Source of the DNA: Paramarasmius palmivorus
Taxonomy: Eukaryota; Basidiomycota; Agaricomycetes; Agaricales; Marasmiaceae
Reading direction: 5' to 3'
Assembly (NCBI GenBank): GCA_037176845.1
Contig: JAYKXP010000102.1
Span: 110,654-174,653, forward strand
Length of the DNA stretch: 64,000 bases
Shown: positions 1 to 64,000 of the stretch, piece after piece
Numbering within the stretch: the first letter of the stretch is position 1
Layout of the letters: each line of letters starts with the position of its first letter
The notes under the pieces: generated by a model
Told to the model about the DNA's origin: nothing
The model's input: only the letters and a program-made list of their open reading frames with translations
Database searches by the model: none
Translations under genes and position numbers: made by a program

Positions 1-1313
1 ACCTTGTAAGTCCCCAAATTCCGAATTCGTACTAGTTACATTGATGTTGAAATAGTGTCGACTCATAGATCCTTTACCCCCAATGAAGCCCAAAGAGAAA
101 ATAGAGTACAGCACGTACACCGAAACAATTTTGCTGAACCCCAAACCCCTCATACACCTCCCACTCCTGACATTTGGGTCATGGCCCTTGGAACCATTGA
201 TATCAACAGACGTCCTCGGAAAGAAGATATCCCTAAAGGTGGCTATGCATTCCAGACACCAGCCTGCTCGCATGTGCCGAAGCATGGATTCCTGATCAAT
301 GGCGTCTATTGCTCCTTATCGATGATCAACATCCTTCTCAGCCCAGTCCCTATATGGCACAAAGTCGACTTCAACTGGACCAGTTACTGGGAGAATGTGT
401 GAGGGCGTACGCGCGTATGGCTTAAGGCGAAGGGAAGACGTCGAGGAGTATCAGTTCACGTGGCGAAATCAGCGTCATACCATCTGAATGTCCTGTGGAT
501 AGGTTGCGAAATTATAAGGGAGATATATGAGTTCCACTTCTGGTTCGAGTTCTATGCATTAGACTCCATGCTTCAACGAGAGAGGAGGGGCCCAGCAAGG
601 AGGAAAGAGAGCGAGGCATGGGTGGCTATGTACCAGCCAGAGGTGTTAGCTGGAGATATCAAGGTCTGTGCTGAAGTTGCTCGGTGTTTCGCAGCAACAT
701 CTGGTGCAACCCAACAGATATTGATTGGCGGAAGAGCGACCAGGGAGTAGCAGGATTGTCAGCTAGTGGTCGAGCGGTCTACATCCCACGCATGAAAGAG
801 GTTGTGCAAACAAGGTATCTGACCTGTGTATTTCTAGCAATGCCCTGGAGCAGTTTACACCCAAGGACATGCATGAAGTAGAGGTAGCAGTTTCTAAGTT
901 CTGTTGCTAAACCTTCTACGAGATATTTGGCTGTTATCATGATTCAGGTCAACACATCCGCTTTCTTGTGCCTTATTCATCGATTCTTGACATCTGCGAT
1001 ACCGTGCATGCTATAAGATCAGCTCTAGACATAGTATACATTGCGCAAAAGCATTTATCATTGTACTGACGCCGCTATATTGAAAGGCGCTAAACGCAAC
1101 CGCCAGCGCTAACTTTGTTTGGCTCTATTTAAAATAAAAAACAATCACGTGAATAAGGAGCAGAAAGACCTGGGCGAGCCAGGTAACAATGTTGGAGAGA
1201 AGATGAGAAGATGACCATGATATGACCATGATGGCCATCGGCGAGGAGGTGCTTACAGAAGGCTTACTAAATGCTGACCAATGCTGACCAATGCTTACAT
1301 GAAAGGTCGGTTT
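1..1313. other. Unassigned region left of the MULE
   Basis: No gene is recognised. Two consecutive plus-strand frames, 55-402 and 460-750, are open and separated by a stop and a frame change, so they could be decayed exons, but neither shows a known domain. A 10-base unit (ATGCTGACCA) is repeated in tandem at 1271-1290. The stretch ends at the 9-bp target duplication of the MULE. Confidence 0.4.
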
Positions 1314-1322
1314 TCGACGAGG

Positions 1323-1407
1323 GAAGATAAAGCCGACTAAACAACCTGCCTTTCGGAATTAGCTGATCTGATGCCAGACATCAGGAGATAACGCCAAATT
1401 GGGCAAC
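1323..1407 (+). repeat. MULE left terminal inverted repeat
   Basis: 85 bp, starting GAAGATAAAGCC and ending GGGCAAC. It is the reverse complement of 4878-4962 with a single mismatch. The adjacent 1314-1322 is the left copy of the 9-bp target duplication. Confidence 0.95.
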
Positions 1408-1699
1408 ATCAAGACTTGCTACAATCACTAAGTACACGACTGAACCGTCGAGTAGAACACTAGATGTATTTACTGTATACATAGTGGACTATACATTTAA
1501 TGACTTCCATATGACTTTTGCCTTTTTTGTTTCTTCTCCGGCGAGACCGCAATGACGTTTACAGCCGGCGCTGCCGCGTGGCGCTTCCAAGTCAAAGGTT
1601 GATTCTCTGCTGTCACCTTCTCGCCCCCTTTCGTGTCCTGGGCTTGCGTGGACAGTCCTAGCGTATCTGTGAGTTTCTCCTCTTGTGATTCACTGTCAG

Positions 1700-4126
1700 T
1701 TAATTAATATGAGCATTATAAACAGATGGGAGCACCATAGGGACGCACTTGGTGAACTGGATGCCCGAATCCGAGTTTTTTGGGGTACTGGATAGCATGA
1801 GACGCTGTAGCTGAGTGGAAAGAGCAAGGATCTGGTCGTTGTATTGTTTGGCACGTACCAGATCCTTCTCTGTTGGAATATGGGTCGCATACTGTAAGTA
1901 TTCCGTCCATTCCGCTAATTTTGGGAGCGCTAACTCGAAATCATGGAATGTACGTGATAAGGCCTGTGAGTTCAACGCATTCTGAGTTGCAGAAACAACG
2001 TCAAATTGTTGAACGTCAAAATCGGCCTCCCGTACCAACTCCAGGTCCGGTGCATCGGTGGCCACACTCTCCGTGTCTGAGTCGGGTTCAGGGCTATCCG
2101 GTTCGTCGTTGGACCCTTGGGTTGTTGCGTAGACGTCCTCTGATATCATTTCCAGCGCCTCATCAACTCCAGATGCTGTATTCTGAATAACATTCCGTGC
2201 CATGGTCGACATTGAAAGTGGCGCTGCAGCCCCAGCCACCAGCTGAGCTCGTTCGAGCTCACCGTGCAATACTTGAGCCGCCGTCAAGCTCTCGGGCAGG
2301 CTGATACAGGGTAATGTTGGGAACAACTGTCGTAGTTCATCTGTTTTGATTAATGCCGCTCGCAGATGCTTGCAGGCCCCACCCCGTGACAACCAATCTT
2401 GACATGTACATGATCCTCGGCCATCAAATGCAAGCCAGACAGTGTACATCATCGGGTTCGCCTCATTAGCCACAGAGATGGACGAATAGCACCGAAAGGT
2501 GAGTGAAGTTCCCTGGGAATCAATCTCGGGTGTTGAGATCTGATGACTTTCCAGCAGGCGACGGGCTGCAGCATCCCGTTCAGTATCTGCCGTAAGGTAC
2601 GCCACAGTCGGTATAGGTGTAGTGCCCTTTTTCTTATCCTGCTTCCGCCGCTCCACAAGTTCTTTCCCCCCCGGCAACTTCTCTATGATAGTATCCCACC
2701 ATACCGTATCCTCCCTTGTCAACCGTCGCTGATAGAAAATAGCAGGCAAAATCTTCGTCACCAAAAGCATCAGGAGAACGTCCAGGCGCAGCCTCCGACC
2801 GCCTCTCTGCCACCGCTGTAAGTGTTTTCGCTTTAGGACCCCGTTAAACGACTCAAGATGGTTTGTTGTAGGCAAAACACCTTCACAGTCACATTTGAGT
2901 TGACGGCTAGCAAATATTCGACCAAACTGTGACCAACTGGACCACAGTGCATCTGTGGTCCAGTATCCGAGAAGATAGTCCTGAAGGTATTTGAGTGCTG
3001 TGTCATATAAGGTTGCGTTGTCAGGGTCCTGATCCTTCATACCCATGACAGCGCGTGTTTCCCGTTCAATCAATTGCTTTGCTTCTTGAAGCAGGGTCGT
3101 AGCAATTAGACTATCCTCCAATAGCTTCAGACGCTGCTTCAGAAGGATGTGTAATGGTGAGTTCCCCTTCAGAACCTTGTTTCGCTGGTTTCGCCATGAT
3201 TGACGCAAGTGAAACTTGCAGATAAGCAACCAGATACCCGGGAATACCACCAAAAGAGCCCCGCGCTCCTTTAGGTCAGTATCAGTGATTGCCACCAGTA
3301 CGTCAAATGTCTCTCCATCTCGCTCGCCCAACCACACCTTCCACTGATTCAGCAACTCCACAAGAATCTCCCTGGAATATCCACCTGCCGTGTGTCGGTT
3401 CTGCGATGGTGCCGAAAAGAATAGAAAGGCAAGAGGTACGCCCTTCCGCTCTTCGTCGATTCCCATGATTATGAACAATAGTATCTTTCGGTCACAGATA
3501 CCGAAGGTTCCATCAAGGATAATCTGAGAGTTATGAGCATATTTCCATGAGGCTTCCTTCATTTCCGGGGTGGCAACACATGCCTTGAAACGATCTCCCT
3601 TTTCCTGACGCGCTTGGTAGTAGAATATTGCCTCGTGTAGTGTTTTGTTATACTGAGGAGATGAAGGATCTAGCCACGCGTGTATGTTGAGATGTGCTGG
3701 TTCAGAAACTTTGATACCCTGTAAGCGATTGAATTGTCGGTATAATGACCGCGTGTCATAGGCTTTCAAAAGGTATCGGAAACGGCTTTTGAGGCTGGGG
3801 TCCACCACAAGACTTGGATAGGAATTTGAATCGTGCATGCGCTGGTTATGCTCTTGGATATCGGTAAGGGAGCATCCAGCCTTTAGTTGGTCTAAGGCTA
3901 CATCGAAGACGTCTGTATGAAGTGGAACTGCGGGATAATGGAGTATTGACGCGTTTTTACATGCGTCATTATGCTCGAAGTAGCCGCGTATTCGAAGAAT
4001 CTTCTCGGATTTGACTTTGTAGGTGATTTCGGCATGTGCTGTGCATCCTGTGAATGGTAGAAAGGAGTTTCTCTTCTTTGAGCCAGCAACCTTCTCGTTA
4101 TATCCACAATGGCTATGCCAATTCAT
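1700..4126 (-). CDS. MULE transposase (main exon)
   Basis: An 808-codon frame that would catalyse cut-and-paste transposition of the surrounding element. Residues about 5-60 contain a Cys/His-rich segment with the C-x-A...HN-x-x-C pattern of FAR1/FLYWCH-like DNA-binding domains. The MULE DDE core follows: first Asp in DGTFG (D205), second Asp in ITDTD (D282 or D284), a C-x2-H pair (C303, H306), and Glu in TTNHLESFNG (E425). A SWIM zinc finger, C-x-C-x9-C-x-H, lies at residues 572-586. The acidic C-terminal tail is Ser/Thr/Asp-rich. The N-terminus is probably incomplete because an open frame (4152-4598) lies just upstream on the same strand and could be an earlier exon. No inactivating mutation is visible. 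Confidence 0.93.
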   Translation of the reverse strand: MNWHSHCGYNEKVAGSKKRNSFLPFTGCTAHAEITYKVKSEKILRIRGYFEHNDACKNASILHYPAVPLHTDVFDVALDQLKAGCSLTDIQEHNQRMHDSNSYPSLVVDPSLKSRFRYLLKAYDTRSLYRQFNRLQGIKVSEPAHLNIHAWLDPSSPQYNKTLHEAIFYYQARQEKGDRFKACVATPEMKEASWKYAHNSQIILDGTFGICDRKILLFIIMGIDEERKGVPLAFLFFSAPSQNRHTAGGYSREILVELLNQWKVWLGERDGETFDVLVAITDTDLKERGALLVVFPGIWLLICKFHLRQSWRNQRNKVLKGNSPLHILLKQRLKLLEDSLIATTLLQEAKQLIERETRAVMGMKDQDPDNATLYDTALKYLQDYLLGYWTTDALWSSWSQFGRIFASRQLKCDCEGVLPTTNHLESFNGVLKRKHLQRWQRGGRRLRLDVLLMLLVTKILPAIFYQRRLTREDTVWWDTIIEKLPGGKELVERRKQDKKKGTTPIPTVAYLTADTERDAAARRLLESHQISTPEIDSQGTSLTFRCYSSISVANEANPMMYTVWLAFDGRGSCTCQDWLSRGGACKHLRAALIKTDELRQLFPTLPCISLPESLTAAQVLHGELERAQLVAGAAAPLSMSTMARNVIQNTASGVDEALEMISEDVYATTQGSNDEPDSPEPDSDTESVATDAPDLELVREADFDVQQFDVVSATQNALNSQALSRTFHDFELALPKLAEWTEYLQYATHIPTEKDLVRAKQYNDQILALSTQLQRLMLSSTPKNSDSGIQFTKCVPMVLPSVYNAHIN

Positions 4127-4151
4127 ATTTAGAACCTGCTTGCGACCGAAA

Positions 4152-4598
4152 TCAATTCATTACATACCACTGATATAAAACACGGCGCGTAGCCTCATTC
4201 TCTGTATTCTTCCCTTTCCCGCCACGTCCTTCTTTTCCAGAATCATTCCAACACATCCCCCACCGACTTCTAAAGTCCGATGACCTGCCGACGTGCAGAT
4301 CATGAATTCCAAGAACTACTGCAGCTTGGGACTGATCAGAGTCATTCCGAGCACTAAATTGATAGTCCATGATTGAATTTTGGTTATATAGCGATGAAAT
4401 CCGTTGCTGCTGATCTGGAGTGAGTACCAGCTGGTCGATGTACACATCGGACGCAAGGCGACGTGCCGAAAGACCGCCATCTTTCTCGCCGGATGCCTCT
4501 GAGGCTGTAAGATTGATCCAAACATTTCTGGGTGTGCGGGAGCGTGTTTTCCTTTGTAAAGACGCGTTTTTAGCTGGGGAGTTTCGAGGACCGGGCAT
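4152..4598 (-). CDS. Possible upstream exon of the MULE transposase
   Basis: A 148-codon minus-strand frame lies inside the MULE, directly upstream of the main transposase frame and 25 bases from it. The intervening bases hold a GTATGT donor-like sequence and CAAG/GCAG acceptor-like sequences, but the shortest reading would be an unusually small intron and the phase does not fit cleanly. I recognise no domain. It may be a true first exon, a separate small protein of the element, or 5' leader. Confidence 0.4.
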   Translation of the reverse strand: MPGPRNSPAKNASLQRKTRSRTPRNVWINLTASEASGEKDGGLSARRLASDVYIDQLVLTPDQQQRISSLYNQNSIMDYQFSARNDSDQSQAAVVLGIHDLHVGRSSDFRSRWGMCWNDSGKEGRGGKGKNTENEATRRVLYQWYVMN

Positions 4599-4877
4599 TG
4601 GAGAGGAAAATGGATGTAAAATTTTTCAAATTGTCCATTGGGGGAGCCAGAGGCCTGTGGGCTGAGCACGATACCGCAGAGATACCGTGCTGCATCATAA
4701 TTTAGCGCCGGCGGTACATTTACTCAAACTCAAGCAGTGTAGCCAATTTTCCGCATACTGATTCACCAAATAAAACATATAGCTATTACTTGACTTAAAA
4801 ATCATGCCTACATTTACAGGATACTAATTCAAGAAGCCACCTACAAGAAGGAAGACATTCGGAAATACCCTGATTCT

Positions 4878-4962
4878 GTTGCCCAATTTGGCGTTATCTC
4901 CTGATGTCTGGCATCAGATCAGCTAATTCCGAAAGGAAGGTTGTTTAGTCGGCTTTATCTTC
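4878..4962 (-). repeat. MULE right terminal inverted repeat
   Basis: 85 bp, the inverted partner of 1323-1407. The following 4963-4971 is the right copy of the 9-bp target duplication TCGACGAGG. Confidence 0.95.
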
Positions 4963-5130
4963 TCGACGAGGTGCATAACCCACTACTAACGTAGCGGGAA
5001 TTGATAAACGTCGAATGCGTACTCTTCAAATTTTCCAGTAATTACGGCGGAGCATCGTCCCAAAACAATGCACTCTACCTTCCAGTTCAATCACCCCCAT
5101 CACCCCCATTCCCGTTCGACAGCCGTCCAG

Positions 5131-5137
5131 TATAAAT
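5131..5137 (+). promoter_or_regulatory. TATA-like box upstream of psiNLR1
   Basis: TATAAAT about 90 bases upstream of the ATG at 5221, where the homologues would start. It is probably the relic promoter of the decayed NLR copy. The stretch 4972-5130 shows nothing else I can name. Confidence 0.4.
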
Positions 5138-5220
5138 CATCCCCCAAAGTCTTTCGACCCCTACTTCCAGTCAAAGATCCTCGCCAAAACTTCTGTCTAC
5201 GATACCTACGACTGGCAGCA

Positions 5221-5349
5221 ATGATCCACTCTCACGAGTGAATCTCCATTTGTCCAGTGTCGATCAGTTCAATAACTTTTTACAAGAGCGAGAATAGTGA
5301 GTCTTTTGACCCTGCTTTCCTCAACACCGCTTATCTTAGACCATAGTAT
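5221..5349 (+). pseudogene. psiNLR1, 5' part: exon 1 and intron 1
   Basis: Bases about 5235-5290 align with exon 1 of the other NLR copies: a VDQFNN stretch corresponds to their GDQ-x-NNV module. The ATG at 5221 runs into a stop after six codons and part of the module is deleted. Intron 1 is recognisable, starting GTGAGT near 5298 and ending CTTAGACCATAG. The copia element inserted at the acceptor end of this intron, and the gene resumes at 9716 on the far side. Assignment rests on nucleotide similarity to the intron-exon junctions at 12747-12796, 27016-27068 and 50917-50966. Confidence 0.75.
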
Positions 5350-5666
5350 TGTCAGAGTTTTAGATTGAACTCTGTTAGCAGCGATAGCGCAGGTAAGCGC
5401 GAATAAACGATAGCAGATGACCAGAGGCCTTGAGATAGAACCAAGTGATAAACTGATGATTATTGTAGGGTTTTCTGTCTAGGTTTTATACATGAGTAGG
5501 GATGAAAGATAAACCTAAAAGTACAAGTATAGACGCGATAGAAATAACTGTGGCTTTCTGTGGCTTTCTGTAAGTAAGTGGGTTAGACAAAATGATACGA
5601 GCGGGTCAAGAGATATTCTAAGATGTGGCATGCATATGTAAATATAAACGTTCTATATTTCCAACA
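5350..5666 (-). repeat. Copia LTR, 3' copy in element orientation
   Basis: 317 bp. In element orientation it starts TGTTGGAAATATAG and ends CTCTGACA. It pairs with 9397-9715. A small internal tandem (TGTGGCTTTC) near 5550-5572 is shortened by one base in the other LTR. Confidence 0.95.
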
Positions 5667-5675
5667 CTCCCCTTC
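5667..5675 (-). other. Copia polypurine tract
   Basis: Reads GAAGGGGAG on the minus strand and abuts the LTR directly, the position from which plus-strand DNA synthesis is primed. Confidence 0.85.
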
Positions 5676-5710
5676 AAACCTTGGATTATGGAATGATCTG
5701 AGGTTTGACT

Positions 5711-6589
5711 CTAATCCAGATTGTCGAAGTATTCTCCGCGGAGGTTGCGATGTTTGACCCGGCGGAGTCTGGACTCGTTGCGATTCTTCTTGATGTTTCT
5801 GTAGTTGCGAGTGTTGTCGTTGTTGGTGTGATTGGATACCCGCGGTTTCTTTACTGTCCTGGTGCCTGATGATTGTCCTGCGATAATGTCCTTCTTTCCG
5901 GTTCGAATAGCCTCCTGGAATCTGACTCTTCTATGTCCACCTCTAGCCGATGTATCTCCGTTGTCGATCTGCATTTCATCAATCTTCGTAATGATCTCGT
6001 TGATTTTCCGATTGATGGTGCCTAAACCTTTTCCATCTAGATCCATCTCGTCGATTCCTTGGGTGACGTTGTTGATATCAGCTTTGAATTTGGATTTTTG
6101 CTCCCCCTCGACGAGTGGGATCTGATCCGGTTCTGGTGTGGTAGGAAGTGATATGAGTGCTGGCATTTCGGGTGAATCGGCTTCGACTAGGCTTGGGAAA
6201 GGGTCTCCTGGCTTGTGTTCTATAGCCTCCACTGCATAGATACCGTCTTTCTTCGGTATATCCAAAATGCATTCCCAACCTTTGTGAATCCTGATGTTGT
6301 CACCACTGAAAATGACTTCGTAACCGTCCTCGGTAAGTTTACTGATAGATATCAACGTGTGTCTGAATTTGGGGACGAGTAGACAGTCGGCGAGTACGAT
6401 CGTGTGCCACTGGAAATTGTTGGTGGTGTACACAGTACAGTTGCCTTTCTCGACGGCGAATGTGGTTCCTTCAGGTGTACCAATGGGTCTGTGAGTGATG
6501 GACTGGCGCTCAGTGATGCCGTTTCGATATGGAGTCATGTGTGAGGATGCGGCGCTGTCGAATACGAATTTCACGACTCCTTCCTCCTC
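5711..6589 (-). CDS. Copia protease domain and unusual C-terminal tail
   Basis: The frame is in phase with Gag and separated from it only by the TAA at 6590-6592. The first ATG is at 6574. The aspartic protease active site is near the start, FDSAASSHMT, matching the copia D-S-x-A-S-x-H pattern. Through about residue 110 it reads like a copia protease. The rest is a hydrophilic Lys/Asp/Asn-rich tail with no GAG-pre-integrase, integrase or reverse-transcriptase motif, ending shortly before the polypurine tract. The tail may be a rearranged remnant joined after internal deletion. It would be made as part of a Gag-protease polyprotein if the stop were read through. Confidence 0.8.
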   Translation of the reverse strand, partial: EEEGVVKFVFDSAASSHMTPYRNGITERQSITHRPIGTPEGTTFAVEKGNCTVYTTNNFQWHTIVLADCLLVPKFRHTLISISKLTEDGYEVIFSGDNIRIHKGWECILDIPKKDGIYAVEAIEHKPGDPFPSLVEADSPEMPALISLPTTPEPDQIPLVEGEQKSKFKADINNVTQGIDEMDLDGKGLGTINRKINEIITKIDEMQIDNGDTSARGGHRRVRFQEAIRTGKKDIIAGQSSGTRTVKKPRVSNHTNNDNTRNYRNIKKNRNESRLRRVKHRNLRGEYFDNLD

Positions 6590-9205
6590 TTAGAACTTCT
6601 CTGTAGCCATTTGCGCACTATCCCGCTCTTCCTTTGCCTGAGCCCAAATATCATTATAGGCGGCGGCGACGTCTACGTGTTCCTTCTTGCCTGGCTCTCC
6701 GATCAACCACCTGCTAATGACTTTCTCCCCCATAAAGGTACGATTGGCACTGTTGTAACACAATCGGCATACCCTATGATCGATGGTGACATGCTCGAAT
6801 CCTTCGTCTAGGAAGTCGCTGGCAGTCTGGACTACTCCAATGACGGTGCGGTCACCTGTCTTGGGTGTGTGGCAAGTACCGGCTTCGCAGTTGGGGTCGT
6901 AGGTCTGATATCCGACGAAATAGTTGTGAACAAGTTCGTCTTTGAGGGTTCGATTGACGACTGGGGGGCATGGCCAAGGCTCGCTTTCGTAGTAACCTTT
7001 CCAGCTGTTCTCGTTGTTGTACATGTCGATGGTAGAAGATGAGGATGAGTTTAGAGATGAGGTTGCTTTGACAGCGGTAGATGGGATGAGTACTGGTGAT
7101 GCTGGTTCTCGATATTCTTCTTTGCTTTTATAGGAGTTTTGCTGGCAGTCTTGGAACTGTTCTGCTTTGTCTTGTTGAGAATCCACTCGATCTTCTCTGC
7201 ATATGATCGCTTTGGTATCAATCGGGGTCTGTAAATCGACCATTGTGGCCATCGTGGTGTGCATTTCCACGGCCATGTATGCTGTTTCCTCGGATTTCTC
7301 TTCAGTTTCTTTGGTGTTTCCGAATTCTTCATTGTAAAACCATTCTTTCGGTGGATTATACTGTTCCACTGCTCGGATTTCCCTGGCTAACCATGTGCCT
7401 TCTTCCCATATTTCTTCTTCCATGGCTTTAACAGCACTTTCCTTGGTACTGCTGGCCTTCTCTTTTCCTTTACGCCATGATTGGCTATCTTTAGCTTGCT
7501 TGGACTTTTCTTTATCCTCGGAATCATCGTCTGATTTCCTAGATTTCGGCTTTGTAGCACATTTTGCGGCGATATGCCCTTTTCCTTGGCATCTGAAACA
7601 TGTGATTTCCTTGCGATCTCTATCTCCGCCCTGACGATCATTAAATTTCCGGCCTCTTCCTCGGCTATTAAATCCTCGGCCTCTATTATTGGAATGATCT
7701 CGGGAATAATTGGCTTCCTCCTTCTTGACTTTGCCTCGGCGCATTGCCTGTCCGTTTGCTTCAGCTCGAATGGCAGCAATCAGCTTGTCAACAGTTAAAT
7801 CTTTGTTTGATTCACTGTATACGGTCATGACAGCTGTGATTGTTGAATTCAATGATTGGGGAACTGATGCAATTAATGCATTCTTGAACTGGTCATCCGA
7901 AATAGTGATGTTTCGTGATGTGAGTTCATTTCGGATATTGAGGAGTTCGTCAATATGTTCATTGACTTTGCCAATGTCGTTGCAAGATAGATTGTATAGC
8001 TTGCGTTCCAGGTGTGCTTCTGTCAAAGGATTTTTCGTGTCGTAATCCTTCTTTAATCCTGTCCATAGTTCTTGTGATGTCTCTGTATTTCGATATCTTT
8101 GGAGAATAGTATCCGGCAATTTTCCAATAATTGCATTCATGAGATCGGCATCTGCGTCTCCTTCTTCTGCAGTAGTCAGGTACTTCCCATACCCTATCAA
8201 CTTTGCTGCATGTTCTACACGCATTGCCCACATGCCCCAGTTTGAACCATCGTTCTTTAACTTGGTACACTCGGCAAATGCTTTGACTGCTTTAGACATG
8301 TTGTCTTCTTCTTTGTCTGAATCAAATGATTCTTCCTTTGGTGGTCTCTTGGGAGATGGTGTTCTCGGTTTGGGTTTGGGACCTATGCTGGGCGATTCTG
8401 GTGGATCGTCCTTCTCTTCGTCGGCAGGTGTTTCTTTGTCTTCGTCAGATACAGGTTTATCAGTATCAGCTGCTGATTCCTGTTCTGAGTCTCCTTTATC
8501 CTGCTCTTGTTCCTGTTCTAGGTCCTGTTCTTCTTTATCGGATTCTTCAGCAAATCCTAATCCTTTTTCGAACTCTTCAGCAAGTTCGGTTTCCTGATCA
8601 AACTCTTCAGCAAGTTCGATCTGCTCTTCTTCAACAGTTTCCTCCTGTGAAGCTGATGTTCCCGCTGGTGGGAATACTAATGGCTGTGGTTCTGGTACTG
8701 TTGTTCGTAGGACGTTTCCTCGAACTACTGTTTCGTTCTGATCGTCACAATCCCTAAAATTTCCAACTTGTAGCGCTTCCTTGGGAGTCCTAACTCGATT
8801 TCTTCTGTTTGGACACGGTTGTTCTTCGCAAAGTTCCCACTTCCGTCTGTTGAGATCTAAGTAACAATCTCGTAGTTCGTCGACGTTGAACTGATGTGGC
8901 CAATGAACACAGATTAAATCTGTTCGAAGTGTGGGTTGTGCGGAAGATACTGGTGGCGTGTGCAGTCCTCCAACTGGACTCTGTCTTCTAGAAGGTATAC
9001 GCGATGGATTCCTCGATGGATGTGATGATATGCTCTGTTGCTGTCCCGATGGACTGCCTGTTCTACTGCCTACTGGTGTAGGTTGCCTGCTAGGATTCCT
9101 GCTAGGGTTCCTAGATCCTCGTAATATTTGTTCTGGGTCGAACGTTCCTGATACTGGTTGTTACTCACCGCTTCTGGATTGATAACGGCTAACCTCTATC
9201 GACAT
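6590..9205 (-). CDS. Copia Gag with long N-terminal extension, two in-frame stops
   Basis: The core starts at the ATG at 8299 (569 codons) and has a UBN2/copia-type Gag domain over about residues 1-180, an RG-rich stretch, and a CCHC zinc knuckle (CFRCQGKGHIAAKC). This would form the particle that packages element RNA. Upstream the same frame stays open without an ATG back to a TAA at 9161-9163. It encodes a Pro/Ser/Arg-rich segment, a conserved-looking segment with several Cys, and a Glu/Gln-rich acidic segment. Beyond the TAA, 14 more codons lead to an ATG at 9205. Frame and composition suggest the true Gag started at 9205 and that both TAA codons (9161, 6590) are later mutations, each one C-to-T step from CAA. 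A 36-nt intron beginning GTGAGT at the first TAA is a weaker alternative. Confidence 0.8.
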
Positions 9206-9384
9206 ACACTAGTCAATAGTCCTTTGCTTTGGGTAGGGGATTATTCCTGCGTCCCTGCTCGCCAATCGATATACGATCTTGTTTCTTTGTTCCTTGGGGA
9301 TATTACAAGTGCGTCCCAAACTCGCCACTATACCAATATGAAATCGGTATTACTCTGGGTTCGGCTAAGGTTTTTTATAGACCG

Positions 9385-9396
9385 GGGCCCATAACC
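9385..9396 (-). other. Copia primer binding site
   Basis: Immediately inside the 5' LTR the minus strand reads GGTTATGGGCCC. This is complementary to the anticodon-stem region of initiator methionine tRNA, the internal half-tRNA priming known for Drosophila copia. Confidence 0.85.
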
Positions 9397-9715
9397 TGTC
9401 AGAGTTTTAGATTGAACTCTGTTAGCAGCGATAGCGCAGGTAAGCGCGAATAAACGATAGCAGATGACCAGAGGCCTTGAATAGAACCAAGTGATAAACT
9501 GATGATTATTGTATGGTTTTTTCTGTCTAGGTTTTATACATGAGTAGGGATGAAAGATAAACCTAAAAAGTACAAGTATAGACCTCGCTAGAAATAACTG
9601 TGGCTTTCTGTGCTTTCTGTAAGTAAGTGGGTTAGACAAAATGATACGAGCGGGTCAAGAGATATTCTAAGATGTGGCATGCATATGTAAATATAAACGT
9701 TCTATATTTCCAACA
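9397..9715 (-). repeat. Copia LTR, 5' copy in element orientation
   Basis: 319 bp, with the same TG and CA ends as 5350-5666. Followed by the AGTAT target duplication at 9716-9720. Confidence 0.95.
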
Positions 9716-11540
9716 AGTATTAGAATCGAGAGCATTCGAATGCTTGGCGCAGAAGGCCGCGCTCCCAATCCTTGCTATAACTCTGGACACCTTTATTCTC
9801 CATCAAATCGTCACGCAGGCACACGACTCCAGATGATCGCTGATATCAGCAACTGGGTCGAGGATACGTCAAAAACCGCCAGCACCCTTCGGCTTCATGG
9901 AATGGCAGGGTTGGACAAGTCAGTAATGGCTGAAGGGTATGCACGTGGGATCTTCGGCGGCGCATTCTTTTCGCGAAATGATAGCACTTGCGATAACTTT
10001 CTGTCAATAGTCTTGCGTATCAGTTCTGCAAACTAGGATCACTTTCACACAAAGCCCTCGTGCCCAACATCATCGAAGCGGTTACTTCAGATCCCAGCGT
10101 ATTCCATACGACCTATAAAAATCAACCTCGAAACTTGACGAATGCGTTGAACCAGCTGACAGGAGAGGGTATTGAATATCCTCCGAATGTTACTCGCCGC
10201 TCGCTCTATTCCGAGGTGGAACATCCTCATATGTAGTCGTCCCGAGTCCCAGACTCGTAACGCTTTTAATCAAACCTTCGTCAGCATCCTTCATCTCTTT
10301 GACACGGTCGATCGCGATATCGCTCGATACTCCAACGATGAGTTTTCTGACTCAAAGGTACCGAAGGGACTTTGGGATAGAGGGCACTGTGTGGCGAAGA
10401 ACATGTCATCGACGAGCTGGTTCAGAGAGCCGATAAACAGATGATCTTCGCAGTCTGATACATCGGCTCTCCAGATGAACTTCCGTATCATTTTTGAGAC
10501 CGGCGCGGGTTTCTCGTACTCAGCGTTGGATACGCTCTATCACCAGATCTTGACGATGTGTGGGAAATGGCAGAGTGTAGCCTATCGCAATCTTTCGCCG
10601 AGGCTCTGTCAATATCGGAGGAGAAATACCTATACTGCCGAAGTCTAAGCTCCTTCGTCGTCTATAGATGGACACTGTGCAAGGAAGTGACCACTCCTGC
10701 CAGTATCGCTCTCGTGCAGACCCTGTTAACGTTTGATCCTTACCCTTTTATGGCGCTGGCGGAGTCTTGGGGTCTGCGTATGTTGCGGTACCCTTTTTAC
10801 TTCTCCTTTCTGAATCGGACACAAGTCGAATGGGCCAAGGTATGTCAAGTTGCCGTCGCTCTCTGTAACTTCTAACCCAAAGGTTTCGATAGACTCAAGG
10901 TCCAACCATCTCATTCGCCGAGAAACATAAATCTGATCAAGGAGTATTACGTCTCGTTTCCTCCAAACACCAAAGGAAACGTGGTATTTCGTGGTAGTTT
11001 CTATGAGAATCACTACCTTGGTACGGTAACGAGGATTGCGAATGTCTGCAGGGGAATTCCTTGACTGCCTACCTCGGACAGCTCTCCATTCCACATTCCT
11101 CACCTTTTGATACTGTCGCCTGCTTCCTCGCACACCTCACCCATGGTTCCGGATGGTTGGATAGTCGTATGAATTACGAAGGAAAATGCAAGCTCAAGGG
11201 TAGATGGGATATATGATTGGGATGAGGAAGTGTGCATCCGCGATATCAGGAACAGTACGCGTGAAAGCGTTTCATTCTGCAAAGGTTTGTCCTGTATCGA
11301 TTCTGCGTTACAATCAAGCTGACGGTATGACTGATACAGGAAAAGGACTTTATTCGTATCAGAAGATTGATCTAGGAGCGTCTGAAGATCGTCCGTGGGC
11401 TCCCGCTGGACTATAGAGACAGTGTTGACCCGGGAACCTTTTGGTCATGGGTTGATAAAATTGACGCCATTACCTACACCTGCGATTCAGATGAGTCAGA
11501 GACCGACACAGACATAGACATAGAATCCGACGATTCTTGA
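9716..11540 (+). pseudogene. psiNLR1, 3' part: decayed NACHT gene
   Basis: The NLR sequence resumes after the copia element with the same junction context as NLR-E exon 2 (AATCGAGAGCAT). 9720-10036 still reads as the NACHT N-flank, but the P-loop has become GMAGLDKS, losing the glycine before Lys. Near 10140 about 100 bases are missing, including the hydrophobic strand of Walker B; only LDE-C survives. Many stops and shifts follow. The C-terminal domain is recognisable at 10950-11000 (FPPNTKGNVVF) and at 11445-11540 (FWSWVDK and an acidic Ser/Asp tail), ending at TGA 11538-11540. The C-terminal part was probably always shaped like that of NLR-A. It is the oldest and most damaged copy of the cluster. 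Confidence 0.85.
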
Positions 11541-11543
11541 CAA

Positions 11544-12252
11544 TAGGGCTCCTGGCGGATCGGATGAGGATCGGATGAGGATGAATCGGCTCGGATGGTA
11601 GTCATTGAGAGGGTCATCCGCAATCCGAGGATGACAATCCGGTCGGATGGCCGATCATCCGCCGGATGGGCGCTACTTCCGGCGCTTGGGCGGGGGCGCC
11701 TGTTCCCACGGCGAAAATTGCGTTCTACCACTTCGCAGGACCTCGCAGGACCATACTTATGCTGTCAAACCGTCGGCCAGAGGTGTTGACGGGGTTGCGT
11801 CGTGTTGGATGGCAGAAGGCTGGAATGGGCTGAGAATGACCTATTAACTGATTAAAGGTGTGTAACTGTTTTCTTTTAAGTGTTCAAACGTTCACTATTC
11901 CAATCCTTACATAGCTCCAAAAAGGTTCATTCGGTTTAACGCGTAACCTATGTACCTGCACGCTATCAATTATGCCTAGTTCAGCCAAACATCACCTTGC
12001 CAATGAATGAAGAAACTTACTTGTCCCCAACACACCTTCCCCGCATCAATTGGCCCCCAATAACCCTAAAAAACGCGGAGTCCAACTCTACTTTCCACCG
12101 CCTAAGACCACGTGATTCATCTGTCGGATGATCGGCCATCTGAGGGAGAGCCATCGTCGGATTGCGGATTGCTCAAGGCCCCATCCGCAATCGGCATCCG
12201 AGACCTCATCCGGTCGGATATCCGAAGTCAATCCGATCCGCCAGGAGCCCTA
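11544..12252. mobile_element. hAT-type MITE, 709 bp, with CGGAT subterminal repeats
   Basis: Perfect terminal inverted repeats of about 22 bp, starting TAGGGCTCCTGGCGGATC, are flanked by a perfect 8-bp direct repeat CTTGACAA (11536-11543 and 12253-12260). Length and form of the target duplication and the TAGGG ends point to hAT transposase. No transposase frame is present. Both subterminal regions (about 11560-11680 and 12120-12245) are dense with CGGAT/ATCCG units, as in hAT elements where such repeats bind transposase. The left target duplication overlaps the stop codon of psiNLR1. Confidence 0.92.
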
Positions 12253-12655
12253 CTTGACAACGCTCCCCTACATCCCATAGTGTTTGAACACAATTCTGAT
12301 GCAACAAATGCGTTCTGAACTGAGCCCTCGATAACGAGTGCTATTGGTTGGATTTGGCTATCGGCCGAAAGAAGCTGTGGACACGTCCCATTTCAATTAC
12401 CCTACATCTAGTAGGCATAACGCCGACCAAACTTTTGGAAGAGTGTACCTGTCATCGCTCCTTAGGACAGCTCCGGACAGCCTTTACAGCTTTACGGTAG
12501 CTATTAGACTATGGAGAAGGATTTTGTAGCGCGGTAATCGACTATTCCCCAACCATCAACCCTCTGCATTTTCTCCTTGCCCATAATCTCTGTCCACAAC
12601 CTCCAGAGACACACTTCCCAAAAGCCGTTGCGGTAACCCACTGCGCATACGATAC
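12253..12655. other. Upstream region of NLR-A
   Basis: About 400 bp between the MITE and the NLR-A start codon. I see no clear TATA box, only pyrimidine-rich stretches close to the gene. It presumably holds the promoter. Confidence 0.3.
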
Positions 12656-15326
12656 ATGGCCTTTCATGGGTCGCTGGTCAATATCGGAGGAGACGCGAAT
12701 AACGTGGTATATGGGGACCAGTTTAATGTGAACAAGGATGATGCCAGTAGGTCTTGCGGTCCCCTACGCCTTTATATAACTCATTTTGAACTACAGGAGC
12801 AAAAGCTTTCGAGCGTTTGGCTCACAAAGCTGCCCCCAACGCTTGTTATGATTCCGAGCAGCGCTATCCCCCGCCCAAGTGTCACGAAGGCACTCGAACC
12901 CAAATGATCGCTCATATCAGCACCTGGATCGAAGATGCGTCGAAAACCACCAGCATTTTCTGGCTTCATGGCACTGCAGGTCTGGGAAAGTCAGCGATTG
13001 CTCAGCATATCGCTGAGAAATATGCTGCCTTGAAGATGCTTGGGGGCGCATTCTTTTTCTCGCGGAACGACCCCACTCGAGACAACATAGGCCCCTTCGT
13101 CGCTACTATTGCATACCAGTTCTGCAAGGCTAGATCACCCCTAGGGGAAGTCCTCGGTCCAAAAATCATCGATAACATCGCCGGAGATCCAAACACCTTC
13201 CACGTTTCCTGTGAAAGTCAGCTTCGGCAGCTGGTTCTCGAACCATGCTTTAGAGTAGAACCGGCAGTGCGGAATGCTCTCCCAAATCTTCTCATCGTCG
13301 ATGGCCTTGATGAGTGTGTGGATATCGGTGAACAAGAGAGAGTGCTAGAGCTCCTCCAAATGTTACTCACAGCTCCCACTTTTCCTTCATGGACCATCCT
13401 CCTATGCAGCCGTCTCGAGTCCCAGATTCGCGATGCCCTTCACCACCCAAATTTCAATGGACATCTAGTCTCTTTCGACATGAACACATCGGATGAGCTG
13501 AATCGCGATATCGCAAATTACCTCAACGACGAGTTTTTCCGCCTCAGAGGGAAGTACCAAAGGGTCTTGAGGGAAGAGGGTGTTGTGTGGCCTGGATACG
13601 ATGTCATTGATGAGCTCGTGCGGAGAGCTGATAAGCAGGTGATTTTCGCAGCCACAGTGATCAAGTATATTGATACTCGGGACGAGCTTCCTCAAATGCG
13701 GCTAGAAAGGATCCGTCTCATCTTCGTAAAGGCTGATACTGAATCCCCTTATTCCGCGTTGGATCTGCTTTATCACCAGATCCTGTCAACATGTGGGAAA
13801 TGGGAACAAGTGCGACCTATCCTTCGACTGTTGGTCACACCTCATGATTATCCATATCACCTTCACATGGATGATGATAATACTTCCTGGCGCTCGCCTG
13901 GAATGATTGCGCGGTTTTTGGGTGTCCAGGAAGCGCAAGTCCAAGTGACTTTGGAAAAGCTGCATTCCATCCTCCGGATTCCTTTGGACAAGGAAAAGTG
14001 CAGCAACAACAATAACGATGACGGAAATATATACATTGCCCACGCTACATTCACCGAGTTTCTTGGCGATCGCTGTCGGTCTCTCAAGTTTTATACGCCA
14101 AAATTGACACAGTCTGAGTACTGTGAATTTTTGGCGATATTCTCGCTTCAAACTTTGGCGGATCTCGCTTGTCGATATCCCCCGTACCACATACAGTCCT
14201 TCACTGAGGCCATGTTGTCATGGGAGCAGAAATGGGAGGGCATAAATACACAGCTTTTGCAAACCCTCGTACTTTTGGGATGGAGATCTTGGGAAAAAGC
14301 GACTTTCCCACCGAGTCTTGTTCTGGTCGAGGCACTGTCGAATCTCGATGTTTATCATTTTATCGGTTTGTGGCATCGAGATTGGTTCAATCGACATCGC
14401 TCGGAAGTCACATTCGTTGTTGATCTCAGGGAACAGATTGGACTGAAGAAACAGATTGAACTGGCAAAGGTCTGCACCTGATCATCAAACCCATTATATG
14501 ATATCTAATCCAATGCTAACAGTCCCGAGAATCGATGCCCCGCCAATTTATCGAGAAACTAGAGATACTTGACGACATCGAACAGTTGAATCTTGCCTTT
14601 CCTCCGCACACCGAAGGCAATTTTGTGTTTTGGTGGACACGGTGGGCAGAAAACTGTTGCTGGACACGGTCGGACTCTTCACGTACCTTGGAGGACATTT
14701 TCTTACCACGTTCGAGTTTATCTCAGAAGTTTTTAGTATTATCTGCCGACTCTTCACATCATCGGATGCTGGTTCCTGAAGATTGGATAATCGTGCCTAT
14801 TATGAAGGAGAATTCGGAGTTGGAACAGAGGCTGTATGATGTGCTACAATTTGACAGCCGGAGTGACTTGTATGGGAAGGAACGCATCTTCCTCGAGGAC
14901 GTACGAAACCATACCCACTACTCCGTTACAAAACGCATTGTTGCGGTGTGTACATGTGCACCCTGCATCAGTCCCAGACTGACGACTAGTACTCAACAGG
15001 AAGACAATCTGATTCGTTTTAGGAAACTGTTAAAGAAGCGCCTGAAGATCGTTCGGGAGCTTTCAGTCAGGCTGCATGATTCCGAGGACCCAGAGGCTTT
15101 CTGGTCTTGGGTGGATCGTGGTGATGAGGGTAGCAGTTCGGATAGTTCTTCAATATCAATACTCACTAGCCGTGCGGGTCACGGTAATTCTTTGTCCTGC
15201 ATAGCAGCCTCAAACTATCCTTCGGGCTGGTGCTGGCATTACTCATTTGAGTGGTGTCCACATCATTCCAGATTCTGCGCCGTCGTCTACTCCCTGAGAC
15301 ACTTATCACGAAGGGTGGCAATGTAA
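12656..15326 (+). CDS. NLR-A: NACHT-domain NLR-like protein, 837 aa
   Basis: Proposed exons are 12656-12746, 12797-14469, 14523-14945 and 15000-15326 (2514 nt, in phase throughout, all GT-AG). Exon 1 encodes a Gly/Asp/Asn module (VNIGGDANNVVYGDQ). Exon 2 encodes a conserved flank with CYDSEQRYPPP, a NACHT ATPase with Walker A GTAGLGKS and Walker B LLIVDGLDE, a sensor-like CSR motif, and a winged-helix-like region ending in HATFTEFLGDRC. Exons 3-4 encode a C-terminal domain with FPPHTEGNFVFWW, VPEDWII and FWSWVD motifs and a Ser/Asp-rich tail. The NACHT would act as a nucleotide-dependent oligomerisation switch, as in fungal NLRs for non-self recognition; ligand and output are unknown. Intron 3 (54 nt) is stop-free and a multiple of three. 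Closest copies are NLR-E (NACHT) and psiNLR1. Confidence 0.9.
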
Positions 15327-15855
15327 ATTAGAGTATCTCGAGTAATATATTCGCTGTGGTGTCGATGGAGTGCACCGTGGCCTGAGTCGATGCACTAATC
15401 AAACCGGCATTGGCAGAATAAGTGCCGCTGATCGATTGATCGTCGAAAGGAGCTGAAAACAGATAGACATTCGACAAATGAAAAGAAGCTCACGAAGACT
15501 TATCATTCGGCTATGCTAGGCACACAGAGCTCGAGCTCATCATTGAGTAGTAAACAAGAAAGAGGATTGTCACAAATACGCACAAATGCCTAGCCTGAAG
15601 GAGTTCAACCTTTTCCTGGCCCGCCAACTCCCGCCGACCAATGTTCGTCTTGCGAATCTCTCGAACTTCAGCGCTTCAGCTTAGATCCCCTTTTACTTGG
15701 CTCATTTCTAGGTCCAGAGTTCAAGATCTTGTGTATATTGGTGCATGTATCACAGGTAACATATTATAGATCTGTCGGAATGTCGGACGATCTCCAGCTC
15801 ATAATGAACGACAGCGCGTCGTCAGCAATAACCCAACACCGAAAGCACATCGAAT
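15327..15855. other. Spacer between NLR-A and the family P copy P1
   Basis: NLR-A 3' flank. From about 15780 it resembles the 3' flanks of the other family P copies (compare 21950-22020 and 37740-37830). No gene is supported. Confidence 0.35.
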
Positions 15856-17110
15856 TTGATCGAAATCACGGTTTCAATGTGGCCACTCTCCCTCTTCACC
15901 TCTCCTACTGCCTGCTCCCTTTCCTGCACCTCAGTAGATCCCGGCACAAGTCTGAGCACCTTCAATCTCCCCGGCCTCTCCTTCTCCTTCGGTTTTGGGA
16001 CTTCATGTGGTTTAGATTCTACTTCGGGATTTTATTGAAACAGGTAAAGGACACGCGGGGTTTTTGATTCGGAAAGGGGCGGGTGAACCGAGACAAGAAG
16101 ATGATTTGACGAGGAATTAACGTTCCTAGGCTGCTGGATATCATTCGGCATTCGGGTTCCTTGTTCTGCTCGTCGTCGTTATCGGACCATTCTTCTTTTG
16201 CTTATTCCTGCTGGTCATGTTCTCTGTCGACCTGGTCTTCACCCTGCTCCTCAGGTTCGTTCTGCGTCGCGTCTCGAGATGAAGGATCTTAAGAAGGTAC
16301 TATCCTAGCCTCGTCCGACGAGTGTCCGAGTGTTTGTAGAACCGAGACTGAGAACGGTGCCGGGTAAAGATAACTCCCAATCTTTCCCTTGGTCTTTCGG
16401 CGCGTATTTGAGCTTTGAGAAAAGTAGCGGTGTAAGCGCCGACGTTGGGTGCGGAAAAGGTACAATCACGAAGAGGGTGAACAAGCTTGGGGAGTAGTAG
16501 TAGGTCTTCTCTCGTCCTTTCGAATTACGCGTGTGCATCCGAGATGGCCATCCCTTTCCATAAACGTCAGTATGTCGGCCAAGGTATAAGGAAGTGAGGC
16601 TCTCACTGACCCTTCCGATTTCACTGCCTGCGAGATCGATGAATCGAAGGACTATCCAAGGGTTTCGGCTAACTGCGACATCTATTAGCCCTAGCCACAA
16701 ATAAGAGAAGAGAAAGACATACCCAAGAGTCGTACTTTAGTCAAACACCCATCGAGGAACCTCCGCTAATCCTTATTCCAATTGGATGTACCAGTCCCAG
16801 AGGACGTTTGGGCGTGTTCGTCTTCAGCGGCGTCGACGTGTAGTTCATGAACATGAGCAATACTTTTCTTTACAAACTCATCAAGAACACCGAGGCCTTT
16901 CGTAACTTGGGGATGTTTGGGAATGTGGAGTTGATAGTTCTCCGGCCCAATCTGTTGACGATTTTGAACTAAGGTTTAGCGCGTGGATGGAGGTTTAAGG
17001 AGCAGGAGGGTATAACGGCCGCATAGATGCTGTGGGGTATGCATCGTTAGCGTTCTGGCTGTAATTAGAAGGAAACAGAACGGAATGCACCTGTTTCGAG
17101 ATCGCTGCAG
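15856..17110 (-). pseudogene. P1: degenerate copy of unrecognised family P
   Basis: Minus-strand fragments match other family P copies in order. From the 5' side these are an exon end near 17100; a block near 16950-16740 (GPENYQLHIPK, DEFVKKS, SGTGTSNWNKD, then a stop and a GTATG donor); a short exon near 16680-16620 (LRFIDLAGSEIGR); and an acidic C-terminal region near 16290-16150. The basic tail near 15990-15860 starts HEVPKPKEKERPGR. At least one in-frame stop interrupts the second block. I do not recognise the family. P1 is convergent with NLR-A. Confidence 0.45.
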
Positions 17111-19108
17111 TAGCGCTACGCATGGGCCTGTCTGAGAATGCTTTTCGATAATTGGCGATAGGGCATCGACATCGTCTGAGTGTGATTCATGGGCTGGGTA
17201 GCTTCGTGCGCCTGACATCGGGTAGGGTGTTCTATTTTCTGAAAGCTGAGCATGGGGACGAGTGGTAAAAGCCTGAGGAAATGATTCGGGAGCGTGAAGG
17301 CTAGTAGACACGATGAAGCTCAATGTGAGGTTGGTGAGCGTGTATTTAAACAGAGGGCAGGGCAAATGGGCAGGTTGAACGTTGAATGGGAGATCCTAGC
17401 GTCGATCTAGGGAATAGACGGGCGGCTTCGATGGAAGTAGCTTTTGGAGGAGGAGGAGGAGGAGAACGGCACCAGGTCCCGTTGCGGTGTTAGCATCGTG
17501 GTAGAAAGGAAAGAAGAGACGCGAACGCGACTTCACCGGGTTCACAACCATCATCATAGGCTTCCCTAGACCTAGGTAGACTCATTGACTCGTACCTCGT
17601 ACAAGAGCTACCGAATGGTCTATATAATATGACACCAGGTTATACCTTAGGCTCAGCACCGACTCATTGCTACTATTATGTTGTTCCGACGAGGAATAAC
17701 CTGCTATCTCGTCAGACATCAATGCTACAAAACCGAGATCCGCTATCCAGCTATACGAATTGGACTACAGATTGCAGTCTTGGGGCACACAGGCGTACAT
17801 AGGGAGGATGCCTGGAGCGTACAGACTTCTGTAAGTTTCCTTCTCTTCTTCAGACACTTTTCCCGGCACTCGTCTGACTTAGTTCCCTGGAAATGACTTC
17901 TTGGATATTCTCAGCTTTATTCTATCAAAATGTCTTCCGGTCCAGTCCAGTCCAGTATATGTAACGACACCACGACTCGTCCCCTGATTTTCCGGAATCT
18001 TTCTCTCAACTGGACCCATTATGGATGGATTCATTCAGAAAGCTCAGAAGGCTCAGTGGTCGGTCCTCTTGACCCCCAGATCAGGTAGATGAAGGAGCAG
18101 GAGAAGAAATTGAGTAGCGAGTGGATGGCATGGAGGTCTGGATATGCACAAGGCCTGCTTTCTCTCATCGCGTCGGTACTGGTGGGTACTCAGCTTCTGG
18201 CAGTTCTATCACCTCTGACCACGACATTCATCGCATCCCCCAGATCAGCCCAACTCTCGCAATACCCATGTCCTAGGACGTTCAGCAAATCCGTTGGTTG
18301 TAGAAAGAAGTCTGTCATAGCATCTCGTTCTGAAGTCTCGTTCCTAACCATCTTTCTGTTGTTCTAGTCACCGGGACAAAATCTTCACAGGCCAGTCGTG
18401 TCTTTCTATCCCAAATCTACGTCTGTGGGACAGATATTCGTGTCTGTCCGTTTCTTTCGCCAACATTAGAGCCAGACTTCCACCATACCGTAAAATTCTA
18501 CCTCCACAGGCGATCTTCTGTGAGCCAGCAAGGCTGGACTTGCACTAGTTCGTGTCGTCTCAGAAACTTTGTTCCGTATTTGATATTCAACGACTCCAGA
18601 TGGAACCCTCGAGGCTGTTGCAGATTGGTGCACTCCTAATGCCAGTTACATGAGGCGAGCTACCAGGGCTGTAGAAATTGGGTACGTTATCAGAAGTTTT
18701 TTACTGAACGCCTTTTGGCATCGGGAACAGAGCGCTTGGCCTCGAAGAATATACAGTCCAGTTCATGTGTCTATGTGTACTCTGTGAGTACACAAGGATG
18801 TTCCTGTTTCAGGACAATGCGATGAATTCTAGCATTCGAAGAAATTCGATATATATACACGTTCATAATGCTCACATCCCGTGAGAAGACCTTGATCGCG
18901 CTAGCTGGCATTAATGACAAGAACCGCTGCATATATAATCACCGTGAATGGCGGCCTGAGTATTTGTGCGCTTTCGGCTAATTGTTCTCATGCACCCTGC
19001 ATTCTCCTCCCGCAAGTTGGGTGTCCAACTTTGCCCACTATCTCTATCCCCGACTTCTAAACATATTATTCCTTCCACCTCCACCAGTCGTCGCAGTGAC
19101 CAAGGTAC
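17111..19108. other. Intergenic region upstream of NLR-B
   Basis: Holds a short GGA microsatellite (about 17451-17464) and a block at 17600-17700 that resembles the NLR upstream regions (ACACCAGG followed by a Tyr/Cys-rich out-of-frame stretch). Just before NLR-B, 18955-19010 matches the promoter region of NLR-D (TTCTCATGCACCC). A TATATATA run at about 18850 is a possible promoter element, though 260 bases upstream of the gene. The frames at 17678-17896 and 18089-18367 are unrecognised and unsupported. Confidence 0.35.
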
Positions 19109-21737
19109 ATGGCTCTTAACGGCTCGCACGTAACTGTGGGCAGAGATGCGCATAATATGGTGCACGGAGATCAGATAAACATCGTTTATAACTTGACCGA
19201 GGCCGGTAAGTTCTGCAGCCTTCTAACCAATGATGCAGCTCATTTTTGGACTACAGAAGGAAGTACCCTGCGAGAGCTAGCCCAAAAGGCCGCTCCTAAT
19301 GCTTGCTACGACTCCGAGCAGCGTTTTCCTCCACCCAACTGTCATGAAGGCACCCGTGTCCAGATGATTGCTGACATCAGTAATTGGATCGAAGACGATT
19401 TCAAAGCAACCAGGGTCCTTTGGGTTCATGGTACTGCAGGCATCGGCAAGTCGGCGATTGCGCAGCACATCGCAGAGAAGTACGCTGAAACTAGGCTTGC
19501 CGCTGCGTTCTTCTTCTCGCGAAACGACTCCACCCGAGACAGTATAAATCCCTTCATTGCCAGCATTGCCTATCAGCTCTGCAAGGGGTCGCTCTCTCAC
19601 CCAATAATTCGCTCGAAGATCATCGAGGCGATTAGCGTCAATCCCAATGTCCTTGAGGCATCCTGCGAGGTCCAACTCCGCAGTCTAATCGTTGAGCCAT
19701 GTCTCAGGGCAGACCTATCATCATGGAATGTTATGCGTAACCTGCTTGTTATTGATGGTCTCGATGAGTGTATACATCGACCGTCACAGAAGAGGGTGCT
19801 CGAGCTCATTCGACGATTTATCTCCATCTCTCTTCCCTCGTGGACCGTCTTATTATGCAGTCGTCTCGAATCTCAAATCCAGGATGCCATTAAACAAGTC
19901 TTCGGTGTTGGTGGTGCTCTAAGGCAAGTCGATATGAACTATTCGGATGAATTAAATCGTGATATTGCGAGATACCTCACCGACGAGTTCTCCCGCATCA
20001 GACGAGAGCGCCGAAGGGTTTTGGGCATAGCAGGGGCCTTGTGGCCTGGAAATGACGCCATTGACGAACTTGTTCGGAGAGCGGACAAGCAGATGATCTT
20101 CGCAGTGACGGTCATCAGTTATGTCGACACACGGGACGACCCTCCTCAAGACCGGCTGGCAACTGTCCGTCATATCTTTGTCAAGGATGGCACCGATTCT
20201 CCCTATTCAGCGTTGGACACGCTTTATCACCAGATCCTCTCAACGTGCGGTAGTAAATGGGAGGAAGTGCAGCCAATTCTACGACTTCTTGTCACCCATG
20301 AGTATCCAGGTTCCCCGGAGGATCGCGTGTTCGATCATACCCCCTGGCGCTCGCCTGCAATGATTGCATTCTGTTTGGGTGTATCGGAGGCAAGAGTTCA
20401 AGTCACGCTGGAGAAGCTGCATTCCGTACTCTTGATTCATTCGGACGAGGAAGACAATATCAACCATGTATCCATTGCCCATGCCACATTCACAGAGTTT
20501 CTCAGTGATTGCTGTCGCTCTGCCGGGTTCTATACGCCGAAAATGACACAGTCTGAGCACTGTGAAATTTTGGCATTATTCTCGCTTCGAACCTTGAGAG
20601 ACCTCGCCCACGAATATCCCCCGTATCACATACACTCTTTTGCTGAGGCCATGTTGTTGTGGGAGAAGAAGTGGAAGGGTATAAACACAGGGTCTCTGAG
20701 AACTCTCGTACTAAATGGATGGTCACTTTGGAGGAGTATAACTTCACCACTGAGTCCTGACCTAGTTAAGGTGTTGTCCAACCTTGATATTTATCATTTC
20801 ATCAGTTTATGGCATCAAGACTGGTTCAATCGACATCATTGGGAAGTCACATTTGCTGGTGATCTCAAAGGGGGCATTCATCTGGAGGAACAAATTGAAC
20901 TAGCAAAGGTTCGTAACAAACTATTGAACCCGTTGCATCAAGTGTCTAATCCAAAGTGCTGATAGTCCCGAGAGTCAATGCCTCGCGAATTCACAGAGAG
21001 ACTAAAACTATTTGAGGGTATAGACGTCATGAACCTTGCCTTTCCTTCAGACACCACAGGCAATTTCGTATTTTGGGGCACGCGGTGGGCGGAACAATGT
21101 TGCTGGAGACCTCTAGCCGTCTCTTCGCTCAACATGGTGGATGCTTTCTTACCTCGTGGGAGTGCATCCAACGGGTTTCTAGTGTTACCTTCTGACTCTT
21201 CACATTGTGAGATGTCGGTTCCTGAGGATTGGATAATTGCATCTATCACGAAGGAGAATTCAGAGTTGGAGTTGGAGTTATATGATGCGATTAACTGGCG
21301 CGGGGCATGTGATGAGGAAAGATATATGCTCCTTGGGGATATACGAAACAATACCAGCTTCACCGTTGCAAATGACATTGTTCAAGTGCGTAGATGTGAA
21401 TCCAGCTTCACATTCAGATCTGACCATTCAACAGGAAGATGTCCTGATCCGTTTTAAGAAACTATTGAAGGAGCGCCTAGATATTATTCGGAGGCTTTCA
21501 GTAAAGCTTCATGATACCGAGGATCCAGAAGCGTTCTGGTCCTGGGTGGATTGCGATGGAGAGTATAGCAATGGCAATTTGGACAGCTCTTCAATTCGTA
21601 CTAGCACAAGTAACTTGTCCTGCAAATCTTCAAATCATCCTTCTGCCATCATGAAGTGGACACTGGGCTGGCAATCTTCGTTCCAGTGGTGCTCACATCA
21701 CTCCAAATTTTGTGTTATTCATCGCCGTAAATGGTAG
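19109..21737 (+). CDS. NLR-B: NACHT-domain NLR-like protein, 823 aa
   Basis: Proposed exons are 19109-19205, 19257-20908, 20966-21385 and 21435-21737 (2472 nt, in phase). Exon 1 gives the Gly/Asp/Asn module (VTVGRDAHNMVHGDQ). In the spliced protein Walker A GTAGIGKS is at residues 91-98 and Walker B LLVIDGLDE at about 195-203, followed by the winged-helix-like region with HATFTEFLSDCC and the C-terminal domain (FPSDTTGNFVFW, VPEDWII, FWSWVD). All NACHT key residues are present, so the ATPase switch should work. Intron 1 (51 nt) carries a CTAAC branch sequence but is stop-free and a multiple of three, so reading straight through inserts 17 residues. NLR-B groups with C and D in its NACHT sequence. 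Family P copy P2 follows tail to tail. Confidence 0.9.
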
Positions 21738-22009
21738 TGGTACTAGATTAGAGGTGTATGAACATGTTTGTTGTGGTATCTAATCAAACACCATAGCCGT
21801 ACTAGAAAAATGTTTCGAAACGGAAGATCGAGAAACAGAACGCGAATGTTTTAACACCGAACAAATACAAGAAGACATAAGTACGCCTCTCGGTGGAAAA
21901 AACGAGTAAATGAGACAAGGCTCAACCTAGAGCGATCAGCGTACAACACCCTAGTCGTCGCCACAAATGATCCAATACCAAAACACATAAGAGATCGTCT
22001 ACAAATCAC

Positions 22010-23690
22010 GGCCTCCACGTACACTCCACCCCTCTCACCGCCGCTTTCTCTTTCTCAACAGGCGCAAGCGCAGGAACGGAATTAAGCCTCTTCAACCTCC
22101 TTGGCTCTCCCTCTCCTTCGTCCTCAGTCTCGGAATCTCGACATGATCAAGATCTTTCTGTTCCGGGATTTTGTTCGATACGCGTAAGAATTTGAATTTG
22201 ACGTGGGCGTGTGGGAGGCGATGGTGGTAGACCAGGGTGATTTCGTTTGGGATAGTGTGAGGTATGAACAGCGTAGACCTTGGGGTTTACCACCTAGAGC
22301 TGTCCATCGTCCGGGTTTGACTTCTTCGTCAGAGTCGTTATCGGAGTTGGGTTCGGGGAAGCGAATGGGAGACTTCGAGTTCTCATTCCTCCTTTCTTGG
22401 GAAGTCTTCCTATTCCTCGGGTTCTTTCGATACTGTATCTCGTGATGAAAGGCCTGAGGAATAGGCTCCCAAAGCCTCGTCCAAAGGGTAGCCGTACCTG
22501 GGTGCTTGTAGGAGAAGCCGGAACGATACAATACCCAATCAAGTTGTACTTTGACCTTCGGCGCGTGTTTGAAATCTGAGATTTAAGAGAAGCAGCGAGG
22601 CAGCAAAGTGATTTCTGGCGCATCGTAACGCCATACATTGAGTGTCGAGATAAGCTGACGAGCGGAGGGTAAGTGGTGTACCGGACACACCGACTTCTTC
22701 TCTTGCTTGTTTCTTATGAATTGCTCGTGCACGTTCGAATAGTTCATCCCTGGGTATTAGCATTAGTATGTTAAAGGAAGAAAGTAAAAGAAAAAGGTAT
22801 TCACCGAGCCCAACCAACTTCGCCTCCACCTACGAGGTCAAGGTCCACAGTGCCTACGGGTTCCATTGGTATGCCACCTTTCATGCCTACAGTGAGGATC
22901 AGCATTAGCTGGAAAAAGAGAAGAAAAAGAGGTACCCGTCGCTGAAGGGCGTTTAAGACGCCTTGGTCTTCATTGGCGTAAAGGTGGTGTCCAGCGTAAA
23001 CGATGCTCCGTTGTCGAGAACACCGACGCTTCTCCTCGCTCGTAGGCTTTGGTAATACCCAAGAGAGGCGAAGCTGATAGCCTTCCGACGTAGGTCATCA
23101 ATAGTTTGGTGTTTATGCTTGGTTTTGGGGCATAAGAGGTGGGCGTAGCAATCGTAGTCGTGCTGTAGGTGCATATGGTGAACGTCCTGTGTGTAGATAG
23201 AAAGAAAAAAGGAATATAACGTACTTGCTTGAGGATAGCTGCAGCCCTTGCGTGGATCCAAGGATGTCACACATCCTTATTAACGAAGGATCGTGGTCGT
23301 CTGGCTTCGAGTTGTCTTCAGAATCGCCAGCTTCCCGTGGTTGTTTGTGCTTGTGTAAGGAAAAGGCTCCGTGCTCTTCACGTTCGGGAAGCGAGTTAGT
23401 GTTGGGGAGGAAGGTGAAAAGGTGTGGTTATGGCTGGGGAGATGGCTGATAGGGTTGAGGATTGTGTAGCAGGAAGTCGAATGGAACCCGTGTTTCTACA
23501 TCTCCTTCTGCATAATCCTTCCACACGGGCGATCTTGACAGTACGCCGGATATCGCCTTGGCATGCACAAATGAGGCTATTTTCCTTCATCTGTTGGGTT
23601 GGTAGGTGAAGAGGATGCACGAGATGGGAGACCTAAGAGGGATAGGCCACGAATGAGCGGCGACGAAAGTGAGGGGGATTCTGGGGAGGT
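22010..23690 (-). pseudogene. P2: family P copy, most complete but shifted
   Basis: In order on the minus strand: IPLRSP (near 23650), a frame shift at an AACAG/CAACAG site relative to P3, then a CQGDIRRTV segment. Next come a hydrophilic block with DPSLIRMCDI and an exon with HDYDCYAHLL (23270-22953), a short exon VDLDLVGGGEVGWAR, and a block DELFERARAIHKKQ. WRYDAPEITLLP and VQLDWVLYRSG follow (22750-22500), then LWTRLWEPIPQAFH and an acidic stretch FPEPNSDNDSDEE (to about 22320), and a basic tail near 22130-22010. Conserved donors (GTACG, GTATG, GTGAAT) sit at matching places in other copies, so this was a multi-exon gene. No domain is recognised. It is convergent with NLR-B. Confidence 0.5.
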
Positions 23691-24219
23691 ACTATGTTCC
23701 CCAGAAGTTTCATTCTCTCTTTGGTGCGCGCATCCGGCGTATCTAGGACGAGGAGCTGGCGAAAGTGTCGGTGGTTGGTCTGTTGTGGAGAGGTGAGGTT
23801 GTCTGCCGGGAGTTCTTTCAGGATGTATCGTGAGTCGTCATCCAGGGAGCAGGTGTGGTTCTTTTTCCTGAGTAGGGCGTATGATCTGGAATATGAGCGC
23901 AGGGAAGAGCGGGAGATGATGCACACAGCGTTTAATGAACAGTCCGTTTCGCTTCTCACGGCTGCTTGTGTCAAAAAATACCTACACTTGGCGAAGCATG
24001 TTCTTCGTATTGTTCGTTGTTTCTTCACCTCACTGAATGATCAGGACTCTTCCTTTTGCGCTCTATTTTCTGCAACACTGAGAATTATAAACAGTACCAC
24101 ACCAGGAGGTCGAGCTTTACGATCGAGCTATACGGGAGCTATACAAATCGGTCTACAGAGCCTTAAAACGCACAAACGGACACAGGGAAGATCCAAGCCC
24201 TGATCAGTTTCCTCCTCTT
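23691..24219. other. Relic upstream segment
   Basis: Resembles the region upstream of NLR-D (compare 23930-24150 with 34340-34600: a TTTCGCTTCTCACG block, TTCTTCGTATTGTTC, and a TACCACACCAGGAG block before a palindromic CGAGCTAT stretch). It looks like a duplicated promoter segment that no longer leads to an NLR gene. Confidence 0.4.
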
Positions 24220-25100
24220 CTTTATACTCCCGCATGATTAGGAATATCCTCGAGCGTCAAATCGCCACTCTCTTCCGCTCCACTACCGGCCCAGCATAAC
24301 ACCACCCCTGCATGTATCTCGAGGCGGGGTCCAAAGGATTGCACTCTCGTAGCCTCATCCAATAAGTAACTGTCTGGGTGCCTCGCAAGACCGAGGCCGA
24401 GAATGTGTGGTGAAGGTAGTTGAGCTCGAAAAAGGCAACGTGCCACGCCTTGGGTATTGAGGTGACATGATGGCAAGCGGTGTTACCCCAACTCCCCCTC
24501 GTATCTGTGTGCGCCAAGACTTATGCATGGGATTTAGTATGTATGTCGGTCAAAGATCAAAGAAACTGACCGACGATGACATCCAAACTTGCCTCCTTGA
24601 CGACGATTGAACTGGTCAACTACTCGTCGAGGTTGACTTCATCTATGGGTTTCATTTCTCCTTTTTCTCCTTCGATGCCTATAACGAAAATTAGCCAAAA
24701 CTCCCGAATTCCCAAACAAAGAGAGAAAACATACCCAAGAGCGTAATATATAAATTACCCATCCAATGGTTCTTCCTCCAGCCTGATGTTCCACTTGATA
24801 GAGGGCGTTTGTATGTCTTTGTGATGCTCCCGAACGTGAACAACGCCTTTTTCACGAATTCGTCAGGAATACCAGCCCTTTCCGCGAAGCGTTCGGTAAC
24901 GCCTGAGGTGAATAAGGAAGAGATAGTTTTCTGGCGCCCATCGGTGGTTTTGCGTTTGGATTCGAACTTGGCATCGGTGGTGCAGGAGTTAAGCATGGCT
25001 GAGGTGTTTCGTTAGAGCTGTATGTGGATTAGAAGGAGGGTATGCCGAACCAGTTTCAAAATTGCTGCAGCGAAAGCATCTGTGATCTGAGGACTGAGTC
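24220..25100 (-). pseudogene. P2b: second family P fragment after NLR-B
   Basis: A minus-strand block at 24996-24691 matches the middle of family P (PDEFVKKALFTF, then SGTSGWRKNHW, then a GTATG donor). A following short exon at about 24680-24570 contains GEKGEMKPIDEVNLDE, interrupted by a stop. The further stretch 24517-24222 (WHVAFFELNYLHHTF, ASRYMQGWCYAG) is not matched in the other copies I compared. Likely a partial tandem duplicate of P2. Confidence 0.4.
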
Positions 25101-26921
25101 CGACTGACTTAGACTAGTCGTGTGTAATCGACGTCTGGGTTTAATTTAGAATCCTCTGAGTCCTCGGTAGCTTCTGTTTCTCATTCTTGTACGGGTTTTC
25201 TACATGCTGAGCCACTAGTGCCGGTCTTGATAAAAGGGAGCGTTGTCGTTGGAAAATTCGGGAAACACGATAGAGTTGAAGTGAGATTGAAGGAACGTCG
25301 AATGGGTGCATCTTTTCATACCGTGTCCAGAGTGAATCGGAGCTTCATGCATCGGATTTATACCTGTCCATGTCAGCGTGAAGCGCTGAACGTTGAACGT
25401 TGAACATCGTGGTGAAAAGACAAGTCGCGTTCGCTTACGAGAGAGACAGCTCATTCATCTCCCTCCATATGTGTTGTATATGTGAGCTGTCCGCCACAAA
25501 CCCCTCCAACCCTTAGAAACATCTGTATTCGGTTTTTGGTATGTCTTTCATACTGTGAGTCACTTCAACCTCTCTCGAACACCCAAATTCTAATTTGGCG
25601 CTCAGGCTGTACTCAAGCTGAACTTGCTATCGCCGAAGTCGTCAGATCAAATCATCACCAGCATGGCATGTACCACAACATCAACAGATACTCGAATATC
25701 GAGCTATTCGTAGAAAACAGTCCTAGGACGCACGACTGTAATGCAGGATGGACATCCGGATTCGGTAGGTCTCCTACCACTTCCTTACGCAACTCCCGAC
25801 CCTCATCTCCCCTGTGCTCCCTATGCATTTAGGTCCATCTTATTCCGCGCGATATTGAAGACAAGCCCGGCTCTTGCAAGACCTTTTCCGATTACCAGAC
25901 TGGTATCTATGAACGCATCCGACACGTTACGGTTTAATGGCTGTAGTACACAGCGCTCGACCTCCGAATAACCTTCTGATGCGACAAGCGTATTTTATTC
26001 CGCGCGGATATCGAAGACATACCTCAATCTCCTGGCTCTTGCAAGATTGTTTCTTGCTGGGATAGTCTCTATTACGCTTCAAATATCAAGCCATCACTTT
26101 GATACCAGTGCATATTCATCGGAATTGCCATTGATACCACTAAGGGTATTGAGCGCTCATCGTATGTATTCACATCCAAGATCTATCTAAGAGTCTAACA
26201 CTCGCATACATGTTATGGGCGTTCACTCGCTCCGACCCTGCACCATTGATTACAGAGAGAAGTCCGAGCCCGTCGTAACATTCTCCTCCAAGGGTTCATT
26301 AATATTTACCACATCTTGTTCTGGATACATCGGAAAGACTGGGGAAAAAAGTTGTCAGGGGGCATTCAGAAGACGAGTACGTCATCTATCTCAACAGAAT
26401 TCGCATGTCTGACCGTTTTGCACCACCAGAAAAGGGTCGTTTAGCGCTGGAATCCAAGAGACACTGTGTGCATGTGTACTCCCATAATACATGAACATAC
26501 GCCTATACCCAACATTGGATGAACGTCGGAGTCTGAAGAACGCTCAGTACTGGGATAGATGCATCGTCGTTCCCCGTTTACGAAATTTCGGAAGCCTCTT
26601 GGTGTGTTATGAACCAGGCAAAAGGATTAACGGGAATGCACCTCGGATTGCGCTTACATGCTCAGGCTTGCACAGGATCAGAGGAATGTTGGGTACGGCT
26701 TCGAGTTTTAGAAGACACTCAAAGCACTCAAAGGTTCTTTTGGCGCTTTTACAGTTTTTGCAGTGTTTGACAAGCTACGTGTCACGAGCGTCCGGGACAA
26801 TTTGTCACAATCCTTGTCTTCAACACGTTGCGTTGTCCGTCTATCCTCTCCTCCACTACCTTTGAACACATTCTTCCACTATTTCACCAGTCGCCGCAGT
26901 GACTGACTACGTATACGGTAC
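25101..26921. other. Intergenic region upstream of NLR-C
   Basis: No gene is supported. Two stretches near 25850-25880 and 26000-26030 repeat the sequence ATTCCGCGCG followed by ATCGAAGACA-like bases, suggesting a small internal duplication. The last 150 bases are pyrimidine-rich and match the region just upstream of the other NLR copies. Confidence 0.3.
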
Positions 26922-29685
26922 ATGGCCTTTAATGGCTCGCAGGTCAACGTTGGCGGAGATGCGAATAACGTGGTTTATGGAGATCAGACAAACAATGTCT
27001 ATAAGAACGAGACTGGTGTGTTATTTTGTAACCCTTCCCCAGTCAATGCAGCTCATCTTGGACTACAGCAGGGGGAGCTTTCCAACATCTGGCTCAAAAA
27101 GCCGCTCCTAACGCTTGCTACGACTCCGAGCAGCGTTTTCCTCCAACCCAATCAGTCATTGAAGGCTCTCCCGTGTCCAGAGTGATCTGCTTGAGATCAG
27201 CGGTTGGAATTGAGGACCCATTCCAGCATCGCGACCAGGGTCCTTTGGATTCATGGGTACCCGCTGGCCTCGGCATCAGTCGGCCGGTTGATTTGCACAA
27301 CACATTCGCAGCGGAGAAGTACGCTGAGTAATCTTAGGCTTGCCGCTGCGTTTCTTCTTCTCGCGTAAACGGACTCCACTTCGAGATAACATAGATCCTT
27401 CATTGACACCATGCCTCGCCCTCCAGCTCTGCCCTGAATAGGGCGGATCACTCTCCCACCCCAATGCTTCGTTTCGAAGATCATCGAGGCAGGTTAGCGT
27501 CAGATCCTCAACTGCTCCTCCAAGCATCCTGCGAGGTCCAATCTTCCGCACGATCTGATCATTGAGCCCATGTGTCTCGGATGTAGACCCACACTATCAA
27601 TGGAATGTCTCGATGGCCGCAATCTTCTTGTTCCTAGTCGATGGCCTCGGATGAAGGTGTGGATTCTACCATCCGCAGAAAAGGGTGCTCGAGCGCATTC
27701 CTACGAACTGGTTTCTGCCGTCTTTCCTTTCGTTCATGGGATCGTAGTCCTCTTATCGCAGGTCTGTCCCGAGTCTCACATATACTGGGATGCCGTTTTG
27801 AACAAATCCGAAGCTTCAGAGGGTTTCTCAAGGAATCTCGATAATGAACGAGCAGGAGGAGTTTAAATCGTGATTATTGCGATGATACCTCCACGGACGA
27901 GGTGATGTTTCCACGCATCAGAAGAGAAAACGCGCGATAGGGTTTTGGGGAGTTACAAGGGTGCCGTGTTGCGCCCATCGCATAACATGGTCCAGTCGAC
28001 GAGCTAGTCAGGAGAGCCGACAAACAAATGATCTTTGCGGCCACCGTCATCAAGTTTATTGACACTGATGACGAACCTCCTCAGGACCGGCTAGAAACTG
28101 TTCGCCAAATCTTCGTTGAGGCTGGCTCCGATTCCCCCTATTCAGCCCTGGATACCCTTTATCACCAGATCCTTTCAATGCGCAGTATTAAATGGGAGAA
28201 AGTGCAGCCGATTCTACGACTTCTGGTCACACCTCACGAATATCTAGCTTCTCTGAGGGATGAAGATGATACTGATACCCCTTGGCGCTCACCTGCAAAT
28301 ATTGCACGCCTTTTGGGTGTCCAGGAAGCACAAATTCTAGTAACTTTGCACAAGCTGCATTCCGTACTCCGGTTTCGTTCGGACAACGATGACAATTACG
28401 ATGACGTTGACGATGACAACGACAACGACAGCTACAACTACGACGACGACGACGGCTACAATGTATACATTGCCCATGCTACGTTCACAGAGTTCCTTGG
28501 CGATCGCTGTCGGTCTGCCAAGTTTTATACACCAAAAATGACACAGTCTGAGTACTGTGAACTTTTGGCGATGTTCTCACTCCGAACTTTGTCGGATCTC
28601 GCTCATAATTATCCCCCATATCACATAGGATCTTTCACTGAGGCCATGTCGTCGTGGGAGAAGGAATTCAGGACCATGGATGGACAGGTGCGAACACTCG
28701 TACTCTGGGGATGGACATACTGGAAAGATGTGACTTCTCCGCTGAGTCTTGACCTTGTCGAGGCACTGTGCAGTCTTGATATTTATCATTTCATTGGCAT
28801 ATGGTATCGAGACAACTTCGATCTTGAACGTCTTCAAGCCGATCTCAAAAGGGACATTCATCTGGAGGAACAGATTAAACTAGCAAAGGTTCGTAACCGA
28901 TTACCAACCCCGTTGCATCAAGTGTCTAATTCAACGTGATGATAGTCCCGAGAGTCAATGCCCCGCCAATTCATAGAGAGACTAGAGCTACTCCAGGGTA
29001 TTGAAGCCCTGACCCTTGCCTTTCTTCCAGATACCAGAGGCAATTCTGTATTTTGGTGGATACGGTTGGCAGAACAATGTTGCTGGCGACCTCCAGCCAG
29101 GGTCCCTTCACTCGACATGGTGGGCGCTTTCTTACCTCGCGACAGTCGACCACAAGGGTTTCTGGTGCTGCCTCCCGACTCTTCACGCTATGGAATGTCG
29201 GTTCCTGGGCACTGGATCACTGCTTCCATTACGAAGGGGAATTTCGAATTGGAGTCCAAGTTATATGATGCGGCAAACTGGCGGTCTAATGACGAGAAAA
29301 AACGTATACTCCTTGAGGACATACGAAACAATACCAGTTATAGCGTCTCAAAAGGAATTGTGGTGCGTAGATGTGAATCCTGCTTCATTTCCAAGTTCTA
29401 ACTATTCGACAGAAAGACGACCTGATCTGTTATAGGAACCTAGTCAAGGAGCGTCTGAAAATGGTTCGGGAGCTGCCAGTAAAGCTCCATGATCCTGAGG
29501 ATCCAGAGGCTTTCTGGTCTTGGGTAGACTGTGATGATGAGTATCACAATGGGAGTTCGGCTAGTTCTTCAATCCTGACTAGCGATTGTAGTTCCTCGTC
29601 TTGTGTATCTTTGAGTCGTTTCCGGCCACTCCCCTTTCGCTCATTTAAGTGGTGCTCATATCATTCCAAATTCTGTGCTATCTAG
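26922..29685 (+). pseudogene. NLR-C: NACHT gene with a disrupted central segment
   Basis: Exon 1 (26922-27015) is intact (VNVGGDANNVVYGDQ) and intron 1 spans 27016-27068. Exon 2 starts cleanly with ACYDSEQRFPPT, then from about 27148 to 27990 one-base insertions and substitutions occur every 10-20 bases against NLR-D, breaking P-loop and Walker B reading. From 28028 the frame is clean again: winged-helix-like region with an Asp/Asn-rich loop (residues encoded by 28381-28460), HATFTEFLGDRC, intron 28889-28945, exon 3 28946-29362, intron 29363-29412, exon 4 29413-29685 ending in FCAI. The clean flanks suggest that the damaged part may be a consensus-quality problem and the real gene intact. Otherwise it is a pseudogene. 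Confidence 0.8.
27148..27990. other. Zone of dense single-base insertions in NLR-C
   Basis: Compared with 35060-35810 of NLR-D, this block shows many short insertions (for example extra bases in the P-loop and the SRNDST segments) while the flanks on both sides are collinear and clean. The abrupt edges fit either an uncorrected long-read patch in the assembly or strongly local decay. Confidence 0.6.
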
Positions 29686-29999
29686 CAGTAGAGAACACAT
29701 TTGTCAAATACAACACCGTGGTCTTTCTACCTACTAATGTACGGATGTTAACCTTGAACTGCAAGAAAAAACACTAGGAAGAAAACATGTATACGAAAAC
29801 ACACTCGACTGTAGAGTAAATGTTTCGAGACCAACCCAGCCAGAGACGGCAACGAGTACACATATCGTTCGTCTATGTAAAGCTAAAATATCCAGTGCGG
29901 CATATTGATGCATATCATAAGTACGCCTCCAGGGGAAAAAGATGAATGAGTATCAACAACCTGAAAAACAATACCAAAGAAATCATCCCCAACTCACGG

Positions 30000-31330
30000 C
30001 CTCCACGTAGGCACCTTCTTCCCCTTCCCTTGCACCTTCTCCCTCTCATTCTCCTCAAGGACACTCGACCAAATCTTTCACACCGCTATTCCTCTTCGCC
30101 TCTCTCACCACCTCCTTCTCCAGCACGCGAACAGAGTCGTCATCGGGGTTGGGTTCCGGAGAGCGAATGGGAGTTCGAGTTCTCATTCCTCTTTTTCTGG
30201 CAAGTCTTCTTTCGATACCGTATCTCAGGATGAAAAACCTGAGGAATAGGCTCTCCAACAGGTAGTCATACCTGGGTGCTCGTAGGGCCTCGGGCCGAAA
30301 ACGGTACAGCACCCAATCAAATTGTACTTTCTCCTTTGGCGCGCGTTTGAGAGAGGTAGTGGCGTGAGTTCTGGCGTATCGAAACGCCATATGTTGGGTG
30401 TTGGGATAACAGGACGAGCGGCGAGAGAGCGGCGTACCGGGTGCACATACCTCTTCTCTTGCTTGTTTATTACGAGTTGTGCTTGCACGTTCGAGCAATT
30501 CATCCCTAGACTCTTGTTAGTGACGTGAAAAACAAAGGAAGAGAGGTATACTGACCTCAAACTACTTCGCCTTCTTCGCCATCTACGAAATCGATAAACC
30601 AGTCGACTATTGTCTACAGGCTTCATCCGGCCTTCGACACCTGTAACAAATACAAATATTAACGCTAGCTAAGACAAGAGATGAAAGAAAACACACTAGT
30701 AGTGGCATGTTACTATAACACCCACGCAGGAACTTCCAGTGATTTTTGCCCCAAACGGATGTACCCGTCGTTGAGGGGCTTTCGTATGTCTTGGTCCCGA
30801 AGGTAAACGATGCTTCATTTATTAAATTCGTCTTGAACGCCGCTCTTCCTTGCTCGTGGACGTTCGATAATACTAGGTGTGGAGGCGATCTTTCGAGGAA
30901 GGTTATTGACGGTCTGGTGTTTGGGCTGGATCTGCGGGGTAACAGAAGGGGGGCGTAGTAATCGTAGTCATGCTGTGGGTGCGTACTGTAAACGTTCTGC
31001 GCGTAAATACAAGGACAAGGAATATACCGTACCTGCTTAAGGATAGTTACGACCATTGCATGGATCCAAGAATGTCACGCATCGTGATCATCTGGCTTAA
31101 AGTTGTTGTTCCGACTGTGAGGCAACTTCGGTTCTTCTGGCTCGGGGAATGCAGCAGAGACAGGGAGAACGGCGAGGGACATGGAAGAACTCGACCGTAT
31201 GCCAAATAACGCCTTGGCACACGTAAAAGACCATCTCTTCCTTCGTCTGTTGGGCTTGGTGGGCGAAGAGAATGAACAAGACGGGAGAGTTGAGAGGGAT
31301 AGATCGCGAATGCGGCAAACTATGAGATTG
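30000..31330 (-). pseudogene. P3: family P copy after NLR-C
   Basis: In order on the minus strand: HSRSIPLNSPVLF and AHQAQQTKEEMVF (near 31318-31240), CQGVIWHTVEFF, a hydrophilic block, WIHAMVVTILKQ before a GTACG donor (about 31050), and PQHDYDYYAPLL. Then come SGT/SVWGKNHW (about 30760), a short exon near 30600, WRFDTPELTPLPL (about 30380), YEHPG before a GTATG donor, and an acidic region with PEPNPDDDS. The basic tail (AKRNSGVKDLVE) has a one-base shift before its predicted end. It matches P2 exon by exon. Function is unknown. It is convergent with NLR-C; the 310 bases between them hold only 3' flank sequence. Confidence 0.5.
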
Positions 31331-31849
31331 GTCTTCCCAGAAGTTCTATTCTCTGGTTGGCACATGCGTCCGGTGTATCTGGTTTGGTTGGAACTAAGAA
31401 CTGGCGAAAGTATTCGTGATTGGTAGTGGAGAGGTGAGGTTGTCCGCCGGGAGGTCTCTGTGAGGACGTTATCGTGATTGACGAGGAGTCGTCATCCAGG
31501 GACCATGTGTGGTTAAGGCGGTATGTTTGGGTGAAAGTTTGAGCCTCGAAGGCATGGTAACGCGTGATGATGCTCTGAAAGTTGAATTGAGTGTGCTATA
31601 TCAGCAGGGATGTACGGAAGACGTACCTATAGTTTCGTTGGAAAAGGTCTACGCGTGGTAGAGCTTTCGAAAAGGATAGCAGTGGTTGTGGTCAAAGTGG
31701 AAGCGTTTGCCGCCGGCACTTGAAAGCTTGACGGCCTTCCTCGAAACGTCAACTTCTTGAATTTATAACGGTACGCGTCTCGATCGTTCTTTTGCCTGTT
31801 CTTGGATCTGATCTGTTTTCAGGAAACTCACGAAAATTGACTGCAAAGT
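31331..31849. other. Spacer between P3 and the Q1 segment
   Basis: No gene supported. The right part (from about 31690) is similar to 47680-47860, marking the left edge of the segmental duplication shared with the NLR-E upstream region. Confidence 0.35.
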
Positions 31850-33840
31850 TGAACCTTGACTCGACTATCTGGAATTCGTGCGCGGTATGTACATTCTTGT
31901 TCAATCGTCTTCACCAGCGCTTATGCCCTTCGTACCCAAGGACACCTACAAGCTTCGACACTCACACCTTCGATGATAGACACCATAATCTCCTTTTCTC
32001 CGATCCCAGAATTGCTCCACATGCACCTCTCCACGCAACATGGTCCTACGCATCCCTTTTCTCCCTCGATAGGCCGCCTCGCTCCTCGCATGACACTGTT
32101 TCCAGTCAAGTCTATTGCTTGCTTAGGGCTTCACTCCCTTCTCCAAGCCTTGCCCTACAGTTGAGCCGATGCCATCGCCTGTCATTCGCTTTCTCTCTTT
32201 GCCCCAATCGAATGAATTCTACTGTGGAGATGAGAGGCTTACAAGGTTCAAGAGCGGTGTATTAAGGCTAGAGCTTGGTCAGGCTTTGCGTTCCAGGGAC
32301 ACACCCAGGTCAGCACAGCAGTCCCGTCCAACCTTTTCACCTGACAATGCCCTATCTACAGTTCCGGTCGCAGTCTCCCCAACGAGCGCAGAAAACCTTC
32401 ACTACATCCTGCACGACAAGCACCATGGCCAACGCTGTACACATATCCTGACCCCTACGCGCCCATCACCTCATTTTCCCTCACTACGCCTCAGCTTTAG
32501 ACGTTGAGGTTGAATTCCAAGGCGACAACTAGCTACCTGGATATCCGGCAAGCTCGTAACATCGTTGTACCAATACCGGCGATGTTTCACAGAAGACAGC
32601 TGTTGTTGGAATACAGCGGTGACTACCGGTTACATGGCATTCTGAGCTGCGCCAATGCCGAGGTCCGATGGATGCTGCTGGCATCCTTGTGGATAGGAGA
32701 ACGCAACCCTCGTCGGCTGGAGTTCCTTCTCGTCCACAATGGCTACTCGGCGCGCTGATAACTGCAGCTACCAAATACGCACCCTACGATCCCTATGAAA
32801 TCGGTGTATCATGCACTCACCGCGATGTTGCCCATCATCGATATCCTTTCCTCAGCTCTATCACCATCATCACATCTCAACCGAATAGCTTGAGCGTTTG
32901 CCTGGTCCGCACGAATTTGAACTATTCTTTTAAGCGTGCTATTCCTCAAGGTCGAGGACAGAAGATCCTGACGGAAACCCTGCAATATCAGCATCCAAAG
33001 TCATCTCCAGCACCCGTCTTCCACTGCCGGCACCACCTTGGATCATGCTACCGTCAACTCCACGAACGACCCATACTCTCGTTATACCCTTTGTACCGAG
33101 ATCCACCATAGGCTGTGTACCTCGAGGCTCAGGCCAAAGACACCATTAGGCTTGTACGGTGGTACCCACGTAAGAGGAGGCGTACGCTGCGTAGGGATCG
33201 CTGATCCTGAGACTGGGAATGTGATAACGTGTTCGGTGGGTACTGTTTTCATGTCTTTCAGGGGCCAGCCGATATTGATACCTCTTCGTTCACAGCTCTC
33301 GAAGAATTCGGAATTCGCCAGTTAGTGACCGAGCGACTCCCGGGCTTTCGGAAGCACATCGCATTGCTACCTGAATACCACAGCATCTCCAGGTAGCAAA
33401 CAGCTATCGCCTTGGCTTTCGTTTCATTCGGAAGAAACCACGTATCTCTCGATGTCTCGCCTTTCCCAATTCGCGGTTATGGACGTTCGAGTTGCCAGCG
33501 CCCAATGGTGATGGTTCGGTGAATCACCACGTTGTTCGATGGGGCTGTCGTTCTTCGACAGGTAACATATGTCGACACAAAAAGCGTTTAGAAATCGTGA
33601 TGACCACCTACCTATTACAAGGATACATCCCATTCCTTTGTCCTCAGCTGACTCCGACATCCTTTACTTGACTGCCGACTCAAAGGCTCAGTCAATCACC
33701 AATTCTCATGGTATTCGTGACGGCGCGGACACCCTTAGAGCGATCTTTGCTTCGAAAGATTCATCCACGCACGGATATATCGTAACCCTAGCGATCTTCT
33801 ACGCCTCCAGCGACCCCCAATTTGGGTGCTCCACAACGTA
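31850..33840 (+). pseudogene. Q1: unrecognised family Q segment upstream of NLR-D
   Basis: Plus-strand open blocks are shared with 47870-49830: TPSMIDTI-like near 31950, NEFYCGDERL near 32220, IRQLVTERL and ALLPEY near 33320-33380, and a well-kept block at 33660-33840 (TADSKAQSITNSHG, RDGADTLRAIFASKD, LAIFYASSDPQFG). Frames between blocks are broken and the splice phases do not join, so the copy is probably dead or its exons are misjudged. No domain is recognised. Same orientation as NLR-D downstream. Confidence 0.4.
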
Positions 33841-34809
33841 GAAGCAGCCTCTAGATGTATCTCGACGGAAGCACAGAGCCTTTCATCTCAAGGCCAATAA
33901 TCGCTTGCGACAAATGGTCTCTCCACCTTTTACACTAGGGCTGCCATGCGCCGCACTCGCTCACTTCGCATTTAATAAAGACTCCCGTTTGAGTCGGCGC
34001 TACTCCCGTCGATTGTGTGTAGATCAAAAGAGAGGCTATGACCCAGCACGCGGGCGATGGGCTTCTATTGTTCATCAAGATGTCCATCATCGCAAATACG
34101 ATGTTACCGGTGGACTTTCCGTCTGTGGCTTCGAGTATTCTCATTGGAAGTTAGGATCGCTGATACGGATGTAGTTGCATATGGAAGCTCTGGGCTGATG
34201 GTGAGTTAGTTGGGGGAAAGAACTGTTTTCACGTTGGTTTAGTTTGGGAGCATCGTTGTTTGTGAAGATGTTATCGCGATTAACGAGGAGTCTTCATCCA
34301 GGCGTGGTTTGGGGTCTTCTAGTTCCTCAGAAGAGAACGGACTCATCGCGGTCTGTTTCGCTTCTCACGACTGCTTGCATTGAAGCCCTCCTTGTTCAAA
34401 TTACACTTGACGTGGATGTTTCTGGTCTCTGGAGCGTGTTTTTCGTATTGTTCATCATTTCTTTACCTCGCTGAATGATCCAGGTTCTTTTCGGGCTCTG
34501 CTTTCTGCGAATCGCGTTGTCAATGACTCACTACCTCCTTGATTGAGGATCATCAACGGTACCACACCAGGAGACCAAGCTTCACTATCGAGCTATATAG
34601 CGGCCTAAGCATATCGCGAGCTTTCAGCGAACTGTTCTCACGCACCCCAGCACAGGTGTCAGCTTTACATCTCCACGCGCATGGTGCTTGACAGGCTGTA
34701 TGATTCTACTGTATTCCATACCTTCCATACGTGGCATCTTCAACTCTGCCCACTACCTCCACGACCTCTAAACATTTCCGCTACTTCTCTAGTCGTCGCA
34801 GTGACTTAC
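33841..34809. promoter_or_regulatory. Upstream region of NLR-D
   Basis: Closely similar to 49830-50819 upstream of NLR-E, including a block with GGTACCACACCAGGA followed by TTATCGAGCTATAT-like bases, and GCGAGCTTTCAGC plus TGTTCTCACGCA near the gene. Shared retention across copies suggests promoter function. No TATA box at a standard distance is obvious. Confidence 0.4.
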
Positions 34810-37440
34810 ATGTCCTTCAATGGCTCGCAAGTCAACGTGGGCAGAGATGCACACAATGTGGTGTATGGAAATCAGATAAACAATGTTCATAACGACGAGG
34901 CCAGTAAGCGTGACGAGGCCAGGAAGCGCGACGAGGCCGGTAAGCCATGCAGCCCTCCAGCCATTAATGCGACTCATTTTGGGCTACAGAAAGAAGTACC
35001 TTGCGAGAACTAGCCAAAAAAACTGCTCCCAACGCTTGCTACGATTCCGAGCAGCGTTTTCCTCCACCCAATTGTCACGAGGGGACTCGTGTCCAGATGA
35101 TCACTGATATCAGCAATTGGATCGAGGATGACTCCAAAGCAACCAGGGTCCTTTGGATTCATGGTACCGCAGGCATCGGCAAGTCGGCAATTGCACAGCA
35201 CATTGCAGAGAAGTACGCTGAAACTAGGCTTGCCGCTGCGTTCTTCTTCTCGCGAAACGACTCCACTCGAGACAATATAAACCCCTTCATTGCCAGCATT
35301 GCCTACCAGCTCTGCAAAGTGGGCTCGCTCTCCCACCCAATGCTTCGCTCAAAGATCATCGAGGCGATTAGCATCGATCCCAATGTCTTTCAGGCATCTT
35401 GCGAGGTCCAACTTTGCAATCTGATCATTGAGCCGTGTCTCAGGGTAGACCCACCATCATGGAATGTCAAGCGCAATCTCCTTGTCATTGATGGCCTTGA
35501 TGAATGTGTACATCTACCATCACAGAAAAGGGTGCTTGAGCTCATCCTACGGCTTATTTCTGCGGTCTTTCCTTCCTCATGGATTGTCCTCTTATGCAGT
35601 CGCCCTGAATCTCAAATACGGGATGCCATTGAACAAATCCGAAGCTTCAGAGGGTTTCTGAAGGCAATTGATATGAACAAGCAGGAGGAGTTAAATCGTG
35701 ATATTGCAAGATACCTCAAGGACGAGTTTTCCCGCATCAGAAGAGAACGCCGAAGGGTTTTGGGGATACAGGGTGCTGTATGGCCTGGTGACAATGTCAT
35801 TGTTGAGCTTGTGCGGAGAGCCGACAAGCAGATGATTTTTGCGGTCACAGTCATCAAGTATATTGACACACGGGATGAACCTCCCCAAAAGCGGCTAGAA
35901 AGAGTCTGTGCTATCTTTGTTGAGGCTGGCTCCAATTCCCCCTATTTGGCACTGGATACTCTTTATCATGAGATCCTCCTATCATGCGGAGAATGGGATA
36001 AAATCTGGCGGATCCTACGATTGCTGGTTACACCCCATACACTTCCAAGTCCAGATATGTTTCATAGTACACCCTGGCGCTCGCCTGCAAACATTGCACG
36101 CCTTGTGGGTGTCCAGGAAGTAGAGGTCCTAGTAACCTTGGATAAACTACATTCCATACTCCAGATTCCCAATGACAATGAGGAGTACAACAGAAATAGT
36201 GGCCAGGGACATCCCGACAATGTATACATTGCCCATGCTACAGTCACAGAGTTTCTTGGTGACTGTTGTCGGTCTGTCAAATTTTATACACCGAAAATGG
36301 CTGAGTCCGAGTACTGGTCGATATTCTCACTTCGACACTTGTCAGAACTCACTGACAATTATCCCCCATATCACACACACTCTTTCACTGCCACCATGTT
36401 GTCATGGACGAAGAAATTTATGGCCATAGAAAGACATCTGCGAACTACAGTACTCTTAGGATGGACATCTTGGAGAAAAGTGACTTTTTCATTAAGCCCT
36501 GACCTAGTTGATGCACTGTTGACCCTTGATATTTATCATTTCATCACTTTGTGGTGTCAGGGCGACTTCAATCGATATGATCCTCAACAACCATTTCGTA
36601 ATCTCAAAAGGGACATTCACCTGGAGGAACAGATTAAACTAGCAAAGGTTTGTAATCAATCATCAAGCCCATTGCATCAAGTGTCTAATCTCATGTGCTG
36701 ATACTTAGACCCAAGAGTCAATGCCTCACCAATTCATAGAGAGATTAGAAGAATTGGATGGTATTGAAGTCCTGAACCTTGCCTTTTCACCAGACACCCA
36801 AGGCAATTCTGTATTTTGGCAGATGTGGTGGGCAGAACAGTGTTGCTGGGGAATTCCAGGCTTCTGGGTATCTGAGAGGGTCTCTTTCTTACCTCACAAC
36901 AACAGATGCAGTGGGTTTCTATTGTTGCCTCCAGACTCTTCACATTATGGGATGTCACTTCCTCAGAATTGGATCCTTGCCTCTGTTACAAAGGAGAATG
37001 TAGAGTTGGGGTACAAGTTATATAGTATCATAGGCTGGGGCCACTGGCAAAGGTGTGTTTTCCTTGAGGACATACGAAACAATACCAGCTATAGTGTCTC
37101 AAAAGGAATTGTTGTGGTGTGTACATGAATCCTGCATCATTTCCGAGTTCTAACTATTCAACAGGAAGACAACCTGATTCATTACAGAAAACTAATCAAG
37201 GAGCGCCTGAAAGTTGCTCAGGGGCTTCCAGTAGAGCTGCATCCTACTGAAGACCCAGAGGCTTTCTGGTCTTGGGTGGATTGTGATGATGAGTATCACA
37301 ATGGCAGTTCAGCTAGTTCTTCAATTTGTACTAGCATGATGAAGTCTTCAGATTGTGTGAGATACACCTGGAATGGCTGTGATAGTATGTTCAAGTGGTG
37401 TTCATATCATTCCAAATTCTGCCTTGTAGGTCGAGATTGA
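34810..37440 (+). CDS. NLR-D: NACHT-domain NLR-like protein, 823 aa
   Basis: Proposed exons are 34810-34939, 34990-36647, 36709-37116 and 37165-37440 (2472 nt, in phase). Exon 1 holds the Gly/Asp/Asn module (VNVGRDAHNVVYGNQ), then a DEA-KR repeat made by three copies of an 18-nt unit that contains the splice donor. Exon 2 encodes Walker A GTAGIGKS, Walker B LLVIDGLDE, the CSR sensor-like motif and the winged-helix-like region with HATVTEFLGDCC. Exons 3-4 encode the C-terminal domain (SPDTQGNSVFW, LPQNWIL, FWSWVD). All ATPase signature residues are present. Closest in NACHT sequence to B and C. Family P fragments P4a-c follow tail to tail. Its upstream 3 kb is duplicated before NLR-E. Confidence 0.9.
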
Positions 37441-37909
37441 ATATATTGAACATGTTTGTTGTGGTATCAAATAGAACACCATGGCCTTCCTAGCTAGCCT
37501 CTTTATTGCACAAACATTCAACCAGAAGGAAAACATGAATACAAAAAAACACACTCAACAGAGACAACAACAAACAAACACACATCACTCATCTATAGGT
37601 ATATCAAGCTAAAAGACATATACAGTACAGTATATCAATGCATATCATAAGTAAGTAACATACATATATCATAAGTACATCTCTTAGGTAGAAGATGAAT
37701 GAATATCGAGTAGATGAGGGCCCAGCCCAGAATGAATGTACAACCCAGTTGTTGCCACAAAATAACCCAACACTAAAACACAAAAGATCGTCTGCAAATC
37801 ACAGTGTCCTCGCTGCCACAACACCCTCAAAACCAACACCCCAACTCATGGCCTCCTTGCAGGTAAACAATGCCACAACACCCTCAAAACCAACACCAAA
37901 AAATCACAG

Positions 37910-38120
37910 CTTCTACGCAGGCACCTTTCCCTTCCCCTTCTCCCTGTCCTGCTCCTCAAAACTCTTAACTAAATCCTTCACACTACTCTTCCTCTTCACC
38001 TCTCTCACTGCCACCTTCTCCTTCACCTGTTCCTTCTCCAGCACAGAAACAGGCCTAAGCTCCTTCAACTGCCTTGGCCTCTCCCTTTCCTTGATCCTTG
38101 GTTTCAGAATCTCCACATGA
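37910..38120 (-). pseudogene. P4a: family P C-terminal fragment
   Basis: Minus-strand frame 38116-37913 is the best-kept version of the family P tail (VEILKPRIKERERPR, then VLEKEQ and SSVKDLVKSFEE). It is highly charged and predicted helical. Nothing of the rest of the gene adjoins it. A perfect 27-bp direct repeat (37814-37840 and 37871-37897, starting TGCCACAACACCC) lies just downstream. Confidence 0.45.
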
Positions 38121-38214
38121 TCATATCATAGATCATGGGCATGCCACGCAGGCAGAAAATGAAAAAGTAGATAGCAAAGGAGACCCAGCCCAGAACAAAC
38201 TGCGTACGACACCC

Positions 38215-39300
38215 TAGTCGTCGTCGCCACAGTTATCCCGACACCAGAAGATCCCGTAGAAATCACGGCCTCTACACATGCACCTTCCCATTCCCTTTAC
38301 CTTACCCGACTTCTCCCTCATTACTTCCTTCACCTCAGCAGGCGCCAGCGCGTCACCCTCGGTATCGGAATCTCCGCATGGTTTAGGTCTTGGTTCTGTT
38401 TCGGGATTTTGGTTGGCGCAGGTGCAAGGCGAGTGGAAGCTTGGATTTGGCATGTACAGGTGATAGTAGGGTAGACCGAGAAGATGGTTTAGGAAGTTTT
38501 GAAGTGAGAAATCAACGTTCCAAGACCGAGACTGCTGGAAAGTATTCGGTGTTCAGATTCCTTGCTTTGCTCGTCGTATTCGGAAGCGTTATCGGACCAT
38601 TCTTCTGGTTATTCCCTGCTGGCCATATATTCTCCGTCTACCTGGTCCTCACCTCCCTGCTCCTTGGGTTTGTACTGCGTCGCATCTCGAGATAAAGGAG
38701 CTGGGGAATGTGCCATCCTAGCCTCGTCCGACGAGTGCCTGGGTGTTTGTAGAACCGAGACTGAGACCGGTCTCAGCGCGTATTTGGGCTTTGATAAAGG
38801 TAGTAGTGTAACTGACGTTGGTGTTGATACCAGAACGAGGAAGAGGGTGAACAAACTTGGGGAGTAGCGGGTCTTCCCTCGTATCTGTTCCTTCCGAATT
38901 ACCCATGTATATCCGAGAAGGCCTGTGCGTAAACGTCAGCATGACGGTCAGGGTACGTAGAAAAGAAGTGAGATACCTATCGACCTTTCCAATTTCAGTG
39001 CCTGCGATATTGATAAAGCGAGGGACTATTTCGTCCAAGCGTTTCCACTACCTGCGACATCCATTAGCCCTAGCCAAAAAGAGAAGAAAAAGACATACCC
39101 AAGGGTAGTACTTTAGTCAAACACCCGCTAATCTTTATTCCGATTGGATGTACCAGTCCCGGACGAACATGAGCAATGCTTTTTTTTATGAGCTCATCGA
39201 GAATACCGACACCTTTCGTAACTCGGAGGATGTTGGGAATGCAAAGCTGGTAGTTCTCCGGCCTTAAATTGTCCAGTGCTATATCAATTACCGTATACAA
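38215..39300 (-). pseudogene. P4b: family P partial copy
   Basis: Minus-strand blocks match P1 in order: RPENYQLCIPN and ILDELIKKS near 39240-39170, GCLTKVLPLG before a GTATG donor (39090), a short exon with PRFINIAGTEIGK (about 39030-38970), an acidic block (RDATQYKPKEQGGEDQ near 38690) and a tail near 38380-38220. Breaks in frame are present between the blocks. Confidence 0.45.
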
Positions 39301-39387
39301 CCGAACTCATACACCCAAACCAAGACGTATGTCGAAGTGAACACAAGTTGGATGCCTAAAGCGTGCATAATACGTCAGTGAGGCATG

Positions 39388-40390
39388 TCAAAGTTCGTCG
39401 ATGAATGCTCTTACCAGTAGAATCGTCACACTGAGTTTTTCTTCCCTAGGATCCTCTTTTCGACGATTCCAGAATCCATTGACCGTGTTCCGTTCGCTGG
39501 TACTCGGAGCTTCTTGGCTTTTGCTAGCCCGCACGGCGGGTTGATGGAGCTTCAACCGCCTCGGTCTTTCCCTCTCCTGCACTCTTGGTTTTGGAGATTC
39601 CACATAGTTCTGATCTTTCCCTTCTGGATTTTTGTCGGTGGGGGTCAGGGATGAACGGTGGTTTAGGGTGCAAGGGGGCGTGAGGAAGGTTTGGGGTGTT
39701 CGGATTGAGGTCGGGATGATAGAGTTGGGAGATAGGAGAATAGTAGGCCGTTGAATTCATTGCATAGGGAATTCGGCATTCGTTTGGGGTTTGTTTCTTC
39801 TTTGTTGTCAGAGTCGGAATCAGGTTCGAAAGAGAGGGACCAGGAGACTTCGAGTTTGTCTTCCCATCTTTCTCTTTCATCTGGTTCCTGTTCAGCGTAC
39901 ACCTGTCCTTCGCCTTCACCTTCCTGCTGCGTCACATCCCGAGCCTCAGTACCCAATGAATGCACTCGTCAGTTGCTTGTAGGACCGATGCCTTGAACGG
40001 TACAGGCGAACCCAGTCCCTGTCCTTGTTTTGCTCCCTCGGCGTGTATTTGAGTTTGGAGAGAGAGGCAGGAGCGTAAGCTCTGGGGTATCAGAACTTTT
40101 GGATGTCGAAGAGATAAGAGGACGAGCGGGGAGTGTAGGTGGTGTAGCGGGTGCACTGAATAGCCTGGTGTTTATGCTTGGATTTGGAGCGTAGGTGGGC
40201 GTAGCAATCGTAGTTATGCTATGCGCGTATTGTAAACGTTCTACGCGTATATAGAAGGAAAGGAATACAACGTACCCGCTTGAGGACGATAGCAGGATGA
40301 TGTTACATGTCCTGATTAACGAAGGATTGTTGAACATCAGGACCGCCAGCGTTGTGTGGTTGTTGTTCGTGTGAAGAGGCGGCGCCCTGC
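39388..40390 (-). pseudogene. P4c: family P partial copy
   Basis: Minus-strand blocks correspond to the 5' half of family P (NNPSLIRTCNI before a GTACG-like donor near 40275), a middle block (PELTLLPLSP near 40090), an acidic block (FEPDSDSDNKEE near 39830) and a basic tail (VESPKPRVQERERPRR near 39600-39540). Third member of the P4 tandem after NLR-D. Confidence 0.45.
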
Positions 40391-42149
40391 GGCATGGAAT
40401 CCGAGTTCTTCTGGTTCAGGAAGCCATATAGTGTCGGGAAGAAAGGTGAAAGGTTCTAGCAGTAAGTAGTTGTGGTTGTGTAGATGGCCGATGGGAAGGA
40501 GCGACTGAGTTAGGCTAGGACGTATCTACCCTGCTTTGTGAGACTCCCCGCGGACTTTCAATTTTGGCACCCGGCAAGACCGGCAGCCATCGATGCTCAC
40601 GTGCAAACTACGCGATCCGAGAACACGCCTCGTCAATCTTTCTCCCTTACCGCGAAGTTCACTTAATGAATCCTTGTATCCATTGATATCAATCATAATC
40701 GCACATATTTATGTCAATACTCTACAATAATTCTAATACACCCTCCTTGTTTCTCACTGCCGCCGTGCACCAGATTCCAGAGCGCCATATAAACTTCCGG
40801 GTATTTGGAGGTCTTGGGTGAAAGACAGAGCTGAAAGAACGCCGGGACCCCTGTCATATCTGTACGACAAATGTAATTGAGCAATAAAAGGAGGATATCA
40901 TCCTTGGAACCTAGCCCTTCAGGCTACAGAAACGGGCGTAGCGGCAGACCCGCACTTTTATTTGTGCTGCGTGTAGAAGCCGTGTTCGACGTATCCTCAT
41001 CATCAATTTCATCGCTCACTGTTGCGTCGTCATCCCATAATGTCCAGAACTTCGTGCTACGGAAGAGACCTGCTGCGAATTCCCGTTCGAGCTCAGCAAA
41101 AGTTGACTGCGAACTTGGAGAGGCACCATGACGCGGGGTGCCAGAATTGAGCGTCTACGGTGAGGGGGACGGCTTAGGGATGTAGTATAGCCAATCTGGG
41201 AAAGTGGCCGTGAGATTGGTGTTGAAGGAATCATTGGAGGTGCGGTAGCGTAGTAGAGCGTTGGGGAAGGACGCGGCGCAAACCACAGAGGTGCGGGTGT
41301 GCCAGCCTAATTGTTAGGAGATTATACAGTATTATTAGCAATTTAAACCATATACCAAATGACTATTGCGTACCTATTGGGACAGATAACTGGATACCTT
41401 GGCTGGGGGTTCCATACCAGCTTTGCGTCCTTCCCAGGCTGCTGTATGGATTCCTGAAGTTACCCGTTTGATTAGGCATGCTAATCGTTTGCTTTAATAC
41501 GCGTTTTGTCGTAGTAAGAGTGCATCGTGCTTCAATTTCGTGGGCAGGGCTTGGTTGAGATGTACGGAGGTAGTGGGGCTTGCTTCGTGCTCATCTCGGT
41601 CTTTTGTGGTCCAGACATCGATAGAAAGTGAGAAATTGTGTGTTTGTATTATTCGGAGGTCCGTGAACGATGTAGAAGGGGGATACAGAAGAGAACGGAA
41701 CGAGCGAGGCGACGGTAGAGTGGACAAGAGATGCGAGCATGCTCTTGCCGTGATGCCGATTCAAACTCCGCGAGGACTCTCACAAAGGACCCCAGTTACG
41801 TCCAAGACTTTATTATCAGCGAATACCTGCAGCGTCCGATAATAAAGTCTTGTTTCAAGACTACGACTGAGTACACTCCAGCATAGATAGATAGATAGAT
41901 ACAAGATTTCTACCTCTAAGCCTAATACCATCCTGCACCGAATACCTTTCCGCTCCCCTTGCCCAATGTAACTTGCCTCGCATATTTCGTTATTAATCAG
42001 GCGCCGGTGTGCGTTGTGGAGTCATAAGGGGTTTCCTGGGCTGTAGAGCGATGAGTACGGTCGGAATTTACGCTCCGGAGGCACACAGGTCAATAGTCTC
42101 TCCTGTTTTACCTTTTCAACGTATTTTACTGACATTTCCCTTTCTGCAG
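40391..42149. other. Intergenic region with a perfect hairpin and a GATA microsatellite
   Basis: No gene supported. A perfect 15-bp inverted repeat CAAGACTTTATTATC (41803-41817 and 41838-41852) encloses a 20-base loop. A short GATA repeat lies at about 41884-41901. A minus-strand frame 41727-41494 is Ser/Thr-rich and unrecognised. Confidence 0.35.
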
Positions 42150-43610
42150 CAGTGGAAAAGAATAGAACTTTAGCTTCCAGTCACATCAACGAGTCCAGAG
42201 CATCTCTTCATTCCGAGATTCGCTATACCCCAGACAACAAGCTTAAGCGCGACAACCAGCTCTCTACTCTTTTGCTGACCCTACGTTCCTGCAACCTCAT
42301 CTGCATATTGCATCCTCCAATGCTCGACCTCGAGCTTGGATGTAGCCACCTAGGCGTTCATCGAGTTCGTAAATTTCGAGCCCACCGGTCGTTTTATCAT
42401 TCGCAGGATGCGGGAATACCAGCTATCATTAGGATGTGGCAGCTACTAGCTGTTGCATGCATGGCACCGAACTTCCAACCACACCAATGCCGAGGTCTAA
42501 TCCAGGTGTTCTTATCCGGGCATGCGACACTTGCAGGCTGGAGTTGTCGACTCTCAGATCGTTCCCAGAACTCATCTGCGTTACAGACTACGCATAGTCC
42601 AGATCCTGTAGTCCTAGCAAATCAGCGTACTTGTCGTTCAGCCATATCACCAATCCCAAGCCGGCGGTGAGCGTTCGCTTAGGATGCACCAGTTTGAACA
42701 ACAATTTCTCGAGGTCGACCAGAATCAGTGCTCATGGAAATACCGGCATTCAAACCTCTCTTCCCTTTCTTCCATCGTCAACATGACTATTCCTGTACCC
42801 CATGCTACCCTTGATATTGAGGTGGACCAAGGTTCGTGTAGCTCGTGTCTCAAACCTTGAGCTTTGAGTCAACGAGCATCGACGCCATTTGGCTTACACC
42901 GCGAACCTGCCGTACTGGGGTGGCAAAACGTGTGGTGAGTGTTGTTCCTACGTTTTCAAGCTTTTTCTGACAGATTTTCTTTTACTTCCCCAGCTTTAGA
43001 GCATTCGGAAGTTGCGAATCAGAGCCCAGGTAGCCCCTCGACGCAAATCGCGCTTGATCTACTCGTGTTGCCTTGGCTATGCTGGTTTCATCGATGCTGG
43101 GCTGGATCGATGGTGACAGTTCAGTGAATCCGCACGTTTTCTGATGCGGATGTCCTTTTTTCAACGTCATGTAGTATGTCAATATAACAAGCGTTAGGAA
43201 ATCCCGCTGACTTCTATATCCTAGACAGTTGGACATGATTCATTTATCTTGAAGCTGCCCTCCGCATCTCCCTTTGGATCGCCAACTCAAAGACCCAGGC
43301 CCGAGTCATATTCACAATCACCGACTCTCAAGTCATGGATACGTTTGGGACAATCTTTCCTCCGAATGATTTATCTTCCCAGTCATTCCCTACGCCTTCA
43401 GCAACCTCCGATGGATGATTTACAACGCACCCTAGGTTTAGGGGCCGTAGCTGCAGCTGGTGATGTCGTTCCCGGGCTGTCTGTAGACGACGCGATAAAC
43501 AGAAGCGTCGACCGCCCTGAACATTATGGCATAGAATCCTTCCGCCCCGAGATCAACCATTCCTCGCAACAATGGCCCTTTGCCATTGTTCTAGCCGCCG
43601 AAGTCTGAAG
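42150..43610 (+). pseudogene. Q2: diverged family Q segment
   Basis: Plus-strand blocks weakly match Q1: a stretch near 42440-42560 (HQCRGLIQV against CRGLMDV-like bases at 48710) and a stretch near 43260-43410 (ANSKTQ, TITDSQVMDTFGTIF against TADSKAQ and DGADTLRAIF). Much more diverged than Q1 and Q4 are from each other. No domain recognised. Confidence 0.3.
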
Positions 43611-46600
43611 GCTATCCTCCGCCTTCGCTTACTTCGGGTTCCGATATACTCTTGTCTTCATTCCTGACGTTGGCGGACTGCAGGTGTGTGCACTTTTGCA
43701 TCGTGTTTTCTTCCGTATACTCATCTTGCTCCAAAGATGGCCAAGTCCAACTCGCCATGTCCATACTGTCCGCTTTGTAAACCGTCCCTGAGACGATGGC
43801 CACACACTATTGTCGATCTGTCCCTTATACTTCTTCATTGCAAGATACGGGGATACGACTTTCGGTTCAAGCGATGCATATGCATGCTGCAGCTTGGTAT
43901 GTGGTCTCTTTGTTGCTGGGGGTACTAAGCCTTGGTTTAGCGTCTGACTAATCCATACCCGCGGCTGATCGTTCTGAGGCATCGGGAGCGCAAGGGTCCA
44001 ATGGTGTCGACGAAGACGTCTCCTCACCAGCAGAAGAAGACCTACCTGGACTATCCACACGTGCCAATGAAGGAAGAAGTAGCGTCGGTGCTGAAGGTAG
44101 AACCGAGGACTCTCGAGAAGAGGGTGTCGACACCGAATTGATGGCTGCTGCATCACGGTCAACTCCTGAGCATCCTATACATCAAGTCAGTCCCTTAGGA
44201 GTTCGACGAGCAAGCGACCTTGGAAATGTTGGATCGCTGGGTTGAGTTGGCTGGAATTCTGACGAATGATACTGATGATTTACGCGTACAGTGGTTTCAT
44301 CAGTTACTGAATGTCGTGTATTTCGTATATTTGTCAATGCATGTGTGTTATTTTGGTATCATTTTTCATTTTAGCCAGGCTATGGGTGCTGAGGAGTAGT
44401 ACTAGCTGCGAAAGCGGTTGAGCGAATCGGCGATAAACGTAGGACGATAACAATAACAATTCAATCCAAATCCGCTGCAGTATTCCAATATGATGTTCAA
44501 GTTTCGAATTGTTTGAGTGTTAGCCTTCTAAGAAGCACTCTACAAATACAAGGAAAACGATAAGGAGAAACAACATTGGGCGCTTATATATCGTCTCTTG
44601 ACCTCCAACTCCCATCATCCGACACGTCCCTTCTATTTAGCGTTTACCCTAGGCCTTTCCATTGTGAGTGTTCAGTGGCGTATTCATCGGATGGTACTTT
44701 ATTCACCCATGTAATTTCACAGGAAGCGACGAAAAATTGCGGCAAACACAACCCCAGCCCAGCATCGAGGCTTTGACGGATGCACAGGAACTAAATCGCG
44801 ACCGCACATTCCATCATACCCGTAAAGCGGATGTGCCGCTACGCCATCTATTTCTGTAGGCTTTGTGCTATAGCTCTAGGTACGAGGGCCAACCAGACCA
44901 CCCGTATCTCAAAATAAGGACTAAAATTATTATCCAGGTACAGACGCATTTTTGGTTACTCGAGTCGGAAGTTGGCTTCACAATGGAATCAACGGAGCAG
45001 AATCCTTCAAAGGCATGGACGCAATCTTCGATACGAGCGCTCGGGGTGTTATGATATCTAGACTTTTAGTGGGCAGTTTATTGCTTCCTCCGCATATGGT
45101 TCTCATTCCGTCTTCCACAGCGATAGTTGTCTACTCAAGGAATCTCAACCTCCGCTGAAGAATATACAAGCCATCTTGATCGCCTCGTGTACGTCGATTC
45201 GGATGCTCATGCCCAACACCAATCCATATTCTGCGTACCAGTAACGCCGTGTTAGGGATTCGTGACTCGTTCTACCGATACGCCCAGAATGAATACCTGG
45301 TACCCTAAACCCGAAAACTTTTAATCACTCCTTGTTATCTAAACCACATGCTGGGCGGTGTTTTCTTGGTTCCTCGGTTCATCGATTTATGAGGCCGAAG
45401 TACGCTAGGAGCGATAGGATGGAATCCATGCCACCAAAAGCTTTGTCGTGTCTCACGCTTGGATAGCGCGTTATCGGATAGAATACGACTCATACGAGGA
45501 ACCTGGAAGACATCTATCGACTTGAAGACGTCAATGGATTCATGATCCTTGTTCGAAGGATCATCATTCGCCGTCTCCAAGTTCTCCGACAGGTTCAAGC
45601 TTTCATGATACGGTTTAGGCTGGTTGGGCGACGAATTGTGCACTCACCAAGGTTGGCGTTGGTAGCCGTGGATAGGTCTTGTGTTTGCGATATGATGCCA
45701 TCGGTAACGCACATGGTTAACTTCTAGCGTGGATCTTCACGGAAGGCTATGTTGACGAAGCAGAGACTTGGTGCTCTGCATCACTGGTGCGTGCTTCCCT
45801 GTTTTATGCCTTCAGCTCCCACCTGAAGTCATATCATAGCGATGATCTCGATCACTGCTACACTGCGTGAAGGTAGATCTGACAGCCTCGACCTGGTTAA
45901 GGCTTTTCGAAAATACATCGTCGATCGCAGCTCCGAGATTGGGATTCGCTGCGTCGCTCCTTGCTGACTGTTGAATCTGGGACATGATCAGGATAGCGAC
46001 ACATGGGTTGGTATGTCATATCCTCTACCGCTCCAGTGTTACGCTCCCTTACTCTCGCTACCTTGCAGCTCGAGCTTGAAGTCTTATGGGAATTGGCTGA
46101 GATCAACTTGAAGGCTTCATTAGACCTCATGAAAAGACGGTAGCGCAGCAGGTTTGGTAGTTCAAGATTGTGTTGGTACTGTATCAGATATCATGAATAA
46201 CAGGAGATATCGAACGTAGTCAAAGTCACAGCCTATGTCCTTCGCCAGTAGGATAACATGATTTTGATGAATCTAAATCCTCCGGGGCCAAGTTGAGACT
46301 TTTGCAGGCCGTAATCAGAGACCTCCCTGTTCTCGCGCCGAATGCGTTGAACTTTTGAACTTTTGAATTACCTGCTGTGGACCGTTACCGATCAGCGCAG
46401 GGTCCCGTACTACATGTATACAGGCAGAATAGTACTACATGCTACGGATACCTACACACCACCCCGATACGACATGAACCGGCGCACTCTCTCAAAAGGC
46501 TACGGACTCCCCTTATTCATCCGATATACACCACCTTGTGCACTTTTCGTCCGTCTGTAGCCATAGATCATGCACCAGAACATCCCTCCCGCGAATGAAT

Positions 46601-47869
46601 GTGTAGATACGAACTTTATAGTCAAGAAACGCACAACCCATTAAGAGTACCATGCTTCAATGTGATCATCTTCATCAGGGATCTGACATCCCTCGTCGTC
46701 CTCAGCTCCTTCAGCTCCGTCTACCTCGGTGCTGACGTCTTCTAGAGACGCGTCGGAATAAAACTCAATCACTGTACCCCAGGACCCCTCTGTAGCCTCA
46801 ATGTTGGTAGGCATTGGGACACCCGAAGTTAGTGTATTCACTTTGAATCAAGACTACCTCCAGGGAGCTCTGTCCAAATCTCCATCTTCCGACAGCGGTG
46901 GAGCTCTGCCTAGGGGCACATCGTCTGCTCGACGTCTGCCCCATCGCTGAGAATAGTAGCTGAATAGGGGTACAATGCCGACGTTGACGCGTAAGGCATG
47001 TAAGGTACCGTGTTGTAGTCAATGCCCAACCAGATCCTAACACATGTGTATGACGGGCGATAGAGACACCAGTGCCGACTTCAAGTGCGAATAGAGATGA
47101 CTCTGGAGCTAAGGTTCATGTCGCTGTTCATCAGGAATGACCCCTTTAAGCTTTGCCTCCTTCCCATCCTGCGGCACACCCTGCCAGTACTACATGCAAG
47201 CGGGAAGACCTCTGGCTCACAACTCATCGTCGCCGAGTATTGCATCATCAGCGAGAAAGCAAGAACTGGTCGTAAACCTCGCGGCAATGACTGGTTTTGA
47301 ATAGGGGTAAATCCGAGATGGTGGTGGTTAGCGTACATTCTAGACCGTTGAAGCTCTGATCTGACACGGTAAGACTGAGTCTATGACTGATGAAAGAACG
47401 TACTTACATTTGGTGTACAAATCTCTGAAATGTCTACTGTCATCCAACTGTCATCACTGACTTGACGGCTTCAAGTATAGGCGGCATTGGAATTGAAGCT
47501 GATGGAATCCTAGCACTAGTACGACTCTGTTGTCGAGTTTAAAGGGAACACTAAAAACCCACGAGATCATATCCCAATTAATGCTATGAGATTTAGGAAT
47601 GAGCTGAAGCTGTTAAAACGCGCCAATCTGCCGACGAAAGAGGCTAGAATAGAATTATCAAGAATGTAGTAACGCGTGGTACCGGTGGTTATGGTGAAAA
47701 GTGGAAGCAAGAAACAACCGGCGCTTGAAGGCCTTCCTCGGAACGACCACCTCGTTCAACGCTGTGTTCGTTTATAACGGTACGCTGCTCAGTCGTTCCT
47801 TTTACACTGTCTTCGGACCTAATGTGTCTTCAGAAAACTCGCGAAAACTGATTGCGAAGTTGAACCTTG
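43611..47869. other. Long intergenic region, no recognised gene
   Basis: About 4.3 kb. A short stretch at about 44960-45060 (HNGINGAESFKGMDAIF) may be a further relic of family Q. The minus-strand frames at 43629-44162 and 46641-47338, and the plus-strand frame at 44576-44776, show no domain I know. Donor- and acceptor-like sites (GTGAGTG at 44663, TTTCACAG near 44713) suggest that dead exons are present. I see nothing further. Confidence 0.3.
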
Positions 47870-49830
47870 AACGTTGACTCAACGATCCGGAATTCGTGCG
47901 TGGTATGTATTTACATTCTTGTTCAATTGTCCAAGTCTTCACCAGTGCTCATGCCCTTTCTACTCAAGGACACCTACGAGTCGACACTCATACCTTCGAT
48001 GACAGACACCATAATCACCTTCTCTCGTCCCAAACTCAAACTCAACTCCCTCTACAACCTACAGCTGCACCTCCCCACGCGACATGGACCCTTTCTCCCT
48101 CAATAGTCAGCCTCGCTCCTCCCACGACGCTGTTTCTAGTCAAGCCCATTGCTTGCTCAGGACTTCACTCCCTTCCCCTCCAAGCCTTGCCTCATAGCTG
48201 GGCCGATGCCATCGCCTGTCGATTCCCTTTCTCCTTTGCCCCAATCGAACAAGTTCTTCTGTGCAGATGAGAGGTTAATAGGGTTCAAACGTCCAAGAGC
48301 GGTGTATTAGAGGGCAGAGGTTGGTCAGGATTTGCGTTCCAGAGACACCCCCAGGTCAGCAGCAGTCTCCGTCCAACCTTTTCGCCCTGTTTTCCTGACA
48401 ATGCCCTATCTATAGTTCCGAAAAAAAGAACTCTAACGTCGCAGTCAGCCTGACGAGGGCAGAAAACCTTCATTACTTCCTGCACAACAAGCACCATGGC
48501 CAACGCTCTGCGCGTTTCCTTCACTTCATTTTCCCGCACCATTCCTCAGCTTTAGACCTTGAGCTCCAGTTCCAAGGTGACAACTAGTTACTTTAGGTAT
48601 CCGGCGAGCTCGTAACATCGCTGTACCAATGTGTGGGCGATGTTTCACAGAAGGCAGTTGTCGTCGGAATACAACGGTCGCTAGCGATTATATGGCATTA
48701 GCCTCCAAGCCACGCCAATGCCGGGGTCTGATGGATGTTGCTGGTATTCTTATGGATGGGAGAACGCAACCCTCGTCGGCTGGAGTTCCTTCTCGTCCAC
48801 GATAGCCACTCGGAGCATTGATAATCAAAAGCTGCCAGATACGCGCCCCACGGCCTCGATAATCCAATGAAATCGGTCTACCACGCACTCACCGCGATAT
48901 TGCCCATCATCGATATCCTTAACTCAGCTCTATCGATATCGCCACATCTCGAGTGTTCGCCTGCGTTGCACAAATTTGAACTATTCTTTCAAGCATGCCA
49001 TTCCTCGAGGTCGAGCCTGACGGAAACCGTGCTATCAACATTCAAAGTCGTCTTCAGCACCTCGTATTCCACTGCAGGCAGCACCTTGGATCCATCGACT
49101 CCACGAACAGCCCATACTCTCATTCGACCCCTTTATACCGAGACTCCACCAGACCATGTCGTGTAGCCTGCGTATCTCGAGGCTTAGGCCAAAGACACCA
49201 TTAGGCTTGTACGATGGTATCCACGTGAGAGGAGGCGTACACTGCGTAGGGATCGCTGAGACTGGGAGCGTGCGTTCACGGCCCTCGGTGAATCCAAGAT
49301 TCGCCAGTTGGTGACCGAGCGACTCTCTGGTATTCGGAAGCGCATCGCATTGCTTCCTGAATACTACAGCATCTCCGGGTTGAATCAGCTATCGCCTTTG
49401 GCTCTCGTTTCATTCGGAAGAAACCACGTATCTCTCGATATCTCACCTTTCCCAATTCGCGGTTATGGAGGTTCGAGTTCCCAGCACCCAACGATGATGT
49501 TTTGGCGAATCCCTACGTTGTTCGACGGGGCTGTCGTTCTTCGGCAGGTACTGTATGTCAACCCAAAAAGCGTTAAGAAATCGTGCTGACCACCTACCTC
49601 TTACAGTGATACATCCCATTCCTTTGTCCTCAACTGACTCCGACATCCTTTACTTGACTACCGACTCAAAGGCTCAGTCAGTCACCGATTCTCATGGTAT
49701 TCGTGACGGCGCGGATACCCTTAGAGCGATCTTTGCTTCGAAAGATTCATCCACGCACGGATATATCGTAACCCTAGCGATCTTCTACGCCTCCAGCGAC
49801 CCCCAATTTGGGTGCTCCATAACGTAGAAG
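47870..49830 (+). pseudogene. Q4: family Q segment upstream of NLR-E
   Basis: Plus-strand blocks are shared with Q1. They include IRQLVTERLSGIRKRIALLP and LALVSFGRNHVSLDIS (49300-49440), MMFWRIPTLFDGAVVLRQ before a GTACTG donor-like site (to about 49548), and TTDSKAQSVTDSHG to SSDPQFG (49640-49827). The 49676-49886 stretch is nearly identical to 33690-33900 by eye. Exon phases do not join after the donor, so the copy may be dead. Function unknown. Confidence 0.4.
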
Positions 49831-50819
49831 CAGCCTCTAGATGTATCTCGACGGAAGCACAGAGCCTTTCATCCCAAGGCCAATAATCGCTTGCGATAAA
49901 TGGTCTCTCCACCTTTTACTCTAGGGCTGCCATGCGCCGCACTCGCTCACTTCGCATTCGATAAAGACTCCCGTTTCAGGCGGTGCTACTCGCGGCGATC
50001 AAAAGAGAGGCTCTGACCCAGCATGCGGTCGATGGGCTTCTATTGTTCATCAAGATGTCTATCATCGCAGATACGATGTTACCGGTCGACTTTTCGCCTG
50101 GGGCTTCGGTTGGAGCTCCGGGTATTCTCGCTGGAAGTTGGGTTCACTGGGTCGAATGCTGATACAGATGCAGGCTGGGCTGATAGTGAGTTGGTTAGGG
50201 GAAGGGACTGTTTTCACGTTGGTTTGGTTTGGAAGCGTCCTTGTTTGCGAGGATGTTATCGTGGTTAACGAGGAGTCGTTATCCAGGTGTGATTCGGGGT
50301 CTTCTGGTTCCTCAGTATATTTGGATGCTTGTTCCTGGGTGGGTTGTATGGTTTATGGAGGAGAACGGACTCATCGCAGTCTGTTTCGCTTCTCGCGGCT
50401 GCTTGTGTCCAAGCCCTCCTTATTTAAATTCTTGCACTTGATCTGGATTTCTCTGGTCACCGGAGTATGTTCTTCGTGTTAATCGTTTCTTTGCCTTACT
50501 GAATGACCCAGTTTCTTCGAGCTCTATTTTCTGCAAATTGCCTGCAAGTGACTATCTCCTTGATCGATAACTATCAACGGTACCACACCAGGAAACCGAG
50601 CTTCATTATCGAGCTATATCGGGGCACATTGCGAGCTTTCAGCTGACTGTTCTCACGCAACCCCAGCACAGGTTTACATCCCCACGCGCATGGTGGTTGG
50701 CAGGCTGTACTCTCCACACCTTCAACACGTTGCATCTTCAACTCTGCCTACTACCTCCACGATCTTTGATCATTTTCTTCCTTCCGCTACCTCTCCGGTC
50801 GTCATAGTGACTGACATAC
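49831..50819. promoter_or_regulatory. Upstream region of NLR-E
   Basis: Duplicate of 33841-34809. Contains the same GGTACCACACCAGGA block and the same approach to the start codon as NLR-D. Confidence 0.4.
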
Positions 50820-52384
50820 ATGTCCTTCAATGGCTCGCATGTCAACGTTGGCAGAGATGCGAATAATGTGGTGCATGGAGATCAGATAAACAATGTTTAT
50901 CACTTGACCGAGACCGGTAAGTTTCGCAGCCCTCTAACTATTAATGCAACTCAGTTCAGACTACAGAATCGAGAGCATTTGAACGTCTGGCCGAAAAAGC
51001 CGCTCCCAATGCTTGCTATGATTCCGAGCAGCGTTTTCCTCCACCCAACTGTCACGAAGGCACTCGAGTCCAAATGATTGCTGATATCAGTGAATGGATC
51101 GAGGACGAGTCCAAGCCTACCAGTGCCCGATGGCTACACGGTACAGCAGGAATTGGAAAGTCAGCAATTGCTCAGCATATTGCTGAAAAGTATGCAGCTC
51201 GTGGGGTTCTCGGGGGTGCATTCTTCTTCTCGCGGAGCGACAGCACTCGAGACAACATAGGTCCCTTTGTAGCCAGTCTTGCATACCAATTCTGCAAAGC
51301 TAGATCACCTCTAGGAGAAGTGCTCGGTCCAAAAATCATTGAGAACATTGCCCAAGATCCCAACATCCTCCATACTTCCTGCGAGAACCAGCTTCGACAG
51401 CTGATTCTCGAACCATGCTTCAGGATAGAACCAACAATACGAAAGGATCTCCCACCGAATCTTCTCATTGTTGATGGCCTTGATGAATGTGTGGATATTG
51501 ATGAACAAGAGAGAGTGCTAGAACTCCTCCGAATGTTACTTGCCACTCCCACTTTCCCCTCATGGATCATCCTCCTATGCAGTTGGCCTGAGCCCCCAAT
51601 CCATGATGCCCTTCACCACCCAAATTTCAAAGGACATCTGGTCTCTTATGACATGAACACATCAGATGAGTTGAATCGTGATATCATACAATACCTCAAG
51701 GATGGGTTTTCCTGCCTTAGAAGGAAGTATCGAAGGGTTCTAGGGATACAGGGTGCTACACGGCCTGGAAACCATGTCATCAATGAGCTTGTGGGGAGAG
51801 CTGACAAGCAGATGATTTTCGCAGTAACAGTCATCAAGTATATTGATACTCGAGAGGAGCTTCCTCAGGACCGGCTAGAAACTGTTCGCCAAATCTTTGT
51901 TGAGGCTGACACAGATTCCCCTTATTCTGTATTGGATCTACTTTATCACCAGATCCTGTCAACATGTGGAAAATGGGATAAAGTGCAATGTGTCCTTCGA
52001 CTGCTTGTTACACCTCATCAGCCTCTGCATGAACTACATAGGCATATAGGTGACAGTAATGTTGCCTGGCGCTCTCCTGCGATGATTGGGCTCTTTTTGG
52101 ATGTTCAGGAAGCTCGAGTTCGAGTCATGTTGGACAAGCTGCATTCTGTACTCCGAATTCCCTCAGACGAAGAGCACGACAGCAGGAGGACAAATGGTAG
52201 CAATGACTCACATTTCAATAAACATCCTGACAATGTATACATTGCCCATGCTACATTCACCGAGTTCCTTGGCGATCGCTGTCGGTCTGCACAGTTCTAT
52301 ACACCCATAATGACACAGTCTGAGTACTGTGAACTTTTGTCAATGTTCTCACTTCGACACTTGTCAGAACTTGCTGACAATTAG
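50820..52384 (+). pseudogene. NLR-E: NACHT gene truncated by an hAT insertion
   Basis: Exon 1 is 50820-50916 (VNVGRDANNVVHGDQ) and intron 1 is 50917-50966. Exon 2 runs from 50967 to the hAT end, whose first bases TAG supply the stop. A 504-residue product would keep the N-terminal module, Walker A GTAGIGKS, Walker B LLIVDGLDE and the winged-helix-like HATFTEFLGDRC. It would lose everything after SELADN, including exons 3-4. Where the other copies read TTATCCCCC this one reads TTAGGGAATAG. It could express a switch domain without its C-terminal part, or be silent. The promoter side resembles NLR-D, the NACHT core resembles NLR-A, so the gene is a mosaic. Confidence 0.88.
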
Positions 52385-52550
52385 GGAATAGCGTGGGTAT
52401 TCCCGCAGGCATCCCGACCTCGACCCGCACCCGCACCCATCACGGGCAGACACCCACACCCACTGTAGTCGGGTGGCGGGTAATCCCGTTGACCCGCCGG
52501 GTCATATCTGACTTCAAGACATAAATTACTGTATAAAAGAGTAGATACTA

Positions 52551-55500
52551 TTACATAGACATTTCGCTATCATTATCATCATCACTATCTAGAACAATAT
52601 CAGCAAAGTCATCAGGCATCTCAATGTCAACTAGTTCTTGCTCGTCTTCAGGTACGACTTCACCTGAGCCTTTTTCCGCAATCTTCTCCAAGTCCTCGTC
52701 ATGTACCATGCCCATAAGACTCCAGCATCCCAGGCACATCAATGATTGTGTTGTCTGTGCGCTCAGCCTATTGCATTCCCATGTGATCAGCCTTCAAGCT
52801 CGGCTGAACACACGCTCCACCTCCACGGATGTTGCTTTGTGACAGTATCAATGAAGATAATTATTACAGTATGCTAAACCACTTACCGGGAACTGAGAGA
52901 TAGTCCAGCGCCATATGAGACAGGCGAGGGTATGAACTGTGTTGGTCAATCCACCATTGAATTGGGTCGTCCACATCTTCGGTGTCAGCCGATAAATAGT
53001 GTGCAAGTTCGTCCTTTTCTTCCAGTGACCGGTGTCGACGGCGGTGGGCAAATGCATTGCTGCCGCTGCTATTATCTGTCTGTGCCAGGCATCAGATTTT
53101 CACTAGTAATGATGGTGTCATGATCATACCTTTTTTGACGTTTCCGTGGCTTGCCCCTTCTTTGAGTATTTGCTAAGCAGTTCCGATCGTGGGTGGTAGT
53201 CTTCTTTCTAGACTTTAGTCACGAGTTTCTGAGCCTTATTGATCCAACTATCCTCCCAGCCTTCTTCATGGAAGTACTCTAGCTTATACTGAGGATGAAG
53301 GACTGATAAGGACGTTAGTATATACTAAACATCATATAAGAAGTGACATACCCATAGCGATACGATAGACTGACATCTTATCTGTTAGTGAGTAGTACTT
53401 GTTGAGTGTGCATTTAGCCAAATAGAGACTGGTCTTGAGCGCATCAGAGATCTCAATGTGCTGACCACCCATCCCGTCATTGTCAGCACTTTGGAACTCA
53501 ATCATGCGGGTTGCGAAGAATTTATCAAGATCATCCATGACGGGAATGACCTTGGCAATGCTCGGAGTTTGTGACGAGAAGAAATCTGTTGCCTCCTTGA
53601 GAACCTTACCACAGCAAACAGTAACGTCAGAGGCAAAATGATATTAGTTAACTGTGTAGTACTGACCTTGAGTGAGTTTCTCACTTGGGTTAACATTGAC
53701 CATTCATCAGATGACAGCTCATAGTCTCGGAGTCCATGACTAGCCTGGGCTGTGAAGTGGTCAATATAATCCTGGTAGTATATAGCCTGATCCAACATTT
53801 CAAAGGTTGAGTTCCATCGAGTTCGCACATCATGTGGGATTAGCTTTGCAAGCTGTTTTCCCTCTTCAAGGCAGCGGCGCCAAGCAGGGAGAAGATGGGT
53901 CAGCAAGTTGACAATTTTCAATGCAATTGTGTGAATCTGTTTTAATGTCAGAGCCAATATGGAGAGCAAGCATGGAGAACGAACCTTGATAAGAGCTTGA
54001 CGAATAGGCGCAACTTTCTTTGCCAATTCATTGAGCTCTTCTTCAGAACAATCATCACGAGCATCAAGAAAACCACTTTCATCCAACTCAAACCCTTCTT
54101 GAACGACTTCAGCATCCTCACGCTCGATACTGGATGGTGTCTTCGGTTTTCCTTGCCACGTCGCCACAGCCTCATCGTCTTCAAACTCCCTTAGCTCTTG
54201 CTTCAGCAACTCGATTTCCTCAGCACTCAGCTCCAACTCGGCATCTTCACCATCAACGAGACGCTGAACAGCATCATGGGCGTCATTAATGTCATCGTCA
54301 GGGTTGGTTTTCTTGGGAGGATCAAATAAACGGAGGAATGCCTTGGTGACAAGATTGAGAGTGTGTGCAAAGCAACGAACATGATGGGCCTCTCCTGGGT
54401 ATATATTGAGTTGATGACAAAGCTCTTTGACCATGGTATCATTGTTGGTGGCGTTGTCGCCAGTGATACACAAAATCTGACCAAATAGTTAGTCAGACAC
54501 CAAATGTTACGATAGTACGACTTACTTTATCTTCAATTCCAAACTCACACAGTACATGAGCAAACTCCCATGCCAGCGTCTCACCACTGTGTGACTGAAT
54601 AATGCAGATGTTAATAGGTTGTCCAAAATAGATCAAGTTCCATACCTCAGGTACTTCAAAAAAGTCCAATAGCATTGGTTTTGAATTGTTCTCTTCAATG
54701 AGGTGAACAGTGATTGCAATAAATGCACGATGGTTTTGCGAAGTCCAAGCATTGGTGGCGAAGTTGATTGCACCCTTGTAGTTCTGGCATTGATAATCAG
54801 TACAGTCTATGTAACCATTGAAAAGGATATGCTTATACTCTGAGAAGCACAGCTATACGTCGGCGTGTCTGAGCAAAAGCACGTTTTACATCACGCGAGA
54901 CTGTTGTCGGATGTGGGATCCAGTAGTGTGGTCTTCCTGTCTTCATCAATGATTGAAATCCACGGTCAGCAACGACTTCAAAAGGTCTGAAGTTCTCAGA
55001 CACCCATTGCACATAGGGGTGCCAACGGGCCGGGTCGACCCATCGGGTTACCGGGTCTATCGGGCCACGGGTAGACCCGGTAACCCGAACGGGTCCTATA
55101 TAAATTTTTAAACTTGAGAATCTAATGGAATTTAATCATTTTTTGCATTCAAATTAGTAGATATAATTATATACTATACATTTCTACACACATCAAACTG
55201 AGAGACCTCTGAAATATTCAATTTTGGGGAGTTTCTTAGGCCGGACTGACGGGCGCCTAAATATGACGTCATCAGATCGGCCCAATCACTACCCTCTCAA
55301 CAACCAATTCAGCACCGGAAACAATAGTATTTAGCTGTAGATATTCCTATGTGCTCTGTTAAGTATTTCTATAATACAATAAAGTACGATAAAAGTGTCA
55401 AAAATAAAATAAAAAATACCGGGTCAAACCCGTGGGTTCCGGGTCGGGTTCAGGTTTGGACCCGTACCCGACCCGCCCGACCCGTTGGCATCCCTAATTG

Positions 55501-56335
55501 CACACACTCGGCACTGTAAGATATGTATCAGATTGTTGGTAAGTTATGGAATGAAGGAAGGAAGTATACTGCGTTTGAACAGGAGTATGCTGTACAGTGG
55601 AATAGGTCTTGATGCCCAACTTTCTCAAGTTATCAAAAATACTTCGTATATCCTGATTCCGACCACGCGCTTGACCAACAAGCTTCTTCCGAACCTCATG
55701 GGGCTTGAGCTGCGACTCTACAGCAGCTGATACAGCATCCTTTCCCATACATGATTCTGCATGCTTCTTCAGAGCTCCAACCGAGTTCCTGTCCCCAGTA
55801 TCTTGATATCAACGAATCTTGACAGGGCAGTGGCTGCAAGGGAAAACGTGGACCTTCTGGTTATTGATGTACTCGACGCGGGGCAGTTTGTAGAATCCAT
55901 AGACTGGTGAGGACCAGCCTTTCATTTTCCGCACTGTGAACAAGAGAACAATTGGTCTACGTCAAGGTAATGTGAACATATTCACCGAGCTCTTGTTCAT
56001 CCGACTCTTCTTCATCTTGTACTTCATCTACTTGTACTTTAGCCTTCTTTGGTGCTGAGTCTGATGGCGGTGGGTGTGTTGTGCTAGTATGCTTTCGTGG
56101 ACTGCACTGAGGACCTGAAGGACCTTCTACAGTAGCTTTGTTCTGTGCTGGCTCAGATGGAGATGTTGTTGTCTGCGTTAAGGTTGGCTTCCGTAGGCTA
56201 TGGCATAGAGGTGGTGGAGAGGTGGCAGTAGTAGTGCTCTTGGATCTCTTCGCCAATGGTGGTGATTCGTCATCTTCATCTGACAGTAGATGGTGCTTTC
56301 GCTTTTTCGAGCTCAGGCATAGCAATTCATCATGG
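52551..56335 (-). pseudogene. hAT transposase, interrupted
   Basis: In coding order: a Lys/Ser/Pro-rich N-terminal segment (56335-55987, 5' end cut), an intron 55935-55986, then a BED-type zinc finger (FPCSHC to ALKKHAESC) containing an in-frame TGA where Arg is expected. An intron 55514-55569 follows, then an exon split by a MITE (QWVSENFRPFEVVADRGF after the MITE). Next are FATNAWTSQNHRAF, SHSGETLAWEFAHVL and ITGDNATNNDTM, DVRTRWNSTFEML, and the C-terminal dimerisation region (DPIQWWIDQHSSYPRLSH, LDYLSVP, then an ATSVEVERVFS-like stretch). The acidic tail ends at 52551. These are the standard hAT blocks, in order. The nonsense codon, the MITE and the missing 5' end make it inactive. Confidence 0.88.
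55014..55496. mobile_element. hAT-type MITE nested in the hAT transposase, 483 bp
   Basis: Ends are TAGGGGTGCCAACGGG and the complement of TAGGGATGCCAACGGG, giving inverted repeats of about 21 bp with two mismatches. A perfect 8-bp target duplication ATTGCACA lies at 55006-55013 and 55497-55504. Subterminal regions are packed with CGGGT/ACCCG units. No coding capacity. Its ends differ from the host hAT, so another hAT moved it. Confidence 0.93.
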
Positions 56336-56779
56336 TGTCAAATCCGTGCCGGAGGTATAAAAGAGGTCCGGAGCACCACCGGAAGGTGGAGGACCTCGGA
56401 AGGTAACAGTTGCTGAAGTTCTACACAACAGCCCTACTGACCCACGGCTTGAGAGCGAATAGGAAGATAGAGGAAGTACGGAGATTGGCAGAGATAACGT
56501 TTATTATTCTGTTAGAGATACAGGAACTGTATCCTATGTCTTATATACAAGTACGGTGCCAAGTATCTCTAAACGGAACAGAACAAAGGAATATATAAAT
56601 AAGGAAACATATCAGAATATCGGAAAACGACGAGTATAGACATGAGGCATATATCCGGAAGATAATAGAACATGAGGCATAAGCTCCGGGTGAAGGTAAA
56701 CACATGTTGATGCTTCCGAGGTACTTCCGGACACGAGGTTATCTCCGGATGTCAGTGTCCGAGTGGTACGGTCATGACA
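56336..56779 (-). repeat. Gypsy 3' LTR
   Basis: 444 bp with TGTCA...TGACA ends, so both strands begin TG. On the minus strand a TATATAAG sequence (about 56539-56548) fits the sense promoter. On the plus strand TATAAAAG (56356-56363) points into the element. It carries four TCCGGA and seven CCGG sites by hand count. Confidence 0.9.
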
Positions 56780-56782
56780 GTA

Positions 56783-56794
56783 TCCCCCTCTTAG
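56783..56794 (-). other. Gypsy polypurine tract
   Basis: The minus strand reads AAGAGGGGGAT directly before the 3' LTR, the standard place for plus-strand priming. Confidence 0.8.
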
Positions 56795-56948
56795 GCTCCG
56801 ACCCCGGAGGAGCCTCCGTACCGGAAGGTACGATATCCGGAAGCAAGTATTCCCTAATCCGGAGGACAATGAAGATCTAAAGATCCATAGAAAGTTCTAG
56901 AAAATCTTAAATGAAATCACGTGATGTAACCGGGTTAACTTTTGAAAC

Positions 56949-56955
56949 TATAAAA
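56949..56955 (+). promoter_or_regulatory. TATA box of the antisense gene
   Basis: TATAAAA on the plus strand, about 58 bases upstream of the ATG at 57007. This spacing favours 57007 over the in-frame ATG at 56911, which lies upstream of the box. Confidence 0.65.
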
Positions 56956-57006
56956 GGACCACCACTTTTTGACGAAGTCCCCTCTTTCTGCCCACCAACT
57001 ACAACA

Positions 57007-58688
57007 ATGTCCGGAAGCAACGACTTGTCCTTCAACAAACCGGAAGAACGACCATCTGCCCCTGTGCCCACGGAGGAGGGCTTCACTTTTCCCCATGCCT
57101 CCCGGACGTATAGTGATCCGGAGGTCATCTCCCAAATGCCGGAGGTCTATCCTCGGCAGCAGCCTCCTTTCCCGGATCCTGTGGAGGACGACGAAGCCTT
57201 ACCTCCGAAATTCGCAATGGAAGACGTTCCGGAGGACGCGGATGAAGAAGATATCGCGGCTATCGAGGCTCGAAATGCGGAGGGCCTCCAGAATTACCAG
57301 AATCAAAGTCGTGTGGTCCGGCAGCGCAACAAGGATCGAAAAACGCGGAGGACGGATCGTCCTGCAGCCCTCCGGGCATGGCATGTCTGGATGACTGCCT
57401 ACGAAAACGCGGAGGATGCCCGGATGAGGTCTTGGTTTGAAGAGGCGAGGAGAGTGGCTGCGGAGGCTGAGGAACGCCGGAGGCAGGAGGAGGAGAAGAA
57501 GAGGGAAGAGGAAGAGCAAAAGAAGAAGGAGGAGGAGAAGAGGATTCGGACGGAGAAGGAGGCGGAGGAGAGGAAGAAAAAGGAGGAGGAGATTTGGAGC
57601 AGGGCTGCGAAACGGAGGGAGGAAGAGCAGCAGCAACGGCAAGAAGAATACCGTGCTCCTCCGACTGCAGAGGAGATTCAGCAACGGGCGGATAAGGCTC
57701 GCGCGACAGCTCAGGCAAAACGGAGGGCGGAGGCTGCATCCAAGTCCAAGGCGTCTTCTTCCCGTGCCATGGAGGATAATGCATCGGAGGCAGGTACTTC
57801 CAAAGGAAAGGGCAAGCGGAGGGCTGCAGAGGCGGAGGATGATGATGTTCAAATTGTGGACCCTCCACCGGCTCCTAAGGTATGTTTCTCCAGGAGAGTT
57901 GAACTTGTACTAATGCGATTTTATAGAAACGTCGCACCGGAGGCAAAGCTTCGGAGAAGACTGCCTTCGAGAAGGCTTTGGAGAACCGTCCGGAGGTGGT
58001 CTTCGACTCAGACGACTCCGAGATGTCGGTCGACTGGAACGACCACAAATACAAGCGAGTCGCTTCCGGTAAGGGCTGCTCCGGGTGCCGTGGTCGCAAG
58101 GAGACCTGTTATGCTCCAAACGATAAGGCTGTCAAGGATCGGGTCACCGGATGTGTAGGATGCCACTTGCAAAAATCCAAGTGTTCTTTTGGCGTCAAGG
58201 TAGCTCCCAAGTCCGCGGCAACGGTTCCGGATTCTAATCCCGGAAGCCAGGCTGGTGAAAATCCTGCGTCTCCGGAGGTGAAGAAGAAGCGGACTCGCAG
58301 GCCCAAACGACCGGATCCTGCGGAAGAAGGCACTGATCAATATGCACTTGGTGTCAGCTTTGGAAGTCTCGCAGGCCGGATCGAGAAGTTGGAGGAGCAA
58401 AACACTCGACTTCTTCGGAGCAATCAAGAGCTCCTCGACAGCAACCTCCGGCTGGAAGCACTTGTGCTTCAGCTCACGAATGGAGTAAAGGCCGCGTTGG
58501 GTCTCCGGAGGCAGGCGAATGGAGATTTCGTTCCGGAGGGAAGTGCGCAAGAGGCAAGCGGATCAGGAGGTCGACCGGAGGAGGACAAAGAACCGGAGGG
58601 AGAGAAGGACAGGGCCAAGGAGACGGAGGATATGGACATCGATAAGGACGTGGAGGGTGGAAAGGATGCTGCAGGAGCGGAGGAGTAG
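57007..58688 (+). CDS. Element-borne antisense gene: Zn2Cys6-type zinc cluster and coiled-coil protein, 544 aa
   Basis: Exons 57007-57879 and 57927-58688 flank a 47-nt intron with GTATGT donor, TACTAAT branch and TATAG acceptor, phase 0. Residues about 140-255 are a Glu/Lys/Arg-rich predicted coiled coil. After the splice a cysteine set C342-x2-C345-x6-C352-x14-C367-x2-C370-x6-C377 with CRGRK follows the binuclear zinc cluster pattern; only the central loop is longer than usual. A basic patch (KKKRTRRPKR, 410-419), a leucine-rich coiled coil (about 438-476) and an acidic tail follow. Zn2Cys6 proteins bind CGG triplets, often as dimers. The gene lies within the gypsy element opposite to gag-pol and ends 206 bases from the end of pol. 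I infer a nuclear DNA-binding regulator of the element. It could also be a captured host gene. Confidence 0.8.
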
Positions 58689-58894
58689 ATAGCGGATTTT
58701 GGGACTTCTTCGTTTTTCTTGCCTTTTTGTTGTACATAGAATCACGGACGCATACGATACGCACCGGATGTAGTGGATGGTCGAAAGAAAGGGCTTCAAT
58801 ATATAAAAGTTTCTTGCAAGTATAAGTGTGAACGGAAGTGGAATAAGAATTTCGGAAGAGATATAAGTGAACAGAATATTTCCGGAAGTCGAAA

Positions 58895-61800
58895 CTAACC
58901 GGAGGAACGAACTTTGGAAAGAGGACCAGGTTTGTCTTTGTTGCTGGGCTTCGCATGGAAGTCACCAACAGCCTCAGGAGCATTCACATCATCGGCTGCT
59001 ACCCAGTCGAATTCCTCAGCCGTTCCCTCATAACCAGCCCATCGAACGTAGTACCGTAAAGGACACCTCTTGTACCTCCGATCCAGCTTCGAATCTAAGA
59101 TTTCAGCGATTTCGAAATGTTCTTCGCCTTCATCATCGATTTCCACCGGAGGAGGGGGAGTAAGTGTGCGATTCGGAATCTCGGAAGGGTGGTGAGGTTC
59201 TAGCTGGGAAACATGGAAAACAGGATGAACACCAGAAAGATATGTAGGAAGTTTGATAGTGAAAGCATTGGAAGAGGGTTGCGAAATGATAGGAAATGGT
59301 CCAAGATACTTCTCCGCAAGCTTCTTCGTCGGACGTGTGGTCTTGATATGTTTAGCAAGGATATACACATTCTGACCAACCTTAAAGTCCGGAGCAGGGA
59401 TGCGACGATTGTCTGCAGAAGCCTTGTATGCATCTTGAGCAGCCTTGATTTCGTCCCGGAGGAACTGATGAACTTCATCAAGGTTCATGACGTAGCTGCG
59501 TGCTTTCTCGGAAGCCAGATCTACTTCCGGATGCACTGTAATGTTCGGATGATAGCCTTTGTTAGCAAAGAATGGCGATATTCCAGTAGAAGCGTTCGGA
59601 GAGTTGTTATATGCGAACTCTGCGAGCGGAAGCAATACATCCCAGTTGTCCTGTTGATAGGTGCAGTACATCCGGAGGTATTGTTCTAGAGTCTGGTTAG
59701 CGCGTTCCATTTGGCCATCAGCTTCCGGGTGGTATCCGGAAGTGAAATGCAACTTCATGTTAAGTGCCTGCCCAAGGCTACAGGAGAAGGAAGATACGAA
59801 CTCGGAACCTCTATCGGAGGTGACATGGTTCGGAACACCATGCTTGGCAAAGACGTGAATAACGAATAACCTAGCGAGTTCATCGGAGGGAATCTTTTTC
59901 GGAAGAGGAATGAAGATGGCTTGTTTGGAGGCACGATCCACAACGACCATAATGGAAGTGAACCCATTGGAATCCGGAAGTTGTTCGATAAAATCGATGG
60001 AGATGGAATCCCAAGGGCGTAGTGGAACAGGAAGGGGTTTAAGCAGGCCATAAGGTCGATGTCTACGCGACTTGTTCCTTCCGCAATCAGGACATGAGCG
60101 TACATAATCCTTGACGAACTCTCGGATCTTAGGCCAAGTATAATGCCTTCGGATCAGACTAAGAGTACGATTTTGCCCGAAATGACCGGCAAGGATGTGA
60201 TCATGATGATGCTTGAGAACTTGAAGTCGGAGATCGTCAACTGCGGGAACATAAACACGTTCATCTAACCTAAGGAGGCCAGATTCGTCAACGGACCAAC
60301 GATGATGTCCGGACTGAGCGTGATTCATGCCTGCAACTGCTTCCGGGTCGGAGGAAAGTGCTGAACGAATGTCGGAATGAAGTTTCTCAGCGTCCATAAG
60401 GATACTTGCGCGGAGCACAGGTTCCTCAAGATACGTTGCTCGGAGGGACGTGATGAGTTGTTCTTCAGTGAAAATGGGTCGAAAATTTTGTGGGTTAACT
60501 GCTGCGTAGCCGGTATCCCCCTCTTTAGGGTAGACGTCCCATCGTCTAGTTAAAGCGTCTGGTTTCGCCCCTAATTTGCCTGGTCGGAATCGGATTACCA
60601 TGTTGAATGCGGAAAGGTACTCAGACCAACGGACTTGTCGGCGAGTAAGAATCTTGGTAGTAGAGAAATATTCCAAGTTCTTGTGATCCGTAACCACATC
60701 AATAGGTGACGACGCGCCCTCTAGGTAATGACGCCAGGTCTTGAATGCTTCAAAGATAGCAAGCAATTCCTTGTCGTGCGTGTCGTAGTTAAGTTCCGAT
60801 CCGGAAAGGGTACGTGATAGGAAGGCAACAGGATGGATTTCTCCATCCTCGAGGGTAATGGAAAGGATAGCGGCAATAGCATAGTCGGATGCATCAGTTT
60901 CCACGGTAATCTGTCGATCTGGTTCCCAATGCGTAAGAACAGGAGCTCTGGTAAAAGCTTCCTTCAACGATTCAAAAGCTGTCTGAGCTTCCGATGACCA
61001 GTTCCATTTGACGTCCTTCCGGGTAAGACGAGTGAGTGGAATAGTGATATCACTGTACCCGTAAATGAAACGCCGGTAGAAGTTACAGAAGCCAAGGAAA
61101 GACTGAATGTCCTTGACCTTCCGCGGAACAGGCCAATCGATGATAGCTTTGATCTTGTCTTCCGCCATTCGGAAGCCGCTGGGGGAAAGGATATAGCCAA
61201 GGAACTCGCACTCGGAGACATGGAACTCGCACTTCTTTGGGTTGCAGAAGAGGCCATGCTTCTTGAGACGTCGGAGGACTTCCTTAACGTGATTCTCATG
61301 CTCTGCTTCATTCTCCGAATAGATAAGGATGTCATCTAGGTAGACAACGACACAGACATCCAGGAGGTCTGCGAAAATGGAGTTAACGAAGCGTTGGAAA
61401 GCAGCAGGAGCATTGGTAAGTCCTTCCAGAATGACGTTCCATTGGTAAGAACCGTAACGGGTCCTAAATGCGGTCTTCCACTCATCACCTTCTGCGATGC
61501 GAACCAGGTGATAAGCGTGACGGAGGTCGAGCTTGGTGTAGATCTTTGCCTTACTCGGAGCATCGAGAAGATCGGAGATCAAAGGAAGAGGGTAACGATC
61601 CTTCTTCGTGATCTTGTTAAGACCACGGAAGTCCACACACAGCCAGAGAGCACCACTCTTCTTCTTGACGAAGAGTACAGGGGCTCCGAACGGTGAACCG
61701 GATGCGGTGATGAATCCACTGCGTAGATTCTCGTCCAAGAAATCTCGAAGAGCCTTGAGCTCAGCTTCCGACAAGGGATAAATGCGTCCAAGAGGCGGTG

Positions 61801-62745
61801 ACGTGCCTTCTTCGAGCTCGATCTTAAGATCGTAGTCCCTATGCGGAGCTAGCTCCCAGGAAAGGTCTTCATTAAAGACTGATGCGTACTCATGATAAGC
61901 TTCCGGAACGGAACCTAGGTCTGGAGGTTCAACGTCACCGGATCTACCTGCTACCTCTTGCATGTCCGGATTATTTGCATAGAGGCAGTACTGCTTTGAT
62001 CCTGCTTCGTTACATGCACGGAGGAAAGCTCCAGCGGAAACGAGCGTGATAGGTTGAGGTTTAGCAGGGATTTCAGGTAGGGTGTAGATGGGCTCATAAG
62101 GCCAAGCCGGTTTAGGTGAAGACTTGGTCTTCCGGCGAAGAGGAGCACCGGAGGATGGCGAAACGGAGACAGGTTCCGGAACCTTAAGTGGTATATCCGG
62201 AACATCAGTGAGCGACACTGAAGATTGGGTGCTTCCTTGGTGCCGGAAAGTTAAACTACCTTCTGCCCAGTCAATCAACGGATTGTAGCGGGAGAGCCAG
62301 TTGTATCCAAGCACTAGGTTGCAGTCAGAATCGAGGCGAGTGACATAAAAGTCGAGATGAAGAGTGTCTCCGGAAGGGAATTGGATGGGAAGTGTAACCA
62401 TCTCATCAATAAAAGTTGAATTAGAGCCATCGAGAAGTTTGAGTTGCACAGGAGAGATCTTTTCGGTAGGAATATGTTTATTTCGGACATATGAGAGATC
62501 TATGAAACAATGGGAAGAACCAGAATCAACAAGAGCAAGTAAATGGAGTATGAGTTTATGGAAAGTGGAAGTGAAGCCAGGTGATACAACATCCTCGGAA
62601 AGACTGTCCGTAAGGAGTTCGGATGTAAGGGGAATGCATAAAGAATGACTGGAAAGAGCGGCAGCGTTGAGAGTGACCTCGTGTAGAACACCAGAGGGCT
62701 CAACGCGACTCCGGTCTGGTGTTGAGGTACCGGAATCGCGGACTA
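58895..62745 (-). CDS. Gypsy Pol: protease, reverse transcriptase, RNase H, integrase, chromodomain
   Basis: The frame is one base back from gag and continues open from the gag stop to 58895 (about 1283 codons). Protease active site LVDSGSSH is encoded at about 62505-62535. Reverse transcriptase has KIYTKLDLRHAYHL and the catalytic VVYLDDILIYS. RNase H has TVETDASDYA and TDHKNLEYF. Integrase has an H-x-H...CPDCGRNK zinc-binding region, SIDFIEQLP, VTSDRGSEF and the Glu in HPEADGQMERANQ. The end is a chromodomain (EEHFEIAEILDSKLD, YYVRWAGYE, EFDWVAADDV), which in chromoviruses guides insertion to modified chromatin. No stop or shift is visible, so the enzyme looks functional. Expression probably needs a -1 frameshift at the gag end. 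Confidence 0.95.
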
Positions 62746-64000
62746 TTTTTTCGACTCGGAAGAGTCGTTGTCCGTCTTAGTCTCGGAAGAGACGTTAGCC
62801 GCTTTTCCGGAAGCGGATGAAGAGGAATTGTTCTTGGGCGCCTTCCGGCAGTTCGCTACCGTGTGTCCTGCAGCTCCACAGAACATACACAGATTGTTGG
62901 CCTTCCGACGTTCTCGCTCTTCCGGCGTTAATTTGCCGTTCTTGAGCTTACCCTGTAACCAGTTAGGAAGGGTTTTGGGAGTGTTGCCGGAAGAGCCCTT
63001 AGGCTTGTTGGACGAACTAGATCCGGAGGACGACTGGTTGGTTTTCGGAGGGTTGGAAGAGGAATTAGAGTTGGAGTTGGAATTGGAGTTTCCGGAACTC
63101 GAACCTTTGTTACCTCCGGAACCAGAACCAGATTTACCTCCCTTCGAACCAGAAGAGGAGTTATTGCTCTGCTGAGCGCGTTGCTTCTCCCGCTGACGAC
63201 TCCAATAGAAATCATCGTGACGACGGGCAACAGTACGCAGCTCAGAGAAGGTTTCGGGTCTTCCGTTTCGACAGATATCGTCTTTAAGACGATCCGGAAG
63301 CCCACGATAGTACTGATAGGTGAGAGCATTCTCTCCCCAATCAAGCTCCACAGCGATGTCCTGGAACTTCAAGTCATAAGACTGAATGCGATCGCTTTCC
63401 TTCATGTTGAGACGTCCGATAGAATCTTCAGCTTCCGCACGAAGGTTCCGAGGGCCAAAGTTCTTGGTAAGCTCCCAGACGAAGGCATCGAAACTGGAAG
63501 TCCAAGCAGGACGGAAGGGTCCATGACGTCCAAGGATATCATGTTGGAACCACTTCTGGGCGTTGCCTCGGAGGTAGGATAGTGCAAAGAGGACCATGGA
63601 AGTTTCATCCGGATAGGCTTCCGGACGATCGTTGAAATGGAGAGTTATGGAGGCAAGCCATGGATGAAGGAGCTTAGGGTTACTACCGTCGAAAGTATCG
63701 GGTTCTTTGAGTTTGGATTTGGGTCTAGAGGAACTCGGAGCAGGAGGATTTTCCAACCTTGTGGAGATAGCAGAAAGTGCGGAAGCAATATTACTGAACG
63801 CACTCATAAAGACTTGAGCATCGTCGGGATCGTCCGATCGATCTCGTCTAGGAGGCGTCCTATTGCCCCGTCCACCGCCTCCACCAGAAGGGCCACCGCC
63901 ACCTCCGGGAGAGTCGGGAGGAGGACCACCTCCACCACCTCCAGGTCTACTAGGACCCACCGAGTCTGCATCTCCGTCACCATCACCTTCGCCATTCCCT
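62743..64000 (-). CDS. Gypsy Gag, 5' partial
   Basis: The frame is open to the window end, so the start codon lies outside. It has a Gly/Pro-rich N-terminal stretch, a retrotransposon Gag capsid domain (PWLASITLHFNDRPEAYP, ALSYLRGNAQKWF, YYRGLPDRLKDDI), a Ser/Asn/Gly low-complexity linker and a CCHC zinc knuckle (CMFCGAAGHTVANC). It ends at TAG 62743-62745. It forms the particle that packages element RNA. Confidence 0.92.
   Translation of the reverse strand, partial: GNGEGDGDGDADSVGPSRPGGGGGGPPPDSPGGGGGPSGGGGGRGNRTPPRRDRSDDPDDAQVFMSAFSNIASALSAISTRLENPPAPSSSRPKSKLKEPDTFDGSNPKLLHPWLASITLHFNDRPEAYPDETSMVLFALSYLRGNAQKWFQHDILGRHGPFRPAWTSSFDAFVWELTKNFGPRNLRAEAEDSIGRLNMKESDRIQSYDLKFQDIAVELDWGENALTYQYYRGLPDRLKDDICRNGRPETFSELRTVARRHDDFYWSRQREKQRAQQSNNSSSGSKGGKSGSGSGGNKGSSSGNSNSNSNSNSSSNPPKTNQSSSGSSSSNKPKGSSGNTPKTLPNWLQGKLKNGKLTPEERERRKANNLCMFCGAAGHTVANCRKAPKNNSSSSASGKAANVSSETKTDNDSSESKK
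62746..62752 (-). other. Likely -1 ribosomal frameshift site at the gag end
   Basis: The minus strand reads G-AAA-AAA immediately before the gag TAG. Slipping back one base continues in the pol frame (ATA GTC CGC...), which is open. No other shift would join the two frames. Confidence 0.5.

Follow-up and report, generated by a model that had tools for sequence, protein, structure and literature searches.

The anti-silencing VANC proteins are encoded by VANDAL transposons of Arabidopsis and go together with a short motif that is crowded in their own copies and rare in other transposons; related VANDAL families are described as differing in motif and as having diverged proteins, and the VANC6 motif is also found in the unrelated element AT9TSD1 (PMC5735166). 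Additional open reading frames placed antisense between pol and the 3' LTR are described in maize Grande (gene23), rice RIRE2 and Silene Retand (TRP28); TRP28 is thought capable of DNA binding, and what such extra antisense genes do in gypsy elements is stated to be unknown (PMC11963269, PMC7264820). DNA transposons of fungi, Agaricomycetes included, carry TET/JBP dioxygenase genes thought to counter methylation (PMC12730594). Finally, among retroelements that encode an activator are the foamy viruses, whose Tas protein binds the LTR and the internal promoter of the virus itself (PMC4929722).

Here, we analyzed a stretch of 64,000 nucleotides of the Paramarasmius palmivorus genome (the window), whose last 7,665 bp (56336-64000) are occupied by a Ty3/gypsy LTR retrotransposon, as identified by Pfam matches to RVT_1, RT_RNaseH, Integrase_H2C2, rve and Ty3_capsid. 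The 3' LTR (56336-56781, minus strand, with TG...CA ends at 56336-56779) contains 4 TCCGGA and 6 CGGARG sites and is adjoined by a putative polypurine tract (56780-56790), so labeled from its purine-rich minus strand. This repeat of ~446 bp is common to both LTRs of copy C95 and to the 5' LTR of copy C185, two copies of the same family (hereafter W) that are flanked by LTRs at both ends. pol (58895-62776, minus strand) is an open frame in which Pfam and the reading frames place a protease region, RT, RNase H and integrase, with a weak chromodomain match at the integrase end (E 0.0063, 16.9 bits against a Pfam cut-off of 25.1). gag (62743-63999, minus strand) encodes the Ty3 capsid and a CX2CX4HX4C knuckle recognized by eye. 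It is open to the contig end (C102, position 174653), where the window also stops; hence, the element breaks off within gag and the assembly here lacks the 5' LTR, an observation that goes beyond the original prediction made for this locus.

Most copies carry, between pol and the 3' LTR and opposite to gag-pol, a gene whose coding sequence is conserved. In the window it consists of exon 1 (57007-57879, plus strand; N-terminal part and E/K/R-rich region), an intron bounded by GTATGT and TAG (57880-57926, plus strand) and exon 2 (57927-58688, plus strand; cysteine cluster, coiled coil and acidic tail). The public gene model VNI00_015569 (P0001) starts at 57007 and has the identical splice junction; an additional in-frame ATG lies upstream, at 56911. 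Within the W family, the gene is intact in C102, has one in-frame stop in exon 1 in C185, lacks its front and carries one TGA in C95, and is a fragment in C321. Neither this fragment nor the loci with an LTR alone (L026, L027 and L019) were counted as W copies. Another gypsy element is inserted within the C95 copy.

The place and orientation of this gene equal those of Grande gene23, RIRE2 and TRP28. To our knowledge, the proteins of these three elements differ from the W protein. By description, W also resembles the Boty-like gypsy elements of Botrytis cinerea, in which Zhao et al. (2011) reportedly found an additional antisense gene, brtn.

The original prediction credited the antisense protein with a Zn2Cys6-like cluster. 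Six cysteines are indeed invariant in all 11 aligned members, and their layout (CX2CX6CX14CX2CX6C; 58077-58184, plus strand) is of the Gal4 type, with a loop slightly longer than in the usual fungal Zn2Cys6 spacing (CX2CX6CX5-12CX2CX6-8C). However, Pfam Zn_clus gave only 13.8 bits on the window protein, below its cut-off of 21, and matched 7 of 11 relatives at E values of up to 1 (best 1.8e-4). All seven Foldseek matches in the PDB were fungal binuclear-cluster DNA-binding domains, albeit weak ones (E 0.33 or worse), and a PDB sequence search returned nothing relevant. Residues 138-197 (58338-58517, plus strand) are predicted to form a long helix or coiled coil through which dimerization is expected, with block pLDDT values of 86-94 over residues 151-190 and lower values at the ends; a sister-family protein was modeled with low confidence only (mean pLDDT 48). 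Searches of 5.8 billion proteins, which required shared 5-residue words and in two of three cases scored only the 7993 candidates with the most such words in common, yielded P. palmivorus proteins alone. By its cysteine layout the window protein is Zn2Cys6-like, and DNA binding is predicted.

The element is also crowded with the palindrome TCCGGA. A hand count had put it at about 34 sites in 7,665 bp with about 2 expected; the exact count is 34, against 3.4 expected from dinucleotides and 12.1 from a second-order Markov model. The remaining 56,335 bases hold 8 sites, not the 7 or so counted earlier, and the earlier expectation of about 14 stands (14.4). As predicted, the sites (56367-63625, both strands) are spread over the LTR (4), the leader (2), the antisense exons (3 and 5), the stretch that separates the antisense gene from pol (1), pol itself (12, in all three frames) and gag (7). 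The site at 57010-57015, believed to overlap the antisense start codon, only abuts it (ATG 57007-57009). Beyond the earlier claims, we observed that the half-site CGGARG is commoner than TCCGGA and provides the broader signal, with 99 sites on both strands against ~12 expected, and 76 against ~11 once TCCGGA is masked. Its density peaks in the W antisense module (20 per kb). The strand split is 12 and 21 in pol and 8 and 10 in gag, and the antisense exons are biased to their coding strand (18 and 3, 11 and 2).

Codon use was held to be insufficient to explain the palindromes. It does explain a part of them: in 50 shuffles of the coding parts that preserved protein, codons and dinucleotides, TCCGGA occurred 12.2 times on average. 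Yet the maximum was 18, compared to 27 sites observed, and CGGARG behaved likewise (85 observed, mean 40.8, maximum 50), so that the enrichment persists under this null. The 50-shuffle null set aside the C95, C143, C49 and C63 copies and took in only pol of C185, whose exon 2 was treated separately. For TCCGGA, some parts failed when taken singly, namely C185 pol (9 vs 4.8, reached by 2 of 50 shuffles) and exon 2, both in C185 (4 vs 3.0, 69 of 200 shuffles) and in the window (5 vs 2.4, 9 of 200). CGGARG passed in both exons (0 of 200). Furthermore, the palindrome is specific in its spacing, as TCC-N0-GGA occurs 34 times in the window element, compared to 4-12 times at spacers 1-11.

When 64 half-sites were combined with 12 spacers and the resulting 768 palindromes were scanned blind, TCC-N0-GGA ranked first in all three W copies (z 10.4, 11.3 and 12.7). 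The highest z for a spaced palindrome was 6.1 in 13 other stretches, none of which matched the strength of W, and 7.3 when the window element was shuffled 60 times with its dinucleotides kept. Applied to 3.5-kb RT loci alone, the scan did not separate carriers (W 3.6-6.1, sister family 4.8-6.0, others 2.8-5.7). Two control stretches had features of their own: in L024 a GACGAC repeat raised the 6-mer z to 8.5, and L027 contains a 300-bp W-like LTR remnant.

Pure chance or a pure codon effect was rejected in view of the shuffles, the spacing specificity and the blind scan. Tandem-repeat amplification was rejected as the source of the sites, since TRF detected repeats at two places only (57479-57591 and 63052-63090). 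An RNA-level motif was rejected as the main reading because half-sites in pol and gag lie on both strands and the motifs of both families described here are palindromic; the coding-strand bias of half-sites in the antisense exons speaks less clearly against it.

A sister gypsy family, with ~80% pol identity to W, carries a homologous but strongly diverged six-cysteine/coiled-coil gene in the same place, order and orientation (C380, C143, C49, where the contig end truncates it, C185:60 and C63). On a 6-kb stretch of C143, tblastn matched the N-terminal part at an E value of 1e-7 and the cysteine cluster at 3e-4; matches on the C380 copy were weak (0.004 and 0.012), and no W-protein homology was detected in the L058 sister copy. 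Sister elements are crowded with a palindrome of their own, TCGNNCGA. Under the codon null, C380 had 10 vs 2.2 in pol and 9 vs 2.0 in the antisense gene, and L058 had 15 vs 3.7 (13 distinct sites, as frames overlap); CGTACGA was counted 13 times in C143. TCCGGA showed no excess in the sister family (C380 pol, 3 vs 2.8, C380 antisense gene, 0 vs 0.9, L058, 4 vs 4.3), nor did TCGNNCGA show a clear one in W (3 vs 2.0). In the blind scan, TCG-N2-CGA ranked first in two of the three sister copies scanned, and in the third, L058, CGTACG (z 7.6) outranked it (6.3). The two motifs form a double dissociation, each palindrome being enriched in its own family, although the comparison effectively covers no more than two families with three types of module. 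The density of TCGNNCGA is 7 per kb in modules of type S1 and ~2 per kb in S2 modules (the L058 type), the latter as in pol and with no module peak.

Comparison with gypsy families in which the antisense gene was not detected left the prediction standing: 23 RT loci of other families contained only 14 TCCGGA, 50 CGGARG and 13 TCGNNCGA in 80.7 kb, and no antisense gene of the W or sister kind was detected near them. Across the 30 RT loci sampled, clouds were restricted to elements with the antisense gene. Sister RT loci were richer than the 23 others in CGGARG (3.1 vs 0.6 per kb) and TCCGGA (0.86 vs 0.17 per kb), a richness that stays within their own codon null.

A dN/dS of ~0.14 indicates purifying selection on the antisense gene. 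Between the two copies compared, its exons gave dN/dS values of 0.14 and 0.13 at dS of 0.99 and 0.64; pol is 98% identical between the same copies, and the antisense module is far more diverged than the adjoining pol. In this diverged module, CGGARG was retained in place at 23 of 34 sites; counted from both copies, retention was 46 of 68 (68%), compared to 42% of 446 composition-matched 6-mers (p 5e-5). Over the whole W-C185 alignment, TCCGGA was kept at 42 of 60 sites (70%), with no excess over other 6-mers (68-74%), and 10.9% of columns differed inside motifs vs 7.9% outside. A third-position test was no longer significant once only third bases that are G or C were considered (p 0.17 and 0.075). 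CpG positions of pol were ~8 times more divergent between copies than other positions, all through transitions, and we count this transition excess as silencing pressure on the element.

We consider it likely, with a probability of roughly 0.6, that the element recognizes itself, its own protein acting on its own sites and likely preventing silencing. The antisense gene would yield the predicted zinc-cluster, coiled-coil protein, and dimers of this protein would occupy TCCGGA palindromes and CGGARG half-sites over the entire element. Coating by this protein may counter CpG methylation or heterochromatin, or activate transcription. Since the sister family has a diverged gene together with a different palindrome, each family likely marks itself for its own protein. 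Moreover, with a module that was swapped or evolved apart from pol and a motif that changed between families, each would free only its own copies, as proposed for VANC and VANDAL. The self-recognition system of the original prediction is supported in part, through comparison with the sister family and with sampled loci of other families lacking both gene and cloud, while protein-motif binding, dimeric binding and relief of silencing through coating are steps that we infer from sequence.

On the best reading, the cassette would work like VANC of Arabidopsis VANDAL, but in an LTR retrotransposon. As in VANC/VANDAL, W and the sister family each have a family-specific short motif crowded in their own copies. 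VANDALs, however, are Mutator-like DNA transposons with tandem repeats in noncoding regions, whereas W is a fungal gypsy element whose protein is Zn2Cys6-like with a predicted coiled coil and whose sites are scattered spaced palindromes on both strands, 27 of 34 in coding sequence. The motif cloud and family-specific target also distinguish W from Grande, RIRE2 and Retand, as the accounts of their antisense genes that we drew on describe neither (PMC11963269, PMC7264820). Unlike TET/JBP, the W protein is a predicted sequence-specific binder and not an enzyme, in an LTR element and not a DNA transposon. We give even odds to a broader proposal, that a VANC-like system for telling self from other arose independently in LTR retrotransposons. 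The antisense cassette would be exchangeable and encode a fast-evolving zinc-cluster dimer, each lineage would rewrite its own LTRs, untranslated regions and synonymous gag/pol positions into a private palindrome (TCCGGA or TCGNNCGA), and only its own copies would escape silencing. Here, an antisense extra gene comes with a sequence-level prediction of its target, in two sister families whose targets differ. If true, a retrotransposon outside plants arrived by convergence at sequence-specific anti-silencing, and one element molded its coding sequence into a platform for binding; the diverged pairs of zinc cluster and target would be a natural data set on specificity change in such domains.

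Alternatively, the protein could be an ordinary self-encoded transcriptional activator or repressor, the sites outside the LTR being a by-product or serving an antisense promoter or internal regulation. The Zn2Cys6-like layout and coiled coil resemble fungal transcription factors, 4 TCCGGA sites lie in the LTR and 5 within 500 bp spanning the leader and antisense gene start, and Tas, acting on its own LTR and internal promoter, provides a precedent (PMC4929722). We regard this alternative as possible but doubtful, as 19 of the 34 TCCGGA sites are in gag and pol, at a distance from promoters, and a promoter activator has no need of the excess over the codon null seen in the coding parts. Tas sites lie in promoters. 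We know of no element-wide palindrome cloud in foamy virus, which is unrelated to the W element, as its protein apparently is too.

It is unlikely that a host DNA-binding factor reads TCCGGA, W and the sister family being tuned to different host factors. Such a factor would suit the TCCGGA arrays that we found on C9, C22, C23, C67, C69, C139 and C167 (42 triple matches vs 5 in the control, none in W copies), the C69 array including an inverted duplicate. It leaves unexplained, however, why clouds track the antisense gene across 30 RT loci, why gene divergence and motif change occurred together, and why density peaks in the antisense modules of W (CGGARG) and S1 (TCGNNCGA), S2 having no peak.

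Very little weight goes to a tether or a packaging/integration factor, for which the sites would flag element DNA, be it cDNA or a genomic copy, with integration, recombination or the control of copy number as the outcome. All 16 bins of the element contain CGGARG, modules are exchanged or diverge independently of pol, and the C95 copy harbors a gypsy insertion, all of which would fit; but we saw no link to integrase, and palindromes of fixed spacing indicate recognition of double-stranded DNA in general, which does not set tethering apart from the other readings. A functionless effect of composition or codons (purine-rich coding repeats, high CpG) is scarcely credible: the second-order Markov expectation already reaches 12 and codon use alone gives ~12 of the 27 coding sites, but the codon and dinucleotide null is exceeded in W and, with another motif, in a sister with 80% identical pol, the palindromes are specific in spacing, and CpG is decaying in these copies, opposite to a bias that makes CCGG.

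The TCCGGA arrays at other P. palmivorus loci recall the VANC6 motif in AT9TSD1. On C9, they are carried by short elements in which no reverse transcriptase was detected, and these short elements may parasitize the same signal.

The window element, on contig C102 of a 68.3-Mb assembly of 393 contigs, belongs to a gypsy family here called W. It extends from 56336 to 64000, where it reaches the contig end and is truncated within gag. The minus strand carries gag and pol, the latter open and encoding RT, RNase H and integrase. The 3' LTR lies at 56336-56781, and the interval separating it from pol contains a plus-strand antisense gene with a single 47-bp intron. The protein of this gene is the deposited VNI00_015569 of the agaric Paramarasmius palmivorus (Marasmiaceae), and the public model starts at 57007 with a splice identical to that in our reading. 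A second W copy (C185:55230-64061) is 91.8% identical to the window element over 7,604 aligned bases; it has an LTR at each end (94.7% identity), and its antisense exon 1 and gag are broken. In a third copy (C95:129194-143559), the two LTRs are 99.6% identical, pol is split by another gypsy element and the antisense gene lacks its front. The RT of this insert, at C95:135341, has a profile score equal to that of six other places in the genome. A W fragment was also found on C321.

Our counts confirmed and sharpened the TCCGGA observation. The original prediction of about 34 palindromes in the element was borne out (34 vs 3.4 expected), and the rest of the window was below expectation as claimed, with 8 sites rather than about 7 (14.4 expected). 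When TCCGGA was masked, the top enriched 6-mers were still CCTCCG (41 vs 5.4) and CGGAAG (35 vs 5.7), indicating that the half-site CGGARG is the broader signal; it occurs 99 times in the element and 61 times in the other 56.3 kb. The enrichment survived a null of 50 shuffles of the coding parts preserving protein, codon use and dinucleotides, as these parts of the window element contain 27 TCCGGA (mean 12.2, maximum 18) and 85 CGGARG (mean 40.8, maximum 50). TCCGGA was weaker in C185 pol alone (9 vs 4.8, reached by 2 of 50 shuffles) and in exon 2 alone of the window (5 vs 2.4, 9 of 200) and of C185 (4 vs 3.0, 69 of 200). CGGARG exceeded the null in C185 pol (0 of 50) and in both exon 2 sequences (0 of 200). 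Furthermore, TCCGGA is present in 12 of the 16 500-bp bins of the element and CGGARG in all 16 (the last bin is short), and TCC-N0-GGA occurs 34 times compared to 4-12 times at other spacers.

An RT profile search of the genome revealed 123 places, 30 of which were extracted with about 3.5 kb each. Of these loci, three are W and four (C185:3267, C380, C49 and C143) belong to a sister family, S, with a pol protein about 80% identical to that of W; pol matches in the remaining loci do not exceed about 55%. S carries an antisense gene at the equivalent position. In tblastn, the W protein matched the C143 stretch in its N-terminal part (E 1e-7) and cysteine cluster (3e-4), and C380 at E 0.004 and 0.012, with no match to the sister copy L058. 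Six cysteines are invariant throughout 11 aligned antisense proteins. TCCGGA showed no excess in S above the codon null of that family. A 6- to 8-mer scan of S without a preset motif instead returned CGTACGA (13 in the C380 string, 1.4 expected; 13 in C143), CGGACGA, TCGGACGA and CGGCCGA, i.e., TCGNNCGA. This palindrome beat all 50 codon- and dinucleotide-preserving shuffles in C380 pol (10 vs 2.2) and the C380 antisense gene (9 vs 2.0), and all 50 shuffles in L058 (15 vs 3.7; 13 distinct sites, as frames overlap). Conversely, in W TCCGGA exceeds the same null and TCGNNCGA does not. Spacing is fixed in S too, with TCG-N2-CGA occurring 23 times and other spacers 0-8 times. In three of the four S RT loci (L030, L034 and L050), GTC-N6-GAC tops the palindrome scan (6-7 vs 0.7). 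Outside the S element on C143, a Pif1-helicase-like ORF, seen by eye, adjoins and is possibly part of a Helitron.

A blind scan of 64 three-base half-sites with spacers 0-11, scored by how far one spacer outnumbered the others, ranked TCC-N0-GGA first in the window, C185 and C95 copies (z 10.4, 11.3 and 12.7) and TCG-N2-CGA first in C380 and C143 (10.5 and 9.4). In L058, CGT-N0-ACG came first (7.6) and TCG-N2-CGA second (6.3). Of thirteen control stretches, each 5.9-8 kb long, eight came from elsewhere in the window and five from other loci; their best z values were 3.7-6.1, and 60 dinucleotide shuffles each reached at most 7.3 (window element), 5.7 (C380) and 6.4 (L058). Carriers were not separable from non-carriers among the short RT loci, indicating that the scan requires full elements.

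The original prediction also called for counts in gypsy families without the antisense gene, and these did not refute it. The 23 non-W, non-S loci (80.7 kb) contain 14 TCCGGA, 50 CGGARG and 13 TCGNNCGA (0.17, 0.62 and 0.16 per kb) compared to 2.8, 8.0 and 0 per kb in W loci. S loci have 0.86, 3.1 and 2.15 per kb, so the W motif is somewhat raised in S as well. Among best-scoring candidates, antisense-protein matches lay near none of the 23 loci, although a very diverged gene could escape detection, and in L059, read over 10 kb, the 2.5 kb past pol contain no antisense ORF of 100 aa that begins with ATG.

The antisense protein has a cysteine cluster, CX2CX6CX14CX2CX6C, followed in the predicted model by a 60-residue helix whose middle 40 residues have block pLDDT values of 86-94 (whole-model mean 55.7). 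Foldseek returned seven PDB matches, all fungal binuclear-cluster DNA-binding domains at E 0.33 or worse (AlcR, Leu3, Gal4, Put3 and Pho7, which we take to be of this class). Pfam Zn_clus left the window protein under cut-off and matched 7 of 11 relatives with E values no higher than 1, the lowest being 1.8e-4. Together, these results make a binuclear-cluster fold likely. Among the best candidates by shared short words from 5.8 billion proteins, relatives were found in P. palmivorus only (3, 4 and 8 matches), which would be consistent with very fast evolution or a narrow distribution.

The antisense modules diverge more than the neighboring pol. Between the window and C185, identity is 97-99% in pol, 86-94% in the gag end and LTR, and mostly 73-83% in the antisense gene. 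Likewise, L058 and C380 are 96.7% identical in pol DNA, and their modules (L058:1-909 and L061:1900-3640) do not align in the part that L058 holds. The C63 module is 93.6% identical to the L058 type (S2) and matches the C380 module in two pieces only, at 74-75%. Hence, the modules undergo exchange or diverge independently of pol. dN/dS in the W module is 0.14 for exon 1 and 0.13 for exon 2 (dS 0.99 and 0.64), indicating that the protein is kept by selection.

Motif density peaks in the antisense module (20 CGGARG per kb in W, 7 TCGNNCGA per kb in S1, the other sister module type); S2 shows no such peak (about 2 per kb). The window and C185 copies of the W module each have 34 CGGARG, 23 of them co-positioned (46/68, 68%), a retention above the 42% of 446 composition-matched 6-mers (p 5e-5). 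Fourfold third positions were kept at 37/45 inside motifs vs 92/159 outside (p 0.002), a contrast that fades with G/C third bases only (p 0.17 compared one way, 0.075 the other). Over the whole W alignment, TCCGGA was not conserved in excess (42/60, 70%, vs 68-74% for control 6-mers). In W pol, 25 of 31 alignable CGGARG lie at residues identical in C380, where 22 of the 25 are absent; for TCCGGA, 6 of 12 do, and 4 of the 6 are absent. Many sites were thus gained or lost through synonymous change, although synonymous codons of the two families differ at about half of all identical residues regardless of motif.

Self-recognition by W and S elements is the best explanation of the motif clouds. 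By analogy with VANC, the anti-silencing proteins of Arabidopsis VANDAL transposons, anti-silencing would be the likeliest purpose of the W antisense protein. The W system is not a VANC: it resides in a different kind of element, its sites are arranged differently, and in searches by shared short words its protein shows no sign of relation to VANC. Titles and abstract openings, in a literature coverage mostly outside subscription papers, did not report this combination.

Methylation followed by deamination produces transitions at CpG. Between window positions 58891-62400 and C185 pol, CpG positions differ at 9.0% and others at 1.1%, a ratio of about 8 that is somewhat inflated by counting a CpG in either copy; all 39 CpG changes are transitions, which points to methylated and then deaminated CpG in W elements. 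As TCCGGA and CGGARG contain CpG, they should decay unless renewed.

Triple TCCGGA matches occur 42 times genome-wide vs 5 for the reversed pattern (overlaps counted), and none lie in W copies. Two stretches of about 2 kb with terminal direct repeats (C9:108324-110320, with at least 16 TCCGGA, and C9:907430-909428) have no RT match nearby and are possibly non-autonomous elements using the W signal. The non-W arrays may represent elements that hitch-hike, in the way that AT9TSD1 does on VANC6 (PMC5735166), or else sites of a host factor. Further arrays are on C22, C23, C67 and C167. A pair on C139, near 21439 and 84075, is separated by about 62 kb and, judging from site order, is probably inverted as well, like the pair at C69:95469-98482 and C69:157710-160723. 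The latter, also about 62 kb apart, is an inverted 604-bp duplicate (90% identity) with an array of 7-8 TCCGGA. By eye, GIY-YIG/T5orf172-like ORFs lie near the C69 arrays.
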